Shown: positions 1-64,000 of the stretch, piece by piece
Numbering within the stretch: position 1 is the first letter of the stretch
How the letters are laid out: every line of letters starts with the position of its first letter
Source of the DNA: an uncultured Eubacteriales bacterium
GTDB lineage: Bacteria; Bacillota; Clostridia; Oscillospirales; Oscillospiraceae
Assembly (NCBI GenBank): GCA_900314485.1
Contig: OMVL01000001.1
Coordinates: forward strand, 1 to 64,000
DNA: 64,000 nt
Direction: 5' to 3'
Made by a program: the position numbers and the translations under genes
The notes under the pieces: generated by a model
What the model was told of the DNA's origin: nothing
Database searches by the model: none
Seen by the model: the letters and a program-made list of their open reading frames with translations, nothing else

Positions 1-76
<76 letters not shown>

Positions 77-110
77 GTATTCAGTTCGCTGTTCCGTTCG
101 AACAAAGAGT

Positions 111-139
111 ATTATACTCATATAAGAGGGAGTTGTCAA
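111..139 (-). promoter_or_regulatory. Promoter of tRNA-Ala
   Basis: On the minus strand TTGACA (134-139), a 17-base spacer and TATAAT (111-116) form a perfect sigma-A type promoter about 35 bases before the tRNA. Confidence 0.85.
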
Positions 140-231
140 CACTTTTTTTAAAAATGGCGAAAAATTTTTTCTGATTTCGAAAAACTTTTTAGCACCATCG
201 GGTTGGGGTGTAAATATAGCGGCGAAAGGGG

Positions 232-259
232 AGGGGCGGCAGTGGAGATGACCGCCCCT
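232..259 (-). terminator. Candidate terminator after the MATE gene
   Basis: An 8-bp inverted repeat AGGGGCGG/CCGCCCCT with a 12-base loop lies 3' of the MATE gene on the minus strand. No clear U-run follows, so it may only be a stabilising hairpin. Confidence 0.35.
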
Positions 260-347
260 GCCGGCAGAAGCCGCTCTCCCCGGCGGCTGTCATAGACAGC
301 AACCGGGGAGAAACCTTCGTATTTGAACAATACGCTTTTTCCTAACC

Positions 348-1688
348 TTACGCCTGTCCTCGCTTTTTTCGACGCTCCAGCCAGACAAATACTGCCATAC
401 ATATGAGCACAGATACCCCGGACCCGGTGGTCGTGGCGAGACCCATGGGAAACAGAGTGTCCGGAAAGCGAACAGAGGCCAGATAGGCTAGTGGGATGCG
501 GGCACACAAAATGGCGGTCAGATTATGGGCGAAGGAGACCCACGACAGCCCATAGGCGCAGAAGTAACCGCTAAAGCAGAAGTGGATGCCTGCCAGAATA
601 CAGTCCCAGACGTAGCCCCGCATGTACTGTCCGCCCAGCCGAATGACCTCAGCCTCCTCGGTGAACAGCCCTACGAAGAGCTCTGCCCTCAGCTGCATCG
701 CCAGCACGCACACAGCGCCCACACCGATGGCCAGCAGTGCTGCATAGCCCAGCGTCTGCTTTGCCCGGTCCTCTCGGCCTGCGCCAATATTTTGTGCGGA
801 GAGGGCGGAGACGGATGAGAGCATAGAGGAGGGCACCAGAAAGAGGATCCCGATGATTTTTTCCACAATACCCACCGCGGCGGCGTCGTTTAGCCCCCTG
901 CGGTTGGCGATAACGGTGATGACGATGAAGGCAATTTGAATGAGCCCGTCTTGGACGGCCACCGGCAGGCCAATCTTCAGCAGTCCGGACATGACCCTGC
1001 GCTGTGGCTGAAAGTGGGAGCGCTTCAATTTCAACCCCGATTTACGTCTTAAAATGATCCAAACGGAGAGCAGCACGCTGACAGTCTGGGACAGGGTGGT
1101 GCCCAGCGCCGCTCCTGCAGGCCCCATCCCCAGAGCGCCGATAAAGAGCAGGTCCAACAGGATATTGGCGGCGCAGGCAATGGCCACGAAGTACATGGGG
1201 CTTTTAGAATCTCCCAAACCACGGAAAATGGAACTGATGATGTTATAGGCAGTGATGAACGGGATGCCCAGAAAACAGATGGTCAGATAGGCGGCAGTCC
1301 CGGCCGCAGCCTCTGCCGGGGTGGACATGGCGGATACGATGGGGCTCACCAGCGCCAGCAGCAGCGCCGTTGCCGCTACTGACAGCCCCATAAACAGAGT
1401 GACGGTATTGCCGATGGCGGCGCCGGCCTCCTCTGGCCGCTGAGCGCCGATGGCTCTGCCGATCTTAACCGTAGAGCCCATGGCCAGGCCCACAATCATC
1501 ACTGTCAGCATGTGCATCACCTGACTGCCGACGGAGACGGCGGTGGTGCTGTCCACACTGTTAAACCGGCCGATCATAAACAGATCCGCCATGCCGTACA
1601 GCGTCTGCAAAAAATAGGACAGCAAAAAGGGAAGGGAGAAGGAGAGCAGCGTCTTGAACACGCTACCGGTGGTCAAACGATTTTCCAT
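348..1688 (-). CDS. MATE family efflux transporter
   Basis: A 446-residue polytopic inner-membrane protein of the usual MATE length, with about twelve hydrophobic segments and the family's N-terminal pattern (LTTGSVFKTLLSFSLPF, then LFMIGRFNSV). Members export drugs or metabolites in exchange for Na+ or H+; the substrate cannot be read from sequence. The start chosen is the ATG at 1688, because GAGGA stands six bases upstream; an in-frame ATG two codons earlier sits directly against the Shine-Dalgarno. The gene is monocistronic, with its own promoter, and diverges from cbiM. The family call is firm and the substrate unknown. Confidence 0.9.
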   Translation of the reverse strand: MENRLTTGSVFKTLLSFSLPFLLSYFLQTLYGMADLFMIGRFNSVDSTTAVSVGSQVMHMLTVMIVGLAMGSTVKIGRAIGAQRPEEAGAAIGNTVTLFMGLSVAATALLLALVSPIVSAMSTPAEAAAGTAAYLTICFLGIPFITAYNIISSIFRGLGDSKSPMYFVAIACAANILLDLLFIGALGMGPAGAALGTTLSQTVSVLLSVWIILRRKSGLKLKRSHFQPQRRVMSGLLKIGLPVAVQDGLIQIAFIVITVIANRRGLNDAAAVGIVEKIIGILFLVPSSMLSSVSALSAQNIGAGREDRAKQTLGYAALLAIGVGAVCVLAMQLRAELFVGLFTEEAEVIRLGGQYMRGYVWDCILAGIHFCFSGYFCAYGLSWVSFAHNLTAILCARIPLAYLASVRFPDTLFPMGLATTTGSGVSVLICMAVFVWLERRKKRGQA

Positions 1689-1741
1689 GTACATTCCTCG
1701 CAATACTGTGGGGACAAATGAACGGTTTCAAAGCAGAACCC

Positions 1742-1770
1742 ATTCTACCAGATTTTTAGGGATCCGACAA
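1742..1770 (-). promoter_or_regulatory. Candidate promoter of the MATE gene
   Basis: Minus strand TTGTCG (1765-1770), 17-base spacer, TAGAAT (1742-1747) preceded by TGG, which makes an extended -10. It sits 54 bases upstream of the chosen start. Confidence 0.5.
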
Positions 1771-1801
1771 CTCTTTTGCAAATCCTATCCCCCCGTGGGG
1801 C

Positions 1802-1830
1802 TTGTGGCCTTTTGCCCCTCCGTTTATAAT
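1802..1830 (+). promoter_or_regulatory. Promoter of cbiMQO
   Basis: TTGTGG (1802-1807), 17-base spacer, TATAAT (1825-1830). The leader of about 30 bases is too short for a cobalamin or NiCo riboswitch, and none was recognised upstream. Confidence 0.65.
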
Positions 1831-1867
1831 TTTACCATAATAAAGGAAATAAGAGGGGATCTCCAAA

Positions 1868-2941
1868 ATGCATATGGCAGATGCGCTGCTGGCTCCGGCT
1901 GTAGCGGCGACCATGTACGCCTGTTCCGGCACCGCCGCAGGCGTTTCTATCCGCAAATTGAGAAAAGACGAGCGGGACAATGCCCAAAAACTGCCCACCA
2001 TGGCGGTCAGCGCCGCACTGGTCTTTGCCGGGCAGATGATCAACTATACCATCCCCGGTACCGGCTCCTCCGGACATCTCTGCGGCGGCATGCTGCTCTC
2101 GGCACTGCTGGGACCTCAGGCGGGATTTTTGTCCATGATCGTCATTCTGACCATTCAATGTCTGTTTTTTGCCGATGGGGGATTGATGGCGCTTGGGGCC
2201 AATGTCTGGAATATGGCCTTCTACGGCTGCTTTGTAGGTTATTATCTGTTTTGGCGGCCTATTATGAGAGGGCGGCTCTTTTCCGGCCTGGGGGAGAAGG
2301 GGAGCCGGCGAGCAAGAATCATTCTGGCGTCCCTTCTCGGCTGTGTGCTCACACTCCAGCTGGGCGCCTTCTCTGTGGTTTTGGAGACCACCCTCTCCGG
2401 TGTCACCGAACTGCCCTTGGGTGCCTTTGCTGCGCTTATGCAGCCCATCCATCTGGCCATTGGCCTGATTGAGGGCGTCATCACGGCAGCTGTCCTTGGA
2501 TTTGTCTTTGAAGCCCGCCCGGAACTGCTTCAGGATGTGAATGCCGACCGCAGCGCCGTCACGGCAAAGCACTCTCTGAAAACCACGCTCCTGATGCTTG
2601 CCATCGTGGCCGCTGTAGTGGGCGGGGGACTGTCTCTGGCCGCAAGCTCCAACCCGGACGGCCTTGAGTGGGCCCTCTTTGGCAATGCGGACGCCGGCTA
2701 CAGTGAAAATATGGGGCTGGACGAAGAGGAGTTCGGACTGACCGGCTCTGTGTCCCAAACCGCAGGCGCTATTCAGCAGGCCACATCCTTCCTCCCGGAC
2801 TACGCGTTCCCGGAGAGCGACAGCCCCGCGGGGACCACCGTCTCCGGCCTGGTAGGCTCTGCCATGGTGGCGGGCGCCGCCATCCTGATCTGCCTGGCAG
2901 GCGGATTCTTCCGTAGGCGAAAGAAGACGCAGCAAGGCTAA
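1868..2941 (+). CDS. cbiM: Cobalt/nickel ECF transporter substrate-binding subunit, CbiM-CbiN type fusion
   Basis: This 357-residue membrane protein is the substrate-capturing component of a group I ECF importer for Co2+ or Ni2+. In the CbiM/NikM family the free N-terminus Met1-His2 and a His after the first helices bind the metal; here the protein begins Met-His and has the SGHLCGG motif with His70. The C-terminal third carries the PDGLE motif (residues 263-267) and a last membrane helix near the end, the part that CbiN or NikN supplies in other species, so this is an M-N fusion. AGAGGGGAT lies before the ATG. It is followed by cbiQ and cbiO. Cobalt versus nickel cannot be decided. Confidence 0.88.
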   Translation: MHMADALLAPAVAATMYACSGTAAGVSIRKLRKDERDNAQKLPTMAVSAALVFAGQMINYTIPGTGSSGHLCGGMLLSALLGPQAGFLSMIVILTIQCLFFADGGLMALGANVWNMAFYGCFVGYYLFWRPIMRGRLFSGLGEKGSRRARIILASLLGCVLTLQLGAFSVVLETTLSGVTELPLGAFAALMQPIHLAIGLIEGVITAAVLGFVFEARPELLQDVNADRSAVTAKHSLKTTLLMLAIVAAVVGGGLSLAASSNPDGLEWALFGNADAGYSENMGLDEEEFGLTGSVSQTAGAIQQATSFLPDYAFPESDSPAGTTVSGLVGSAMVAGAAILICLAGGFFRRRKKTQQG

Positions 2942-2991
2942 CCGGGACAAGGTGCATCCGAGGATGCGCCCTTGTATGGTAGGGGATCTCT

Positions 2992-3795
2992 ATGAACAAG
3001 ATGGAAAAGGCGCTCGGTGAGCTGGGGGAGATGGACGCACTGGCGGCCGAAAACTCTCCCATCCACCGTCTGAGCCCGCTGGCAAAGCTGCTGACTACAA
3101 TTACATATCTTGTCATCGTACTTTCCTTTCATAAGTACGACCTGACCGGCCTTGTGCCCATGCTGCTCTATCCCATCCTCCTGTTTCAGCTCAGCGGGAT
3201 CCCGCTGCGTACCTGCTTCTACAAGCTGCGCATCGTTCTGCCCCTGGTGTTGGCAGTCGGTTTGTTCGAGCCCTTTTTGGACCGGACTCCCATGCTGGTG
3301 TTGGATGGCGTGACTGTCTCCTGTGGCATGGTCTCCATGGTGACGCTGATGCTCAAGGGCGTCCTTTGCCTGATGGCGTCCTTTCTGCTCATGGCCACTA
3401 CGTCTATTGACGCCCTCTGCGCCGCCCTGCGGCAGCTCCATGTCCCCAGCATGCCGGTGACTCTGCTGCTTCTGACCTACCGCTATGTGGGGGTGCTGAC
3501 CGAGGAGCTGGCCGTTATGACCGATGCCTATCATCTCCGCGCGCCGGGTCAGCGGGGCATTCACCGTTCCGCCTGGGGCTCCTTTCTGGGCCAGCTCCTC
3601 CTGCGGAGCATGGACCGGGCGGAGGAGCTGTATGCCAGTATGCGGCTTCGGGGCTATCACGGAGCATTTTATTATGCCGGGGCGAAGCCCTTTGGCATTC
3701 GGGACGGGGCATATCTGGCCCTTTGCGCCGCCTGCTTCCTGTTATTCCGACTGGTGAATGTGGCTCAGCTGCTGGGCAGCTTGTTTGTGAGGTGA
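2992..3795 (+). CDS. cbiQ: Energy-coupling factor transmembrane protein CbiQ
   Basis: A 267-residue integral membrane protein, the T-component that couples the CbiM subunit to the ATPase. It has a soluble N-terminal stretch (LGEMDALAAENSPIHRLSPL), typical of CbiQ, several membrane helices, and the coupling-helix signature MRLRGYHG late in the protein, which in this family contacts the ATPase groove. It lies 50 bases after cbiM and 5 bases before cbiO, so the three are one operon. A short metal-specific CbiQ is distinct from the general EcfT at 26347. Confidence 0.88.
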   Translation: MNKMEKALGELGEMDALAAENSPIHRLSPLAKLLTTITYLVIVLSFHKYDLTGLVPMLLYPILLFQLSGIPLRTCFYKLRIVLPLVLAVGLFEPFLDRTPMLVLDGVTVSCGMVSMVTLMLKGVLCLMASFLLMATTSIDALCAALRQLHVPSMPVTLLLLTYRYVGVLTEELAVMTDAYHLRAPGQRGIHRSAWGSFLGQLLLRSMDRAEELYASMRLRGYHGAFYYAGAKPFGIRDGAYLALCAACFLLFRLVNVAQLLGSLFVR

Positions 3796-3800
3796 GGAAA

Positions 3801-4568
3801 ATGATCCAACTGGAGCACGTCTCCTTTTCCTATGAGAGTGAGACGCCTGTGCTGAAAGACCTGTCTTTCCGTATTGCAAAGGGGGAGACGGTGGGACTCA
3901 TCGGGGCCAACGGCGCAGGCAAGTCCACGGTTATGAAGGCGCTGCTGGGCCTTTTGACCACCGAGGGCCGCATTACCGTGGGCGGCACTCCGGTACAGCA
4001 GAGCACCCTTCCGGAGATCCGCCGCAGGCTGGGCTTTGTCCTGCAAAACTCCGACCACCAGATGTTCATGCCCACCGTATACGAGGATATGATCTTTGCT
4101 CCCCTGAATTACGGCCTTTCCCCCGCGGAAGCCGAGGGGCGGGCAGACGATGCGCTGAAGCTTTTGGGCTTGGAATCCCTGAAACACCGCCATAACCACA
4201 AAATCTCCGGCGGAGAAAAGCGGATGGCCGCCATTGCCACCGTTCTTGCAATGAACCCGGAGGCCATCCTTATGGACGAGCCCACCTCTGCCTTGGACCC
4301 CTATAACCGCCGTATCGTCATCCATACCATCCGCACCCTGCGCCAGACCAAGCTCATTGCCTCCCACGATCTGGACATGATTCTGGATACCTGTGACCGG
4401 GTCATCCTCCTCTCCGGCGGAGAAATTGCCGCCGACGGACCGGCAGACACCATCCTCCGGGATCGAACCCTGTTGGAAGCACACCGCATGGAACTGCCCT
4501 TCTGTCTGGCGGGGGCCGGGGATAGAAAAACGCCATCTCCATTCAAAACTGACAGGAAAGAGATGTAG
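3801..4568 (+). CDS. cbiO: Energy-coupling factor ABC transporter ATP-binding protein CbiO
   Basis: A 255-residue ABC ATPase on the cytoplasmic face that powers the CbiM-CbiQ importer. Walker A GANGAGKST is at residues 35-43, the Q-loop is QNSDHQMF, the signature is SGGEKRM from residue 136, Walker B is ILMDEPTSALD and the switch histidine is in ASHDLDM. The ATG at 3801 follows GTGAGGAAA and sits next to the cbiQ stop; the frame is open upstream but has no better start. Only one ATPase gene is present, so a homodimer is expected. A strong terminator follows. Confidence 0.9.
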   Translation: MIQLEHVSFSYESETPVLKDLSFRIAKGETVGLIGANGAGKSTVMKALLGLLTTEGRITVGGTPVQQSTLPEIRRRLGFVLQNSDHQMFMPTVYEDMIFAPLNYGLSPAEAEGRADDALKLLGLESLKHRHNHKISGGEKRMAAIATVLAMNPEAILMDEPTSALDPYNRRIVIHTIRTLRQTKLIASHDLDMILDTCDRVILLSGGEIAADGPADTILRDRTLLEAHRMELPFCLAGAGDRKTPSPFKTDRKEM

Positions 4569-4586
4569 GACTGGCCAAACGGCACG

Positions 4587-4628
4587 AAAACCGCACCGGA
4601 GCAGGTAAAAATGCTCCGGTGCGGTTTT
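4587..4628. terminator. Bidirectional terminator between cbiO and the lipase gene
   Basis: A perfect 17-bp stem (4587-4603 with 4612-4628) with an 8-base loop. AAAA on one arm and TTTT on the other make it work for both convergent genes. Confidence 0.88.
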
Positions 4629-4638
4629 GTGTCTCATT

Positions 4639-5571
4639 CTATATCCGGGTCTGCAGCCAGTTCAGAATGTCGTCAAAGACTTTTTCCTTGTCCAGTTCGT
4701 TGAGGATCTCATGTCGGTCGTGCTCATAAAGATTGACGGCCAGATCCTTGATGCCTGCCTCCTGGAACATGGTATGTACCGTTTTCACGCCATCTCCCAG
4801 ATCGCCCACCGGGTCGTCTTTGCCGGAGGCAATCAAGATGGGAAGGTCTTTGGGGATCTTATCCACATTCTCCTGCTTGCAGTCGTAGCCCACCATGTCA
4901 AACAGGGCGAAAAAGCCGTTGAGGGTGAAGAGGAAGGTGCATCTGGGATCGCCGTAATACTTCCTGACAATATCCACATCTTTGGTCAGCCAACTAAGCT
5001 CCGGCTTAGCGCCCGTCCTATCAAATTTTTGATAGGACTTCCCGAAGGTGAGGGAGGAGACGAACTTACTCCGGTACTTCCAGCCTTTGAACTTCGCCAT
5101 AATGGAGCAGATCATCTTTGCCATAGCGCAGGTGGAGGGCGGGACAAATCCCGTACCGGAGAGGATGCTCCCTGCCAGCCCCTGGCCGTAGACGGTGAGG
5201 TATTTCCGCAGCAGGTAAGAACCCATGCTGTGGCCCAAAATGAAGTAGGGGAGATCGGGATATTCCTCTTCCGTCCGCCTGCGCAGCTGCTGCATATCCT
5301 CCACCAGTATATCGCTTGGGTGATCGGGGGCGAAATAGCCCCACTGCTCCTGACTGGAGACAGAGGCCCCGTGCCCCAGATGGTCATGACCGACCACGAC
5401 AAAGCCCTGCTCTGCCATAAAAGAGGCAAACGGGTCGTACCGATCAATGTACTCCACCATACCGTGTACCAGCTGCAAAACAGCCCTCGGCGCGCCGCCT
5501 TCCGGCGTCAGCTTTACTGCGTGGATGGAAGTTTTGCCGTCGGCGGACAAAAATGTAAACTCGCTTTTCAT
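4639..5571 (-). CDS. Alpha/beta hydrolase, monoacylglycerol-lipase-like
   Basis: A 310-residue cytoplasmic serine hydrolase of the Hydrolase_4 (monoglyceride lipase/lysophospholipase) type. It shows the oxyanion-hole region VHGMVEY, the GHDHLGHG motif, the nucleophile elbow GHSMG with Ser115, an Asp in ASGKDDPVGD and a His in YEHDRHE. The family cleaves glycerides, lysophospholipids or other esters; the real substrate is unknown. There is no signal peptide. The ATG at 5571 is preceded by GGGGGG about nine bases away. The gene stands alone, transcribed toward cbiO and sharing its terminator. Confidence 0.85.
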   Translation of the reverse strand: MKSEFTFLSADGKTSIHAVKLTPEGGAPRAVLQLVHGMVEYIDRYDPFASFMAEQGFVVVGHDHLGHGASVSSQEQWGYFAPDHPSDILVEDMQQLRRRTEEEYPDLPYFILGHSMGSYLLRKYLTVYGQGLAGSILSGTGFVPPSTCAMAKMICSIMAKFKGWKYRSKFVSSLTFGKSYQKFDRTGAKPELSWLTKDVDIVRKYYGDPRCTFLFTLNGFFALFDMVGYDCKQENVDKIPKDLPILIASGKDDPVGDLGDGVKTVHTMFQEAGIKDLAVNLYEHDRHEILNELDKEKVFDDILNWLQTRI

Positions 5572-5618
5572 GTTCGGATGCCCCCCTTGCCTTATCCCGG
5601 GTTTGTGGTTCTATTCCT

Positions 5619-5647
5619 ATTTTATGCCCGATAAGACAATATGGCAA
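5619..5647 (-). promoter_or_regulatory. Candidate promoter of the hydrolase gene
   Basis: Minus strand TTGCCA (5642-5647), 17-base spacer, TAAAAT (5619-5624), about 48 bases before the start codon. Confidence 0.5.
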
Positions 5648-5754
5648 TGGCCAAAGCAGGCAGTTTGCGCGAAAATTCATCAAAAGTTTACGCTCGGCCG
5701 TAAAGCCCGCTTCATGGCATCTTTCTGAGTTTGAACTGTGCCCTGAAAAAACAG

Positions 5755-5783
5755 TTGACAAACGGGGGAGAAGGGGATATAAT
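5755..5783 (+). promoter_or_regulatory. Promoter of tRNA-Leu
   Basis: Perfect TTGACA (5755-5760), 17-base spacer, TATAAT (5778-5783), 23 bases before the tRNA. Confidence 0.88.
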
Positions 5784-5806
5784 AATCCCCGTTGAAAATC
5801 AAATCT

Positions 5807-5890
5807 GCGGATGTGCTGGAATTGGTAGACTGGCAAGCTTGAGGTGCTTGTGCTCGAATGGGCGTACGGGTTCGAGTCCCGTCATCCGCA
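5807..5890 (+). tRNA. tRNA-Leu (anticodon GAG)
   Basis: Class II cloverleaf of 84 bases: acceptor GCGGATG/CATCCGC, anticodon stem CAAGC/GCTTG with loop TTGAGGT (anticodon GAG), a long variable arm and a T-loop GTTCGAGTC. The discriminator base is A, as leucine tRNA requires. The 3' CCA is not encoded, unlike in the tRNA-Ala at the window start. Confidence 0.96.
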
Positions 5891-5909
5891 GGCGGAAAAC
5901 AATATAATA

Positions 5910-5918
5910 TGGTATAAT
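5910..5918 (+). promoter_or_regulatory. Extended -10 promoter of the radical SAM operon
   Basis: TGGTATAAT (5910-5918) is an extended -10 element; no good -35 is present. Read-through from the tRNA is also possible, because no terminator separates them. Confidence 0.5.
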
Positions 5919-5958
5919 CCACGTAATACATTACAGCCCGAGAAAGGTGGCCTCCCTT

Positions 5959-7851
5959 ATGGACCCCAGACTGGAGCGCATTCTGCTGCGCGTACAAAAA
6001 CCCGCCCGCTACACCGGCGGGGAATATAATGCAGTCATCAAGGACAAAAGCCGGGTCGATACCCGCTTTGCCTTTTGCTTTCCGGACACCTATGAGATCG
6101 GCATGTCCAACCTGGGCATGCGCATTCTCTACGGCATTATGAATGGGATGGATGGCGTCTGGTGCGAGCGGTGCTTCGCTCCCTGGGGCGACATGGAGGA
6201 AGAGATGCGTAGGGCAGAGCTCCCCCTCTGGGCGCTGGAGAGCGGCGATCCCATCCGAGACTTTGACTTCATCGGTTTCTCTCTGGGCTACGAGATGGCC
6301 TATACCAACGTCCTCAATATGCTGGACCTGGCAGGCGTCCCTCTTCACACCTGGGAGCGGGGGGAGGACGATCCCGTCGTGGTCGCCGGCGGCACCTGCG
6401 CCTATAACGGCGAGCCGTTGGCCGATTTTGTGGACATTTTCTCCCTGGGTGAGGGAGAGGACGTGACGGTGGAGATGCTGGAACTCTACCAAAAATGCCG
6501 CCGGGAGGGCTGGAGCCGGAGGGATTACCTGTTCAAAGCCGCTCAGATCCCCGGTCTTTACGTCCCGTCCCTCTATCAGGTGACTTACCGTGAGGACGGC
6601 ACAGTCGCAGCCATCACGCCGGAGAAGGGCGTGCCGCCTGTCGTTACCAAGCGCATTGTCCAGGACCTGGACAAGTCCTATTTTCCGGTTAAGACCATCA
6701 TCCCCTCCACCGAAATCGTCCACGACCGTGTCATGCTGGAGGTGTTCCGGGGCTGTATTCGGGGCTGCCGCTTCTGTCAGGCGGGCTATTGCTACCGCCC
6801 GGTGCGGCCCAAAAGTCCGGAGATGCTCATTGAACAGGGCATCGAGGCCTGCAAGGACTCCGGCTATCAGGAGATGACGCTCTCCAGCCTCTCCACCAGC
6901 GATTACCGTCCTCTGGAACAGCTCTGCGACGGACTTCTGGGCTACTGTGAGCCGAGAAATATCAACCTCTCCGTCCCGTCTCTCCGGGCGGACAACTTCT
7001 CCATGGCACTGGAACAGCGGCTGCAGAAGGCGAGAAAAAGCTCCTTTACCTTTGCTCCGGAAGCCGGCACCCAGCGTCTCCGGGACACCATCAACAAAAA
7101 CGTCACAGAAGAAGACCTGATGAACGCCTGCAAGACGGTGTTCGAGGGCGGCGGCAACGCCGTCAAGCTCTACTTCATGCTGGGCCTTCCCACCGAGACG
7201 GACGAGGACGTGCTGGGCATTGCAGATCTTGCCCAGAAGGTCTACCTGAACTGGAAACAGAATGCCAGCTTCCGGGCCAGAGGGGTCCGCATTACTGTCT
7301 CCACCTCCTTCTTTGTCCCCAAGCCCTTTACTCCCTTCCAGTGGGAGCCCCAAATCTCCATGGAGGAGTACCAGAGAAGGGTGGATCTGCTGCGAAACGC
7401 CATCAAGAGCAACAAATCCATCATATACGACTGGCACGACCCGGACACCAGCTATGTAGAGGCCATCCTGGCCCGGGGCGACCGCCGGCTGGGCAGGGCC
7501 ATTGAGGAGGTCTGGCGTCGCGGCGGCAGACTGGATGCCTGGTCGGAGTACTTTGACTTTGACCGCTGGATCGACAGCGTCCGCGCTGTGGGCCTGGACC
7601 CGGATTTTTACGCCCGCCGGGACCGTCTCTATGAAGAGGTGCTCCCCTGGTCCATGATCTCTGTGGGCGTGCGGCAGAGTTATCTCTGGCGGGAGCGGAA
7701 TCAGGCTTATAAATCCGTCATCACCCCCGACTGCCGCCGCCAGTGCATGGGCTGCGGAGCGGATCGGCTGCTCTGCGACAGAAAATGCGACGAAGTGCTG
7801 CCCATCTCCGCCAGAGCAAAGCTGGCCGCGGCGGCAGGAGAGGAGGGCTAA
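5959..7851 (+). CDS. B12-binding-domain radical SAM protein (TIGR03960 type)
   Basis: A 630-residue enzyme with an N-terminal cobalamin-binding-like domain and a radical SAM core whose iron-sulfur motif CIRGCRFC gives Cys266, Cys270 and Cys273. A second cysteine cluster near the C-terminus (CMGC then CDRKC) could hold another metal site. These proteins occur next to a TIGR03936 partner, as here, and often beside rplU-rpmA or rRNA/tRNA maturation genes; the reaction is not established and modification of RNA is only suspected. The ATG at 5959 follows AAAGGTGG by eight bases; a GTG four codons earlier is inside that site. Its stop is three bases before the partner gene. Confidence 0.85.
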   Translation: MDPRLERILLRVQKPARYTGGEYNAVIKDKSRVDTRFAFCFPDTYEIGMSNLGMRILYGIMNGMDGVWCERCFAPWGDMEEEMRRAELPLWALESGDPIRDFDFIGFSLGYEMAYTNVLNMLDLAGVPLHTWERGEDDPVVVAGGTCAYNGEPLADFVDIFSLGEGEDVTVEMLELYQKCRREGWSRRDYLFKAAQIPGLYVPSLYQVTYREDGTVAAITPEKGVPPVVTKRIVQDLDKSYFPVKTIIPSTEIVHDRVMLEVFRGCIRGCRFCQAGYCYRPVRPKSPEMLIEQGIEACKDSGYQEMTLSSLSTSDYRPLEQLCDGLLGYCEPRNINLSVPSLRADNFSMALEQRLQKARKSSFTFAPEAGTQRLRDTINKNVTEEDLMNACKTVFEGGGNAVKLYFMLGLPTETDEDVLGIADLAQKVYLNWKQNASFRARGVRITVSTSFFVPKPFTPFQWEPQISMEEYQRRVDLLRNAIKSNKSIIYDWHDPDTSYVEAILARGDRRLGRAIEEVWRRGGRLDAWSEYFDFDRWIDSVRAVGLDPDFYARRDRLYEEVLPWSMISVGVRQSYLWRERNQAYKSVITPDCRRQCMGCGADRLLCDRKCDEVLPISARAKLAAAAGEEG

Positions 7852-7854
7852 GCG

Positions 7855-8535
7855 ATGGCACAGATGCACAAGCACCGCCTCCGCTATGAAAAGACAGGCC
7901 GGGCCATCTATATCTCCCATCTGGACAATATGGCTATGTTCCAGCGGGCCTTTCTCCGGGCGGACCTCTCCATCTGGCAGACGGAGGGCTATAACCGCCA
8001 CGCCTATGTCTCCATTGCTCTGCCCCTCTCCGTGGGCTTTTCCAGCGTCTGCGAGGTGCTGGAGTTTGATCTGGAGTCGGACGTGCCGCTGGAGGAAGTG
8101 CCGAAACGGCTGAATGCCGTCCTGCCTGAGGGGGTCCGTGTCCTGGAGTGCTATGAGGCGAGAGATCCCTTCAAGCTGCTGCGGACATTGGATTGGGAAA
8201 TCACCCTGGAGTATGACGGCGGTGTGCCCGCCGGTGTGGAGGATGCCTTCCGCACCATGCTGGACGTTCCCAGTCTGGTGGTCCGCAAGGCATCGAAAAA
8301 ATCCAAAAAGGGCTATACCGAGCAGGACCTGATCCCCATGATCCTTGACTGGCATATGGAGCAGACGGGAGAGAGGGAGAGTAAGCTGTACTGCCGTCTG
8401 GCTGCGCAGAATCCCAGTTTGAATCCCCAATTGCTCATGGAGACCTTTGCTGCACAGGCTCCACAGATGGCGCCGGACTTTATTCGGTATCAGAGAACAG
8501 AAATTTATCTGGAAAGTGGAGAAAAATTCCGCTAA
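7855..8535 (+). CDS. TIGR03936/DUF2344 radical SAM-associated protein
   Basis: A 226-residue soluble protein that begins HKHRLRYEKTGRAIYISHLD, the hallmark of the DUF2344 family, which in other species is fused to or paired with the radical SAM protein just upstream. The N-terminal half resembles a ferredoxin-like RNA- or substrate-binding fold; it has no catalytic motif of its own. It starts three bases after the upstream stop, so the two are co-translated and probably form a complex. The function is unknown and the family call is strong. Confidence 0.82.
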   Translation: MAQMHKHRLRYEKTGRAIYISHLDNMAMFQRAFLRADLSIWQTEGYNRHAYVSIALPLSVGFSSVCEVLEFDLESDVPLEEVPKRLNAVLPEGVRVLECYEARDPFKLLRTLDWEITLEYDGGVPAGVEDAFRTMLDVPSLVVRKASKKSKKGYTEQDLIPMILDWHMEQTGERESKLYCRLAAQNPSLNPQLLMETFAAQAPQMAPDFIRYQRTEIYLESGEKFR

Positions 8536-8671
8536 AGCTCTTGCTTTTTCCTGATTCATGTGGTATTCTTGACAAGTTAAATAAAGGGTGTTCCTCTGAA
8601 CTGCTTTGGACAGGAAAGAGCCGAAGCGCAAATAAGTATCATGAATGCCTATAAAACAGGAGGAAAAATCC

Positions 8672-9013
8672 ATGGATCTGATCAAAGTTCTTGACCAGCA
8701 GAATGTCAAGGCCGAGCTGCCCGTCATTGAGGTCGGCAGCACCGTCCGCGTTCACATCAAGGTGAAGGAGGGCTCCAAGGAGCGTATCCAGATCTTTGAG
8801 GGCACCGTCATTGCCAAGAAGCACGGCGGCGTCAACGAGACCTTCACTGTCCGCCGCATCTCCTATGGCGTCGGTGTGGAGAAGGTGTTCCCTGTGAACT
8901 CCCCCAACGTGGTCAAGGTCGAGACTGTCCGCAGAGGTAAGGTGCGCCGCGCCAAGCTGTATTATCTGCGTGACCGTGCCGGTAAGGCTGCCAAGGTCAA
9001 GGAGAAGCTGTAA
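8672..9013 (+). CDS. rplS: 50S ribosomal protein L19
   Basis: A 113-residue protein matching L19 throughout ([20 protein letters not shown], then [17 protein letters not shown]). L19 lies at the interface of the two ribosomal subunits. The ATG at 8672 follows AGGAGG at ideal distance; the frame is open nine codons upstream but lacks a ribosome site. The 136 bases before it hold TTGACA at 8569 without a good -10. A regulatory leader is possible but not demonstrable by eye. It is closed by its own terminator. Confidence 0.97.
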
Positions 9014-9036
9014 TTCAGCATTTTTCCAAGATGAAG

Positions 9037-9062
9037 AAGGAGCGGGTGACCGCTCCTTTTTT
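9037..9062 (+). terminator. Terminator of rplS
   Basis: A perfect 9-bp stem AAGGAGCGG/CCGCTCCTT with loop GTGA, followed by T6. Confidence 0.9.
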
Positions 9063-9097
9063 CATAAAAGCATGTCTGATGAAAGGAGCTGCGGCAT

Positions 9098-9952
9098 ATG
9101 GACATCCAATGGTATCCCGGACATATGACAAAGACCCGCCGCATGATTGTCGATCAGGTCAAAAATGTGGACATCGTAGTGGAGATTCTGGATGCCCGCA
9201 TCCCTATCTCCAGCCGTAACCCGGATGTGGACAGCATGGTGGGGGATAAGCCACGTCTCATCGTCCTCAACCGGGCGGATCAGGCCGACGAAAAGATGAC
9301 CCGCCGCTGGGCGGACTATTTCCGCTCCAAGGGATGGAGTGTCATGGTGACTGACTGCAAGTCCGGCTCCGGCGTCAATCAATTCTCAGCCACGGTGCGC
9401 TCCGCCCTCAAGGAGAAGATCGCCCGCTGGGAGGAGAAGGGGCTGGTCGGCCGCCCGGTCCGGGCCATGGTGATCGGCGTTCCCAACGTGGGCAAGTCCA
9501 CCTTTATCAATCAGGTGGCAAAGCGAAAATCCGCCAAAGCGGCCAACAAGCCCGGCGTCACCCGGGGCAAGCAGTGGATCACGGTGGACAGCGGTCTGGA
9601 GCTGCTGGACACCCCCGGCATCCTCTGGCCCAAATTTGAAGACCAGTCCGTTGGCCTGAATCTGGCCTATACCGGCGCCGTCAAGGATGCCATTATGGAC
9701 TTGGAGACGCTCAGCTCCCACCTGATGGGCCTTCTGGCGAGGCGCTACCCTGACGCCATCACCGCCCGGTACAAAATCTCCATTTCCCCGGAAATGGAGG
9801 ACTGGGAGATTCTGGAAGCTGCCGGACGAAAGCGGGGCTTTCTCATCTCCGGCGGCGAGGTGGACTTAGAGCGCATGGCCCGGGTGCTGCTGGAGGAATA
9901 CCGCTCCGGCAAGCTGGGCCGGTTTACGCTGGAGGTGCCGGAACAGTTATGA
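9098..9952 (+). CDS. rbgA: Ribosome biogenesis GTPase YlqF/RbgA
   Basis: A 284-residue circularly permuted GTPase needed for late assembly of the 50S subunit. The permutation is visible: the G4 motif NRAD is at residues 58-61, before the G1 loop GVPNVGKST at 127-135 and the G3 motif DTPG at 171-174. The N-terminus DIQWYPGHM is characteristic, and the C-terminal RNA-binding domain is present. AAAGGAG precedes the ATG. The last four bases overlap rnhB (ATGA), so the two are translationally coupled. Confidence 0.95.
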   Translation: MDIQWYPGHMTKTRRMIVDQVKNVDIVVEILDARIPISSRNPDVDSMVGDKPRLIVLNRADQADEKMTRRWADYFRSKGWSVMVTDCKSGSGVNQFSATVRSALKEKIARWEEKGLVGRPVRAMVIGVPNVGKSTFINQVAKRKSAKAANKPGVTRGKQWITVDSGLELLDTPGILWPKFEDQSVGLNLAYTGAVKDAIMDLETLSSHLMGLLARRYPDAITARYKISISPEMEDWEILEAAGRKRGFLISGGEVDLERMARVLLEEYRSGKLGRFTLEVPEQL

Positions 9953-10575
9953 AACAGAACGAAACAGACCTCTGGGCAGAGGAGCACCGCATCTTTGCCC
10001 AGCGGGGTGACATTCTGATCTGCGGGGTAGACGAGGCGGGCGCAGGACCTCTGGCGGGACCTGTCTACGCTGCCGCCGTTATTCTGCCGAGAGACCTGAC
10101 GCTGCCCTATCTGGATGACTCCAAAAAGCTGACGGAGCACCGGCGGGAGCTGCTCTTTCCCCAGATCAAAGAGCTGGCCGTTGCGTGGTCTGTTGCCACC
10201 GCCGGCGCAGAGGAGATCGACGAGATCAACATTTTAAATGCCCGTATGCTGGCCATGGAGCGGGCCGTTTCGCAGCTTGATCCAAAGGCTGACTTTGCCC
10301 TCATTGACGGCAACTGCAACCGGGGCATTACCTGTCCCAACGAGACGCTGGTGAAGGGGGACGGCCGCTCGGCCTCCATTGCGGCGGCCTCCATTCTGGC
10401 AAAGGTCAGCCGGGACCGCTATATGCTGAAACTGGCAGAGCAGTACCCCGAATACCAGTTTGAAAAGCACAAGGGCTATGGCACCAAACTCCATTATGAA
10501 ATGCTGGAGCAGTACGGCCCCAGCCCGGTGCACCGAAAGACCTTTTTGAAGAAGTTTTATGAGAAGCGACGTTGA
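9949..10575 (+). CDS. rnhB: Ribonuclease HII
   Basis: A 208-residue endonuclease that cuts the RNA strand of RNA-DNA hybrids and removes single ribonucleotides from DNA. The first catalytic block is GVDEAG with Asp28 and Glu29, followed by the conserved SKKL region and the KGYGT motif late in the protein. Its length is standard. It overlaps rbgA by four bases and the next gene by 17 bases, so it sits in a tight operon rbgA-rnhB-yraN. Confidence 0.95.
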   Translation: MKQNETDLWAEEHRIFAQRGDILICGVDEAGAGPLAGPVYAAAVILPRDLTLPYLDDSKKLTEHRRELLFPQIKELAVAWSVATAGAEEIDEINILNARMLAMERAVSQLDPKADFALIDGNCNRGITCPNETLVKGDGRSASIAAASILAKVSRDRYMLKLAEQYPEYQFEKHKGYGTKLHYEMLEQYGPSPVHRKTFLKKFYEKRR

Positions 10576-10933
10576 TAAACGCCTGGGCGCATGGGGCGAA
10601 GCGCTGACGGCGAATTGGCTCTATATCCATGGATATGCCGTTCTCGATCACCATGTATGCTATCGGGAGGGTGAGATTGACCTGATTGCCCAAGAAGGGG
10701 AGACCCTTGCCGTGGTGGAGGTCAAGCTCCGCACCGGCGATTTTGCCGCCGGAAGTGAGGCGGTGACGAAGCGCAAGCAGGAGCGTGTCCGTAAGGCGCT
10801 GGGGCGGTATCTCTCGGAGCACCCGGAATTTGACCAGTTTTATATCCGCTACGACGTCTGCCAGATCACGGCGCCGCAGGGGATGGAGACGGAGCGTCCG
10901 GCGGTGGATTATTTTGAAAACGCATTTTATTGA
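10559..10933 (+). CDS. YraN/UPF0102 family nuclease-fold protein
   Basis: A 124-residue protein of the YraN family, which has a restriction-endonuclease-like core. The nuclease-type residues are seen in GEIDLIA and VEVKLR (the E-I-D and E-V-K pattern). The biological role is not established; the family often sits beside rnhB, as here, which hints at DNA or RNA repair or uptake. It begins inside the 3' end of rnhB. Confidence 0.85.
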   Translation: MRSDVDKRLGAWGEALTANWLYIHGYAVLDHHVCYREGEIDLIAQEGETLAVVEVKLRTGDFAAGSEAVTKRKQERVRKALGRYLSEHPEFDQFYIRYDVCQITAPQGMETERPAVDYFENAFY

Positions 10934-10982
10934 TGTAATGCCGGAAGCAGAAATATTTGTCTATTTACACGGAGAGCAACCA

Positions 10983-11186
10983 ATGTACACAAACAGCCGT
11001 GAAGAAGAAGTCAAACTCTTGAAAAGACTGTGGAACAGACAGCCGACGACCTGCCCCAAATGCGGTCGGGCACAACTTGTATATCTGCACCGTAAGGCAA
11101 AGAAAAGCGACTGTGACTGGAAGTGTCCTGACTGTGGAGAGATCTATCGAACCATCAACATGCTGAAAGACCTTCCAAACAGTTAA
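10983..11186 (+). CDS. Small zinc-ribbon protein, function unknown
   Basis: A 67-residue protein with two CxxC knuckles (CPKCG and CPDCG) about 24 residues apart, enough for one zinc-ribbon site. The N-terminus is basic and helical, with no membrane segment. The ATG at 10983 has GGAGAG six bases upstream; an in-frame ATG at 10938 lacks a ribosome site. It lies 49 bases after yraN and may belong to that operon. No specific family is recognised. Confidence 0.65.
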   Translation: MYTNSREEEVKLLKRLWNRQPTTCPKCGRAQLVYLHRKAKKSDCDWKCPDCGEIYRTINMLKDLPNS

Positions 11187-11231
11187 CGCTACGGGAAAAT
11201 TGCTTATGATAGACGGAAAGGAGCAACCCCC

Positions 11232-12188
11232 ATGGCATCGAAACAAATTCCGTTGTTTGACGCACACTGCGACACCCTGAGCCGGCTGACCCTCCACCCG
11301 GACGAAAAACTGTTCGAGGCCCACGGTCAGTGGAATCTGGCCCTTTCCGCCCGCTGTAAGCCCCAGGCCCAGTTCTTTGCCGTCTATTGGGACAGCAAGA
11401 TGCCGCTGGCCAAATACTTTGCCAAACGGCAGCGCAAGACCTTCCTGCGTAACTGCAGTATGGCCGGGGACAAGGTCGCCCTCTGCCGCACGGCGGACGA
11501 GGCGAGGGAGGCGGCATCTCAGCGCAGACTGGCGGCCTTCCTCTCACTGGAGGGGGCAGAGCTGATCGGCTGCTCAGAGCGGGAGCTGGAAAAGTGGCAC
11601 AAGAAGGGGCTGCGCATGGTCAATCTGACCTGGAACCACGCAAACGGACTCTCCGGCAGCTGCGCAGAGCAGCCGGAACAGGGGCTGACCGAAAAGGGAA
11701 GGGCCTTTGTCCGGAAATGTCAGGAACTGGGCGTCATTGTGGATGTCTCCCACCTGTCCGACGCCGGTTTTTGGGATGTGGCGGAGCTCTATACTCAGGC
11801 AAAAAAGCCCTTTATTGCCAGCCATTCCAACAGCCGCGCCGTATTTCATCATCCCAGAAACTTGACCGATGAGCAGTTTCATGCCATAATGAAGTGTCAT
11901 GGTGCGGTGGGACTGAATGCCTATGCCCGTTTTCTGGGAGAGGGGCAGGTCACCACCCAGACACTGATCGCCCATTTGGAGCACTTTCTCTCTCTGGGGG
12001 GCGAGCGCACCGTGGCATTGGGCGGCGACTGGGACGGCTGCGGGGAACTCCCTGTGGGCTATACCGGCGTGTGGAGCTGGGCGAATCTCTATGAGACGCT
12101 GCTCCGGCTCAATTATAAAGAAAGTCTGGTCAAAGACCTGTTTTACAACAATCTCATGAGGACGGTGAGCCGCATATGTACTATGTAA
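11232..12188 (+). CDS. Membrane dipeptidase family M19 (renal-dipeptidase-like)
   Basis: A 318-residue zinc peptidase of family M19, which cleaves dipeptides, often with a D-residue at the second position. The metal ligands are visible: the HCD of DAHCDTL, the Glu of SLEGAE, the His of SHSNSR and the Asp of GGDWDG. There is no signal peptide, so it acts in the cytoplasm. GAAAGGAG precedes the ATG. The gene overlaps thrC by 13 bases, so both are read from one message although no common pathway is evident. Confidence 0.88.
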   Translation: MASKQIPLFDAHCDTLSRLTLHPDEKLFEAHGQWNLALSARCKPQAQFFAVYWDSKMPLAKYFAKRQRKTFLRNCSMAGDKVALCRTADEAREAASQRRLAAFLSLEGAELIGCSERELEKWHKKGLRMVNLTWNHANGLSGSCAEQPEQGLTEKGRAFVRKCQELGVIVDVSHLSDAGFWDVAELYTQAKKPFIASHSNSRAVFHHPRNLTDEQFHAIMKCHGAVGLNAYARFLGEGQVTTQTLIAHLEHFLSLGGERTVALGGDWDGCGELPVGYTGVWSWANLYETLLRLNYKESLVKDLFYNNLMRTVSRICTM

Positions 12189-13663
12189 GCACGCGAAATA
12201 AGATGTTGGAGTTCACTCCCGCTCAGGCCATCTCTCAGGGCCTCAGCCGGGAGGGCGGACTGTTTTTGCCCGCATCTCTGCCCAAGCTGCCCGGCCATGC
12301 GCTGGAAAATCTGAAGGACATGTCCTATCAGCAGCGGGCGGTCTACATTATGGGGATGTACCTCACCCATTTCACCACCGCCGAACTGACCGCCTATGCC
12401 GCCAAGGCATACGGCCCGGAAAAGTTCGATGCCAAGGAGGTCGTCCCCGTCCGCAAGGTGGATGAAAACACCTACTGTCTTGAACTGTGGCACGGCCCCA
12501 CCTGCGCATTCAAGGACCTGGCGCTCCAGATGCTGCCCCATCTGCTCACCGCCTCCATGCGCAAGACCTACGACAATCGGACCGTCTGCATCCTTGTGGC
12601 CACATCCGGCGACACCGGCAAGGCCGCCATGGAGGGTTTCCGGGACGTGGATCAGACCAAGATCCTGGTGTTCTATCCCAAAGACGGCGTCTCTGAGGTC
12701 CAGGCCCTTCAGATGAAGACTCAGGAGGGTGATAACGTAGGTGTCTGCTCCGTGGTGGGCAACTTTGACGATGCCCAGACCGGCGTCAAGACCCTGTTCT
12801 CCGACGAGGAGCTGCGGGAGGATCTGAACGAGGAGAATACCTTCCTGTCCTCCGCCAACTCCATCAACTGGGGCCGTGTCCTGCCCCAGATCGTCTATTA
12901 CGTCTCCGCCTACTGCGACCTGCTGAAAGCGGGCAGCATCCAGCAGGGAGATCCCATCAACATCTGCGTTCCCACCGGCAACTTCGGCAACATTCTGGCC
13001 GCCTACTATGCCCGGGAGATGGGTGTGCCCATCGGCAAGCTGATCTGCGCCTCCAACAGCAACAACGTGCTGACCGACTTCCTCAAAACCGGCACCTACG
13101 ACCGGAACCGTCCCTTCTATAATACTGTCTCTCCCTCCATGGACATCCTCATCTCCAGCAATCTGGAGCGCCTGCTCTACTCCCTGTCCGAGGGCGACGA
13201 CGCTAAGGTGGCAGGCTACATGGCCGAGCTGAACGAGAAGGGCACCTACACCATTGACGATAAGATGATGGAAAAGCTTCAAAAGGTCTTTGCCGCCGGC
13301 TGTACTTCTGAGGAGGAGACCAAGGCCACCATCGGCAAGCTCTGGAAGGAGCATCAATACCTCATTGACACCCATACTGCCGTTGCCTTCCACGTGCTGG
13401 AGCAGTACCGTGCCGAGACCGGGGACCAGACCCCCGCTGTAGTGGCTTCCACTGCCAGCCCCTTTAAGTTCTGCGATGCTGTTTTGCAGGCCATCGGCGT
13501 GGAGGACCGGGCGGAAGGCCCCGCTCTGCTGGATCAGCTCGCCGAGGTCACCGGCGTCCCCACCCCCCGTCCACTGGCTGGTCTCCGGGATAAGGAGGTC
13601 CGCTTTGACGGCTGGGTGAACAAGGAGCAGATGAAAGCCGTCGTTAAGGGCTTTGCCAAGTAA
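12176..13663 (+). CDS. thrC: Threonine synthase
   Basis: A 495-residue PLP enzyme that converts O-phospho-L-homoserine to threonine. It shows the typical start YYVSTRNKM, the PLP-lysine region GPTCAFKDLALQ, the phosphate loop TSGDTGKAA and the substrate region PTGNFGN. It belongs to the long (E. coli/yeast type) ThrC subgroup. It overlaps the dipeptidase upstream and touches the phosphoesterase downstream by one base (TAATG), so the three form an operon. No other threonine gene is in the window. Confidence 0.95.
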   Translation: MYYVSTRNKMLEFTPAQAISQGLSREGGLFLPASLPKLPGHALENLKDMSYQQRAVYIMGMYLTHFTTAELTAYAAKAYGPEKFDAKEVVPVRKVDENTYCLELWHGPTCAFKDLALQMLPHLLTASMRKTYDNRTVCILVATSGDTGKAAMEGFRDVDQTKILVFYPKDGVSEVQALQMKTQEGDNVGVCSVVGNFDDAQTGVKTLFSDEELREDLNEENTFLSSANSINWGRVLPQIVYYVSAYCDLLKAGSIQQGDPINICVPTGNFGNILAAYYAREMGVPIGKLICASNSNNVLTDFLKTGTYDRNRPFYNTVSPSMDILISSNLERLLYSLSEGDDAKVAGYMAELNEKGTYTIDDKMMEKLQKVFAAGCTSEEETKATIGKLWKEHQYLIDTHTAVAFHVLEQYRAETGDQTPAVVASTASPFKFCDAVLQAIGVEDRAEGPALLDQLAEVTGVPTPRPLAGLRDKEVRFDGWVNKEQMKAVVKGFAK

Positions 13664-14355
13664 TGGCCCTCTATGCCATCGGTGATCCCCATCTGTCCTT
13701 CCAGGCCAATAAGCCCATGGACGTCTTCGGTGAGGTGTGGAAGGATCACCCCATCAAGCTGAAACAGGGCTTTGAGCGGCAGGTGTCCCCCGACGATACC
13801 GTTTTACTCTGCGGCGATTTGAGCTGGGGCATGCGTTTGGAAGACTGCCGGGAGGACTTTCGCTTTCTCAACGAGCTTCCCGGAAAGGACAAGCTCATCG
13901 TCAAGGGTAACCACGACTACTGGTGGACCACAAACAATAAGATGGAGACCTTTTTTCGGGAGGAGGGCCTGAACACCTTCCGCCTGCTTCACAACAACTG
14001 CTGGCTTTACGGAGATGTGGCCCTCTGCGGCACCCGAGGCTGGTTTTACGAGCTGGAACAGGCCGGACACAATGAGAAGATGCTGAATCGGGAGTGTATG
14101 CGCCTTGAGGCATCGCTCAAGGCGGCAGGGGAGCGGGAGAAGATCGTCTTTCTCCACTATCCTCCGGTCTATCGGGGCTATCGCTGTGAGCCCATCCTGA
14201 AACTCTTCAACCGCTACGGCATCAAACGGTGCTGTTATGCCCATCTCCACGGGGCCAGCCGCGCTTTGGCCATCGAGGGAATGTGCTCCGGCGTGGAGTA
14301 CAGTCTGATCTCAGCGGATCACTTGGGCTTTGCACCGAAAAAGATTTTGGATTGA
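13663..14355 (+). CDS. Metallophosphoesterase
   Basis: A 230-residue calcineurin-like phosphoesterase. The metal-binding blocks are visible: GDPHLSF (an odd GDPH in place of the usual DxH), LLCGDLSWG, KGNHDYWW and the C-terminal CYAHLHG (GHxH-like). The family includes a Firmicutes group of unknown substrate; phosphodiesters or nucleotides are likely. It starts on the last base of the thrC stop codon. Confidence 0.85.
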   Translation: MALYAIGDPHLSFQANKPMDVFGEVWKDHPIKLKQGFERQVSPDDTVLLCGDLSWGMRLEDCREDFRFLNELPGKDKLIVKGNHDYWWTTNNKMETFFREEGLNTFRLLHNNCWLYGDVALCGTRGWFYELEQAGHNEKMLNRECMRLEASLKAAGEREKIVFLHYPPVYRGYRCEPILKLFNRYGIKRCCYAHLHGASRALAIEGMCSGVEYSLISADHLGFAPKKILD

Positions 14356-14399
14356 CACAGTTTTTTTACAAAAAAACAGTAGAAATCCACTGACAAGTC

Positions 14400-14408
14400 T
14401 GGTACAAT
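14400..14408 (+). promoter_or_regulatory. Extended -10 promoter of tig
   Basis: TGGTACAAT (14400-14408) fits an extended -10; the -35 region is weak. It gives a leader of about 50 bases ending in the AGGAGG of tig. Confidence 0.45.
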
Positions 14409-14467
14409 AACAGACTGATGATTTATCATAAGACAGGGCGTACAGCCCTTCGAGGAGGAGTATCCCC

Positions 14468-15769
14468 ATGAACGTCAAGAACGTAGAGAAAAAAGAAAAC
14501 AACACTGCCGACCTGACCGTAGAGATCACCGGCGCTGAGTTTGACGGCGCTATCAACAAGGTCTACAGCAAGGTCAAGAACCAGATCGCGCTGCCCGGCT
14601 TCCGCAAGGGCAAGGCTCCCCGTAAGCTGGTGGAGAAGATGTACGGCGAAGGCGTGTTCTACGAAGATGCCCTGGAGGAGCTGTACCCCTCCATTATGGA
14701 AGAGATCACCAAGGACGAGAGCCTGGAGATCGTGGGCTATCCCAAGACCAACGTGACCAGCATGAGTGCCGACGGCGTGGAACTGGTCATCACCGTGGGC
14801 CTGATGCCTGTTGCCAAGCTGGGCCAGTATAAGGAGATCCCTGCTCCCAAGGCCGAGGTCTCTGTCGCCGACGAGGAAGTGGAGACTGCCCTCAAGCCCT
14901 ACATCACCCGTGCCACCACCCAGGTGTCCGTGGACCGTCCCGTCCAGAGCGGCGATACCGCTGTCATTGACTTTGAGGGCTTTGTGGACGGCGTCGCCTT
15001 CGAGGGCGGCAAGGGTGAGAATTACGACCTGAAGATCGGCTCCGGCTCCTTCATCCCCGGCTTCGAGGATCAGCTGGTGGGCGTTTCTGCCGGCGAGAGC
15101 AAGGACGTTGTGGTTACCTTCCCCGAGGATTATCACGCTGACAACCTGGCCGGCAAGGAGGCTGTCTTTCAGTGCACTGTCCACGAGGTCAAGGAGGAGC
15201 AGATTCCCGAGCTGGACGACGAGTTTGCCAAGGACGTCTCCGAGTTCGAGACACTGGACGAGCTGAAGGCTGACCTCCGCGCCAAGGCGCTGGAGCGCAA
15301 GGAGAAGGACGCTCAGGCCGCTTTCGAGCAGTCCGTCATGGCCGCTGTCATCGACAATGCCGAGATGGAGATCCCCGAGACCATGGTGGAGTATGAAACC
15401 GACAAGATGATGGAGAACTACGAGGCCCGTCTCCAGGGCTCCGGCATCAGCTTCGATCAGTACCTGAACATGATGGGCACCAACCGTGCCGAGTTCCGGG
15501 TCAGCACCAAGGCCGCCGCTCTGCAGCAGATCCAGTCCGAGCTGGTGCTGAAGGCTGTCGTTGAGGCTGAGGGCATCGAGGCCGCCGAGGACGAGATTGC
15601 CGCCCATGTCAAGGAGCTGGCTGAGCAGTACGGCATCGAGGAGGATAAGGTCAAGGAAGCCATCTCTGAGGACGCTCTTGCACGGGATGTCAAGCTGCAG
15701 AAGGCATCCAAGTTCCTCTTTGACAACGCTGTCGCCACCGCCGTCGAGGAGAAGGCTGACGAGGAGTAA
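14468..15769 (+). CDS. tig: Trigger factor
   Basis: A 433-residue ribosome-bound chaperone and peptidyl-prolyl isomerase. The N-terminal ribosome-binding domain has the signature region GFRKGKAP, the middle FKBP-like domain begins near SGDTAVIDFEG, and the helical C-terminal arms follow. Length is standard. CGAGGAGG stands before the ATG. It opens the tig-clpP-clpX-lon-engB block, a conserved Firmicutes order of protein folding and turnover genes. Confidence 0.97.
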   Translation: MNVKNVEKKENNTADLTVEITGAEFDGAINKVYSKVKNQIALPGFRKGKAPRKLVEKMYGEGVFYEDALEELYPSIMEEITKDESLEIVGYPKTNVTSMSADGVELVITVGLMPVAKLGQYKEIPAPKAEVSVADEEVETALKPYITRATTQVSVDRPVQSGDTAVIDFEGFVDGVAFEGGKGENYDLKIGSGSFIPGFEDQLVGVSAGESKDVVVTFPEDYHADNLAGKEAVFQCTVHEVKEEQIPELDDEFAKDVSEFETLDELKADLRAKALERKEKDAQAAFEQSVMAAVIDNAEMEIPETMVEYETDKMMENYEARLQGSGISFDQYLNMMGTNRAEFRVSTKAAALQQIQSELVLKAVVEAEGIEAAEDEIAAHVKELAEQYGIEEDKVKEAISEDALARDVKLQKASKFLFDNAVATAVEEKADEE

Positions 15770-15810
15770 GACGCTTCCATCCCTTGCTGTAACATGAAAA
15801 TTCAGGTATA

Positions 15811-15830
15811 ACCCCGGCTCCGGCCGGGGT
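15811..15830 (+). other. Intergenic hairpin between tig and clpP
   Basis: A 7-bp GC stem ACCCCGG/CCGGGGT with loop CTCCGG. There is no U-run, so it is more likely a message-stabilising or processing hairpin than an intrinsic terminator. Confidence 0.45.
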
Positions 15831-15878
15831 ATCCTGTAATAGCACATTTTCCCACAACGTATAGTAAGGAGTAGCATT

Positions 15879-16460
15879 ATGAGTTTAGTTCCCTATGTAG
15901 TAGAGCAGACCAGCCGCGGCGAGCGGAGCTATGACATCTTTTCCCGCCTGCTGAACGACCGCATCATTTTCCTCTCCGAGGAAGTGAATGATACGACCGC
16001 CTCTCTGGTGGTGGCCCAGCTGCTGTATCTGGAGGCCCAGGACCCGGACAAGGACATTCAGTTCTACATTAACAGCCCCGGCGGCAGCGTCACTGCCGGC
16101 ATGGCTATCTACGACACTATGCAGTATATCAAGTGCGACGTGTCTACCATCTGCATCGGCATGGCCGCCAGCATGGGCGCCTTCCTGCTCTCCAGCGGCA
16201 CCAAGGGCAAGCGCATCGCCCTTCCCAACGCGGAGATTATGATCCATCAGCCCTCCGCCGGCACCAAGGGCAAGGTCACCGATATGGAGATCGACGTAGA
16301 GCACTTCCTGCGCATCAAGCAGCACTTGAATGAGATCCTGTCCGAGAACACCGGGAAGAGCGTAGAGCAGGTGAAGGCGGACTCTGAACGGGATCACTGG
16401 CTGACGGCTGAAGAGGCCAAGGAGTACGGCCTGATCGACCACATCTACCGCAACCGCTGA
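15879..16460 (+). CDS. clpP: ATP-dependent Clp protease proteolytic subunit
   Basis: A 193-residue serine peptidase that forms the double-ring chamber of the Clp protease. The catalytic triad is present: Ser98 in GMAASMGAF, His123 in MIHQPSAG and Asp172 in ERDHWLTA. The N-terminal loops ([19 protein letters not shown]) that gate the pore are typical. AAGGAG precedes the ATG. It is followed after 55 bases by its partner clpX, and another partner (ClpE-like) is at 30086. Confidence 0.97.
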
Positions 16461-16515
16461 GGGCACAGATCTGTGCAGTTAACAGCATCCATTCAGAAAC
16501 AGTGAGGAACGTATT

Positions 16516-17850
16516 ATGGCAAAAAATGAGGATAGAAGAACGGTTCACTGTTCCTTCTGCGGCAAGAGCCAGGACAAGGTGGACCGCATCATTGCCGGCC
16601 CCAACGTCTATATCTGCAATGAGTGCATCCAGCTCTGTAACGACATCCTGGACGACTCCGATGAGCTGTACGAGGAGGGCCTTGGCGGCGATCTGACGGC
16701 TGAGATCCCCGATGTCATTCCCACTCCCGTGGAGATCCGGGAGATCCTGGACCGGTATATCATCGGTCAGGAGCAGGCGAAGGTTGCTCTCTCCGTGGCA
16801 GTTTACAACCACTATAAGCGCATCTATTTCGGCGGCGGCGACGATGTGGAGCTGCAAAAATCCAACATCCTGCTCCTCGGCCCCACCGGCTGCGGAAAGA
16901 CCCTCTTTGCCCAGACGCTGGCCCGCATCCTGAAGGTCCCCTTTGCCATTGCCGACGCCACCACTCTGACCGAGGCCGGCTATGTGGGCGACGATGTGGA
17001 GAACATTTTGCTCCGTCTTGTACAGGCGGCAGACTACGACATTGAGCTTGCCCAGCGGGGCATCATCTATATCGACGAGATGGATAAGATCGCCCGCAAG
17101 AGCGAGAATACCTCTATCACCCGCGATGTCTCCGGCGAGGGCGTGCAGCAGGCACTGCTGAAAATTCTGGAGGGCACAGTGGCCAATGTGCCTCCCCAGG
17201 GCGGCCGGAAGCATCCCCATCAGGAGTTTATCAAGGTGGATACCACCAACATTCTCTTCATCTGCGGCGGAGCCTTTGACGGTATCGAGAAGATTATCGA
17301 AAACCGGAAAGACAAGCGGGGCATAGGCTTCGGCGGCAGTGTCCAGACCAAGCAGGAGCGGGAGGAGCGGAACGTCATCGCTGAGGTCCAGCCTCACGAC
17401 CTGCTGAAGTTCGGCATCATCCCCGAGCTGATCGGCCGTCTGCCTGTCATCACTACTCTGAATCCTCTGAATCGGGATCAGCTGGTGCAGATCCTGACCG
17501 AGCCCAAAAACGCTCTGGTCAAGCAGTATCAGAAGCTGCTGGAGTACGACCAGGTGGAGCTGGAATTCCGGCCGGAGGCACTGAAAGCCGCCGCCGATCT
17601 GGCTCTGGAGCGGGGCATCGGCGCCCGTGGCCTCCGTGCCGTTCTGGAAGAGTCCATGACTGAGCTGATGTACGAGATCCCCTCTGACCCTGCTATCACC
17701 AAGGTGACCATCACCGAGGAGAGCGTCAAGGGCGAGGGCAAGCCCGTTCTGGAGCGGGATGAGGAGCGCCTAAAGCGTCCCCACGCCCGGCTGGGTGCCA
17801 AGACGGTTCAGGAGATGCAGCGCCGCAAGTACAGGGGAGATGCCTCCTGA
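16516..17850 (+). CDS. clpX: ATP-dependent Clp protease ATP-binding subunit ClpX
   Basis: A 444-residue AAA+ unfoldase that feeds proteins to ClpP. The N-terminal zinc-binding domain uses Cys12, Cys15, Cys34 and Cys37; Walker A GPTGCGKT is at 122-129, Walker B is [10 protein letters not shown], and the ClpP-docking IGF loop is in [10 protein letters not shown] short perfect palindrome GCACAGATCTGTGC lies in the gap after clpP. GAGGAA precedes the ATG. Confidence 0.97.
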
Positions 17851-17864
17851 TCCAATCGCATACG

Positions 17865-17915
17865 AAACTGATCTGGCCGCAAGACCGTCCCTTTGACGGC
17901 CTTACGGTCAGTTTT
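17865..17915 (+). promoter_or_regulatory. Structured leader before lon (possible attenuator)
   Basis: AAACTGA (17865-17871) pairs with TCAGTTT (17908-17914), enclosing GACCG/CGGTC and CCGTC/GACGG alternatives, and TTTT closes the element. It lies between the clpX stop and the lon ribosome site, so it could end clpX transcripts partially or tune lon. Confidence 0.45.
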
Positions 17916-17936
17916 CCTCTATGGAGGTGAAATCAT

Positions 17937-20360
17937 ATGAGCGAAACCAAAATTGCTGTGGAGGAAGGCCGCCTGCTGCCTGCGCTGGCCCTGCGGGGGC
18001 TGACGGTGTTTCCCAGCATGATGATCCACTTTGACGTGGGCAGGGAACTTTCCATGAAGGCTCTGGAGCGGGCAATGGAGCGGGGAGAGGAGATCTTTCT
18101 CGTCGCCCAGCGGTCCATTATGACCGAGCAGCCGGAGCAGGAGGACCTTTACCAGGTGGGGACGATCTGCTCCATCCGCCAACTGCTGCGCCTGCAGGAC
18201 AACAATGTGCGAGTCATGGTAGAGGGCCATTACCGGGCCCGGCTGATTGAACTGGTCAAGACCAAGCCCTACCTGCTGGCCACCGTCCAGCCCATTGACA
18301 CTCCTGCAGAAACCGGCCGCACTGCGCCCAGAGTGGAGGCGGTCATCCGTCAGACATACGATCTCCTGCAGCGCTACGGCGAGCTATCTGAGCGGTCTTC
18401 TCCCGAGGTGATACTCAACGTGTTCACCAGCGAAAATCCCGGCTATATCGCCGACTACATCGCCCAGAACATCCCCATTCGTCCGGAGGACAAGCAGTTG
18501 ATTCTGGAAGAACTGCGTCCGGTCCGCCGCTTGGAGAAGATGAATCAAATCCTGGCCCGGGAGCTGCAGGTGCTGACGGTAGAGAAGGAGCTGGAGCAAA
18601 AGACCCGGGACCACATGAATCAGGCCCAGCGGGACTACTATCTCCGGGAACAGATGAAAGTCATCCAGTCTGAGCTTGGGGAGGGGGCTGCTGATGACGA
18701 GCTGGCCGAGTACCGTGCGAAAATCGAAAAGGCGCATCTTCCCAAAGAGGTGGAGGAGAAGCTGAGCAAGGAGCTTCGCCGCCTGGAAAAGCAGCCCTTC
18801 GGCTCTGCCGAGGCGGCAGTGTCACGGAACTATCTGGACGTTTGCCTGGAGCTTCCGTGGACAAAGAAGAGCAAGGAACGACTGAATGTGGACGCGGCCC
18901 GCAAAATACTGGATGCCGACCACTACGGCCTTGACAAGGTCAAGGAGCGCATCCTGGAATTTCTGGCGGTCAAGCAGCTGGCTCCGGAGCTGAGAGGGCA
19001 GATCATCTGTCTCTACGGACCTCCCGGTGTGGGCAAGACCTCTGTGGCCGCCTCCATTGCCAGAGCCATGAATCGAAAAATGGCCCGTGTCTCTCTGGGC
19101 GGCGTCCATGACGAGGCGGAGATCCGAGGCCATAGAAAGACTTACATCGGCGCCATGCCCGGCCGCATCATTGCGGCCATCTCCAAGGCCGGCACCTGCA
19201 ATCCCCTCATCCTGCTCGACGAGATCGACAAGCTGGGAGCCGACCAGCGCAGCGACCCAGCCTCTGCCCTCCTGGAGGTGCTGGACGCCGAGCAGAACAG
19301 CACCTTCCGGGACCATTTCCTGGAGCTGCCCTTCGACCTGTCTGATGTGGTCTTTATCACCACGGCAAACGACCTCTCTACCGTGCCCCGCCCCCTGATG
19401 GACCGAATGGAGATCATCGAACTGGGCAGCTATACCGACGAGGAGAAGCTGCAAATCGCCCGGCGGCATCTGCTCCCCAAGGAGCTGAAGCGTCACGGCC
19501 TCAAGGCAAGCCAGCTCCGTATCACCGACGATGCCCTCCGAGCCATCATCGCCGGCTACACCAAAGAGTCCGGCGTCCGTCTCTTAGAGCGGAAACTGGG
19601 ACAGCTCTGCCGCAAGGCGGCTATGGAACTGGTCGGTGATGAGGAGAGGAAAAAGGTCAGCATCAACGCCGCAAATGTGGAGCATTACCTGGGGATCCGC
19701 CGCTACCACCCGGAAAAGCTGGCCGGCACGCCCCAGGTGGGCATTGTAAACGGCCTTGCCTGGACCTCGGTAGGCGGTGAGCTGCTGGAAGTGGAGGTCA
19801 ACGTGGTCCCCGGCTCCGGCAAGGTGGAGTCCACCGGCAACCTGGGCAAGGTAATGGAGGAGTCCTGCCATTCCGCCATCTCCTACATCCGCAGCCGCAC
19901 CGCCCGGCTGGGCATTGATCCGGAATTCTATAAAAAGCAGGATATTCACATCCACTTCCCTGAGGCGGCAACCCCCAAGGACGGCCCTTCCGCCGGCATC
20001 GCCATTACCACCGCCATCGTATCCGCCCTTACCGGGGCAAAGGTGAAGTGCGGCATCGCCATGACCGGAGAGGTCACCCTGCGGGGCAGAGTGCTCCCCA
20101 TCGGGGGATTGAAGGAAAAAACCATGGCCGCTTACCGCAACGGGATCCACACCGTCGTCATTCCGGCAGACAATGAGAAGGATTTGGAGGAGATAGACCC
20201 CACCGTCCGTTCCGGACTCCGCTTTGTGACGGCGGAGCAGGTGGATCAGGTGCTGGCCGAGGCGCTGGACTTTTCCGAGACGCAAAAACAGCCCGACTTC
20301 CCTGTGGAATTTGCCGGCAGCGTTGCGCCCATGCCACAGCCAAGCGCCATTCGACAGTGA
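17937..20360 (+). CDS. lon: ATP-dependent protease La (Lon)
   Basis: An 807-residue cytoplasmic AAA+ serine protease that degrades damaged and regulatory proteins. The N-terminal substrate domain ([15 protein letters not shown]) is followed by a coiled coil, the AAA+ module with Walker A GPPGVGKT at 361-368 and Walker [10 protein letters not shown], and the protease domain with Ser685 in DGPSAG and Lys728 in GGLKEK. Length is normal. GGAGGTGAAATCAT precedes the ATG. The engB ribosome site overlaps its end. Confidence 0.97.
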
Positions 20361-20377
20361 GCAGTGAGAGGTGTGCC

Positions 20378-20953
20378 ATGAGTCTAAACTTAAATAAAGC
20401 GGAATTTCGCATCGGTGCCGTAAAACCCAAGGACTTTGTGCGGGACGGCCGTCCCCAGCTGGCCTTTGCCGGCCGTTCCAATGTGGGAAAAAGCTCAGTC
20501 ATCAACTGCCTGCTGGGCCGAAAAAACTTTGCCCGGGTGGGGAACTCTCCCGGTAAGACCAGCCAGGTCAACTATTTTCTCATTGACGAGCAGGTCTATC
20601 TGGTGGACCTGCCGGGCTACGGATATGCCAAGGTCTCCAAGGCGGAGCGGGACCGGTGGGGGAGACTGATGGAGGCGTACTTCGCCTCCGGTCTCATCAC
20701 CCGGGGCGTTCAGATCGTGGACGCAAGGCATAAGCCCACGGCCGACGATGTGACTATGATGAACTGGTTTAAATCCACCGGCTGCCCGGTCATCGTAGTG
20801 GCCAACAAGCTGGACAAGCTGAAAAAGAGCGAGATCGAGCCAAATCTGCAGCGCATCCGGGAGACCCTGGAACTGGGAGAGGAATATTCCCTGCTGCCTT
20901 TCTCGGCAGAGAAGCGTTATGGCCTGGAGGAGCTTCAGAAAATACTGTTTTAA
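20378..20953 (+). CDS. engB: Ribosome biogenesis GTP-binding protein YsxC/EngB
   Basis: A 191-residue GTPase for 50S assembly. It has G1 GRSNVGKSS, G3 DLPGYGYA and G4 NKLDK. The ATG at 20378 is preferred because GAGAGGTG lies six bases before it; the in-frame GTG at 20357 overlaps the lon stop and lacks a site. It ends the tig-clpPX-lon-engB block, as in many Firmicutes. Confidence 0.95.
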   Translation: MSLNLNKAEFRIGAVKPKDFVRDGRPQLAFAGRSNVGKSSVINCLLGRKNFARVGNSPGKTSQVNYFLIDEQVYLVDLPGYGYAKVSKAERDRWGRLMEAYFASGLITRGVQIVDARHKPTADDVTMMNWFKSTGCPVIVVANKLDKLKKSEIEPNLQRIRETLELGEEYSLLPFSAEKRYGLEELQKILF

Positions 20954-20962
20954 CACAGGATT

Positions 20963-20982
20963 GGCCCGCCAAACGGCGGGCC
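20963..20982. terminator. Hairpin between convergent engB and small ORF
   Basis: A perfect 8-bp stem GGCCCGCC/GGCGGGCC with loop AAAC. It lacks a U-run on either strand, so intrinsic termination is only plausible. Confidence 0.45.
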
Positions 20983-20991
20983 GATTCCCCG

Positions 20992-21177
20992 TTAAGTGTG
21001 CAGTGTCCGGGCCAGTGCCTTCATCTCTGCCTTGGTGCGGACGCCTTTCGTTTGGTGGATCAGACTCTTCTGCTCCTCCTGCCCCAGCTCAAGAAATGCC
21101 TTCAGCGCTTCCGGGTCCGCCGCAAGGGCGTTTGCAAAGCCGCTGGGCAGGCTGTAAAGATCAAGATTGTTATCCAT
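20992..21177 (-). CDS. Small protein, 61 residues, unknown function
   Basis: The start is supported by AGGAGG nine bases before the ATG on the minus strand. The product is soluble, acidic in the N-terminal half and basic at the end: MDNNLDLYSLPSGF, then an EEQK segment and a KAEMKAL tail, which suggests a two- or three-helix protein. The C-terminal pattern loosely recalls the helical tail of YdeI/OmpD-associated proteins, but I do not assign a family. It is convergent with engB and diverges from the glycogen branching gene. Confidence 0.6.
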   Translation of the reverse strand: MDNNLDLYSLPSGFANALAADPEALKAFLELGQEEQKSLIHQTKGVRTKAEMKALARTLHT

Positions 21178-21503
21178 TTTGTTTGCCTCCTGAAAAACGG
21201 AACAATGCCTGTTGTGTTGACCTAGTCTTCCACAAGAAAGCAGGTCTATACTGCTATATTTTTCCGTCAATTTGACGAGAAAATGGGGGCTGAAAATTAG
21301 TTCAAAAACCGTTTTTGGAACAAAATTAAGTAAAAACATGCATATTTGATGTGACATGCGACAAAATGCGACATTTCAATTCGTCGTATTTGTCTATTTG
21401 CAGGAACACATTTTTGATGTATAATATAGCAAGGTCTTTGGAACTTTATACGTCTGTCTGTCAAATATTTCCAGGGACAGGCAGCTGCAAAGGAGGAAAC
21501 AAC
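21178..21503. other. 326-base AT-rich divergent intergenic region
   Basis: This stretch holds no gene. It contains an imperfect palindrome GTTCAAAAAC-CGTTTTTGGAAC (21299-21322), two copies of TGCGACA within 21357-21378, and the glgB promoter at 21397-21425. The repeats upstream of the promoter are candidate regulator sites. The rest is low-complexity AT-rich sequence. Confidence 0.6.
21397..21425 (+). promoter_or_regulatory. Promoter of the branching enzyme gene
   Basis: TTTGCA (21397-21402), 17-base spacer, TATAAT (21420-21425), with a leader of about 70 bases. Confidence 0.6.
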
Positions 21504-23504
21504 GTGTATCGGATCCTGCAACTCAACCCTCAGCTGATGCCTTTTGAGGGTGACATTGACCTGCGTATGGCCTGTTATCACGGCACAAAGGGCCGTCTGC
21601 TCTCCGACGGCGGAACGCTGAATGATTTTGCAAACGGTGCAGATTTCTTCGGCATCCACCATGTGGACGGCGGATGGATCTACCGTGAGTGGGCCCCCAG
21701 CGCCTACCAGCTCTACCTGACCGGCGATTTCAACGGCTGGAACCAGACTCAGTATCCCCTTAAGCGCGTCGGAAACGGTAATTGGGAGCTGTATCTGGAG
21801 GGAGATGACGCTCTGTGGGACGGATGCAAGGTCAAGACTATCGTTGACGCCAACCTGCAGCGTACCGAGCATATCCCTCTTTACGCCCGCCGTGTGGTCC
21901 AGGACAGCCAGACTTATCAGTGGTGCGCCGAAGTCGTGGACGACAAAAAGGTGTTCCAGTGGACGGATCAGGACTTCAAGCCCGGAAAAGGTCTCTACAT
22001 CTACGAGGCCCATGTAGGCATGGCCCAGGAGGAGGGCAAGGTCGGCACCTATCGTGACTTTGCCAAGTACACCCTGCCCCGCATCAAGAAGGCCGGCTAT
22101 AATACCGTCCAGCTCATGGCCATTATGGAGCATCCCTATTACGGCAGCTTTGGCTATCAGGTCTCCAACTTCTTCGCCGCCTCCAGTTGGTTCGGTAAGC
22201 CCGAGGACCTGAAGTATTTGGTCAATACCGCCCATAAGATGGGCATCCGCGTGCTGCTGGACGTGGTCCATTCCCACGCCGTCAAAAACACTGCCGAGGG
22301 CATTAACATGTTCGACGGCACCACATGGCAGTTCTTCCACGACGGAGCCAAGGGCGACCATCCCGCCTGGGACACCAAGTGCTTCAATTACGGCAAGGAT
22401 GAGGTCATCCACTTCCTCCTGTCCAACCTGAAGTTCTGGATGACTGAGTATCACTTTGACGGCTTCCGCTTCGACGGCGTCACCTCCATGCTGTACCACG
22501 ATCACGGCCTGGGTTCCGACTTCGATGACAACCACAAGTATTTCTCCATGAACACCCATGTGGAAGCCATCACCTACCTCCAGTTGGCTACCGAGCTGAT
22601 CCATCAGGTGAATCCCGATTCCATCTGCATTGCCGAGGATATGTCCGGCATGCCCGGTATGTGCCTGCCCATCCAGGACGGCGGCATCGGCTTTGACTAC
22701 CGTCTGGGCATGGGTCTGCCTGATATGTGGATCCGCACCGTCAAGGAGCGGAAGGACGAGTTCTGGGACATCCAGCAGATGTGGGGCAATATGTGCCTGC
22801 GCCGTCCCGGCGAGGATACTGTGGCCTATGTGGAGAGCCACGACCAGGCGCTGGTAGGCGACAAGACCATGATTTTCCGCCTGGCCGATGCCGCCATGTA
22901 CACCGACATGCGCAAGGATTGCCATAATATGGTCATCGACCGTGCCATCGCACTGCACAAGATGATTCGTCTCTTCACTCTGGCAGGCGGCGGCGAGGCA
23001 TACCTGAACTTCATGGGCAACGAGTTCGGCCACCCCGAGTGGATCGACTTCCCCCGTGAGGGCAACGGCTGGAGCTTCCACTACTGCCGCCGCCAGTGGC
23101 ACCTGCTGGACGACCCCGAGCTGAAATATCAGTGGCTGGGTGACTTTGACCGTGATATGATCGCATTGGCAAAGCGGAAGGATCTGTTTGCACAGCGCAT
23201 GGCCGATCTGGAGTACATCAGCGGCGAATTCCAGACCATCGCCTTCTACCGCAAGGGTCTGATTTTTGCCTTCAACTTCAGCCCCTCCCGCTCTCAGACC
23301 AGTGTCCTCATTCCTGTGCCCAACAACGCCGACTACACCGTTGAGTTCAGCACTGACGACTGGAAATACGGCGGCAACGGCCTGGTGTATCACATGACCT
23401 ATCCCGTCAAGGAGTTTGACGGTCGGTACTTCATTGAGCTGTACCTGCCTGCCCGTACTGCCATTGTCCTCAAGGAAGGCCGTATCCGCAAGGGCAAAAA
23501 GTAA
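21504..23504 (+). CDS. 1,4-alpha-glucan branching enzyme, eukaryote-like GH13 type
   Basis: A 666-residue GH13 enzyme that moves glucan segments to alpha-1,6 branches. It has a CBM48-like N-terminal domain (REWAPSAYQLYLTGDFNGW), then the barrel with nucleophile Asp324 (FRFDGVTSM), acid/base Glu378 (AEDMSGMPG) and Asp447 (ESHDQALVGD), and a C-terminal beta domain. The motifs FRFDGVTSMLYH, AEDxSGMP and ESHDQALVGDKT are those of human and plant branching enzymes (GH13_8) rather than the usual bacterial GlgB (GH13_9). The start is GTG at 21504, behind AAGGAGG; upstream in-frame ATGs lack a site. It is monocistronic with its own promoter and terminator. Confidence 0.88.
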   Translation: MYRILQLNPQLMPFEGDIDLRMACYHGTKGRLLSDGGTLNDFANGADFFGIHHVDGGWIYREWAPSAYQLYLTGDFNGWNQTQYPLKRVGNGNWELYLEGDDALWDGCKVKTIVDANLQRTEHIPLYARRVVQDSQTYQWCAEVVDDKKVFQWTDQDFKPGKGLYIYEAHVGMAQEEGKVGTYRDFAKYTLPRIKKAGYNTVQLMAIMEHPYYGSFGYQVSNFFAASSWFGKPEDLKYLVNTAHKMGIRVLLDVVHSHAVKNTAEGINMFDGTTWQFFHDGAKGDHPAWDTKCFNYGKDEVIHFLLSNLKFWMTEYHFDGFRFDGVTSMLYHDHGLGSDFDDNHKYFSMNTHVEAITYLQLATELIHQVNPDSICIAEDMSGMPGMCLPIQDGGIGFDYRLGMGLPDMWIRTVKERKDEFWDIQQMWGNMCLRRPGEDTVAYVESHDQALVGDKTMIFRLADAAMYTDMRKDCHNMVIDRAIALHKMIRLFTLAGGGEAYLNFMGNEFGHPEWIDFPREGNGWSFHYCRRQWHLLDDPELKYQWLGDFDRDMIALAKRKDLFAQRMADLEYISGEFQTIAFYRKGLIFAFNFSPSRSQTSVLIPVPNNADYTVEFSTDDWKYGGNGLVYHMTYPVKEFDGRYFIELYLPARTAIVLKEGRIRKGKK

Positions 23505-23520
23505 ATGATAGATTTTATCT

Positions 23521-23557
23521 GCCGCCGGGGTCAGTCCCCGGCGGCGTCTTTTCTTTG
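23521..23557 (+). terminator. Terminator of the branching enzyme gene
   Basis: A perfect 10-bp stem GCCGCCGGGG/CCCCGGCGGC with loop TCAGT, followed by a T-rich tract GTCTTTTCTTTG. Confidence 0.88.
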
Positions 23558-23681
23558 TGGGATATGACACAGCTTTTTTCCATGAAAGCAGGGGAATTCA
23601 CACTTCTGACATTGACGCAGACGCAGACAAAATGATAAAATAAAACGATTTGGTAACATTGATATATGGAGTATAACTATC

Positions 23682-24560
23682 ATGTGGATTGCAGATCAAT
23701 GGAAAGATTATGAGCTGATCGACTGCGGCGGCGGCGAAAAGGTGGAGCGGTGGGGAGATACCGTTCTGGTCCGCCCCGATCCCCAGGCGATTTGGAATAC
23801 TCCCCGCAGCCGCAAAGAGTGGAAACGACCCCAAGGCCGCTATTTCCGCTCCAAGACCGGCGGCGGACATTGGGAAAAGCATGGCATGCCCGACAGCTGG
23901 CAGATCCGTTACGGGGACCTGACCTTTAAGATCGGCGCCATGAATTTTAAGCACACCGGCCTTTTTCCGGAGCAGGCTGCCAACTGGGACTTTGCCCGGC
24001 AGATGATCCGCTCCGCCGGCCGTCCGGTGAGCGTTCTCAATTTGTTTGCCTATACCGGCGGAGCCACTGTAGCCTGCGCCGCCGCCGGTGCCCAGGTCTG
24101 TCACGTAGACGCCGCCCGGGGCATGGTCTCCTGGGCGAGAGAGAACGCCGCCCTCTCCGGGCTGGAGAAGGCGCCCATCCGCTGGATCGTGGACGACTGC
24201 GCCAAGTTCGTCGAGCGTGAGATCCGCCGCGGCCGCCGCTATGACGCTGTGATCATGGACCCGCCCTCCTACGGCAGAGGTCCCTCCGGCGAGGTCTGGA
24301 AACTGGAGGAGAACCTCTATCCCTTCCTGGAGCTGGTAGTGCAGGTGCTCAGCGATCAGCCCCTGTTTTTCCTCATCAATTCCTATACCACCGGCCTTGC
24401 CCCCTCTGTCTTGGGCTATCTGCTCGATACGCTGGTGACGCAGCGGCACGGCGGTCATTCCGAATGCGGCGAGCTGGGCCTGCCTGTGACGGCCAGCGGC
24501 CTTGTGCTGCCCTGCGGCTCCACCGGCCGGTGGATCTCTGAGCAGGGAAGAGGTAAGTAA
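23682..24560 (+). CDS. Class I SAM-dependent methyltransferase (rRNA methyltransferase-like)
   Basis: A 292-residue enzyme of the Methyltrans_SAM group related to RlmI/RlmK 23S rRNA cytosine methyltransferases. The SAM-binding loop is LNLFAYTGGATVA, an acidic residue follows in CHVDAA, and the catalytic-type motif is DPPSYGRG. It lacks the N-terminal PUA domain of full-length RlmI. RNA is the likely substrate, by inference. Its stop abuts the ATG of ecfA1, so it is co-transcribed with the ECF transporter genes. A weak promoter TTGACG/TAAAAT is seen at about 23615-23642. Confidence 0.8.
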   Translation: MWIADQWKDYELIDCGGGEKVERWGDTVLVRPDPQAIWNTPRSRKEWKRPQGRYFRSKTGGGHWEKHGMPDSWQIRYGDLTFKIGAMNFKHTGLFPEQAANWDFARQMIRSAGRPVSVLNLFAYTGGATVACAAAGAQVCHVDAARGMVSWARENAALSGLEKAPIRWIVDDCAKFVEREIRRGRRYDAVIMDPPSYGRGPSGEVWKLEENLYPFLELVVQVLSDQPLFFLINSYTTGLAPSVLGYLLDTLVTQRHGGHSECGELGLPVTASGLVLPCGSTGRWISEQGRGK

Positions 24561-25406
24561 ATGAGCAAAGAGATTATTGAGATCAAAGATGTGACCTTCC
24601 GCTACCCAGATGCGGAAAAAGAGACGCCGCTGGTACTAAACGGGGTCACGCTGTCCATCGAGCAGGGCAGCTTCGTCGCTGTTCTGGGCCACAACGGCTC
24701 TGGGAAGTCCACCCTTGCCAAGCACATGAACGCCATCTATCTGCCTGAGGGCGGCGCCGTTTATGTGGACGGCATCCCTACCGCAGAGGAGGAGTGTTTG
24801 CTGGACATCCGCCGTACCGTTGGCATGGTGTTCCAAAATCCGGATAACCAGATCGTGGCCAACGTGGTGGAGGAGGACGTGGCCTTTGCCCCGGAGAATC
24901 TGGGCGTGCCGCCTGAGGAGATCCGCAGGAGGGTAGACAGCACCCTTGAGCTGGTGGGCATGAGCAAGTACGCCAAACACGCCCCCCATCTGCTCTCCGG
25001 CGGCCAGAAGCAGCGCATTGCCATCGCCGGCGTCATCGCTATGGAGCCCCGCTGCATCGTTCTGGACGAGCCGACTGCCATGCTGGACCCCATCGGCCGG
25101 GAGGATGTGCTGCGCACCATCACCAAGCTGAATCGGGAGCAGGGCATCACGGTGGTACTCATCACCCACCACATGGACGAGGCCGCCATGGCAGACCGCC
25201 TGATCGTCATGGACCACGGCAAGGTCATCCAGGACGGCCCGCCCCGTGAGGTGTTCCGGAATGTGGAAGAGCTGACCCGGCGTGGCCTGACCGTCCCGGA
25301 GACGGTGGGTCTTTTGGATCAGCTGAGAAAGAATGGGGTAGAGGTCCCTCTGGACGCCCTCTCCGTAGAGGAGTGCGCCCAGGCCATTTACGCCGCGCTG
25401 CACTAA
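24561..25406 (+). CDS. ecfA1: Energy-coupling factor transporter ATP-binding protein EcfA1
   Basis: A 281-residue ABC ATPase of the shared (group II) ECF module that drives many vitamin-specific S-components. It shows Walker A GHNGSGKST, Q-loop QNPDNQI, signature LSGGQKQR, Walker B CIVLDEPTAMLD and switch His in LITHHMD. It pairs with EcfA2 encoded next. The start directly follows the methyltransferase stop. Confidence 0.93.
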   Translation: MSKEIIEIKDVTFRYPDAEKETPLVLNGVTLSIEQGSFVAVLGHNGSGKSTLAKHMNAIYLPEGGAVYVDGIPTAEEECLLDIRRTVGMVFQNPDNQIVANVVEEDVAFAPENLGVPPEEIRRRVDSTLELVGMSKYAKHAPHLLSGGQKQRIAIAGVIAMEPRCIVLDEPTAMLDPIGREDVLRTITKLNREQGITVVLITHHMDEAAMADRLIVMDHGKVIQDGPPREVFRNVEELTRRGLTVPETVGLLDQLRKNGVEVPLDALSVEECAQAIYAALH

Positions 25407-25479
25407 ATCGTCAAATTTCCATTCTCGACAGGGCTGTATCTCCCGAAGGAGAGCGGCACCGGAAAAGTGAGGAATCAGA

Positions 25480-26346
25480 TTGGAACCAATACTTGAACTC
25501 AGGCAGTTGAACTGCATTTACAGTCAGGGGACACCTTTTGAGCATCAGGCTCTGACGGATATTGATCTTTCCATCTATCCCGGTGAGTATATCGGCATCA
25601 TGGGCCATACCGGCTCCGGCAAATCCACCCTGATCCAGCATTTGAACGGACTGCTTAAGCCCACCTCCGGCCAGGTCCTGCTCCACGGCCGTGACATCTG
25701 GGAGAGCAAGGCCAGCGTCCGGGAGGCAAAATTCCATGTGGGTCTGGTGTTTCAGTACCCGGAGTATCAGCTCTTTGAGGAGACGGTCTATCAGGATATT
25801 GCCTTCGGCCCCAAGAACATGAAGCTGGGCCAGGAGGAGATCGACCGCCGGGTCCGTCAGTCCGCAGGCTTTGTGGGCCTGAGCGAGGAGCTGCTGCAAA
25901 AATCCCCCTTTGAGCTGTCCGGCGGCCAGAAACGCCGGGTGGCTATCGCAGGCGTCATCGCCATGGAGCCGGAGGTGCTGATTCTGGACGAGCCCACCGC
26001 CGGTCTGGACCCCGCCGGACGGGATGCCATTTTGGAGAATATCCGTGCTTATCACAAAGCCAATCACTCCACCATCATTCTGGTCTCCCACTCTATGGAG
26101 GAGCTTGCCCGCTCGGTGGAGCGCATCGTGGTGGTCAATGACGGCGTCATTCCCTATGACGGCACCCCAAGAGAGGTGTTCTCTCACAGCAAAGAGCTGC
26201 GGCAGATGGGCCTGGGCATCCCCCAGGTGACTCAGGTGTTCCAGCGGCTGAAGGAGCTGGGCCTGCCCATTGAGGACGACTGCGTCTACACTATGGGCGA
26301 GGCCAGAGACGTCCTCTTGCGTCTGGCAGGAAAGGGGGCGGTGTAA
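25480..26346 (+). CDS. ecfA2: Energy-coupling factor transporter ATP-binding protein EcfA2
   Basis: A 288-residue ABC ATPase, the second half of the EcfA1-EcfA2 heterodimer. It has Walker A GHTGSGKST, Q-loop QYPEYQLF (the P-E-Y form typical of EcfA2), signature LSGGQKRR, Walker B LILDEPTAGLD and switch His in VSHSMEE. The start appears to be TTG at 25480, behind GTGAGG; no in-frame ATG gives a full N-terminus. The weak start may lower its yield. Its stop adjoins ecfT. Confidence 0.93.
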   Translation: MEPILELRQLNCIYSQGTPFEHQALTDIDLSIYPGEYIGIMGHTGSGKSTLIQHLNGLLKPTSGQVLLHGRDIWESKASVREAKFHVGLVFQYPEYQLFEETVYQDIAFGPKNMKLGQEEIDRRVRQSAGFVGLSEELLQKSPFELSGGQKRRVAIAGVIAMEPEVLILDEPTAGLDPAGRDAILENIRAYHKANHSTIILVSHSMEELARSVERIVVVNDGVIPYDGTPREVFSHSKELRQMGLGIPQVTQVFQRLKELGLPIEDDCVYTMGEARDVLLRLAGKGAV

Positions 26347-27156
26347 ATGCTGAAGGACATTACCCTGGGCCAGTTTTTTCCCGGCGACACCGTAGTGCAT
26401 CGCCTGGATCCCAGAACAAAGATCCTCATGGTCATACTCTATATCGTGGCTCTCTTTCAGGCCAAGTGGTTTGTGACCTACGGTATCCTGCTTGCCTTTC
26501 TCATTGCTGCCGTCCGACTGTCTAAGGTAGGAGCCAAGGCGCTGCTGCGGGGTATGAAGCCGGTGCTGTTCATTCTCATCTTTACCGGCGTTTTGAATCT
26601 GTTTTACAATACCACTGGCCGTGTGCTCGTTCAGTGGAGCATTTTCACCATCTCTACCGGCGGTATTCGCACGGCCTTCTTTATGGTGGTCCGGATCATG
26701 ATGCTCATCTCCGGCACCTTCCTTTTGACCTATACCACATCGCCCATTCTGCTCACTGACGGCATCGAGAGCCTGCTGGGGCCGTTGAAGAAGCTCCGTG
26801 TCCCGGTGCACGAGCTGGCCATGATGATGTCCATCGCTCTGCGCTTTATCCCCACCCTCATTGAGGAGACGGACAAGATCATGTCCGCCCAGAAGGCGAG
26901 AGGGGCAGACTTCGACTCCGGCAACCTGATCGACAAGGCCAAGGCGCTGATCCCCCTGCTGGTACCCTTGTTCGTCTCTGCCTTCCGCAGAGCGGACGAA
27001 CTGGCAACGGCCATGGAGTGCCGCTGCTATCACGGCGGCGAGGGCCGCACCCGTCTGCGCCAGCTGGCCTATACCGGCAAAGACTGGATCACCCTGGCTC
27101 TGGGCATCGTCCTGCTGGCAGTGGTCTGCACTCTGGGCTACGGTTTTAATCTCTAA
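26347..27156 (+). CDS. ecfT: Energy-coupling factor transporter transmembrane protein EcfT
   Basis: A 269-residue membrane protein that links EcfA1/A2 to interchangeable S-components for vitamins such as riboflavin, biotin or folate. It starts with GQFFPGDTVVHRLDPRTKI, the family N-terminus, has five to six membrane helices, and the coupling-helix signature AMECRCYHGGEGR near the end. No S-component gene is in the window, as expected for a shared module. Confidence 0.93.
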   Translation: MLKDITLGQFFPGDTVVHRLDPRTKILMVILYIVALFQAKWFVTYGILLAFLIAAVRLSKVGAKALLRGMKPVLFILIFTGVLNLFYNTTGRVLVQWSIFTISTGGIRTAFFMVVRIMMLISGTFLLTYTTSPILLTDGIESLLGPLKKLRVPVHELAMMMSIALRFIPTLIEETDKIMSAQKARGADFDSGNLIDKAKALIPLLVPLFVSAFRRADELATAMECRCYHGGEGRTRLRQLAYTGKDWITLALGIVLLAVVCTLGYGFNL

Positions 27157-27184
27157 GAGACACCTGAGAACGGAAGGAGCAAAG

Positions 27185-27955
27185 ATGAGAAATATCGCCC
27201 TTCAGCTCATGTATGTGGGAACAGCCTATCACGGCTGGCAGAAGCAGAAAAATGCGGAGACGGTTCAGGAGACTCTGGAGCAGGCCATCTCCAAGGTGGT
27301 AAAGCACCCAGTGAAATTCACCGGGGCGGGCCGCACGGATGCGGGCGTCCACGCACGGGTCTATATCGCCAATTTCCGCACTACCTGCAATATTCCCTGC
27401 GGCCGGATGCCCCTGGCCTTCAACGCCCGTCTGCCGGAGGACATTGTGGTGGTCTCTGCCCGGGAGGTCTCCGAGGGCTTTAACGCCATCGGCTCCTGTA
27501 TTCGTAAGGAATATACCTATCAGGTCTACAATTCCAGAATACGCAATGCCTTCTATGTGGATCGGGCCTACTTCTATCCAAAACACCTGGACGAACAGAT
27601 CATGTCCGAAGCGGCTCAGGTTTTCGTCGGTACCCACGATTTTGCCGCCGTCCGGGATGTGGGCACCAATGTCCGTTCCACTGTCCGCACCGTACACTAC
27701 TTTGATGTGGTACGGGAGGGGGACCTGATCACCTTAAAGGTCTGCGCCAACGGTTTTCTCTACAATATGGTCCGCATCATGGTAGGTACCGTGCTCTATG
27801 CGGCGGAGGGCAAGCTGACTCCGGAGGGCATTGCGGACATCCTCCGCAGAGGAAACCGGGTGGAGGCCGGCCCTACTGTCCCGCCGGGCGGCCTTTATAT
27901 GACAAGACTCTGGTACAACGAACCCGTCGGTCTGGACACAGACCTGGAGGAATAA
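27185..27955 (+). CDS. truA: tRNA pseudouridine(38-40) synthase TruA
   Basis: A 256-residue enzyme that makes pseudouridine at positions 38-40 of tRNA anticodon arms. The catalytic Asp52 is in GRTDAGVHA, and the motifs YHGWQKQ at the start and MVRIMVGT near the end are typical. ACGGAAGGAG precedes the ATG. It follows ecfT as in many Firmicutes, where ecfA1-ecfA2-ecfT-truA is a conserved run. Confidence 0.95.
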   Translation: MRNIALQLMYVGTAYHGWQKQKNAETVQETLEQAISKVVKHPVKFTGAGRTDAGVHARVYIANFRTTCNIPCGRMPLAFNARLPEDIVVVSAREVSEGFNAIGSCIRKEYTYQVYNSRIRNAFYVDRAYFYPKHLDEQIMSEAAQVFVGTHDFAAVRDVGTNVRSTVRTVHYFDVVREGDLITLKVCANGFLYNMVRIMVGTVLYAAEGKLTPEGIADILRRGNRVEAGPTVPPGGLYMTRLWYNEPVGLDTDLEE

Positions 27956-27959
27956 ACTC

Positions 27960-29165
27960 ATGGCAGATAAAAAGTTTGAAGCGGAAGCCGATACCGGCGA
28001 AGAGCAGATGCAGGAAAAAAGAGGGATCGGTGCCCTGCGCATCCTGCTGCGGATCCTGACCTCTATCCTGACGGTCATCCTCATTGCGGTGGCCGTCCTG
28101 CTGGTGGTCAACCGGGACCGAATCAATCTGGACTCTATCAAGCGCTATATGACATATCGGGCGCTGGAGACCAACGAGGAGGGCCTGGGTACCGCCTTTT
28201 CTGTCGGGGAGGAAAAGGTGCTGTCTTACGGCGTGCTGAATAACGCCTTGGTGCTTTGCAGCGAAAACCGGATCCAAATTTTCTCTGACCGGGGCAGCCA
28301 GTTTGAGGACATTTCCGTCTCCATGAAGCGGCCTGTCATCAGCACGGCAGGGGACTACGCCGTGGTGTATGACGCCGGCGGCAGCGACCTCTATCTTTTC
28401 TCCGACCGGCAGGAGATCTATCACTACGCCACCGAGGGGGACTATGCCCTCATCTCCGCCCGTGTAAACGAACACGGCTGGATGTCGGTGGTGGAGGAGG
28501 CCTCCGGCTATAAGGGGGTCGTCACCGTATATGACGCCAGACAGGAGCCCCAGGTGACCGAGCGGATCTCCTCTCAATTCGTCATGGATGCGGCAGTGTC
28601 TGCGGACAATAAGCAGCTGGCGGTTCTCACCATCGGTCAGTCCGGAGCCAGCTTTCTCTCTACGCTGACCATGTACAGCACGACGGACGGCGAAGCGCAG
28701 GAGACCCAAACCTATACCAACGCCACCATCATTGACATGCGCTGGGATCATTCCGGCGTCTGGCTCCAGCAGGAATACGGTGTCCAGCGCCTGAACAATC
28801 AGTACGAGCAGGTGGCCAACTGGCAGAATAATACCCTCTACCTGCAGGGCTATTCCCTCAGCGGGGAGGGCTATGCGGTGGAGTATTTCAGCCGCTATCG
28901 CTCCGGCACCACAGGACAGCTGGTGATTATCGGCAGCAGCGGCAATGTGGCGGGTACCCTGAACGTGAACGAGGACATCCTGTCCCTGACCACCGCAGGG
29001 AAATATATCGCCGTTTTGACCCAATCCAAGCTGACGATCTACACCAGTGACTTTACGGAGTATGCCTCCGTGCCCAATACCACGGGTATCCTGCAGGCGC
29101 TGATGCGTGAGGACGGAACAGCCATTCTGGTCACGGCAGAGACTGCAAACGTCTACCTGCCCTGA
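27960..29165 (+). CDS. DUF5711-like membrane-anchored protein
   Basis: A 401-residue protein with an acidic cytoplasmic tail of about 23 residues, one membrane helix (about residues 24-47, RILTSILTVILIAVAVLLVV) and a long extracellular part made of repeated beta strands, like a beta propeller. The pattern matches the Clostridia DUF5711 family of unknown function. It lies five bases after truA and 12 bases before a CvpA-like gene, a pairing that suggests an envelope role by inference. Confidence 0.7.
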   Translation: MADKKFEAEADTGEEQMQEKRGIGALRILLRILTSILTVILIAVAVLLVVNRDRINLDSIKRYMTYRALETNEEGLGTAFSVGEEKVLSYGVLNNALVLCSENRIQIFSDRGSQFEDISVSMKRPVISTAGDYAVVYDAGGSDLYLFSDRQEIYHYATEGDYALISARVNEHGWMSVVEEASGYKGVVTVYDARQEPQVTERISSQFVMDAAVSADNKQLAVLTIGQSGASFLSTLTMYSTTDGEAQETQTYTNATIIDMRWDHSGVWLQQEYGVQRLNNQYEQVANWQNNTLYLQGYSLSGEGYAVEYFSRYRSGTTGQLVIIGSSGNVAGTLNVNEDILSLTTAGKYIAVLTQSKLTIYTSDFTEYASVPNTTGILQALMREDGTAILVTAETANVYLP

Positions 29166-29177
29166 TGGGAGTTTGCG

Positions 29178-29849
29178 ATGAATCTATTTGACATTATTAT
29201 TTTGGCCGTCCTGGTCATTTTCACTCTGATGGGCGCCCGAAAGGGACTGATTATGACCATCTGCGGCCTGGTTGCGGCAGTGCTGGCCCTGACCGGCGCC
29301 AGACTGGCGGCAGATCAGTTTTCACCCGCTCTGGCCTATGCCATCGAGCCCAGTATTCGTGATGCGGTCTATTCCCAGATGGAGACCTCTGTCTCTCAGC
29401 AGACGGAAGGTCAGCAGCCCTTTCAATGGGAAGAGGAGGACGGCGGCCTGTTGGAGCAGATTTTTGATTCTGACTTTTATCAGTACTTCATCGACTCGGT
29501 GGAGGTCACAGTCCAGGATCAGGTCCACCAGGTCACAGCAAATGCCGCCGATGCGGTTGCGGCCTCTCTGGCCCGGAGCGTTGCATGGCTTTCGACCTAT
29601 CTTCTGGCCTTCCTCCTCATCCTCTTTGCCGGCCACCTGCTGGGGCGGGCGCTGGATCTGGCGGCCCGCTTGCCCGGACTGCGGTTTGTCAATCGCTCCC
29701 TGGGCGGGCTGTGCGGCTTTTTACAGGGGGCGGTCATTGCGGCGGTGATCTGCTCTCTGGGCGTGGGCTTTGGCCTGATCCCCAAGGAGAGCGTGGAGAG
29801 CAGTACCCTTTTGGCGCTGTTTTCCGCATTCAGTACCATTTCCCTGTGA
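29178..29849 (+). CDS. CvpA family membrane protein
   Basis: A 223-residue protein with a CvpA-like N-terminus (LFDIIILAVLVIFTLMGARKG), two helices at the start and two in the C-terminal half (ending VIAAVICSLGVGFGL), and an acidic extracellular insertion of about 80 residues between them. CvpA proteins are linked to colicin V secretion in E. coli and to unknown envelope functions elsewhere. GGGAG stands before the ATG. It is the last gene before the clpE leader. Confidence 0.75.
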   Translation: MNLFDIIILAVLVIFTLMGARKGLIMTICGLVAAVLALTGARLAADQFSPALAYAIEPSIRDAVYSQMETSVSQQTEGQQPFQWEEEDGGLLEQIFDSDFYQYFIDSVEVTVQDQVHQVTANAADAVAASLARSVAWLSTYLLAFLLILFAGHLLGRALDLAARLPGLRFVNRSLGGLCGFLQGAVIAAVICSLGVGFGLIPKESVESSTLLALFSAFSTISL

Positions 29850-29854
29850 TGAAT

Positions 29855-29882
29855 TTGCGAAAAGACGAAATTTGTTCATAAT
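29855..29882 (+). promoter_or_regulatory. Candidate promoter of the clpE leader
   Basis: TTGCGA (29855-29860), 16-base spacer, CATAAT (29877-29882). An alternative pair is TTGTTC (29873-29878) and TAACAA (29895 onward). No CtsR-type GGTCAAA repeat was found. Confidence 0.35.
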
Positions 29883-29939
29883 TTTGTGATAAGCTAACAA
29901 AAAACTGGCGAGTCAGCTCCGTCTATCAGGAGGAATCGT

Positions 29940-30059
29940 GTGACAGATCACGCTGTGATCGCATTTGAGGCGTACTGCTCACCCCCTGCGGGGCAACCGC
30001 AGCGCATGCCAAAATCTCCATCTGCCGCTTATGGAGATTTTTATTGTGATCGGTGCTGA
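29940..30059 (+). CDS. Leader ORF of 39 codons before the ClpE-like gene
   Basis: A GTG start at 29940 has a perfect AGGAGG (29928-29933) six bases upstream, and the frame runs to TGA at 30057-30059. The predicted peptide starts MTDHAVIAFEAYCS, is Pro-rich in the middle and ends FYCDRC, so it has Cys13 and a terminal CxxC (Cys36, Cys39). It is soluble and matches no family I know. Its last third is translated through the terminator-like hairpin at 30011-30041 and it stops 27 bases before the clpE ATG. It is most likely a regulatory leader peptide, or a small protein; decay of a duplicated clpE start is the alternative. Confidence 0.5.
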   Translation: MTDHAVIAFEAYCSPPAGQPQRMPKSPSAAYGDFYCDRC

Positions 30060-30084
30060 CATGAAGCGGCAGAATGGAGATTTT
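30011..30084 (+). promoter_or_regulatory. Mutually exclusive hairpins upstream of clpE
   Basis: The segment 30011-30030 can pair two ways. With 30031-30041 it makes an 11-bp stem AAAATCTCCAT/ATGGAGATTTT with a 9-base loop and a following U-rich tract, like a terminator. With 30064-30084 it makes a 20-bp stem with one bulged A that buries the GGAG of clpE. The 14-base ATGGAGATTTTTAT occurs twice (30031 and 30074). Confidence 0.6.
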
Positions 30085-30085
30085 T

Positions 30086-32656
30086 ATGCAGCCTGTACTG
30101 TGTTCGAAATGCCATAAAAATATGGCTGTGATCTTTGTCACGAAAATGGAAAACGGGGAGTCCAAGAATGAGGGCTACTGCCTGAACTGCGCCAAGGGAA
30201 TGGGCATTAAGCCTGTGGATGACCTGCTGAGCAAAATGGGTATCTCAGAGGACGATGTGGAAAACCTGACCAATGAGATGATGTCCGCCTTTGGCGGCCC
30301 CGAGGCGCTGGAGTCCATGATGGAAAACCAGGGGCAGCCGGTGGAGGATGACGACGAGCAGGAAGAGGGCAAGACTGCCACCTTCCCCTTCCTCAGCCGC
30401 CTTTTCGGCGGCCAGAACAGCCAGAAGGAGGATGCTCCCTCTGCCAATCCCGGCCGCAAGCAGGAGCAGAACGGCCGCAAGGACGGACCTGACCCTAAAA
30501 ACCAGAAGCGGAAGTTTTTGGAGAACTACTGCATCTGTCTGACCCGGCGCGCCCGCGAGGGCAAGCTGGACGGCGTCATCGGCCGGGACGAGGAGATCGC
30601 CCGTGTCATGCAGATCCTGAACCGCCGCCAGAAGAACAACCCCTGTCTCATCGGCGAGCCCGGCGTGGGTAAGACCGCCATCGCAGAGGGTCTTGCCCTG
30701 CGCATCGTCTCCGGCAATGTGCCCTATAAGCTGGTGGACAAAGAGGTCTATCTGCTGGACCTGACCGCCCTTGTGGCCGGCACTCAGTTCCGGGGTCAGT
30801 TTGAGAGCCGGATGAAGGGGCTGATCGAAGAGGTCAAGCGCATCGGCAATATCATCCTTGTGATCGACGAGGTCCACAACATCGTGGGCGCCGGCGACGC
30901 AGAGGGCTCCATGAACGCCGCCAACATCCTCAAACCCGCCCTCAGCCGTGGAGAGATCCAGGTCATCGGCGCCACCACCTATAACGAGTACCGGAAGTAT
31001 ATCGAAAAGGATGCTGCGCTTGAGCGGCGTTTCCAGCCCGTCAATGTGGCCGAGCCGTCTATTGACGACACTACTAAAATTCTGGAGGGTATCGCCCACT
31101 TCTATGAGGACTACCACCAGGTCATTATCCCCAAGCCGATCCTCCGCAATGCGGTGACCCTCTCCGAGCGATACATTACCGATCGGTTCCTGCCGGATAA
31201 GGCCATTGACCTCATTGACGAGGCATGCTCGGATGTCAACCTGCACAACAAGACGCTGGCCCGTCTGGCTGCCATCCACAAGGAGCGGGCGGACCTTGCC
31301 AAGGAGCGGGAGCTGATTCTGTCCGCGCAGGAGCAGCAGTCCACCGAGCGCTCCGCCAGGCTGAAGGAGAATGAGCAGAAGCAGTCCCGCTGCCGCCAGC
31401 AGCTCAGCGCCATCAACCACGAGGCCATGAGCCTGCAAAACGACCTGTCTATTGACTCCCAGCGCCGGGAAGAGCGCCTGCGCCTGATCAGCCAGCACTC
31501 AAACCAGCTGCGCAGTGAGCTGCAGGAGCTGCAGGATGAGCGCAGTGCCCTTCAAAACGTCCCTGAGGACGACCGGGGCTACGAGCGCATTGCTCACCTG
31601 CGCAGTCTGGAACTGCGTCTGGACGAGGAGGAGGCCGCCCTCAACGAGGTGGGGCGTCCCACCCTGGAGCTGGAGAATCTGGCTCGGGTCATCGAGCTTT
31701 GGACCAATATCCCCGCCAGCCGCATCCAGGAGGAGGAGTTTGCCCGCCTGAATGAACTGGACACCCGGCTGAAACAGCATATCATTGGCCAGGACGAGGC
31801 GGTGGACGCCGTCACCCGTGCCATCCGCCGCAATCGTGTGGGCATCTCTCCTAAGCATAAGCCCGTCTCCTTCATCTTCGTCGGCTCCACCGGCGTGGGT
31901 AAGACGGAGCTGGTCAAGCAGCTGGCCCAGGACCTGTTTAACAGTCCTGAGTCCCTCATCCGTCTGGATATGTCGGAATTTATGGAGAAGCATGCCGTCT
32001 CACGGATCGTCGGCTCTCCTCCCGGCTATGTGGGCTATGATGAGGCCGGGCAGCTGACCGAGAAGATCCGCCGCAAGCCCTACTCCGTGGTCCTCTTTGA
32101 CGAGATCGAAAAGGCTCACCCTGACGTACTGAACATCCTGCTTCAGATTCTGGACGACGGCCAGATCACTGACGCCCACGGCCGTAAGGTCAATTTTGAA
32201 AACACTGTCATTGTCATGACCTCCAACGCCGGCAGCGGCAGCCAGACAGGCAGTGTGGGCTTCGGCCGCTCCGCTCAGGAGCAGGACAAGGAGAAGACGA
32301 TGAAGGCCCTTCAATCCTTCCTGCGGCCGGAGTTTATCAACCGTGTGGACGAGATCGTCCACTTCAACCGGCTCAGTGAGGAGAACTTTAAGGGCATTAC
32401 GGGCATTATGCTCCGGGAGCTTCAGGCCTCTCTCCGGGAGAAGGAGATTGACTTCACCTGGGACGACGCTCTGGTGGAATACCTGACCCACAAGTCCTAT
32501 TCCGTGACCTACGGCGCCAGGAATCTGCGCCGTCTGATCCAGAAGGAGCTGGAGGACGAGATCGCTCAGTATCTGATCCAGCACTATGAGCATCCGATCA
32601 GCAAGCTGACCGCCACCGTCCGGGAGGACAAGATCGTCCTCGCAGGCGAGTGGTAA
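30086..32656 (+). CDS. ClpE-like ATP-dependent Clp protease ATP-binding subunit
   Basis: An 856-residue Hsp100 unfoldase. Instead of the usual ClpC N-domain it starts with a McsA/ClpE-type zinc finger (Cys6, Cys9, Cys32, Cys35), then a low-complexity charged linker to about residue 145, AAA domain 1 (GEPGVGKT), a coiled-coil middle region of about 120 residues, and AAA domain 2 (GSTGVGKT). The VGF loop in GSVGFGRS is the ClpP-docking tripeptide, so it should work with ClpP. The long coiled coil is nearer ClpB than B. subtilis ClpE. The ATG at 30086 has GGAG six bases upstream; an in-frame ATG at 30074 overlaps that site. clpE is the closest name, not certain. Confidence 0.85.
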
Positions 32657-32689
32657 GAGAGACGACACAACAGGGAGGAGGTGATCTGG

Positions 32690-33592
32690 ATGCTGGATGT
32701 CTGTCTGCTGGGAACTGGCGGCACCATGCCCCTGCCTGGCCGCTGGCTGACGTCGCTGGTGCTGCGCTGTAACGGACGGAGCCTGCTGATCGATGCGGGA
32801 GAAGGCACCCAGATTGCAGCACGAGAGGCCGGATGCAGCTTTAAAAATCTGGATACCATCTGCATTACCCACCTCCACGCCGACCATACCGCCGGACTGC
32901 CCGGCCTGCTGCTCACCATGGGCAACATGGATCGGACAGAGCCGGTGACGGTGATCGGCCCCAACGGCATCCGGCGTGTTATGGAGGCAGTGAAGGTCAT
33001 CGCCCCGGAGCTGGCGTTTGATGTCAGGGTGACAGAGCTGGAGGAGGGGAGCGCCCGGACTATTTCTTTGGGAGACTGGGATGTTATAGCTTTTCCTCTC
33101 CGTCATACTGTCCCCTGCTTCGGCTATCAGGCCGTGGTGCCCCGGAGAGGGAAGTTCGACCCCATGCGTGCCCTGGAAGCCGGCATCCCCAAGCAGCTGT
33201 GGAAACGCCTGCAGCAGGGAGAGACGGTGGAAGGCTTTACGCCGGACATGGTGCTTGGTCCCGCCCGACGGGGGGTGAAGCTGGTCTACGCCACCGATAC
33301 CCGCCCTGCCAAGGCGCTGTACAAGGCGGCAGTGGACGCCGACCTTCTCATCTGTGAGGGTATGTACGGTGAGCCGGACAAGCTGCCCAAGGCAAAGGAG
33401 ACCTGCCACATGATGTTTGGGGAGGCTGCCAAGACCGCCCTGTGTTCGGGTGCAAAGGAGCTGTGGCTCACCCATTTCAGCCCGTCGCTCAATCATCCGG
33501 AGGACTATCTCCAGTCGGCCCAGGCGATTTTCCCCCATACATCCCTGGGAAAGAGCGGCAGAAAAACAGTGCTCCAGTTCCCGGAGGACTGA
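32690..33592 (+). CDS. rnz: Ribonuclease Z
   Basis: A 300-residue metallo-beta-lactamase-fold endonuclease that trims tRNA 3' ends, mainly those without encoded CCA such as the tRNA-Leu here. Zinc ligands are seen in HLHADH (61-66), and in DTRPA and LTHFSPS toward the C-terminus; GTGGTMPLPGR at the start is typical. The ATG at 32690 is favoured because GGAGGAGGTGATC, nearly a full anti-SD complement, precedes it; an in-frame GTG lies inside that site. A terminator follows. Confidence 0.93.
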   Translation: MLDVCLLGTGGTMPLPGRWLTSLVLRCNGRSLLIDAGEGTQIAAREAGCSFKNLDTICITHLHADHTAGLPGLLLTMGNMDRTEPVTVIGPNGIRRVMEAVKVIAPELAFDVRVTELEEGSARTISLGDWDVIAFPLRHTVPCFGYQAVVPRRGKFDPMRALEAGIPKQLWKRLQQGETVEGFTPDMVLGPARRGVKLVYATDTRPAKALYKAAVDADLLICEGMYGEPDKLPKAKETCHMMFGEAAKTALCSGAKELWLTHFSPSLNHPEDYLQSAQAIFPHTSLGKSGRKTVLQFPED

Positions 33593-33607
33593 CCATACCG
33601 GAATCAG

Positions 33608-33639
33608 CATCAGAGAGGAAGTGCCTCTCTGATGTTTTT
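33608..33639 (+). terminator. Terminator of rnz
   Basis: A perfect 11-bp stem CATCAGAGAGG/CCTCTCTGATG with loop AAGTG, followed by T5. Confidence 0.92.
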
Positions 33640-33640
33640 G

Positions 33641-33669
33641 TTTACATAGTTTTGAAAAGTAGATATAAT
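33641..33669 (+). promoter_or_regulatory. Promoter of the debranching enzyme operon
   Basis: TTTACA (33641-33646), 17-base spacer, TATAAT (33664-33669), directly after the rnz terminator. Confidence 0.8.
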
Positions 33670-33701
33670 AGGGGTATATGATTGGCAGAGGAGAATCGAC
33701 T

Positions 33702-35651
33702 ATGAAATTTACCTTCGGCAAACAGGATATGCCTTCCCTGGAACGGGCGGAGGAGAGCTGCTGGCTGCTGACCAACGGACTGGGGGGCTATATGTCCGCT
33801 ACCATGGCCTACTCCGTCAACCGGGGAGATATGGGCATCCTTGTCTCTTCCGTTCAGGCGCCCAACCACCGCATGACCCTGGTCCACCGCCTGTCAGAGG
33901 AGCTGACTGTACGAGGAGAGCGGACCCCTCTTTCTTCCCAGTCCTATTCCGACGGCAGAGCGCCGGAGACGGGCTATCGCGCGCTTTCCTCCTTTGAGAT
34001 GGAGTACGCACCCCGCTGGTGCTATGAGGTCTCTGGGGTGCAGCTCATCCGCCGCTGTGCCATGGAGTACGGGGCAAATACGGCGGCGATCCTCTATACC
34101 GTACATAACCGCTCCGGCGCCGACTGTCGGCTGGACATCCGCCCTTGGCTGCAATTCGCCCCCAAGGGAGACGCTCCTCAGGAGAAAAAGCAGTTTGCCC
34201 TCACCGGCAATACCGTCTCCGCTGAGGGGCAGACCCTCTATATCAAAACTGACGGCGGCCTCACCCCGGAGGAACTGACTCACGAACGGCTGTACTACGC
34301 CTATGACGAGCGGGACGGCAGAACGGCCTCCGGCTATGTCGCCAGCTGCTGCAAGATCACCTGCTCCGTCCCTGCCGGAGCGTCAGCGGAGTTTGAACTG
34401 ATCCTCTCCGATGCTCCTGTGACCAAGAGCGGGCGGACGATTCTGGAGGAAATGGTGGAGCGCAGGCGACAGCTGGAGCGTCAGTCCGGCCTGACCCACG
34501 AGGTGGCCCGCCAGCTTGCCCTCAGCGCCGATGCCTTTCTCGTCCGCCGTGCATCCACCGGTGGAGACAGCATCATCGCCGGCTATCCCTTCTTCGGCGA
34601 CTGGGGCAGAGATACCATGATCGCCCTTCCCGGCTGCACCCTCTCCACCCGCCGGTATGACACAGCCAAGAGCATCCTCCGAACCTTCCTGGCCTATGAG
34701 AAGGACGGCCTTGTGCCCAACCTCTTCCCGGAAGGGACGGCAAAGCCGGAATATAACACGGTGGATGCGGCCCTGCTGCTCATCAACAGCATCTGGCTGT
34801 ACCACCAAAAGACGGGAGACACCGACTTTGTCCGGGAGGCCTGGCCGGTGCTCAAGCGGATTGTATCGGCCTATCAGACCGGCACCCATTACGGCATCGG
34901 TATGGACAAGGACGGACTGATCCGCGCCGGCGAGGGCCTTGCTCAGGTGACCTGGATGGACGTCTGCGTGGAGGGCATTCTGCCCACCCCCAGACACGGC
35001 AAGCCGGTGGAGATCAACGCCTACTGGTACAACGCGCTCTGCGTCATGGAGCAGTTTGCCCCGCTGGCAGGGGAGGACGGTACGGAGTACGGCAGGCTGG
35101 CACAGAAGGTGAAGGAGTCCTTTGTCCCGGCTTTCTGGATGCCGGAGCGGGGCTGCCTGAAGGATGTCGTCTCCGGCACCAGGGCAGACACCCAGATCCG
35201 CTGCAATCAGATCTGGGCGGTGACGATGCCCTTTACCATGCTCTCCCATGAGCAGGAGGTGCAGGTGGTAGATACGGTCCACCGCCATCTTTACACCCCC
35301 TGCGGCCTGCGCACCCTCTCTCCGGAGGATCCGGAGTTCCATCCCACCTACGGCGGTCCCCAGCGGGAGCGGGACATGGCCTATCATCAGGGCACTGTCT
35401 GGCCCTTCCCTGTGGGAGCCTATTATCTGGCCCGGCTGAAAGTGGGGAAGTACGCGAAAGAGACGGCTGACGAAGTGGGCCGGCAGCTGGACGCACTGTA
35501 CAGCGCACTGCGGGAGGGCTGCATCGGCCAGATCCCGGAGATTTACGATGGCCTTGTACCCACCTTTAGCAGAGGGTGCTTTGCCCAGGCGTGGAGCGTA
35601 GGCGAGCTGCTGCGGGTCTATGAAGCCCTGGAAGAGATCAAGCGTAATTGA
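33702..35651 (+). CDS. Glycogen debranching enzyme (amylo-alpha-1,6-glucosidase)
   Basis: A 649-residue enzyme with the N-terminal GDE_N domain (WLLTNGLGGYMSATMAY, VNRGDMGILV) and a C-terminal (alpha/alpha)6 glucosidase barrel with GDWGRDTMIALPG and PTPRHGKPVEINAYW. This is the archaeal/bacterial GDE type, which releases alpha-1,6-linked glucose from trimmed glycogen branches. The protein has no signal peptide. GAGGAG lies eight bases before the ATG at 33702. It starts an operon with the alpha-glucosidase and the HAD hydrolase. Confidence 0.92.
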   Translation: MKFTFGKQDMPSLERAEESCWLLTNGLGGYMSATMAYSVNRGDMGILVSSVQAPNHRMTLVHRLSEELTVRGERTPLSSQSYSDGRAPETGYRALSSFEMEYAPRWCYEVSGVQLIRRCAMEYGANTAAILYTVHNRSGADCRLDIRPWLQFAPKGDAPQEKKQFALTGNTVSAEGQTLYIKTDGGLTPEELTHERLYYAYDERDGRTASGYVASCCKITCSVPAGASAEFELILSDAPVTKSGRTILEEMVERRRQLERQSGLTHEVARQLALSADAFLVRRASTGGDSIIAGYPFFGDWGRDTMIALPGCTLSTRRYDTAKSILRTFLAYEKDGLVPNLFPEGTAKPEYNTVDAALLLINSIWLYHQKTGDTDFVREAWPVLKRIVSAYQTGTHYGIGMDKDGLIRAGEGLAQVTWMDVCVEGILPTPRHGKPVEINAYWYNALCVMEQFAPLAGEDGTEYGRLAQKVKESFVPAFWMPERGCLKDVVSGTRADTQIRCNQIWAVTMPFTMLSHEQEVQVVDTVHRHLYTPCGLRTLSPEDPEFHPTYGGPQRERDMAYHQGTVWPFPVGAYYLARLKVGKYAKETADEVGRQLDALYSALREGCIGQIPEIYDGLVPTFSRGCFAQAWSVGELLRVYEALEEIKRN

Positions 35652-35666
35652 AAGGGGAGCATGACG

Positions 35667-37295
35667 ATGCTGGATAAGACAAAACGGGGCTGGTGGAAGT
35701 CGGCTGTTTTCTATCAGATCTACCCTAAGAGTTTTCAGGACACCAACGGTGATGGCGTGGGCGACATCCCGGGCATTATCTCCCGCCTGGACTACCTGGA
35801 GCAGCTGGGCATTGACGGGATCTGGCTCTCTCCGGTCTATGAATCCCCTCAGGAGGATAACGGCTACGACATCTCAGACTATGAGGCTATCTATCCTCCC
35901 TTCGGCACCATGGAAGACATGGAGAAACTGATCCGGGAGGCGGAGAAACGGGGCATCTCCATCATTATGGACCTGGTCCTCAACCACACCTCGGACGAGC
36001 ACCGCTGGTTTCAGGAGGCGCGCAAAAGCAGAGACAATCCCTACCATGACTTCTACGTCTGGCGGGACGGCCGGCCGGATTGCCCGCCCAACGATATGAG
36101 GGGCGTTTTCGGCGGCTCTGCCTGGACCTATGTGCCCCATCTGGGCCAGTACTACTTCCACCAGTTTGCCGCCAAGCAGCCCGATCTGAACTGGGACAAT
36201 CCTGCTGTCCGGGAGGCGCTTTATCAAATGATCCGCTTCTGGGCCGGCAAGGGCGTAGGCGGCTTTCGTCTGGACGTCATCGACCAGATCGCAAAGGTGC
36301 CGGATGAGAAGATTACCGCCAACGGTCCTCGGCTGCACGAGTTTTTGCGGGAGCTGTCCGAAAAGGCCTTTGTCCGGGAGGGACTGGTCAGCGTGGGCGA
36401 GGCATGGAGCGCCGATGTGGAGCGGGCAAAGCAGTTCAGCAATCCGGACGGCAGTGAGCTGAGCATGGTTTTCCAGTTTGAACATATCTGTCTGGATCAG
36501 AAGGGGGAGAAGTGGGATGTCATTCCCCTGCACCTGCCGGCATTGAAGCGCTGCTTTGACCGCTGGCAGAGAGGACTGCACAACTGCGGCTGGAACAGTC
36601 TCTTTATGGACAACCACGATCTTCCCCGCATCGTCTCCCGCTGGGGCAATGACGGAGCGTACCGGGTGGAGTCCGCCAAAATGCTGGCCGCCATGCTCCA
36701 CGGCATGCAGGGCACGCCTTACATCTATCAGGGTGAGGAGCTGGGCATGACCAATATCCGCCTGCCCATTGACCAATACGTAGACCTGGAGATCAAAAAT
36801 CTCTATCAGGAGCGCACCGCCCGGGGTGTCCCGGAGGAGGAGGTGCTCCGCTCGATCTACGCCAGAGGCCGTGATAACGCCCGCACTCCCATGCAGTGGA
36901 CAGACGGTGATCAGGCGGGTTTTTCTGACGTCCGTCCCTGGCTGCCCGTCAATCCCAACTACAAGACCGTCAATGCTGCCGCCGCCCTGGAGGATCCCGA
37001 TTCTACCTTCTACTTCTATCAGAAGCTGATCGCTCTGCGCAAGCAGTATCCTATCTTTCAGGACGGCAGCTTCACCCTGCTCCTCCCGGAGGACGAGCAG
37101 ATTTTTGCCTATCGCAGAGACACGGAAAAGGAACACCTGCTGGTGGTCTGCAACTTCACCCCGGATACGATCCCCTTTGACCGCCCGGCAGAGTTTGAAA
37201 ACGCCCGGCTGCTGCTGTCGAACTATGAGCAGGGGACAGGGCCTCTTCGCCCCTATGAGGCACAAATTTACTACCTGAGCGAGGAAACCCAATGA
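35667..37295 (+). CDS. Alpha-glucosidase (GH13, oligo-1,6-glucosidase type)
   Basis: A 542-residue cytoplasmic GH13 enzyme that releases glucose from short malto- or isomalto-oligosaccharides. Catalytic residues: nucleophile Asp203 (FRLDVID), acid/base Glu245 (VGEAW) and Asp318 (DNHD). QPDLNWDNP in the domain B region is typical of the GH13_31 exo-glucosidases. Trehalose-6-phosphate hydrolase is a near relative and cannot be excluded. ATG at 35667 is seven bases after GGGGAG; an ATG two codons earlier is too close. It overlaps the HAD gene by four bases. Confidence 0.9.
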   Translation: MLDKTKRGWWKSAVFYQIYPKSFQDTNGDGVGDIPGIISRLDYLEQLGIDGIWLSPVYESPQEDNGYDISDYEAIYPPFGTMEDMEKLIREAEKRGISIIMDLVLNHTSDEHRWFQEARKSRDNPYHDFYVWRDGRPDCPPNDMRGVFGGSAWTYVPHLGQYYFHQFAAKQPDLNWDNPAVREALYQMIRFWAGKGVGGFRLDVIDQIAKVPDEKITANGPRLHEFLRELSEKAFVREGLVSVGEAWSADVERAKQFSNPDGSELSMVFQFEHICLDQKGEKWDVIPLHLPALKRCFDRWQRGLHNCGWNSLFMDNHDLPRIVSRWGNDGAYRVESAKMLAAMLHGMQGTPYIYQGEELGMTNIRLPIDQYVDLEIKNLYQERTARGVPEEEVLRSIYARGRDNARTPMQWTDGDQAGFSDVRPWLPVNPNYKTVNAAAALEDPDSTFYFYQKLIALRKQYPIFQDGSFTLLLPEDEQIFAYRRDTEKEHLLVVCNFTPDTIPFDRPAEFENARLLLSNYEQGTGPLRPYEAQIYYLSEETQ

Positions 37296-38032
37296 AATGG
37301 ACCAACTGTGTATTTGACCTCTATGGTACCCTGGTAGACATCCACACCGACGAGTCCGCCCCCTGCCTGTGGGAGAATCTGCTGGAGCACTATCGGACTC
37401 AGGGGGCAGTTTACAGCACTCCTCAGGAACTGAAAGAGCGCTATTTCGCCATTGTCCGTGAGCGGGAGCAGGGGAGTGTCCGGCTGCGCAACGATTCCCA
37501 TGAGTCGCACCCGGAAATCCAGATTGAATATGTCTTTCAGCAGCTCTTCCAAGAGCGGGGCGTTCATGCGGATATGGCCCAGGCTGTGGAGGCGGGACGT
37601 CGCTTCCGGGAGTGGTCCATGGACTATATCCGGCTTTACGATGGGGCAAAAAAGCTGCTAACTGATTTGAAAATACAAGGCTGTAAAGTATATTTGCTTT
37701 CCAATGCTCAGGCCATCTTTACCACCTATGAACTGGAGGTTTTGGATCTGATCTCTGCCTTTGACGGCATCTACCTCTCCTCCGACTACGGATACAAGAA
37801 GCCGGACCGCCGCTTTTTCCGTATTTTACTGGAGGAGCAGGGGATCGACCCGACAACTGCCGTCATGATCGGAAACGACGGCGTGTGTGATATTGCAGGG
37901 GCCAGAGCGGTCGGCATGTCCACAGTCTATATTCATTCCAATATCTCCCCCAAGGAAGCGTCTCCTGTGGCAGATTACGTGTTGCCGGAGATGGATCTCA
38001 ACAGGGTAGGGGAGATCCTCATGGAAAAATGA
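37292..38032 (+). CDS. HAD family hydrolase
   Basis: A 246-residue haloacid-dehalogenase-superfamily protein. Motif I is FDLYGT with nucleophile Asp9, motif II is the Ser in LLSNAQ, motif III Lys lies in YKKPDRRF and motif IV in MIGNDGVCDIAGA. The usual second Asp of DxDGT is Tyr11, as in dehalogenase-like members. Its ATG overlaps the alpha-glucosidase stop, so a role in sugar phosphate metabolism is suggested by position only. The substrate is unknown. Confidence 0.8.
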   Translation: MKWTNCVFDLYGTLVDIHTDESAPCLWENLLEHYRTQGAVYSTPQELKERYFAIVREREQGSVRLRNDSHESHPEIQIEYVFQQLFQERGVHADMAQAVEAGRRFREWSMDYIRLYDGAKKLLTDLKIQGCKVYLLSNAQAIFTTYELEVLDLISAFDGIYLSSDYGYKKPDRRFFRILLEEQGIDPTTAVMIGNDGVCDIAGARAVGMSTVYIHSNISPKEASPVADYVLPEMDLNRVGEILMEK

Positions 38033-38203
38033 GCGGATAAGCTTCAAGCTTTGACGGAACACAGAATTTTAACCCTTTGTAACTTTTGTATATTTGTCAT
38101 TATATTTCTCATATTTGCAGAAAAAGAACAACCTTTTATTCACCGAAAAGTGGCGGCGTTTTGAGATATAAAAAGTAATTTGCAAAAACGAAAACAAAAG
38201 AGA

Positions 38204-38232
38204 TTGACAAGGAAGGAAAAAGGAGCTAAACT
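38204..38232 (+). promoter_or_regulatory. Promoter of malEFG
   Basis: TTGACA (38204-38209), 17-base spacer, TAAACT (38227-38232). The 276-base gap before malE is AT-rich; no convincing cre or LacI-type operator was found. Confidence 0.65.
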
Positions 38233-38308
38233 AAAGTTGCCATTCAGTAATGTGTCTTGTGCAATAAGCTGAATAGGAATCATTACATCATGTAAGGAGA
38301 GGAACAAC

Positions 38309-39595
38309 ATGAACAAGAAACTGCTGTCTCTGTTGCTTGTTCTCGCCATGGCGCTCGGCATGCTGACTGCCTGCGGCGGAAACAACAACACTGAGACCCC
38401 GGCTGCGGACAATACCCCCGCCGCCACTGAGACTGAGGCTCCCGCTGATGTCGACTACGGCAGCGGCACCATCACCATCTGGGTCGCTGACAACATCACC
38501 GACTTCACCCAGGCTCAGGCTGCTGCCTTTATCGAGGCCAACCCCGCTTTCGCCGGCTATGACATCGTTGTCGAGGCTGTTGGCGAGGGCGATGCCGCTG
38601 GCAACATGATCACCGACGTCGAGGGCGGCGCTGATATCTATGGCTTTGCTCAGGACCAGCTGTCCCGTCTGGTCGTCGCCGGTGCTCTGACTCCCGTTGT
38701 GGGCGACAATGCCGCTTGGGTTGCTGAGCAGAACGATGCCGGCGCTGTTGGCGCTGCCACCATGGGCGACACCATCTATGCTTATCCCATCACCTCCGAT
38801 AACGGCTACTTCCTGTACTATGACAGCAGCGTCATCACCGATCCCACCTCTCTCGAGGCGATCCTGGCCGACGCTGAGGCTGCCGGCAAGGGCGTCTACA
38901 TGGAGATCAACAACGGCTGGTATCAGACCTCCTTCTTCTTCGGCACCGGCTGCGAGCTGACCTATGACACCGACGAGAACGGCTTCACCGGCGCTAACGT
39001 TACTTACGCTTCCGATGCCGGCGTTCAGGCTCTGAAGGCCATCATCGCTCTGAGCAACTCCCCTGCTTTCACCAACGGCTCTTCCGTTGAGAATGCTACC
39101 AACGCCGCTGCTATCATCGACGGCACTTGGGACGCTGGCAATGCTCAGGCTCTGTTCGGCGACAACTATGCTGCCGCCAAGCTGCCCACCTTCACCGTGG
39201 ACGGCAACACCTATCAGATGAGCGGCTTCAGCGGCTTCAAGCTGCTGGGCGTTAAGCCTCAGACTGATGCCGGCAAGCTGGCTGCCTGCCAGGCTCTGGC
39301 TCAGTACCTCTCCAGCGCTGATGTTCAGCTCGCTCGTTTCGAGGCTGTTGGCTGGGGCCCCTCCAACCTGACCGCTCAGCAGGATCCTGCTGTCCAGGCT
39401 GACCCCGCTCTGGCCGCTCTGGCTGAGCAGATTCCCTATGACATTCCTCAGGGCCAGTATCCTGGCGACTACTGGGGTCTGGCTACTTCCCTCGGCGACT
39501 CCGTCATCGCTAATGAGTATGACAACGCCTCCGATGAGGAACTGATGGCCGTTCTGACCCAGTTCCAGGATACCTGCATTTCCTACGCTCAGTAA
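38309..39595 (+). CDS. malE: Maltodextrin-type ABC transporter substrate-binding lipoprotein
   Basis: A 428-residue lipoprotein: signal peptide, lipobox LTAC with Cys22 as the lipidated residue, an N/T/E/P-rich linker, then an extracellular solute-binding domain of the MalE type (ITIWVADNITDFTQAQ, GSGxANxD-like folding regions). It captures alpha-glucans outside the membrane for MalFG. Codon choice (many GCT and GTT) differs from neighbours and fits high expression. AAGGAGAGG precedes the ATG. Confidence 0.85.
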   Translation: MNKKLLSLLLVLAMALGMLTACGGNNNTETPAADNTPAATETEAPADVDYGSGTITIWVADNITDFTQAQAAAFIEANPAFAGYDIVVEAVGEGDAAGNMITDVEGGADIYGFAQDQLSRLVVAGALTPVVGDNAAWVAEQNDAGAVGAATMGDTIYAYPITSDNGYFLYYDSSVITDPTSLEAILADAEAAGKGVYMEINNGWYQTSFFFGTGCELTYDTDENGFTGANVTYASDAGVQALKAIIALSNSPAFTNGSSVENATNAAAIIDGTWDAGNAQALFGDNYAAAKLPTFTVDGNTYQMSGFSGFKLLGVKPQTDAGKLAACQALAQYLSSADVQLARFEAVGWGPSNLTAQQDPAVQADPALAALAEQIPYDIPQGQYPGDYWGLATSLGDSVIANEYDNASDEELMAVLTQFQDTCISYAQ

Positions 39596-39650
39596 GATAA
39601 CGGACTCGTTTCGCTGAACGGGAAGCATTCCGCTTAATCTAACGAAACGT

Positions 39651-39681
39651 CAGGCAGGGTGTTCTATGGATGCCCTGCCTG
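39651..39681 (+). other. Hairpin between malE and malF
   Basis: A perfect 9-bp stem CAGGCAGGG/CCCTGCCTG with a 13-base loop and no U-run. A second pairing, CGTTTCG with CGAAACG, brackets the preceding 40 bases. It probably protects the malE end of the message and lowers malFG, as in E. coli malEFG. Confidence 0.55.
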
Positions 39682-39724
39682 ATGCATTCAAAGGGTGAGC
39701 CTGCGTTTTGAGATTGGAGGTATT

Positions 39725-41119
39725 ATGGAAGAGAAAAAATCGGTGGCCGCTAAAATCGGCGGTTTCTTCAAATGGATCGGCACAGATCTGAAAGAGATCG
39801 GCAGAACATTTGTCAAGGGAGACGTTTTAACCAAGATCTCCTTTATTATCATGGGCTTTGGACAGATCGTCCGCAAACAGTTTGCTCGCGGCATTGCGTT
39901 TTTGGCAGCAGAGGCTGCGGCTCTGTACTTTATCTTCAGCTTCGGCGCAAATTACCTGAAGGACATTGTGACGCTGGGTACTCACGGCCGCGGCTTCAAT
40001 CCTGACGGTACGGTCTCTTATGGCGACAACAGCTTCTTTATCCTGCTCTATGGCATTCTGACCATTGTTGTGATTCTGGCGCTGCTCTTCCTGTGGAGAG
40101 TCAACCTGCGGCAGAATATGGATGCCCAGGAGCGCCTTGCCGAAGGCAAGAGACTGCCCACCAACCGGCAGGATCTTTTCTCCCTGCTGGATGAAAACTT
40201 TGACAAGACCCTGATGGCACTGCCGGTGCTGGGCATCTTTGTCTTTACGGTGCTGCCGATCATCTTTATGATCTGTGTCGCCTTCACCAATTATGACAAA
40301 AACCATCAGCCGCCCTCCGCTCTGTTTACCTGGGTCGGCGTCGACAACTTCAAGAATCTTGTTTCCTTCGGCACCGAAGGCTTTGGCCCCACCTTCTTCA
40401 CCGTCCTGCTCTGGACGCTGATCTGGGCTTTTTTTGCCACCTTCCTGACCTACTTCCTCGGTATGGCGATTGCAATGCTGATCAACAAGAAGGGAATTCG
40501 CTTCAAGAAGCTGTGGCGTACCATCCTTGTTATGACGATCGCTGTTCCTCAGTTCGTCTCCCTGCTGTATGTGGGCAAAATGTTTGCCGCTGACGGTCTG
40601 GTTAACGCTTATCTGATGAAGTGGGGCTGGATCAGTTCGGCGATTCCGTTCTGGACGAACCCCATGTTGGCTCGGATCATGATTATCCTCATCAACCTGT
40701 GGATTGGCATTCCCTATACCATGCTGATCGTCACCGGTCTTTTGATGAATATCCCTGCCGAACTATATGAGAGCGCACGCATCGACGGTGCCAACGCGTT
40801 CCAGACCTTCCGTTCTATCACGCTGCCTTACATGCTCTTCGTCACTGGCCCGTTCCTCCTGACACAGTTTACCGGAAACCTGAACAACTTCAACGTCATC
40901 TTCTTGCTGAATCAGGGCAAGCCGCAAGCTATGAACCTGACCGGCAACGCAGGCTACACCGACCTGCTTGTCACATGGCTGTATAAGATGACGGTCAACG
41001 ACACGAACTACCGCATGGCAGCCGTCATTGGTATCATGGTCTTTATTGTTACCGCGGTTGTTTCTCTGGTAGTCTACAACCTGTTGCCGTCTGTCAAGGA
41101 TGAGGAGGGATTCCAGTAA
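39725..41119 (+). CDS. malF: Maltodextrin ABC transporter permease MalF
   Basis: A 464-residue membrane permease. It has an N-terminal cytoplasmic stretch and extra helices before the permease core, as in MalF, and the EAA loop YESARIDGANAFQTFRSITLP that docks the ATPase. The ATG at 39725 follows GGAGG; an in-frame GTG at 39695 has no site. It meets malG at one shared base (TAATG). No MalK-type ATPase is encoded nearby. Confidence 0.9.
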   Translation: MEEKKSVAAKIGGFFKWIGTDLKEIGRTFVKGDVLTKISFIIMGFGQIVRKQFARGIAFLAAEAAALYFIFSFGANYLKDIVTLGTHGRGFNPDGTVSYGDNSFFILLYGILTIVVILALLFLWRVNLRQNMDAQERLAEGKRLPTNRQDLFSLLDENFDKTLMALPVLGIFVFTVLPIIFMICVAFTNYDKNHQPPSALFTWVGVDNFKNLVSFGTEGFGPTFFTVLLWTLIWAFFATFLTYFLGMAIAMLINKKGIRFKKLWRTILVMTIAVPQFVSLLYVGKMFAADGLVNAYLMKWGWISSAIPFWTNPMLARIMIILINLWIGIPYTMLIVTGLLMNIPAELYESARIDGANAFQTFRSITLPYMLFVTGPFLLTQFTGNLNNFNVIFLLNQGKPQAMNLTGNAGYTDLLVTWLYKMTVNDTNYRMAAVIGIMVFIVTAVVSLVVYNLLPSVKDEEGFQ

Positions 41120-41970
41120 TGTTAAGAAGACGTAGAATCGGTAATGCGCTCGCTTACCTCCTTTTGATCATTATCAGTGTGATCTGGTTGTTCCCCTTTT
41201 TCTGCCTTCTCATGCAGAGCTTCCGCTCCTATGCCACAGAAAGCGGCGGCATGGTGAACTATTTGATGCCCAGAGAGTTTTCTCTGGATAACTATAAGTT
41301 CCTCTTCGGTGATGGCACCAAGTTCACCAAGTGGTACCTGAACACTTTCATTATCGCAGTCTTTGTGACACTCTTCCAGACGATCGTCATTATCTGTGTC
41401 AGCTACGCCCTCTCCCGTATGCGCTTTAAGGGCCGCCGTGGATTGATGAACATCTGGCTGGTTCTGGGCATGTTCCCCGGCTTTTTGACCATGATCTGCC
41501 TGTACTTCCTGCTCAAGATGCTCGGTCTGACCCAGGAGGGTGCAATCCCCGGCTTGATCCTGATTTCGGTCGCCAGCTCCGGCATGGGCTACTATGTCTG
41601 TAAGGGCTACTTCGATACCATCCCCAAGTCTCTGGACGAGGCAGCTCGTATCGACGGCGCATCCCGGGCGCAGATCCTGTTCCAGATGATTATTCCGCTG
41701 TCTAAGCCGATCATCATCTACACCGCTCTGGTCGCCTTCATGGCTCCCTGGTGTGATTACATCTTCGCCTCTTACGTGGCCTTTGGTCACAGCGACAGCT
41801 ACAACGTAGCAGTCGCCATGCAGCGCTGGGTCTGGACCAACGACTATCAGGGCTACTTCACCCGCTTCTGCGCAGGCGGTATTCTGGTAGCCATCCCGGT
41901 CACCATCCTCTTTATGTGCCTGCAGAGGTACTATGTGGAGGGCGTCACCGGAGGTTCCGTCAAGGGCTGA
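41119..41970 (+). CDS. malG: Maltodextrin ABC transporter permease MalG
   Basis: A 283-residue permease with six helices and the EAA loop DEAARIDGASRAQILFQMIIP. It forms the transmembrane channel with MalF. The MalG-like end (RYYVEGVTGGSVKG) matches the family tail that enters the MalK dimer. The ATPase must be a shared MsmX/MalK-like protein outside the window. A terminator follows. Confidence 0.92.
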   Translation: MLRRRRIGNALAYLLLIIISVIWLFPFFCLLMQSFRSYATESGGMVNYLMPREFSLDNYKFLFGDGTKFTKWYLNTFIIAVFVTLFQTIVIICVSYALSRMRFKGRRGLMNIWLVLGMFPGFLTMICLYFLLKMLGLTQEGAIPGLILISVASSGMGYYVCKGYFDTIPKSLDEAARIDGASRAQILFQMIIPLSKPIIIYTALVAFMAPWCDYIFASYVAFGHSDSYNVAVAMQRWVWTNDYQGYFTRFCAGGILVAIPVTILFMCLQRYYVEGVTGGSVKG

Positions 41971-41995
41971 TTTCTCTCCCCAAACCATATATCCC

Positions 41996-42029
41996 AAAAG
42001 CGGCGGCAGCTATGGCTGCTGCCGCTTTT
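41996..42029 (+). terminator. Terminator of malEFG
   Basis: A stem of about 15 bp (AAAAGCGGCGGCAGC with GCTGCTGCCGCTTTT, one G-T pair) and loop TATG, ending in TTTT. Confidence 0.88.
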
Positions 42030-42070
42030 CAGTAAGCACACGAAAGCACCATGTCTGAGGAGGAAACACT

Positions 42071-43816
42071 ATGAAAAAACCGATGCGTATTATCTCGCTG
42101 CTGCTGGCGTTGCTGCTCCTTTGCAGCTGCGGGGGGGCAGGGGAAGCAGAGCCGTCTGCACCCGAGACGCCTGATGAACAGACTGCGGAACAGCCTGCTG
42201 AGGTATCAAATGAAGGGGAGGATGTCCCTTCCGAAGGGGAGCCTGATAGCATCCAGCCCTCTCAGATGGAACTGCTGAACAGTGCCTTGGTGCCGCAGGC
42301 AGATGAGGATGCCTACCGCACGACTTACGAAGTCTTTGTCTATTCCTTCTATGACAGCGACGGTGACGGCATCGGGGATCTGGGCGGCCTGACGGAAAAG
42401 CTGGACTATATCAATGACGGGGATCCCGCCTCCGGTGATGACCTGGGCTGCACTATGATCTGGCTCATGCCCGTTTTCCCGTCTCCTACCTATCATAAGT
42501 ATGACACAACGGACTATATGGACATTGACCCTCAGTACGGCACATTGGAGGATTTTGACCATCTGCTGGCAGAGTGCCACGCACGGGGCATTCGATTGAT
42601 CCTCGATCTGGCAATCAATCATACTTCTTCCGAACACCCGTGGTTTACGACTGCCGCAGATTATCTGCGCAGCCTGCCTCAGGATGCCGAGCCTTCCGTG
42701 GAAGAGTGCCCCTATGTCGATTACTACAACTTCACCCGTGAGGCGGCCAACGGCTATGCTCAGGTTCCCGGTACGAGTTGGTACTACGAGGCCCGCTTCT
42801 GGTCCGGTATGCCGGATCTGAATCTGGACAGCGAGGCGGTCCGCAATGAGATCGCAGAGATCACCGGTTTTTGGCTGGACAGAGGTGTGGACGGCTTCCG
42901 CCTGGACGCTGTCACGTCCTATTACACCGAGAGCCGTCTGGACAGCATTGCCTTTATGGGTTGGCTGACAGATACGGTCAAGAGCCAGAATCCGGAGGCC
43001 TATCTCGTGGCCGAAGGGTGGGCGGATCAGGGTACCTACGCCTCCTACTATGAGAGCGGTATCGACTCCATGTTCGACTTTGCTTTCGCTGACGGTGACG
43101 GTACGATTGCCAGAGTGGTCAAAGGCACCACCAGCGCAAGCGCTTTTGGTGAGGCAATGGAGTCGGAGGAGGCGCTTTATGCCTCCTACAATCCGGACTA
43201 TATCAACGCCCCGTTTTACACCAATCACGACATGGCTCGCAGTACGGGCTATTACGCCTGGGACGACGGCAGCCACACCAAGCTGGCCGGCGCTCTCAAC
43301 CTGCTGATGACCGGAAACGCTTTTGTCTATTACGGTGAAGAACTGGGCATGAAAGGCTCCGGCAAAGACGAGAACAAGCGTGCGCCCATGTACTGGACCG
43401 AGGACGCCGATGCGGAAGGTATGTGTGTCGGTCCCCAGGACATGGAGAGCTTCGAGATGAAATTCCCCTCTCTGGAGACCCAAGCTGTCGATTCCTATTC
43501 TGTCTATGTCTACTACCGCAACGCTATCCGCATCCGCAACAGCTTCCCGGTCATCGCCCGTGGCGCAACTGCTGTGGTGGAGGAGATGTCCGATAAGGAG
43601 ATCTGCGCCTTTACCAGGATCAAGGAGGGAACCGACTTGGAGCCTGTCCTGGTGGTCATCAATGCCTCGGAAGAGGCGAAAACGGTGCCCCTGTCCGGTG
43701 ACGGCGCTGACTACACCACTCTCTCAGCTGTTCTCACAGTATCGGAAGACCAGGTTGCATTGGCCGGCGATCAACTCACGCTCCCTGCCTTCGGCATTGC
43801 TGTTTTGACCAGATAA
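42071..43816 (+). CDS. Extracellular alpha-amylase family lipoprotein
   Basis: A 581-residue GH13 enzyme anchored outside the cell: signal peptide with lipobox LCSC (Cys20), an acidic P/E/S-rich linker to about residue 75, then the barrel with nucleophile Asp279 (FRLDAVT), acid/base Glu315 (VAEGW) and Asp387 (NHDMAR), and a C-terminal beta domain. It should cut starch or maltodextrins to oligomers that MalE binds. TGAGGAGG precedes the ATG. It lies between two terminators, so it needs its own promoter, which was not clearly found in the 40-base gap, or read-through. Confidence 0.9.
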   Translation: MKKPMRIISLLLALLLLCSCGGAGEAEPSAPETPDEQTAEQPAEVSNEGEDVPSEGEPDSIQPSQMELLNSALVPQADEDAYRTTYEVFVYSFYDSDGDGIGDLGGLTEKLDYINDGDPASGDDLGCTMIWLMPVFPSPTYHKYDTTDYMDIDPQYGTLEDFDHLLAECHARGIRLILDLAINHTSSEHPWFTTAADYLRSLPQDAEPSVEECPYVDYYNFTREAANGYAQVPGTSWYYEARFWSGMPDLNLDSEAVRNEIAEITGFWLDRGVDGFRLDAVTSYYTESRLDSIAFMGWLTDTVKSQNPEAYLVAEGWADQGTYASYYESGIDSMFDFAFADGDGTIARVVKGTTSASAFGEAMESEEALYASYNPDYINAPFYTNHDMARSTGYYAWDDGSHTKLAGALNLLMTGNAFVYYGEELGMKGSGKDENKRAPMYWTEDADAEGMCVGPQDMESFEMKFPSLETQAVDSYSVYVYYRNAIRIRNSFPVIARGATAVVEEMSDKEICAFTRIKEGTDLEPVLVVINASEEAKTVPLSGDGADYTTLSAVLTVSEDQVALAGDQLTLPAFGIAVLTR

Positions 43817-43830
43817 AACTGCCTGATTTT

Positions 43831-43858
43831 GCCCCGTATGCATGCATACGGGGCTTTT
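43831..43858 (+). terminator. Terminator of the amylase gene
   Basis: A fully self-complementary 24-base palindrome (43831-43854) with CATG at its centre, followed by TTTT. It folds as a 10-bp stem with a tetraloop. Confidence 0.88.
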
Positions 43859-43875
43859 CTGAAAAAAGCCGCCCG

Positions 43876-44460
43876 CTATACGTCGGGCGGCTCTGAGTCT
43901 GGGGCTCTTCCGGAAATCCCTCTTCGAAACAGACGGAGGGCGATTCGTCCCAGCCAAATTGCCAAATAGGGAAGCGGGAAGCAGAGAAGTGCCAGAATTC
44001 CCACAGATTTCCATTGAAACGCCTGTTGCAACACCATCTGATGGAGCACCAGGCCAAAGAGAACACACTCCAGCGCCAGCAGCACCAGCTCCCAGGGCTG
44101 CCGCCGTTCCCAGAAGCGCTCGTGCTCTGGGGCGATGTATTCCAGCACTTCCACATCGTTGGCCTCCGCCAGCTCTCTCCCGGCCTTGGTCAGGCAGCTG
44201 TTTGTGACCACCATAGCACGGTCGCACCCGTAAAAGCCCATTCCGGCCACGGCCTCCTGTACCGCAAAGCCGCCCACCGGGTCGGTGTAGTATTTACACT
44301 GGATTGCGTAGCGGACCCCGTGGCATCTGGCCAGCAGGTCCACGCCGTAGTCACCGGATTTTGCGGTCTGTTCAATGCTGCGAAAGCCCCGCCGCTTCAG
44401 TGCCTGAGCCACATAGGTCTCATAGTCATATCCGTCCCGGATCCGCCGCTGTCTCGGCAT
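43876..44460 (-). CDS. Mrr-type restriction endonuclease with C-terminal membrane helices
   Basis: A 194-residue protein with an N-terminal Mrr_cat nuclease domain: the catalytic pattern is Asp41 in GDYGVD and Gln54-x-Lys56 in IQCKYY. It is followed by two membrane helices (about residues 123-143 and 152-174) and a basic tail. Mrr-like nucleases cut modified or foreign DNA; a membrane anchor suggests action at the site of DNA entry, or a non-restriction role. No methylase or specificity gene is adjacent. It has its own promoter and is convergent with the amylase gene. Confidence 0.8.
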   Translation of the reverse strand: MPRQRRIRDGYDYETYVAQALKRRGFRSIEQTAKSGDYGVDLLARCHGVRYAIQCKYYTDPVGGFAVQEAVAGMGFYGCDRAMVVTNSCLTKAGRELAEANDVEVLEYIAPEHERFWERRQPWELVLLALECVLFGLVLHQMVLQQAFQWKSVGILALLCFPLPYLAIWLGRIALRLFRRGISGRAPDSEPPDV

Positions 44461-44496
44461 AAAAGATCACCCCGCTCTGCTTGGTTCATCCGTTTC

Positions 44497-44525
44497 AGTA
44501 TGGCACAGCCTATACGCTCTGTCAA
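44497..44525 (-). promoter_or_regulatory. Promoter of the Mrr-like gene
   Basis: Minus strand TTGACA (44520-44525), 17-base spacer, CATACT (44497-44502). Confidence 0.7.
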
Positions 44526-44615
44526 TAACGGTGTGGGTGACACAAACGGACAAAATAGACAAAATGGCGGGAATCCTGCATCCATTCTGTCGCATTTCCA
44601 CAGTGTCATTTTCTC

Positions 44616-44644
44616 TTTTCAAATGGCGCATTTTGGTTTATAAT
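44616..44644 (+). promoter_or_regulatory. Promoter of glnS
   Basis: TTTTCA (44616-44621), 17-base spacer, TATAAT (44639-44644). It gives a short leader, so no T-box fits between it and the gene. Confidence 0.6.
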
Positions 44645-44676
44645 ATCACAGAAAGATCAGAGAGGGAGTGATTCCT

Positions 44677-46359
44677 TTGGCAGAAAATGAGAACAATCTG
44701 ATGACACAGAACTTTATCCATAATTTCATCGACGAGGATATTGCCGAGGGCGGCCGGTACGCCGGCATGACGGTGCACACCCGTTTCCCGCCGGAGCCTA
44801 ACGGCTATCTTCACATCGGACACGCTAAGGCCATCTATGTGGATTTCGGCACTGCCCAGAAATACGGCGGTCTCTGCAACCTCCGCATGGACGACACCAA
44901 CCCCACCAAGGAAGATGTGGAGTTTGTGGATGCCATCCAGGAGGACATCAAGTGGCTGGGCTATGACTGGGAGGACCGGTTTTATTATGCCTCTGACTAC
45001 TTTGAGCAGATGTACCGGTATGCTGTGGAGCTGATCGAGAAAGGCCTTGCCTATGTCTGCCAGCTCTCCGCCGAGGAGATGAGCGCCAACCGGGGCGATG
45101 TCAATACTCCGGCCACCAGCCCCTATCGGGACCGGCCCATTGAGGAGAGCCTGGACCTGTTCCGCCGAATGCGGGCAGGGGAGTTCCCTGACGGTGCCAT
45201 GACCCTCCGGGCCAAAATCGACCTGGCCAGCGGCAACTTCAACATGCGTGATCCTGCCATTTACCGGATCAAGCATCAGAGCCACCACCGCACCGGAGAC
45301 GCATGGTGCATCTATCCCATGTACGACTTTGCTCACCCCATTGAGGACGCCATTGAGGGCATTACCCACTCTCTCTGTACGCTGGAGTTTGAGGCCCACC
45401 GCCCCCTCTATGATTGGGTCATCAACAACATCTCCTGTCCGGCAAAGCCCCGCCAGATCGAGTTTGCCCGCCTGGGCATCGACCACACTGTCATGTCCAA
45501 GCGCAAGCTGCGCCAGTTGGTGGAGCAGAACTATGTCTCCGGCTGGGACGATCCCCGTATGCCTACCATCTGCGGCCTGCGCCGCCGGGGCTATACGCCG
45601 GAGGCCATCCGCAGCTTCTCCGAGCAGATCGGCGTTGCCAAGGCGGACTCCACTGTGGAATACGCCTTCCTGGAGTCCTGTCTCCGCAGCCATCTGGACA
45701 GCACTGCCGCCCGTGTCATGGCCGTCCTTCGCCCCATCCCTCTGACCATTACCAACTATCCGGAGGGTCAGAGCGAGACCTTCACGATTGAGAATCACCC
45801 CAAAGATCCTGGGATGGGAACCCGTGAAGTTACCTTCTCCCGCCATCTCTTCATCGAGTCCGACGACTTTATGGAAGAGCCTGTGAAGAAGTATAAGCGT
45901 CTGACCCCCAACGGCCCCGAGTGCCGGCTGAAGGGCGCCTATGTCATTCAGTGTACCGGCTGCGTCAAGGACGAGGACGGCAATGTCATTGAAATCCTGG
46001 CTGAGTACGATCCCGATTCCAGAGGGGGAGACCCCGCCGACGGACGGAAGATCAAGGGCGCTGCTATCCACTGGGTGGACGCAGCCACGGCCATCGACGC
46101 TGAGGTGCGTCTCTACGACAACCTCTTTGACGATGCCGCTCCCGACGCTGCCGGCAAGGACTTTCTGGCATGCCTGAATCCCAATTCACTGGAGACCCTT
46201 ACGGGCTGTAAGCTGGAAGCGTCTCTGGCAAGCGCCCAGGCGCCCGCCTCCTTCCAGTTCATGCGTCTGGGCTACTTCTGCGTGGATAACAGAGATTCCA
46301 AGCCCGGAGCCATGGTGTTTAACCGGTCCGTCAGCCTGAAGGACAGCTTTAAAAAATAA
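44677..46359 (+). CDS. glnS: Glutaminyl-tRNA synthetase
   Basis: A 560-residue class I aminoacyl-tRNA synthetase that charges tRNA-Gln. It has RFPPEPNGYLHIGH (HIGH motif), RMDDTNP and the KMSKS equivalent VMSKRKL, then the beta-barrel anticodon-binding domains. Many Clostridia use the GatCAB route instead or in addition; whether both exist here is not visible. The likely start is TTG at 44677, eight bases after GGGAG; an in-frame GTG at 44668 lies inside that site. It has its own promoter and terminator. Confidence 0.93.
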   Translation: MAENENNLMTQNFIHNFIDEDIAEGGRYAGMTVHTRFPPEPNGYLHIGHAKAIYVDFGTAQKYGGLCNLRMDDTNPTKEDVEFVDAIQEDIKWLGYDWEDRFYYASDYFEQMYRYAVELIEKGLAYVCQLSAEEMSANRGDVNTPATSPYRDRPIEESLDLFRRMRAGEFPDGAMTLRAKIDLASGNFNMRDPAIYRIKHQSHHRTGDAWCIYPMYDFAHPIEDAIEGITHSLCTLEFEAHRPLYDWVINNISCPAKPRQIEFARLGIDHTVMSKRKLRQLVEQNYVSGWDDPRMPTICGLRRRGYTPEAIRSFSEQIGVAKADSTVEYAFLESCLRSHLDSTAARVMAVLRPIPLTITNYPEGQSETFTIENHPKDPGMGTREVTFSRHLFIESDDFMEEPVKKYKRLTPNGPECRLKGAYVIQCTGCVKDEDGNVIEILAEYDPDSRGGDPADGRKIKGAAIHWVDAATAIDAEVRLYDNLFDDAAPDAAGKDFLACLNPNSLETLTGCKLEASLASAQAPASFQFMRLGYFCVDNRDSKPGAMVFNRSVSLKDSFKK

Positions 46360-46378
46360 CCAAATGAGATCTGAATTG

Positions 46379-46408
46379 CGCCTGACTCCTGAGAGAGTCA
46401 GGCGTTTT
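46379..46408 (+). terminator. Terminator of glnS
   Basis: A perfect 10-bp stem CGCCTGACTC/GAGTCAGGCG with loop CTGAGA and TTTT. Confidence 0.9.
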
Positions 46409-46473
46409 CAGCGTCGGGCGGAGAAAGACGGAGAAAAAATGCCGCAAACCGGTGGAAGTTCCCTTACTTCGAC

Positions 46474-46502
46474 TTGTGTTTTTTGCAGCGATTGGGTATA
46501 AT
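46474..46502 (+). promoter_or_regulatory. Promoter of the M50-scpAB operon
   Basis: TTGTGT (46474-46479), 17-base spacer, TATAAT (46497-46502). Confidence 0.7.
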
Positions 46503-46555
46503 GGGTACTGTCTTATTATGGACTTATTGTATCTGTATGGAAAGGGGAGAGCCAG

Positions 46556-47257
46556 GTGTCCTTTCTCAACCGGTTGGGAACGGTGTTCAACTACCAGATA
46601 GCGCTGCTGCTGCTCATCCGGGTCGTTGCCGCCCTCCTCAGTCTCAGCGTCCATGAGACCTGCCACGGTCTGGCGGCCTGGAAACTGGGGGATGTGACTG
46701 CCCGCAGAATGGGGCGTCTCTCCCTGAATCCCCTGCGTCATATTGATCCTATGGGTTTTCTGCTGCTGGTGCTGGCGGGCTTCGGCTGGGCAAAACCTGT
46801 CCCTGTGGATCCCAGATATTTCAAAAGGCCTAAGCAGGGCATGGCTATCACCGCACTGGCAGGTCCTGTGTCCAATTTCGTGCTTGCGGTGCTGTCAGCG
46901 GCGCTGCTCAGTTTGCTCTATTTTTGCAATGCGGGCCGAACAGAACCCGGCTTTTGGGTCATGGCGGGACTTGCCGTGCTCCTGTGGCAAAACATCGGAC
47001 TGGGTATTTTTAATCTGTTCCCCATTCCGCCGCTGGACGGAGCGAAGGTGCTCTTCTCCTTTCTGCCGGACCGGACATACGGCTTCATGCTGCGCTATGA
47101 GCGCTATGTCATGCTGCTTCTTTTTGTGTTGGTTTTCTTCGGTGTGCTGAACGGACCGCTGGGCTTTCTGGTCAATGCCGCAGCAAGAGGGCTTTGTCAT
47201 GTGACGGGACTTCCCCTTACTGTCCTGGTAACGCTGCTGAACTATGTATTTATGTGA
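46556..47257 (+). CDS. Site-2 protease family (M50) membrane metalloprotease
   Basis: A 233-residue polytopic protein with the intramembrane zinc motif HETCH (His33, Glu34, His37) and the third-ligand region NLFPIPPLDG. It belongs to the short bacterial M50 group (YwhC-like) that lies next to scpA in many Firmicutes; substrates are unknown. The GTG start at 46556 follows GGGGAGAG. The upstream promoter makes it the first gene of a run through rluB. Confidence 0.9.
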   Translation: MSFLNRLGTVFNYQIALLLLIRVVAALLSLSVHETCHGLAAWKLGDVTARRMGRLSLNPLRHIDPMGFLLLVLAGFGWAKPVPVDPRYFKRPKQGMAITALAGPVSNFVLAVLSAALLSLLYFCNAGRTEPGFWVMAGLAVLLWQNIGLGIFNLFPIPPLDGAKVLFSFLPDRTYGFMLRYERYVMLLLFVLVFFGVLNGPLGFLVNAAARGLCHVTGLPLTVLVTLLNYVFM

Positions 47258-47268
47258 TAGGATCGCCT

Positions 47269-48069
47269 ATGGAAGTACCTGTTTATCATCTGGAGAGCGT
47301 GGTCAAGACCCGCACCGAGCCTGCCGACTTTGACGGCCCGCTGGATCTGATCCTGGCCCTCCTGAGCAAAAATAAAATGGAGATCCAGGACATACAGATC
47401 GCCCTAATCCTGGATCAGTATCTGGCCTGGATGGAGCAGCGGAAGGAGATGGACCTGGAGATCGCCAGTGAGTTCGTCACTATGGCGGCCCAGTTGGTCT
47501 ATATCAAGACCCGCATGCTGCTGAGCATCAACGATGAAGAGGCCCTGTCCGAAATGGAAGAGCTGATCGCCTCCCTGGAAGAGCGGCAGCGGCACGAGAA
47601 CTTTAAGAAGATTCGTGCCATTGTCCCCGGTATGCTCAGCCGTTACGAGGTGGGCAGAGACTGCATCACCCGTATGCAGGAGCCCATCACTCCCGATCGC
47701 ACCTATCGCTATGTCCACCAGCCGGCGGACCTTCAAAACGCCATTCTGGGGGTGCTGCGGCGCAGCGGTGAGCAGCCTCAAAATCCGGAAAAAGCATTTC
47801 AGGGCATTGTGGGCAGAGAGCCCTACCCGGTGGGCAAAAAGTCCACAGAGATCCTGGCCCGGCTCATCCGCAGCGGTGTGACACGGCTGAAAGAACTGTT
47901 TCTGGGCAGCAAGACCCGTTCGGAGGTCGTTGCCACCTTCCTGGCTATTTTGGAACTGTGCAAGGCCAGCCGTATCCGCCTGGCAGGCACGGAGCAGGAC
48001 TGTACCGTCACCCAAACAGAGGGTGCAGAGGCAACGGAACATTCGGAAGAACCGGAGACGACTGCATAA
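47269..48069 (+). CDS. scpA: Segregation and condensation protein A
   Basis: A 266-residue kleisin that bridges the SMC heads of the condensin complex. The N-terminal helix region FDGPLDLILALLSKNKMEIQDI is diagnostic, and the winged-helix C-terminus follows. The ATG at 47269 is used; the frame is open into the M50 gene. It lies 12 bases after the M50 gene and 12 before scpB. Confidence 0.95.
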   Translation: MEVPVYHLESVVKTRTEPADFDGPLDLILALLSKNKMEIQDIQIALILDQYLAWMEQRKEMDLEIASEFVTMAAQLVYIKTRMLLSINDEEALSEMEELIASLEERQRHENFKKIRAIVPGMLSRYEVGRDCITRMQEPITPDRTYRYVHQPADLQNAILGVLRRSGEQPQNPEKAFQGIVGREPYPVGKKSTEILARLIRSGVTRLKELFLGSKTRSEVVATFLAILELCKASRIRLAGTEQDCTVTQTEGAEATEHSEEPETTA

Positions 48070-48081
48070 ATAGGAGCACTT

Positions 48082-48711
48082 ATGGAAAAAATGGAAGATA
48101 GAGAGTTTCAATCTGCCCTTGAGGCCATTCTGTTTGCCGCCGGAGAGCCCATCCCCACAGAGCGTATCTGTCTTGCCCTTGAGGTGGAGCAGGACGTGGT
48201 GGAGGAGGCCTGCAAAAAGCTGGCCGACGCATACAGCTATGAGCGCCGGGGCATCCGGCTGCTCCATCTGGGCGACAGCTATCAGCTCTGTTCCGCTCCG
48301 GAGTATGCCGGCTATATCCGCAGAGCTTTTGAGCGGCGCAAGCCGCCTCAGCTGTCACAGCCGGCTCTGGAGGTGCTGTCCATCATCGCATATTTTCAGC
48401 CCACCACCCGGGCCTATGTGGAGCAAGTGCGGGGTGTGGACTCCTCCTATACCGTCAACCTGCTCATGGAGCGGGGGCTGATCGAGGAGGCGGGACGGCT
48501 GGCAGTACCCGGCCGGCCCACCTTGTTTCGTACCACCACGCAGTTTCTCCGCAGCTTTAACCTGACCAGCCTGGACGATCTGCCGCCCCTCCCGCAGACG
48601 GGGGAAGAGGCCAAACTCTCTCAGGAACTGCAGGCGGCGGCACAAAAGCTGCAGGCAGAGCAGGAAGGGGAGGATACGCTCTCCAATGCGACAGGAGCGC
48701 CGGAGGTATGA
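48082..48711 (+). CDS. scpB: Segregation and condensation protein B
   Basis: A 209-residue protein with two winged-helix domains that binds ScpA in the SMC-ScpAB complex for chromosome compaction and segregation. Typical motifs are LEAILFAAGEPI at the start, LEVLSIIAYFQP, and the loop ERGLIEEAGR. The C-terminal 40 residues are acidic and low in complexity. It overlaps the next gene by four bases (ATGA). Confidence 0.95.
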   Translation: MEKMEDREFQSALEAILFAAGEPIPTERICLALEVEQDVVEEACKKLADAYSYERRGIRLLHLGDSYQLCSAPEYAGYIRRAFERRKPPQLSQPALEVLSIIAYFQPTTRAYVEQVRGVDSSYTVNLLMERGLIEEAGRLAVPGRPTLFRTTTQFLRSFNLTSLDDLPPLPQTGEEAKLSQELQAAAQKLQAEQEGEDTLSNATGAPEV

Positions 48712-49373
48712 CCGGCTGGATCGTATTCGGCGTCATCGTCCTATTGCTGATCCTGCTTATGCTGGTGCGCCTTGGCGCTGAGGTGACCTATGGCGCCGAA
48801 GGCCTGCGGGTCCGTGTCCGCTTAGGGCAGATCCGGCTCACGCTAATCCCCAAAAAGGAGAAGAAAAAAGGGGAGAAGCCAAAGCGAAAAAAAGAGAGAT
48901 CCTCTAAAGAGAAAGCTGACAAGGGGAAAAAGGCGGAGGCAAAGAAGGAGGCGGAATCGGAACAGAAGAAGGGCGGCCTGCCCATCTATCTCACCGACCT
49001 CATCAAGCTGGCGGCGGACGCTGCCGGACGGCTGCTGAAAAAACTCCGGATCGACCGTCTTGAAATGGAGTACGTCTTAGGCGGCAAGACTGATCCTGCC
49101 GGTGCGGCCATCCGCTACGGCAGCATCTATGCCGGGGGAGGCGGAATTCTTCCGCTGCTGGAAAACACTTTTTACCGCATCAAAAAAAGGGAACTGCGTG
49201 TGTGGATCGACTTTGAGTCGGACGAGACGCTGGTCTGGATCAGACTGGCCCTCTCTATTCGCATCGGCCAACTGCTGGCGATTGCGCTGCGCTTAGGCTG
49301 GGCATTCCTGCGGGCATACAGAAAAAAACAACAGGAGGGTAACGAACATGGAACAGAAAAATCAGATCAATGA
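48708..49373 (+). CDS. DUF2953 family protein
   Basis: A 221-residue protein with one N-terminal membrane helix (WIVFGVIVLLLILLMLV), a Lys/Glu-rich charged segment of about 40 residues, and a soluble domain with the DUF2953 pattern (YGSIYA, then WIDFESDETL). The family accompanies ytfJ in spore formers and is of unknown function; a sporulation role is inferred from position. It overlaps scpB and ytfJ. Confidence 0.8.
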   Translation: MTGWIVFGVIVLLLILLMLVRLGAEVTYGAEGLRVRVRLGQIRLTLIPKKEKKKGEKPKRKKERSSKEKADKGKKAEAKKEAESEQKKGGLPIYLTDLIKLAADAAGRLLKKLRIDRLEMEYVLGGKTDPAGAAIRYGSIYAGGGGILPLLENTFYRIKKRELRVWIDFESDETLVWIRLALSIRIGQLLAIALRLGWAFLRAYRKKQQEGNEHGTEKSDQ

Positions 49374-49764
49374 GGTGCTGGGCCTCACAATGCAGAAGCT
49401 GAAAGACATGGTGGATGTGAATACCGTTGTCGGAACACCCATCACCACGCCTGACGGCGTGACGGTCATTCCCGTCTCCAAGATCAGCGTGGGTTTTGCC
49501 TCCGGCGGCTCTGACTTTGCGCCGAAGTCTCTTCCGGCCAACAAGGCCAACTGTTTTGGCGGCGGTACCGGCGCAGGCATCAGCGTCGTTCCCGTATCCT
49601 TCCTGATCATTCACGGGGATAACGTCCGTATTATCAACGCCGACCCCGTCTCCAACGGCCCCATTGACAAGGCCATTGACCTGCTGCCGGAGCTGGTGGA
49701 TAAGGTCTCCGGCATGATCGAGCAGCGCAAGGCCGCAGGCACCGATCAAAAAGCATCTAACTGA
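49348..49764 (+). CDS. ytfJ: GerW/YtfJ family sporulation protein
   Basis: A 138-residue protein with the GerW core: VVGTPITTPDGVTVIPVSK, a Gly-rich stretch GGGTGAGISV, and a hydrophobic segment VVPVSFLIIHG. In B. subtilis it is a forespore protein needed for germination with certain nutrients. Its presence supports a spore-forming host. AGGAGGGT stands before the ATG; it overlaps DUF2953 by 26 bases. Confidence 0.88.
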   Translation: MEQKNQINEVLGLTMQKLKDMVDVNTVVGTPITTPDGVTVIPVSKISVGFASGGSDFAPKSLPANKANCFGGGTGAGISVVPVSFLIIHGDNVRIINADPVSNGPIDKAIDLLPELVDKVSGMIEQRKAAGTDQKASN

Positions 49765-49777
49765 GGTGAATCAAACC

Positions 49778-50863
49778 GTGAAAAGGAAACATCTGCTTGC
49801 CGCCGTTCTGGCCTTGGCACTGCTGGTTGGCGTACTGCCCATGAAGGCCTCTGCCGTGGAGGATGCCCCCGAGACCTCGGCTACTTCCGTCATTGTCATC
49901 GACGCCTACAGCGGTCAGGTGATCTATGAGAAAAATGCGGACGAGGAGCGGGCCATTGCCAGCGTCACCAAAGTCATGACCGCCTATCTGGCGACAGAAG
50001 GTATGACGTTGGATGATGCCAGACTGGACGAGAAATATACCGTTTCCCAGCATGCCGCAGACTCTGACGAGGGCGGGACCTCTCTCTATCTGGAGGCGGG
50101 CCAGACCGTCACCTTTGAGGAACTCCTCTACGGCACTATGCTCCGCTCCGGCAACGACGCTGCAGTGGCTTTGGCTGAAGCTTGCGCCGACGGGGACGAG
50201 GCGGCCTTTATCCAGAGGATGAACGACAAGGCGGCAGAACTGGGCCTGACCCACACCCATTACAGCTGCCCCAACGGCCTGATCGACGAGGAGAACTACT
50301 CCACTGCCCGGGACCAGGCCACGCTGGCCAGAGCAGCCATGCAGAACGAACTCTTTGCCAAGGTAGTCGGCACCTGGTATATCGAGCTTGGCTCCTTCCA
50401 GATCGAGAATCACAATAAGCTGCTGCAGGAGATGAAGGGGGAGTGCATCGGCGTCAAGACCGGCTTCACGACCCTTGCCGGCAAGACACTGGTCTCCTGT
50501 GCCGAGCGGGACGGTTCCCGCTTCATTATCGTCACGCTGAACGATGCCGATGATTATGCAGATCATCAGGCCCTATACGACTGGGCATTTAAGAACTATC
50601 CCGCAAACGTCCTCTGCGTCGAGGGCAAAACGGTCACCACCCTCCGCATCGGTGAGATGCAGGTCCCGCTGACGGCGGCACAGACACTGGTGGCCTCCGT
50701 ACCCACCTCCGCTGACAACGTCATCCAGTGCGAGATGACGCTGCCCAGCCAGGTGAGCGGCGCCATCTCCAAGGGCGCTGTGGCCGGACAGGCGACCTAT
50801 TGGCTCAACGGGGAAGAACTGGGTACAGTGGATCTGCTATACAGCACCATCGTGGTGAACTGA
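49778..50863 (+). CDS. dacF: D-alanyl-D-alanine carboxypeptidase (DacF type)
   Basis: A 361-residue penicillin-binding serine peptidase that removes the last D-Ala of peptidoglycan stems. A signal peptide ends near KASA (about residue 26); the active-site motifs are SVTK (Ser62, Lys65), SGN (124-126) and KTG (227-229), followed by the C-terminal beta domain. The second in-frame GTG (49778), eight bases after GAGGTGA, is taken as the start. Its place after ytfJ matches the sporulation-linked DacF of Firmicutes. Confidence 0.92.
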   Translation: MKRKHLLAAVLALALLVGVLPMKASAVEDAPETSATSVIVIDAYSGQVIYEKNADEERAIASVTKVMTAYLATEGMTLDDARLDEKYTVSQHAADSDEGGTSLYLEAGQTVTFEELLYGTMLRSGNDAAVALAEACADGDEAAFIQRMNDKAAELGLTHTHYSCPNGLIDEENYSTARDQATLARAAMQNELFAKVVGTWYIELGSFQIENHNKLLQEMKGECIGVKTGFTTLAGKTLVSCAERDGSRFIIVTLNDADDYADHQALYDWAFKNYPANVLCVEGKTVTTLRIGEMQVPLTAAQTLVASVPTSADNVIQCEMTLPSQVSGAISKGAVAGQATYWLNGEELGTVDLLYSTIVVN

Positions 50864-51573
50864 TGGAAGAACGGCTCAGCAAGCTGCTCTCCCGTTACGG
50901 CGTTGCCTCCCGCCGCCAGGCGGAGGAGTGGATCAAGGCCGGCCGGGTGACGGTGAACGGCGTTCCGGCGCTTCTGGGGCAGAAGGCGGACGATGCGGTA
51001 GATGAGGTCGCCGTAGACGGGATACCCCTGACAAAGACGCCGCCCAAACGCTGCCTGATGCTCCATAAGCCGAGAGGCTATGTCACCACCCTCTCCGATG
51101 AGCAGGGCCGTCCCACGGTGGCGGAACTGGTCAAGGACTGCGGCTATCGGCTCTATCCGGTGGGCCGGCTGGACCTGAATTCCGAGGGACTCCTGCTTAT
51201 GACCAATGACGGTGACCTTGCAAATCACCTGACTCACCCCAGTCATGAGGTGGAGAAGGAGTATCAGGTGCGGGTCACCGGCCCGGTGCGGCGTGCCCTG
51301 CCCATGCTGCGCAAGCCCATGGAGATCGATGGGGAGCAGATGCAGGGGGCCCGGGTGGACGTCGTTCGTGCCGGTCGGGACAGCACCGTGCTTTCTTTCG
51401 TCATAAAACAGGGGAAAAACCGACAGGTCCGGCGTATGTGCAAGGCGGCAGGACTGACGGTTCACCGTCTGCGGCGGGTCAGAGAGGGCAACGTCCTCTT
51501 GGCCGATCTGCCTGTGGGAAGTTGGCGGTGGCTGACAGAGGATGAGCTGGAGGAACTGCGCCGGAAGCTTTAA
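50863..51573 (+). CDS. rRNA pseudouridine synthase (RsuA/RluB family)
   Basis: A 236-residue enzyme with an N-terminal S4 RNA-binding domain (ERLSKLLSRYGVASRRQAE) and a catalytic domain with GRLDLNSEGLLL holding the catalytic Asp. It makes pseudouridine in rRNA, most likely 23S position 2605 (RluB), as for its ortholog in the scpAB region of other Firmicutes. The ATG shares a base with the dacF stop (TGATG). Confidence 0.92.
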   Translation: MEERLSKLLSRYGVASRRQAEEWIKAGRVTVNGVPALLGQKADDAVDEVAVDGIPLTKTPPKRCLMLHKPRGYVTTLSDEQGRPTVAELVKDCGYRLYPVGRLDLNSEGLLLMTNDGDLANHLTHPSHEVEKEYQVRVTGPVRRALPMLRKPMEIDGEQMQGARVDVVRAGRDSTVLSFVIKQGKNRQVRRMCKAAGLTVHRLRRVREGNVLLADLPVGSWRWLTEDELEELRRKL

Positions 51574-51610
51574 ATTTTGCAAGTCAAAGAAAAAAACTTG
51601 CAAATTCCTC

Positions 51611-51639
51611 TTGCATTTTTTCCGTTCCTCCGATATGAT
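51611..51639 (+). promoter_or_regulatory. Promoter of the RpiR-type regulator
   Basis: TTGCAT (51611-51616), 17-base spacer, TATGAT (51634-51639). The -35 belongs to one of three TTGCA elements: an inverted pair TTTGCAAGT/ACTTGCAAA (about 51576-51604) and CTTGCATT, a candidate operator. Confidence 0.6.
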
Positions 51640-51661
51640 AGGGGGGAGCAAGCAAACGGAC

Positions 51662-51696
51662 AAGCTGATCCGGTGATGCCGGGTCAGCTTTCTTTT
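51662..51696 (+). terminator. Terminator between promoter and RpiR gene
   Basis: A 12-bp stem AAGCTGATCCGG/CCGGGTCAGCTT (one G-T pair), loop TGATG, then TCTTTT. It can end the rluB message, but it also lies downstream of the RpiR promoter and so could attenuate it. Confidence 0.75.
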
Positions 51697-51721
51697 GTGA
51701 ATAATGAGGGGATGTTGCAGG

Positions 51722-52588
51722 ATGTCCAACGATATTTTAGCAGTGATACAGGATAATGTGGCAGGCTTCTCCAAGGGGCAGAAGCTGATTGCCAACTATA
51801 TTCTCAACTACTATGATAAGGCTGCCTTTATGACGGCCAGCAAACTGGGAAAGACGGTGAATGTCAGCGAGTCCACCGTAGTGCGCTTTGCGGCAGAGCT
51901 GGGCTTTGACGGTTATCCCAGTATGCAGAAGGCGCTGCAGGAGATGATCCGCAACAAGCTGACCTCCATCCAGCGCATTGAGGTCACCAATGACCGCATC
52001 GGCAATCAGGACATTCTCTCCACCGTCATGCAGTCCGATGTGGAGAAGATCCGCATGACTATGGAGGAGACAGACCGTACCAGCTTCTCCAATGCGGTAG
52101 ATGCCATCTGTAACGCACGAAAAATTTATATCCTGGGTGTGCGTTCCGCCAGTATGCTGGCCAATTTCCTGGCCTTCTATTTCCAGTACATTTTCGAGCA
52201 TGTGGTCAATATCGACACGGTGTCCATTAGTGAAGTCTTCGAGCAGACCATTCATGTGGGCTCCGAGGATGTCTTTATCGGCATGTCCTTTCCCCGCTAT
52301 TCCAAGCGGACGATCACGGCTATGGAATACGCAAAGAGCCAGGGGGCTACCGTCATTGCCATTACGGACAGCAAGACTTCTCCCCTGATTCCCCTGGCCC
52401 ACGAGGCCCTGATCGCAAAGAGCGACATGGCGTCCTTCGTAGACTCTCTGGTTGCGCCTTTGAGTCTGGTGAATGCCCTCATTGTGGCAGTGAGCCGGAA
52501 GAAGGGCAATGAGTTGGAGGTCACGCTGAGCAAGCTGGAGGAGATCTGGGCTAAGTACGAGGTGTACGATAAGCCCGGCAACCATTGA
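51722..52588 (+). CDS. MurR/RpiR family transcriptional regulator
   Basis: A 288-residue regulator: N-terminal helix-turn-helix domain (SKLGKTVNVSESTVVRFAAELGFDGYPSMQ) and C-terminal SIS sugar-phosphate-binding domain (KIYILGVRSAS, GMSFPRYSKRT). Family members sense phosphosugars such as MurNAc-6P or hexose phosphates. No sugar genes are next to it, so the regulon is unclear. ATG 51722 is preferred over an in-frame ATG at 51704, since GAGGGG lies about ten bases before it. Confidence 0.9.
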   Translation: MSNDILAVIQDNVAGFSKGQKLIANYILNYYDKAAFMTASKLGKTVNVSESTVVRFAAELGFDGYPSMQKALQEMIRNKLTSIQRIEVTNDRIGNQDILSTVMQSDVEKIRMTMEETDRTSFSNAVDAICNARKIYILGVRSASMLANFLAFYFQYIFEHVVNIDTVSISEVFEQTIHVGSEDVFIGMSFPRYSKRTITAMEYAKSQGATVIAITDSKTSPLIPLAHEALIAKSDMASFVDSLVAPLSLVNALIVAVSRKKGNELEVTLSKLEEIWAKYEVYDKPGNH

Positions 52589-52600
52589 CGGAGGAACCCT

Positions 52601-53842
52601 TTGAACGAAAAGCAGATTGTGATCATCGGCGGGGGAGCGGCAGGTATGATGGCCGCTCTGACAGCGGCCCGGCAGGGTGGGAACGTCACCCTTGTGGACA
52701 AAAACCGGGTCCTCGGCCGCAAGCTCCGCATCACCGGAAAAGGCCGATGTAATGTGACGAATGACTGTCCTGAGGCAGAGGTGCTGAAAAATGTGCCCTG
52801 CAACGGCAGATTCCTATATAGCGCCCTGAGCCAGCTCTCGCCGGCGGATGTAAAGGCATTTTTTCAGGAGGAGCTGGACGTCCCCCTCAAAACAGAACGG
52901 GGCAACAGAGTATTTCCCCAGTCAGACCGGGCGGACGACATTGCAGATGCCCTGGTCAAAGCCCTGCGCCGGGAGTATGTGACAATACTGACCGGACGGG
53001 CCACTGCCATTCTGACGGAAAACGGCGCAGTCTCCGGGGTCAAGCTGGAAAACGGCACCCGGCTCCCGGCAGACGGTGTGATCCTCTGTACCGGCGGCGT
53101 GTCCTATCCGGCCACCGGATCTACCGGCGACGGCTATCAGATGGTAAAGGCCCTGGGACATACCGTGGTGACGCCCCGCGGCTCTCTGGTCCCTCTGGAG
53201 GCAGAGGCGTGCTGCGGAGAACTGCAGGGGCTGAGCCTGCGGAATATCGGCATCCGGGTGGAAAATCAGGCCGGGAAGACGCTCTATGAGGATTTTGGCG
53301 AGCTGCTCTTTACCCACTTCGGTCTTTCCGGCCCGGTCATCCTGAGTGCCAGCGCCCATATGCGTGACTTTGTCCATGAGCAGTATCAGGTCGTCATTGA
53401 CCTGAAGCCCGCCTTGGATGACAAGACGTTGGATACCCGTCTGCTGCGGGACTTTCAGGAAAATGCCAACCGGGATTTTCAGAACAGTCTCGGCGGCCTG
53501 CTGCCGAAAAAGCTGATCCCGGAGGTCATCCGCCGTTCCGGCATACCGCCGGAGACCAAGATACACGATGTGACCCGGGAGCAGCGGCACAGCCTGCTCC
53601 ATGTACTCAAGCACTTTACGGTACAGATCACCGGACCCAGGCCGGTGCGGGATGCCATTGTCACCTCAGGCGGCATCCGGGTCTCTGAGGTCAATCCATC
53701 AACTATGGCGTCCAAGCGGATTCCCGGGCTCTATTTTGCGGGAGAGGTGCTGGACGTTGACGCCTATACCGGCGGATTTAATCTGCAGATCGCATGGGCC
53801 ACCGGCTACGTCGCCGGCTGCTGGTCCGTTTGGGATGCATAA
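52601..53842 (+). CDS. NAD(P)/FAD-dependent oxidoreductase, HI0933/BaiN type
   Basis: A 413-residue flavoprotein with the FAD-binding loop IIGGGAAGMMAA and the family motif GRKLRITGKGRCNVTN, then TGGVSYPATGSTGDGY and a C-terminal GEVLDVDAYTGGFNLQIAW. Members include BaiN of gut Clostridia, which has been linked to bile-acid reduction, but most are uncharacterised; that role is not claimed here. The start is TTG at 52601 behind CGGAGG. It precedes cmk, a common Clostridia pairing. Confidence 0.9.
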   Translation: MNEKQIVIIGGGAAGMMAALTAARQGGNVTLVDKNRVLGRKLRITGKGRCNVTNDCPEAEVLKNVPCNGRFLYSALSQLSPADVKAFFQEELDVPLKTERGNRVFPQSDRADDIADALVKALRREYVTILTGRATAILTENGAVSGVKLENGTRLPADGVILCTGGVSYPATGSTGDGYQMVKALGHTVVTPRGSLVPLEAEACCGELQGLSLRNIGIRVENQAGKTLYEDFGELLFTHFGLSGPVILSASAHMRDFVHEQYQVVIDLKPALDDKTLDTRLLRDFQENANRDFQNSLGGLLPKKLIPEVIRRSGIPPETKIHDVTREQRHSLLHVLKHFTVQITGPRPVRDAIVTSGGIRVSEVNPSTMASKRIPGLYFAGEVLDVDAYTGGFNLQIAWATGYVAGCWSVWDA

Positions 53843-53856
53843 ATGGGAGGCAAAAA

Positions 53857-54528
53857 ATGTCATTGATCAGCGTAGCCATTGACGGCCCTGCGGGAGCCGG
53901 CAAGAGCACCATTGCCCGCAAAGTCGCCCAGGAACTGGGCTGCCTTTATGTGGATACCGGTGCAATCTACCGCACTGTGGGTCTGTATGCCCTCCGCAAG
54001 GGCGCAGATCCGAAAAACGAGGGGGAAGTGGTCCCTCTGCTGGAAGAGTTAAAGGTAGAGATGCAGGTAGAGTCTGACGGCATCCAGCACATGTACCTGA
54101 ACGGGGAGGATGTGACCGCCCAGATCCGTGAGCCGGAGATTTCCCGCTGCGCCTCTGCGGTCTCCGCTCTGCCCCCTGTCCGGGCCTTTCTGCTGGATAT
54201 GCAGCGGGAACTGGCAAGGACCCGCAGCGTGGTCATGGACGGCCGGGACATCGGCACTGTCGTGCTGCCCGATGCAACGGTGAAGATCTTTCTGACGGCC
54301 TCTCCCGAAGTGCGGGCTATGCGCCGCTGGAAGGAGCTCCGGGAAAAGGGAAATACAGACACTTATGAGGAGGTCCTGCGGGATGTGATCCAGCGGGACT
54401 ATGACGACAGCCACCGGGCCATTGCGCCGCTGCGTCAGGCGGAGGATGCGGTCCTGGCAGATACTTCCGAGCTGGATCTGGAGGAGAGCATCCAGCTGCT
54501 TCTCAATATTGTAAAGGAGCGTCAGTGA
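53857..54528 (+). CDS. cmk: Cytidylate kinase
   Basis: A 223-residue (d)CMP kinase. It has the P-loop DGPAGAGKST, YVDTGAIYR, and DGRDIGTVVLPDA. Start at ATG 53857 with GGGAGG six bases upstream. It overlaps plsC by four bases, giving the conserved Clostridia order cmk-plsC-ispH-rpsA. Confidence 0.95.
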   Translation: MSLISVAIDGPAGAGKSTIARKVAQELGCLYVDTGAIYRTVGLYALRKGADPKNEGEVVPLLEELKVEMQVESDGIQHMYLNGEDVTAQIREPEISRCASAVSALPPVRAFLLDMQRELARTRSVVMDGRDIGTVVLPDATVKIFLTASPEVRAMRRWKELREKGNTDTYEEVLRDVIQRDYDDSHRAIAPLRQAEDAVLADTSELDLEESIQLLLNIVKERQ

Positions 54529-55178
54529 CTATGGCAGAAGCACCGAAAAACAAGGAAAAGCAGTTTCCGTACCGCTCCAAGGAGCAATGCGTCCGGTGGT
54601 ATCGCTGGATCTATCCCATTGCGTTTTTTGCCTATCGCCTCATCTACGGCCTGAAGGTGATCGGCCGTGAGAATATTCCTGACGGGCCTGCCGTCATCTG
54701 TCCCCGGCACTGCACGAATATTGACCCGCCCATGGTTTGCTTCGGCCTGACCCGGAAACGCCACCCCCGGATCATCGCCAAGCAGGAGCTTTTGGAGATC
54801 CCGTTCTTGGGCCGTATCCTCTATAATATCGGCGTGTTCGGCGTCCGCCGGGGAGAGAACGACATGTCTCCCATCCGCAACGGCCTGCGCTGCCTGAAAG
54901 AGGGAAATCAGCTGGTCATTTTCCCGGAGGGCACCCGGGTCCGTGAGGGCGAGTCCGTTCAGGCCCAGACCGGCGCTATTATGTTTGCTCTGAAGGCAGG
55001 CGTGCCGCTTGTGCCTGTCTATCTCACCAGAGCCAAGAAGTTCCACCGCATGACCATGGTCTTTGGCAAGCCCTATATGCCCCAGATCGCCGGCAAGCGT
55101 CCCACGCCCGAGGAGTACCGCAAGCTGGCAGACGAGCTGCTGGAGAACATCTATGCATTGGAGCGTCAGGCCGTATGA
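54525..55178 (+). CDS. plsC: 1-acyl-sn-glycerol-3-phosphate acyltransferase
   Basis: A 217-residue membrane-associated acyltransferase that makes phosphatidic acid. The catalytic H-x4-D is RHCTNID (His62, Asp67), and the substrate motif is FPEGTR. One hydrophobic helix (PIAFFAYRLIYGL) is near the N-terminus. GTG at 54525 is five bases after AAGGAG and is favoured over ATG 54531. It overlaps ispH by four bases. Confidence 0.92.
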   Translation: MTMAEAPKNKEKQFPYRSKEQCVRWYRWIYPIAFFAYRLIYGLKVIGRENIPDGPAVICPRHCTNIDPPMVCFGLTRKRHPRIIAKQELLEIPFLGRILYNIGVFGVRRGENDMSPIRNGLRCLKEGNQLVIFPEGTRVREGESVQAQTGAIMFALKAGVPLVPVYLTRAKKFHRMTMVFGKPYMPQIAGKRPTPEEYRKLADELLENIYALERQAV

Positions 55179-57115
55179 GCGTCACTTTGGCAAAAACCGC
55201 CGGCTTCTGCTATGGTGTCAAGCGGGCCGTGGAGCTGGCGGAGCAGACTGCCCAGTCCGGCAGACCCTGCGTCATGCTGGGCTCTATCATCCACAATGAA
55301 CATGTAGTGGCCCATCTGAAGGAGCAGGGGATGGGCCAGGTGATGAAAATCGAGGATGTGCCGGAGGGTTCGGCGGTCCTTATCCGTTCCCATGGCGAGG
55401 CAAAAGAGGTCTATGACCGTCTGGAGGCTGCCGGAATTCCCATCATCGACGCCACCTGTCCCAGTGTGGCACGCATCCACAAGTTGGTGCAAAAAGCAGA
55501 GGAAAATGGCCGACAGCCGGTGATTATCGGGCTCACGACCCACCCGGAAGTGGTGGCCATTGCCGGCTGGTGCAGATCACCGGTGGTGCTGAAAGACGCT
55601 GAGGCACTCAAGCAGTGGCTGGAAGAGGACGAAAATCGACAAAATTTGCCCCTCACCTTCGTCTTCCAGACCACATCTACCCGCTCCGTCTGGAAAAATT
55701 GTGAAAATATTGCAAAAAAACAGTGTACAAACGCTGAAATATTTGATACAATATGTAATGCTACCGCCCAAAGGCAGTTGGAAGCCCAGGAACTGGCCGC
55801 CCGGAGCGACGTCATGATCGTCATCGGTGACCACCAAAGCTCCAACACCCGTCATCTGACTGAACTGTGTCAGCAGCAGTGCAGTCAGGTCTGCTGGATC
55901 GAACAGGCAGATGAACTTTCAGCGGACCGCTTTGCGGGAGCGTCTTGTGTCGGAATCACTGCGGGAGCTTCTACGCCCGGGTGGATAATAAAGGAGGTAA
56001 AAACCAAAATGTCTAACGAAGTCAAAATGGAGATCGAGGAATCCTTTGCTGAACTGCTGGAGGCATCGATCAAAACTTTAAATACAGGAGATAAGGTCAT
56101 CGGTACCGTTGTGCAGATCACCCCGACTGATATTCAGGTCGATCTTGGCACCAAGCATGCCGGCTATATTGCGATGAACGAGTTCTCTGACGACCCCGCT
56201 GTCAAGGCCGAAGAGATTCTGAAGCCCGGCGATCAGATCGAGGTCCTGGTGCTCCGGGTCAACGATAGCGAGGGCGTTGTCAACCTGTCCAAGAAGCGTC
56301 TGGACGCCAACAAGAACTGGGAAGAGATCGAGGAGGCCAAGGAGAACAAGACCGTCATCGAGGCCACCATCCGTGAGGAGAACAAGGGCGGTGTCGTTGC
56401 CAACTACAAGGGCATCCGTGTGTTCATTCCTGCCTCTCAGACCGGCCTGCGCCGCAACGAGCCCATGACCGGCCTGGTGGGTACCACTGCCCGTCTGCAC
56501 ATCACCGAGGTCAACCGCAGCCGCCGCCGTGTGGTCGGCTCTATCCGCAGCGTCTCCAGCGAGGAGCGTGCTGCTAAGAGCAAGGCTGTTTGGGACTCCA
56601 TCGAGGTGGGCAAGCATTACTCCGGTACTGTCAAGAGCCTGACCTCTTACGGTGCATTTGTGGACATTGGCGGCGTGGACGGCATGGTCCACATCTCTGA
56701 GCTGTCTTGGAGCCGCATCAAGCATCCCTCCGAGGTCGTCTCTGTCGGCGATCCTGTGGATGTCTATGTCATCAAGTACGATCCCGAGAAGAAGAAGATT
56801 TCTCTCGGCATGAAGGACCCCGGCGAGAATCCCTGGGAGACCTTCCTGAACAAGTACTCTGTGGGCGACACCGCCACTGTCAAGGTGGTCAAGCTGATGA
56901 CCTTCGGCGCTTTCGCTGAGGTCGTGCCCGGCGTCGATGGCCTGATCCACATCTCCCAGATTGCCGATCACCGTGTGGAGAAGCCTGAGGATGAGCTGAA
57001 GGAAGGCGACATCGTTGATGTCAAGATCACCGACATCAATCTGGAGACCAAGAAGGTCTCCCTGTCCCGCCGTGCTGTCCTGCAGGGTGCCCCTGTTGCG
57101 GAGGACGAGGAGTAA
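55175..57115 (+). CDS. ispH-rpsA: Bifunctional HMBPP reductase IspH / ribosomal protein S1 fusion
   Basis: A 646-residue fusion known from Clostridia. Residues 1-278 are IspH, the last enzyme of the MEP pathway, with its iron-sulfur cysteines Cys12 (GFCYGVK), Cys95 (ATCPSV) and Cys194 (ICNATAQRQ). Residues 279-646 carry four S1 RNA-binding domains with starts near GDKVIGTV, TVIEATIR, GKHYSGTV and GDTATVKV. The frame is continuous. Inside the gene, AAGGAGGT then an in-frame ATG (56009) begins the S1 part, and an AT-rich segment with a promoter-like sequence lies 260 bases earlier. Free S1 could thus be made alone. Confidence 0.93.
   Translation: MSVTLAKTAGFCYGVKRAVELAEQTAQSGRPCVMLGSIIHNEHVVAHLKEQGMGQVMKIEDVPEGSAVLIRSHGEAKEVYDRLEAAGIPIIDATCPSVARIHKLVQKAEENGRQPVIIGLTTHPEVVAIAGWCRSPVVLKDAEALKQWLEEDENRQNLPLTFVFQTTSTRSVWKNCENIAKKQCTNAEIFDTICNATAQRQLEAQELAARSDVMIVIGDHQSSNTRHLTELCQQQCSQVCWIEQADELSADRFAGASCVGITAGASTPGWIIKEVKTKMSNEVKMEIEESFAELLEASIKTLNTGDKVIGTVVQITPTDIQVDLGTKHAGYIAMNEFSDDPAVKAEEILKPGDQIEVLVLRVNDSEGVVNLSKKRLDANKNWEEIEEAKENKTVIEATIREENKGGVVANYKGIRVFIPASQTGLRRNEPMTGLVGTTARLHITEVNRSRRRVVGSIRSVSSEERAAKSKAVWDSIEVGKHYSGTVKSLTSYGAFVDIGGVDGMVHISELSWSRIKHPSEVVSVGDPVDVYVIKYDPEKKKISLGMKDPGENPWETFLNKYSVGDTATVKVVKLMTFGAFAEVVPGVDGLIHISQIADHRVEKPEDELKEGDIVDVKITDINLETKKVSLSRRAVLQGAPVAEDEE
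55724..55752 (+). promoter_or_regulatory. Candidate internal promoter for rpsA
   Basis: TGTACA (55724-55729), 17-base spacer, TACAAT (55747-55752) inside a 70-base AT-rich island of a GC-rich coding region. Confidence 0.45.
55993..56011 (+). promoter_or_regulatory. Internal ribosome site and start for free S1
   Basis: AAGGAGGT at 55991-55998, ten bases later ATG at 56009 (Met279 of the fusion), in frame. The peptide would begin MSNEVKMEIEESFAE, like standalone S1 proteins. Confidence 0.6.
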
Positions 57116-57138
57116 TTCTCTCTCAAAACAAAGTATGC

Positions 57139-57173
57139 AAAGCTCCCATTGCCCTGTGCAGTGGGAGCTTTTT
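57139..57173 (+). terminator. Terminator of ispH-rpsA
   Basis: A 13-bp stem with arms 57139-57151 and 57159-57171 (one G-T pair), loop CCCTGTG, and T5. Confidence 0.9.
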
Positions 57174-57196
57174 GCACAATTTACAGAATGTTCAGA

Positions 57197-57217
57197 GTCC
57201 TGTCCTGAGGGCAGGAC
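57197..57217 (+). terminator. Second hairpin before ispD
   Basis: GTCCTGTCC/GGGCAGGAC (one G-T pair) with loop TGA, followed by TTCCTTTT. It may be a back-up terminator. Confidence 0.5.
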
Positions 57218-57222
57218 TTCCT

Positions 57223-57251
57223 TTTACGCTCCGAATGTGATAAACTAATAT
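57223..57251 (+). promoter_or_regulatory. Candidate promoter of ispDF
   Basis: TTTACG (57223-57228), 17-base spacer, TAATAT (57246-57251). Confidence 0.45.
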
Positions 57252-57278
57252 AAAATTGAAATGCAAGGAGGCAGACAT

Positions 57279-58019
57279 ATGGGCATCCAGTTTACATGGT
57301 CTCATAAGCGACGGGCCAGGAAAGGGGAGCGACCCTGGTGCTCCGTTGTCGTTCCCGCAGCCGGCAGCGCCACCCGGATGGAGGGGACGGATAAAATTAT
57401 GGCAGAGCTGGGGGATAAGCCGGTCATTGCGCATACCCTTTTGGCCTTACAGCAGTGCCCCTATGTGGACGAGATCGTGGTCGTCACACGGGAGGACCTG
57501 ATCCCTGAGATCGGCTGGCTTGCCCAGCAGTGGGAATGCGACAAGGTCACCCGCATCGTCCGGGGCGGTGAGACAAGGATGGAGTCCGTCTGGAACGGCC
57601 TGAACAGCGTAGATCCCAGAGCCAATCTCATCGGCATCCACGACGGCGCCCGCCCGCTGGTCAGCCAGACCGTGCTGGCAGATGTCTTTGTCATGGCAGC
57701 GGCTACCGGCGCAGCCGCCCCTGCCGTCCCTGTCAAGGACACCATCAAGTCGGTGGATGAACATGAGACGGTGCAGGAGACCGTACCCCGTGACGCATTG
57801 CGTGCCGTCCAAACGCCCCAGGTCTTTGACGCCGCCATCATCAAGGCGGCCACCCAGAAGGCCAGAGAGCAGGAGCTGACGCTGACAGACGATTGCGCCG
57901 CAGTGGAGGCGCTGGGCATGAAGGTCACGCTGACTAAGGGCGCCTATGAGAATTTGAAAATTACCACGCCCATTGATCTTGCACTGGGGGAGGCGATTGT
58001 GCAATGTCAACCGGTTTGA
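57279..58019 (+). CDS. ispD: 2-C-methyl-D-erythritol 4-phosphate cytidylyltransferase
   Basis: A 246-residue enzyme that makes CDP-methylerythritol in the MEP pathway. It has the nucleotide loop [16 protein letters not shown] and the motifs HDGARPLV and [11 protein letters not shown]. The first 25 residues ([18 protein letters not shown]) are a basic extension before the Rossmann fold. ATG 57279 is seven bases after AAGGAGG. It overlaps ispF by 16 bases, so both are co-expressed; IspH is encoded just upstream. Confidence 0.94.
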
Positions 58020-58495
58020 GAGTAGGACACGGCTATGACGTCCATCGCCTGGCCGAGGGCAGAAAGCTCATCCTCGGCGGTGTGGAGATCCCTTGGGAGT
58101 ACGGCCTTCTGGGCCACTCTGACGCTGACGTGGTGACACATGCCATCATGGACGCCCTGTTGGGTGCCGCCGGACTATGGGACATCGGCCATGCATTTCC
58201 GGACACAGACCCCACATTAAAGGACATCTCCAGTATGATCCTGCTGGAGCGTACGGTGGCTCTGATTCGGGAAAAGGGCTTCCGGACCGTCAATGTGGAC
58301 GCCACTATTATTGCCCAGCGTCCCAAGCTGGCGCCCTACATCCCTCAGATGCGGGAGAATATTGCCGCCCGTCTGGGAATTGACTCCGGACTGGTGAATA
58401 TCAAGGCGACTACGGAAGAGGGACTGGGCTTCTCCGGCTCCGGGGAGGGCATGGCCGCCCACAGCGTGGCACTGCTGGAAAAATCGACAGAATAA
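58004..58495 (+). CDS. ispF: 2-C-methyl-D-erythritol 2,4-cyclodiphosphate synthase
   Basis: A 163-residue trimeric enzyme that releases CMP and closes the cyclodiphosphate ring. The zinc ligands are in GHGYDVHRL (Asp12, His14), [10 protein letters not shown] precedes the substrate loop, and the C-terminal [19 protein letters not shown] is typical. The ATG lies inside the end of ispD. Confidence 0.95.
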
Positions 58496-58510
58496 AGGGA
58501 CATTCGACCG

Positions 58511-58540
58511 TTCACGCGCTTCTCTGACACGGCATATACT
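58511..58540 (+). promoter_or_regulatory. Candidate promoter of DUF3343-cysteine desulfurase pair
   Basis: TTCACG (58511-58516), 18-base spacer, TATACT (58535-58540). Confidence 0.4.
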
Positions 58541-58562
58541 GTGGTGAGAGGAGTGAGTAAGC

Positions 58563-58817
58563 ATGGTTTATTATTTGATCGTCTGCCGTTCGCTGACCTA
58601 CGCACAGCGGACGGCAGCTGTCTTGGAGCGGGCAGGCATCTCCGCCCATATCCTGCGCTCTCCGGCAGCCATTTCATCCACAGGATGCAGCCACAGCGTC
58701 AAAATTGCCCAGCGCCGCCTGGCCCAGGCCCTGATGGTGTTGAAGAAAGTGGAGCTGTCCCCCAGACAGATCTATATCACCGAGGCGGACGGCAGCTACC
58801 GTGAGGTACGGCTATGA
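58563..58817 (+). CDS. DUF3343 protein (putative Se/S carrier-like)
   Basis: An 84-residue protein with the DUF3343 layout: a beta strand YYLIVCRSLTYAQ, a helix, then ISSTGCSHSVKI with a conserved Cys-Ser. The family is described as a putative selenium or sulfur carrier. It overlaps the following cysteine-desulfurase-like gene by four bases, which supports a relay of sulfur or selenium between the two; the pair's exact acceptor is unknown. AGAGGAG precedes the ATG. Confidence 0.78.
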   Translation: MVYYLIVCRSLTYAQRTAAVLERAGISAHILRSPAAISSTGCSHSVKIAQRRLAQALMVLKKVELSPRQIYITEADGSYREVRL

Positions 58818-59935
58818 TTTATTTAGACGCGGCAGCAACTACATTGCAAAAGCCTGTAGAGGTCGCCTCTGCCATGGCCCAGGCAGTGAGACAATACGCC
58901 AGCCCCGGACGGGGCGGGTATCCCCCATCGGCTGCGGCGGCAGAACTGGCCTTTTGCTGCCGAACGGAGCTGGCGGAATTTTTGGGGGCTGCCGGGCCGG
59001 AACAGATCATATTTACCTCCAGTGCCACCCACGGGCTGAATATTGCAATCCGCACGCTGGTGGGGCCCGGAGATCAGGCGGTCATCTCCGGTTACGAGCA
59101 CAATGCGGTGACCCGCACGCTGGCCAGTATTCCCGGGGTGGAGACCCGGGTGGCGGCAACGCAGCTGTTTTCCCGGGAGGCGGATATAGAGGCCTTCCGC
59201 AGCCAAATTGATCACAAAACAAAAGCGGTCATCTGTACCCATGTGTCAAATGTGTTTGGCTATATCCTGCCCATTGGCGAAATTGCGGCACTGTGCCGGG
59301 AGCGGGAGGTTCCCTTGATCGTTGACGCCAGCCAGTCTGCAGGCGTACTCCCGATAGAGACAGAGACCTGGCAGGCCGCCTATGTAGCTCTGCCCGGCCA
59401 TAAGGGCCTGTACGGTCCCCAGGGAACGGGCGTTCTGGTGTGCGGGAAGGAGAGCCGGCCTGTCCCGCTGCTGACCGGCGGTACAGGGAGCGAGTCCCGA
59501 TTGCAGCAGATGCCGGACTATCTGCCGGACGGGCAGGAGGCGGGAACCCACAATATGCCGGGCATTGCCGGGCTGTATGCGGGGCTGCGCTTTGTGAGAC
59601 GGGTAGGGACGGAGCGCATTCTGCGCCATGAGCGGCAGCTGATGAAGCAGCTGATCCCGGCGCTGAAGCGGGTCCCGGGGGCAGAGGTCTTTGTACCTGA
59701 ATGTGGCAGCTGCCATGCCGGCGTGCTGTCCTTCCGACTGGGCGGAAAGGACTGCGAGACGGTGTCCGGCTGCCTGGGCCGGCAGGGCATTGCCCTTCGA
59801 GCCGGCCTGCACTGTGCGCCGCTGGCCCATCAGCTGGCGGGAACACTGGAGACAGGCACCATTCGGGCAAGTGTGTCCGCCTTTAACCGGGAGAGCGACA
59901 TCCGGACACTGACGTGGATGTTGAACAATCTATAA
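58814..59935 (+). CDS. Cysteine desulfurase family PLP enzyme (TIGR01977-like)
   Basis: A 373-residue class V aminotransferase-fold protein. It has YLDAAATT at the start, the PLP lysine Lys197 in GHKGLYGPQG, and the active-site loop region GIALRAGLHCAPLAH with a Cys near the C-terminus. The family moves sulfur or selenium from cysteine or selenocysteine. It differs from IscS/SufS housekeeping enzymes and here is paired with a DUF3343 protein. No iscU or sufBCD is nearby. Confidence 0.85.
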   Translation: MIYLDAAATTLQKPVEVASAMAQAVRQYASPGRGGYPPSAAAAELAFCCRTELAEFLGAAGPEQIIFTSSATHGLNIAIRTLVGPGDQAVISGYEHNAVTRTLASIPGVETRVAATQLFSREADIEAFRSQIDHKTKAVICTHVSNVFGYILPIGEIAALCREREVPLIVDASQSAGVLPIETETWQAAYVALPGHKGLYGPQGTGVLVCGKESRPVPLLTGGTGSESRLQQMPDYLPDGQEAGTHNMPGIAGLYAGLRFVRRVGTERILRHERQLMKQLIPALKRVPGAEVFVPECGSCHAGVLSFRLGGKDCETVSGCLGRQGIALRAGLHCAPLAHQLAGTLETGTIRASVSAFNRESDIRTLTWMLNNL

Positions 59936-59952
59936 AATTGACTTGGATGCGC

Positions 59953-59981
59953 TTGCTATCCGACGGCTTTGCGAGTATACT
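59953..59981 (+). promoter_or_regulatory. Promoter of cdaAR
   Basis: TTGCTA (59953-59958), 17-base spacer, TATACT (59976-59981). The -10 box is part of the inverted repeat that follows. Confidence 0.6.
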
Positions 59982-59999
59982 ATTTATGAGAAATAGTAT
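59977..59999. repeat. Perfect 9-bp inverted repeat over the cdaA -10 region
   Basis: ATACTATTT (59977-59985) and AAATAGTAT (59991-59999) around ATGAG. It covers the -10 and the expected start of transcription, the position of a repressor operator. Confidence 0.65.
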
Positions 60000-60004
60000 T
60001 GTGG

Positions 60005-60031
60005 GAAGTCGCCAGGCAGGCGCTTCTTTTT
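60005..60031 (+). terminator. Terminator hairpin in the cdaA leader
   Basis: GAAG-CGCC pairs with GGCG-CTTC (8 bp with one bulged T), loop AGGCA, then T5 (60027-60031). It can end the desulfurase message and also sits between the cdaA promoter and gene. Confidence 0.7.
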
Positions 60032-60051
60032 GGCTATCGGAGTGAAAGGGT

Positions 60052-60975
60052 ATGCTCATTTTTTCTAGTCTGATTGGTAATATATTTGAGTTTGACGGCA
60101 TTCAGCAGGCGATTCGATACATTCAGACTATCGGCTTTTCCGACCTTCTGGATGTGGCGATTATCGCCTTTATTATCTATCGACTGATCCTGCTTATGCG
60201 CAACTCCCAGGCGGGACAGGTCATCAAGGGCGTTCTTCTGGTCATTGTTCTGCTGGGCCTGTCTGACCTGTTCAACCTGCATGTGCTGAACTTTCTGCTC
60301 AACAGCGTGGTGCAGATCGGTATTCTGGCACTGATTATCGTCTTTCAACCGGAGATCCGCCGTTTCCTGGGTCAGGTGGGCAGCAGCCGCTTTCGCCGCA
60401 CTTTCCTTTTGGAGGGGGAGCGGGACGTTCTGGAGACTGCCATCACTGAGACCGTCAGCGCCTATCAGGAGATGTCCTGCAACAAAGTGGGCGCCCTTAC
60501 GGTGTTTGAGCGCAACAGCATTCTCAATGACTACATCCGTACCGGAACCTCTCTGGACGCTGCCCTTTCAGAGGAGCTGATGAAAAACATCTTCTACCCC
60601 AAAGCGCCGCTGCACGACGGAGCTGTCATTGTCCGTGACGGACGTATCGTGGGCGCCGGCTGTGTACTGCCTCTCTCCGGCAACAGCAACATCAGCCGGG
60701 ATCTGGGCACCCGGCATCGTGCCGGTCTGGGCATTACTGAGCACACAGACGCCGTAGTTGTGATCTGCTCAGAGGAGACTGGCTCTATCTCTGTGGCCAT
60801 GGAGGGCATGCTCAAGCGGCACCTTGCTCCGGAGACTCTGGAGCGCCTGCTGCGCAACGAGCTTTTGACCGAGCAGGAGGAGAAAAAGAGCGTGTTTTCT
60901 GCGCCTACATTGGATAATCTGATGTCTCTCTTTAGAGGCAAGAAGGAGGACGAGGACCATGTGGGAAAAAATTAA
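60052..60975 (+). CDS. cdaA: Diadenylate cyclase CdaA
   Basis: A 307-residue membrane enzyme that makes c-di-AMP from two ATP. Three N-terminal helices (to about residue 95, with IIVFQPEIRRFLG after them) are followed by the DAC domain with DGA at 189-191 and RHR at 221-223. c-di-AMP controls potassium and osmotic balance in Firmicutes. GTGAAAGGG lies before the ATG. It overlaps cdaR by 17 bases. glmM, the usual third gene, does not follow. Confidence 0.94.
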   Translation: MLIFSSLIGNIFEFDGIQQAIRYIQTIGFSDLLDVAIIAFIIYRLILLMRNSQAGQVIKGVLLVIVLLGLSDLFNLHVLNFLLNSVVQIGILALIIVFQPEIRRFLGQVGSSRFRRTFLLEGERDVLETAITETVSAYQEMSCNKVGALTVFERNSILNDYIRTGTSLDAALSEELMKNIFYPKAPLHDGAVIVRDGRIVGAGCVLPLSGNSNISRDLGTRHRAGLGITEHTDAVVVICSEETGSISVAMEGMLKRHLAPETLERLLRNELLTEQEEKKSVFSAPTLDNLMSLFRGKKEDEDHVGKN

Positions 60976-62275
60976 AAACAGCCGCAGCTTTTATGTGGTC
61001 ATCTCTATTCTGCTTGCCATTGCGTCTTGGCTCTATGTGGATGCGCAGAATCCGGATGCCAGCGTGACGATCAATAATATTCCGGTCAGCTACGTCGGCG
61101 CTGAGCACCTGGAGGACGAGAATCTGCTCATTCTTGACGAGGCGCCTACCATCAACGTCAAGGTGTCCGGCCCCCGCAGCGTCATTACTCAGCTGAACCG
61201 AAACAATATCAAAATTACGGCCTCAGCCAGTGAAATTACGGCTGCCGGTGTTTACAGTCTGGACTGTACGATCAACCTTCCGAGTTCGGTCACCAGCACC
61301 AGCTCCAGCCCGGTCCGCATCACCTCCCGCAGCGCATCGGCAATAGACGTCACAGTGGTCAAAATGGTGGGGAAAACGGTGGATATTATTCCGGAGTTTA
61401 CCGGCACAGTGACGGAGCACCATTTCTACGACGAGGACAGTTTTGTCCTGCAGCAGCACCAAATCGAGATCCGGGGCGAAGAGACAGTGGTGGATTCGGT
61501 CCACCACTGCAAGGTGGTACTTTCAGAGAGCAATTTGAGCAGCACCTGGACCGGCTGGCTGGATGTCGTCCCCTGCGATCAGGAGGGGAACCAAATCCAG
61601 TCTGACTGGCTGGAATTGGAGACCACTTCCATCTCTGTGGCATTTTACGTGGAGAGCGAAAAAGACCTTCCCCTGACGGTGACACTGGTCTCCGGCGGCG
61701 GAGCCACGGATGCGGATGCCACCTACGAGGTGACGCCCAAGACAATTAAGGTGACGGCGCAGGAGGTGGTGCTGGACAACCTGGAGGAACTGAATATCGG
61801 CACCGTCGACCTGGGACAGATCCTGACCACAGGAGAGTATGAATTCAGCATTGATCTACCCACCGGCGTCAGCAGCCGAGACCCTGACGTGACTACGGCA
61901 AAAGTGACGGTCACCGTCAACGGCCTGGAGACACGGCGGATCGTGACGTCCAATATCCGTCTGGTCAACGCACCGGAGGAGTACGAATATGAATACGGCG
62001 ATCTGGAAGTCCGTGTCCGTGGCAGAGAAGAGGCGGTAGAGCTGCTGCTCAGCGATGACATTGAGGTGACACTGGACCTCAGTCAGGTGGAGCTGGCCGA
62101 CCAAACTACTGTGGTTGTGCCTGCATCGGTGGAGATTCCCGGCATTTCCGAGCTGGGCGTATTTGGCAGCTATAATATGGAGGTCTCTGTCCGCACGTCC
62201 ACTGGGGAAGACCCGGCTGGAGAGGCAGTGGGCGATCCGGATCAGGTGCAGCAGGCGGAGGAACCGGCCAACTGA
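60959..62275 (+). CDS. cdaR: CdaR, YbbR-domain regulator of CdaA
   Basis: A 438-residue protein with one N-terminal helix (YVVISILLAIASWLYVDAQNP, a diagnostic YbbR start) and an extracellular chain of about four YbbR repeats rich in beta strands. It binds CdaA and adjusts c-di-AMP synthesis. The C-terminal tail is acidic and disordered. It is coupled to cdaA by overlap. Confidence 0.9.
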   Translation: MWEKIKNSRSFYVVISILLAIASWLYVDAQNPDASVTINNIPVSYVGAEHLEDENLLILDEAPTINVKVSGPRSVITQLNRNNIKITASASEITAAGVYSLDCTINLPSSVTSTSSSPVRITSRSASAIDVTVVKMVGKTVDIIPEFTGTVTEHHFYDEDSFVLQQHQIEIRGEETVVDSVHHCKVVLSESNLSSTWTGWLDVVPCDQEGNQIQSDWLELETTSISVAFYVESEKDLPLTVTLVSGGGATDADATYEVTPKTIKVTAQEVVLDNLEELNIGTVDLGQILTTGEYEFSIDLPTGVSSRDPDVTTAKVTVTVNGLETRRIVTSNIRLVNAPEEYEYEYGDLEVRVRGREEAVELLLSDDIEVTLDLSQVELADQTTVVVPASVEIPGISELGVFGSYNMEVSVRTSTGEDPAGEAVGDPDQVQQAEEPAN

Positions 62276-62340
62276 CTTCTTTACGGAAAAGAAAACAATG
62301 CCCCTTGCATATCGGGGAAAGCGGCAGAACGGAGCATGAG

Positions 62341-63618
62341 ATGAGCGATTATCCCAATCAATGGAGATCAAACCGGGAAAAACTGTTTACCAGCTTCCTG
62401 AGAGGAATTGAGAACTGGTCCCGGACGGGGCAGGAGCCTAAAGAGGGGGACCAGGATGTCAGATACTACCTGGACCTGCAGGAGCATCGCCTGAAGGACC
62501 GGAGAATTACCATGGAGTACCGTTTCCCCCAGGGATCCCTGCCGGTGACCCAGGCAGGCAAGGTGCTGGGCGGCGCAGTGAATCCCTATGGACACAGTCT
62601 GCACTTTTCCTCCTGCTGCGAAACCGTGTCCTTTTCCAGAGACGGCACCAAGCTCTATAGTAAGGAGCGGGATGTCACCTTCTACCAGACCATTATTGAG
62701 CCTCAGGCGGGTATGGAGCATCTGGCAGAGCAGACCTATGTCTGCCCCAACTGCGCCGCTATTGCCCACATCGGGGAACTGTTGGATACTGGCTGCCCCT
62801 ATTGCGGGACGAGATACATCATGTCCGACCTGTACCCGAAGGTGACCAATTTTTACACCCTTGAATCCATGCCGGATGGGGAAAAAGTGGAGAAAGAGAC
62901 CCATCGTCGGGTGGTCATCGGTGCAGTTGTCATGGCGGCTGTTGTTGTGCTGTTAAACCTCAAAGACCTGTTCGCAGATGATTTCTATGGTCCAATCGCC
63001 TTGATCTTTCCCACTCTGATGGGAGCGGCGCTCGGTGCTTTCTTCGGATATATCTCTTACAGCTTTACACTCCTCGGAAAGCTCTTTCATCAGGCAGGGA
63101 AAAGTATGCCAGTTTTGACCGGGACCTTTGGCGCGAGGAAAAAACTGACAGAGTCGATCCAACGGTTTGACCCTTCCTTCAGCTATGAGTACTTTGAGGG
63201 CAAGGCGCTGTCCCTGTTTCGCATTGTGGCCTTTTCCTCTGCGCCCGAAAGCTTCGTCCAGTACGAGGGCGGGCCGCTGAACGGTCTGTTCTCCAATCTG
63301 GTGGATTCCGCCTATCGGGGCGGTATCGGCATTGATTCCCTCCGAGTGGAAGGGGAGAGCCTGATTGCGCAGGTACGGCTCTATCTGACCAACTACTATG
63401 ATACGGGGAAGCGAGTGGAGCGCAAGGACGAAGTGATCCATATGCGCTTGCGCCACAAAGCCGCCTGGAAGGTAGAGCCGGGCTTCTCCATTGTAAAGGT
63501 GACCTGCCACGGCTGCGGCGGCAGCTTTGACGCCACGAGACAGCGCACCTGTCCCTACTGCGGCGCCGAGTACGACTCTGAGCGGGAGGACTGGATGGTG
63601 ACCGGCATAGCGAAATAA
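62341..63618 (+). CDS. Zinc-ribbon membrane protein of unknown function (Tim44-like region)
   Basis: A 425-residue protein not assigned to a defined family. Order: soluble N-terminus, a CPNC...CPYC ribbon (Cys135, 138, 152, 155), two adjacent membrane helices near residues 188-245, a Tim44-like region starting FDPSFSYEYFEGKALSLF, and a second ribbon CHGC...CPYC (Cys389, 392, 404, 407). Both ends should face the cytoplasm if the two helices form a hairpin. GGAG lies six bases before ATG 62341. It follows cdaR by 65 bases and may share its message. The Tim44 likeness is a judgement by eye. Confidence 0.65.
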   Translation: MSDYPNQWRSNREKLFTSFLRGIENWSRTGQEPKEGDQDVRYYLDLQEHRLKDRRITMEYRFPQGSLPVTQAGKVLGGAVNPYGHSLHFSSCCETVSFSRDGTKLYSKERDVTFYQTIIEPQAGMEHLAEQTYVCPNCAAIAHIGELLDTGCPYCGTRYIMSDLYPKVTNFYTLESMPDGEKVEKETHRRVVIGAVVMAAVVVLLNLKDLFADDFYGPIALIFPTLMGAALGAFFGYISYSFTLLGKLFHQAGKSMPVLTGTFGARKKLTESIQRFDPSFSYEYFEGKALSLFRIVAFSSAPESFVQYEGGPLNGLFSNLVDSAYRGGIGIDSLRVEGESLIAQVRLYLTNYYDTGKRVERKDEVIHMRLRHKAAWKVEPGFSIVKVTCHGCGGSFDATRQRTCPYCGAEYDSEREDWMVTGIAK

Positions 63619-63650
63619 GCCTGACGAACCATGGAAGTAACCCAAAACAC

Positions 63651-63679
63651 TTTACAGCCAAGGACTTTTTTGGTATAAT
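63651..63679 (+). promoter_or_regulatory. Promoter of yicC
   Basis: TTTACA (63651-63656), 17-base spacer, TATAAT (63674-63679) with TGG before it, so also an extended -10. Confidence 0.82.
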
Positions 63680-63726
63680 ATCCATTTGAAACAATCAGAG
63701 ATTTGAAAAGAAGGGAAGGCGGTCTA

Positions 63727-64000
63727 ATGCTCAACAGTATGACCGGCTACGGCCGCGGAGAGGCAAAGCTGCACGCCCATACCATCGTGGTGGAGATGCG
63801 CAGCGTCAATAACCGCTATCTTGACTGTAATGTGCGTCTGCCCAGAGTCTACGCCTGTGCGGAAGAGGCCATCCAGTCTGAGATCAAGCAGTGCGTCTCC
63901 CGTGGAAAGGTGGACGTCAACGTCACTGTTGACGCCTCTGAGGCAGAATCTGTCTCCGTCAGCCTCAACCATGCGGTTGCGGCAGGGTATTTAAAGGCGC
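63727..64000 (+). CDS. YicC/YloC family endoribonuclease (5' part, cut by window end)
   Basis: The first 91 codons of a YicC-like protein: LNSMTGYGRGEAKLH and VEMRSVNNRYLDCNVRLPR are the family hallmarks. YicC of E. coli is an endoribonuclease; the Firmicutes YloC heads a conserved operon with remA/ylzA, gmk and rpoZ, which probably lies beyond the edge. AAGGGAAGGCGG precedes the ATG. The frame is open to the last base. Confidence 0.92.
   Translation, partial: MLNSMTGYGRGEAKLHAHTIVVEMRSVNNRYLDCNVRLPRVYACAEEAIQSEIKQCVSRGKVDVNVTVDASEAESVSVSLNHAVAAGYLKA

Follow-up and report, generated by a model that had tools for sequence, protein, structure and literature searches.

The clpE leader of an uncultured Oscillospiraceae bacterium as a probable member of a dispersed family of structured RNA modules and a candidate translational switch

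How a gene for a ClpE-like unfoldase comes to be preceded by a long leader with two mutually exclusive stems, and what these stems may do, is the question raised by a locus in the window, i.e., the 64,000-nucleotide stretch of DNA from an uncultured Eubacteriales bacterium that was analyzed as a whole. A preliminary description of the locus had proposed that the progress of ribosomes through a 39-codon leader frame, perhaps responding to thiol or zinc stress or to heat, chooses between termination, an open and a closed clpE. The reading preferred here, with a probability of roughly 60%, is that the leader belongs to a dispersed family of structured RNA modules, and that this copy lies between the presumed old SD and the start codon of clpE and is likely a translational switch.

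The leader in front of clpE and its relatives

The features of the locus are collected in Table 1. Pfam AAA domains were matched in the gene product, the top solved-structure match is named ClpE, and the translation contains an N-terminal Cys4 motif; no NCBIfam family scored above its cut-off. The ATG at 30086 is most likely the start codon, because the orthologues begin with MQP (MKP in some), and an ATG at 30074 was ruled out on the same ground. With GGAGA as the most likely SD of this start, the closed helix described below covers the clpE SD.

Table 1. Features of the clpE locus (positions in the window)
Feature	Position	Strand	Remark
Promoter-like stretch, extended -10 (TGATAAGCT)	29872..29895	+	Predicted; common to clpE relatives
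Whole dispersed leader module	29927..30088	+	R3 match; ends with the clpE ATG included
AGGAGG	29928..29933	+	Presumed old clpE SD, upstream of the insert
5' hairpin GTGTGA-CAGA-TCACGC	29938..29953	+	Fits the corresponding hairpin in the module model
39-codon frame	29940..30059	+	GTG start at 29940, TGA at 30057-30059; not conserved
Core hairpin, internal loop UC/AACC	29969..30010	+	R1 match (model made without the window); covariation
Anti-SD arm AAAATCTCCAT	30011..30021	+	Complements both 30031-30041 and 30074-30084
Loop CTGCCGCTT	30022..30030	+	Complements the bases just before the SD; pairs with 30064-30072
SD mimic ATGGAGATTTT, 3' arm of the open-state hairpin	30031..30041	+	Identical to 30074-30084
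Pre-SD segment AAGCGGCAGA	30064..30073	+	Closed-state partner of the loop
clpE SD GGAGA	30076..30080	+	Within the closed helix (prediction)
clpE-like AAA+ unfoldase gene	30086..32656	+	

The AGGAGG, the six-base spacer, the GTG and the 39-codon frame of the preliminary description are all present in the sequence. The anti-SD arm and the SD mimic form a perfect stem of 11 bp that encloses a loop of 9 nt. This stem had been called terminator-like; the stem is real, but a consensus scan listed no terminator at 30011-30041, and termination as part of the device is not supported. The alternative pairing that had been proposed was confirmed: the 5' arm together with the loop (30011-30030) can form 20 bp with 30064-30084, leaving a single A bulged out. 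The stretch 29928-30120 has a folding z-score of -3.2, and none of 200 shuffled versions folded equally well.

The leader was compared with those of 28 clpE loci from the same genus. A promoter-like stretch with the same spacing pattern was readable in 27 of them, the remaining one (L023) being cut by the start of its contig. Between the -10 and the ATG, 24 relatives have 45-68 nt and three (L017, L032 and L033) have 118-171 nt; the window has 190 nt. The nearest relative, L007, whose ClpE is 92% identical, has a leader of 47 nt ending in AAGGAGGGTGCTT-ATG, and the window leader is 143 nt longer. When these loci were scanned with the covariance model R3 (see below), the window was matched and none of the 28 relatives was, one of which is unreadable; as far as the clpE gene is concerned, all 27 readable leaders of the genus are thus empty sites without the module.

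The AGGAGG in the window, with its six-base spacer, has the same arrangement as the sequence before the ATG of the L007 clpE, and the two can be aligned by eye as SD and start. In the automatic alignment, a single main gap follows the shared promoter, but the precise boundary of the insert is not defined by it. Because the 27 readable relatives have no module and the nearest leader is only 47 nt long, the module was probably inserted between the old SD of clpE and its start codon, and we infer that this insertion is the derived state, rather than that the module was lost in all relatives. Of the role that the preliminary description gave to the AGGAGG, i.e., SD of a leader ORF, the motif itself stands, but the alignable AGGAGG of the nearest relative is the SD of clpE. 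Since neither the module nor the ORF is present in the 27 readable leaders, a comparison of orthologous loci does not sustain the ORF as a conserved regulatory element of clpE.

A module family in the Oscillospiraceae

In BLAST searches of the genus, the leader produced short matches at other loci. The part from 29968 to 30012 matched a dispersed repeat with a core hairpin, which had 15 pattern matches in five of 32 genomes of the genus and none in the reversed control. A covariance model of 10 core copies, R1, from which the window was excluded, recognized the core in the window with 41.2 bits (E 1e-7) as its sole match in the genome. At E-values up to 1, it had matches in nine of the 32 genomes of the genus. 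A scan of named genomes retrieved 36 stretches, mostly in Oscillospiraceae, Ruminococcaceae, Oscillibacter and other clostridial records. One stretch from Phycisphaerales, which overlaps an open frame of 620 codons, is probably due to chance. R2 found matches in 150 of 400 genomes of the family, representing 61 of 106 genera, with some copies arranged in tandem at distances of 105-117 nt. The model R3, constructed from 27 other loci and again without the window, matched the window leader over model positions 1-151 of 151 with 81.2 bits (E 8.6e-17 in the window and 2.4e-15 in its own genome). It matched in 146 of the 400 Oscillospiraceae genomes and 63 of the 106 genera. As at most seven candidates were scored per genome, R3 copies are undercounted, and the strict filters make all copy numbers lower bounds.

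Neither BLAST nor R1, R2 or R3 detected a second copy of the module in the genome of the window. Rfam 15 yielded no match above threshold at the module; three matches were at chance level. In a search for a phage origin, the window leader and a module of genome G102 were unmatched in 50,697 phage records.

The elements of the module succeed each other in the order 5' hairpin, conserved core hairpin, anti-SD arm, SD mimic, linker and SD; also in L180 and L184, the same layout is found, with the anti-SD arm ahead of the start codon. The set of leaders was mostly selected with a leader-class pattern consisting of the end of the core, CTCCAT and GGAG, which detected window-like copies in further genomes as well. 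In G102, this pattern had 27 matches and the reversed control none; the ten places listed for this genome are all modules, nine with a called open frame behind. Outside G102, most of the listed matches were judged by eye not to be modules, and scattered genomes also contain matches to the reversed pattern. Without the window, 27 modules can be aligned over their full length, mostly with a 5' hairpin GTGA...TCAC, the core, CTCCAT, a linker, GGAG and a start codon. The letters of the core loop are invariant; the usual 5' hairpin is absent from L304 and L306 of G102. Several copies of the core precede genes with a separate SD or lie away from start codons.

The family has some further peculiarities. 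L302 and L303 directly follow the 3' end of another module, forming tandem units joined at the SD, and the 3' end sequence of L361 is repeated on its 5' side. The copies L350-L352, L355-L357, L359, L360, L364 and L365, from several genera, are closely alike, with the structure TTTTGCTATGCAAAAGCATAGCAAAA-core-AAAACTTCATGCGC...GCGCATGAAGTTTT and mostly no called start codon; they constitute a second class of repeat. A palindromic TATAAT is present inside the 5' hairpin of L248-L254, L259 and L308-L317 (such as GATATAATATCCGC...GCGGATATTATA), and these hairpins could overlap a promoter -10. The outer arms of the dispersed copies are alike, and no clean target-site duplication could be delimited. 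Together, the dispersal of the copies and the empty sites at one gene suggest that the module is, or has been, mobile.

The genes behind the modules are diverse. A Pfam match was obtained for 27 of 30 downstream proteins, to 27 different families without a common pathway, including PALP, rubredoxin, DHO dehydrogenase, Mur ligase, MreB, MoeA, TatD, IspD, homoserine succinyltransferase, class II tRNA synthetase and cyclophilin. If the module responds to a signal, this should therefore be a general one. At the junction of pyrK and pyrD, two genomes (L184, where pyrD was named by eye, and L344) have a module at the same place in which letters have changed and the pairing is kept. In both cases, the stop codon of pyrK is located inside the 5' hairpin, which therefore also encodes the end of a protein.

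Conserved pairing and competition for the SD

In an alignment of 11 diverse copies of the core, including that in the window, 96.4% of the cells are paired vs. 84.7% after shuffling. For 46 distinct R2 matches, the alignment of which was fitted to the model, the values are 99.0 and 82.1%. Over the entire module, 92.6% of the cells are paired in 27 aligned modules, vs. 75.0% in shuffles and at most 47.5% in slid structures. In the same 27 modules, the helix of the 5' hairpin is paired for 82.9%, with six of nine pairs changed on both sides, and the anti-SD:SD helix for 96.8%, with four of eight pairs changed on both sides. The invariance of CTCCAT and GGAG proves nothing here, since both were part of the search pattern; it is the changes around them that are informative. 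Thus, both the core and the anti-SD:SD helix covary, and the structural idea of the preliminary description, i.e., a competition between two stems over access to the clpE SD, holds: this competition recurs in other genomes with different letters.

Duplex energies agree with this picture. The anti-SD:SD duplexes of 28 modules have a mean energy of -29.3 kcal/mol with their own partners, of -19.2 with partners from other genera (sd 6.4, 556 pairs) and of -11.3 after shuffling, and the loop:pre-SD duplexes have means of -11.8 kcal/mol with their own and -7.7 (sd 4.0) with cross-genus partners. For the SD-mimic hairpin in 35 leaders, the mean is -11.4, vs. -7.9 (sd 2.5) across genera and -5.0 for shuffled sequences. 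In 17 dispersed copies, the SD-mimic stretch only reaches -4.3, and the 3' stem is still strong at -19.3. When the best R3 match of each of 30 genomes was considered, 12 of these copies being the window or loci used in A4, the mimic hairpin averaged -10.5 in 18 copies at start codons and -4.9 in the 12 others (p = 3e-4); among new copies only, the means were -10.4 for seven copies at start codons and -3.9 for eleven others. There are exceptions: L349 is a start-codon copy with almost no competitor (-2.1), and L367 (-15.9), counted among the others, is really the leader L328 with a shortened match. The SD duplex of L328 is weak (-14.7).

A competitor that is strong at start codons and mostly weak elsewhere points to a translational switch. 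The 3' stem is equally strong away from start codons, and part of its conservation therefore serves something besides translation. This has a bearing on an explanation that is unlikely but deserves serious attention, i.e., that the module is a selfish or structural DNA repeat of the MITE or REP type, in which the stems help it to spread or keep it stable, and the SD within the 3' arm arises incidentally and allows insertions to be tolerated, with no regulated switching. Such a repeat would account for the dispersed and tandem copies, a single genome having as many as 27 pattern matches, and for the retention of the 5' hairpin, the core and the 3' stem in copies away from start codons. It does not account for the bias of the competitor to start codons. 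Also at odds with it is a pair of modules before a radical-SAM gene in G327 and G412, which are identical at 160 of 167 positions vs. 255 of 304 in the upstream flank and 246 of 302 at the start of the gene, although copying between modules could explain this as well.

If the clpE leader is a translational switch, the anti-SD arm would pair either with the adjacent SD mimic, leaving the SD open, or with the clpE SD, closing it. During transcription, the local SD-mimic hairpin would form first, and the SD would be temporarily accessible. The longer helix would subsequently close the SD, unless a factor bound to the core, or a ribosome already present on the SD, holds it open. A short open phase would thus be followed by a stable closed phase, and the core, located next to the anti-SD arm, would be a natural decision point for a protein or a ligand. 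In minimum-energy folds of growing 5' fragments, the mimic hairpin is predicted for fragments ending from 30042 to 30076 and the closed helix for those ending at 30090 and beyond. We infer that the alternative folds may form in cells and set the translation of clpE, and the conserved core with its internal loop could be the sensor of some general signal.

A bolder version of the translational switch, which is possible but can be put forward only tentatively, is that the 160-nt element spreads in the Oscillospiraceae as a mobile switch, landing between SD and start codon, bringing its own SD with the toggle of anti-SD and SD mimic, and recruiting arbitrary genes (clpE, pyrD, a cysK-like gene, and genes for a Mur ligase and ThrRS, among others) into one regulon read by the core. 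No description of such an element was found in searches of the open-access literature, which included PMC8040213 and PMC3049150. If the switch works, it would represent a large family of cis-regulatory RNAs (146 of the 400 sampled genomes of the family) without an Rfam match and, as the copies precede functionally unrelated genes, would show that a post-transcriptional regulon can arise by insertion instead of point mutation. The near relatives without the module are natural controls, and one leader with defined changes in the pairing would make the switch directly testable.

Known systems and the remaining explanations

According to PMC3049150, the BOX, RUP and SPRITE elements of pneumococci are small interspersed structured repeats that are nearly confined to Streptococcus pneumoniae and its close relatives, and BOX elements are expressed and sometimes contain open reading frames. 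Like these elements and MITEs, the module is shorter than 200 bases, structured, multicopy, mostly intergenic, and can be modular. Unlike them, one class of module copies has the SD of the following gene at its 3' end and contains both an anti-SD arm and an SD mimic, and, in contrast to BOX, RUP and SPRITE, the module is found in 63 of 106 sampled genera.

The module also differs from a classical riboswitch or protein-bound leader that responds to one signal and is spread vertically rather than by insertion, an explanation that appears quite improbable. In translational riboswitches and protein-controlled leaders, access to the SD is controlled by an expression platform that adjoins a conserved core, and the module likewise has a conserved core beside a platform that is predicted to sequester the SD. 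The covariation of this core, its invariant loop letters and the module that two genomes share at the pyrK-pyrD junction would fit. However, no Rfam family was above threshold, the module is dispersed before genes that share no pathway, and it is missing at the 27 readable orthologous clpE loci of the genus.

Even less probable is the device of the preliminary description, in which translation of the 39-codon leader frame decides the fate of clpE. Leader-peptide attenuators contain a short frame that overlaps competing stems, and so does the leader in the window. Moreover, directly upstream of their first hairpin, 18 of 33 modules contain an SD-like tetramer, vs. 19 of 165 upstream windows (p = 2e-7), and ribosomes may load at this site. 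Unlike in attenuators, however, the frame is not conserved and no terminator was called. Among 19 modules with a frame behind an SD-like site, nine have a frame consisting of nothing but a start and a stop codon (GTG-TGA in eight, including the other frame of the window, and ATG-TGA in one). The remaining frames have 2 codons in three modules, 6 in L322, 12 in L330, 15 in L319-L321, 41 in L327 and 48 in L323. Their sequences are unrelated to each other and to that in the window, and the CDRC end is peculiar to the window. The idea that the leader ORF is a truncated duplicate of the ClpE N-terminus, which was considered by eye, was given up in favor of the module family. Hence, neither the leader peptide with its terminal Cys codons nor thiol or zinc sensing by such a peptide is upheld by a frame that varies from 1 to 48 codons, and the 27 readable clpE loci of the genus have no such leader. 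An SD-like site followed by GTG-TGA in the first hairpin is found in the window (29938-29943), L301, L305, L329, L331, L354, L361 and L363; this start-stop may serve ribosomes for standby or loading.

ClpE is a stress protein, and its SD is predicted to be sequestered, but an RNA thermometer in which heat melts the SD helix is hardly credible. In the full leader, the predicted cost of opening the SD decreases from 12.1 kcal/mol at 37°C to no less than 8.0 kcal/mol at 60°C, so that the fold stays closed on heating in silico, and modules precede genes without an evident link to heat. In five relatives without the module, which were folded in a shorter context, the predicted cost is 1.3-5.1 kcal/mol. 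Across 28 modules, it ranges from 0.8 to 15.5 kcal/mol (mean, 8.7), and therefore not every copy is expected to be tightly closed.

Some sequences resemble parts of the module. At 62319-62335 in the window, AAGCGGCAGAACGGAGC, with two mismatches relative to the pre-SD/SD segment of the module, lies immediately upstream of ATG codons that belong to another gene; a module was not detected at this site. A loop pattern, TGCCGYTTN{15,45}AAGCGGCAG, was abandoned with 15 matches vs. six in reversed controls, some of the matches being one inverted repeat counted on both strands. The recurring AGCGGCAGAATGGAG before pncB, lysS, nusB and murD (named by eye) was initially regarded as the signal of the family and is now no more than a lead. 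With one mismatch, AGCGGCAGAATGGAG had 42 matches in 32 genomes vs. none in reversed controls; a 16-base variant with two mismatches had 425 vs. 235. Several matches are in coding sequence. No copy of the core or module was found at these pncB-, lysS-, nusB- and murD-type loci by R1 or R3, the latter giving only two weak matches on the opposite strand. AGCGGCAGAATGGAG, which is (nearly) identical to the 3' end of the module, is present in the pncB-like leaders L037-L040, L043 and L044 and, in L054, L056, L063, L065 and L074, before lysS-, nusB-, murD-like and other genes of the genus. The AGCGGCAGAATGGAG loci may represent either decayed modules or convergence. The pncB-like leaders also contain a hairpin with a CUGCCGC loop.
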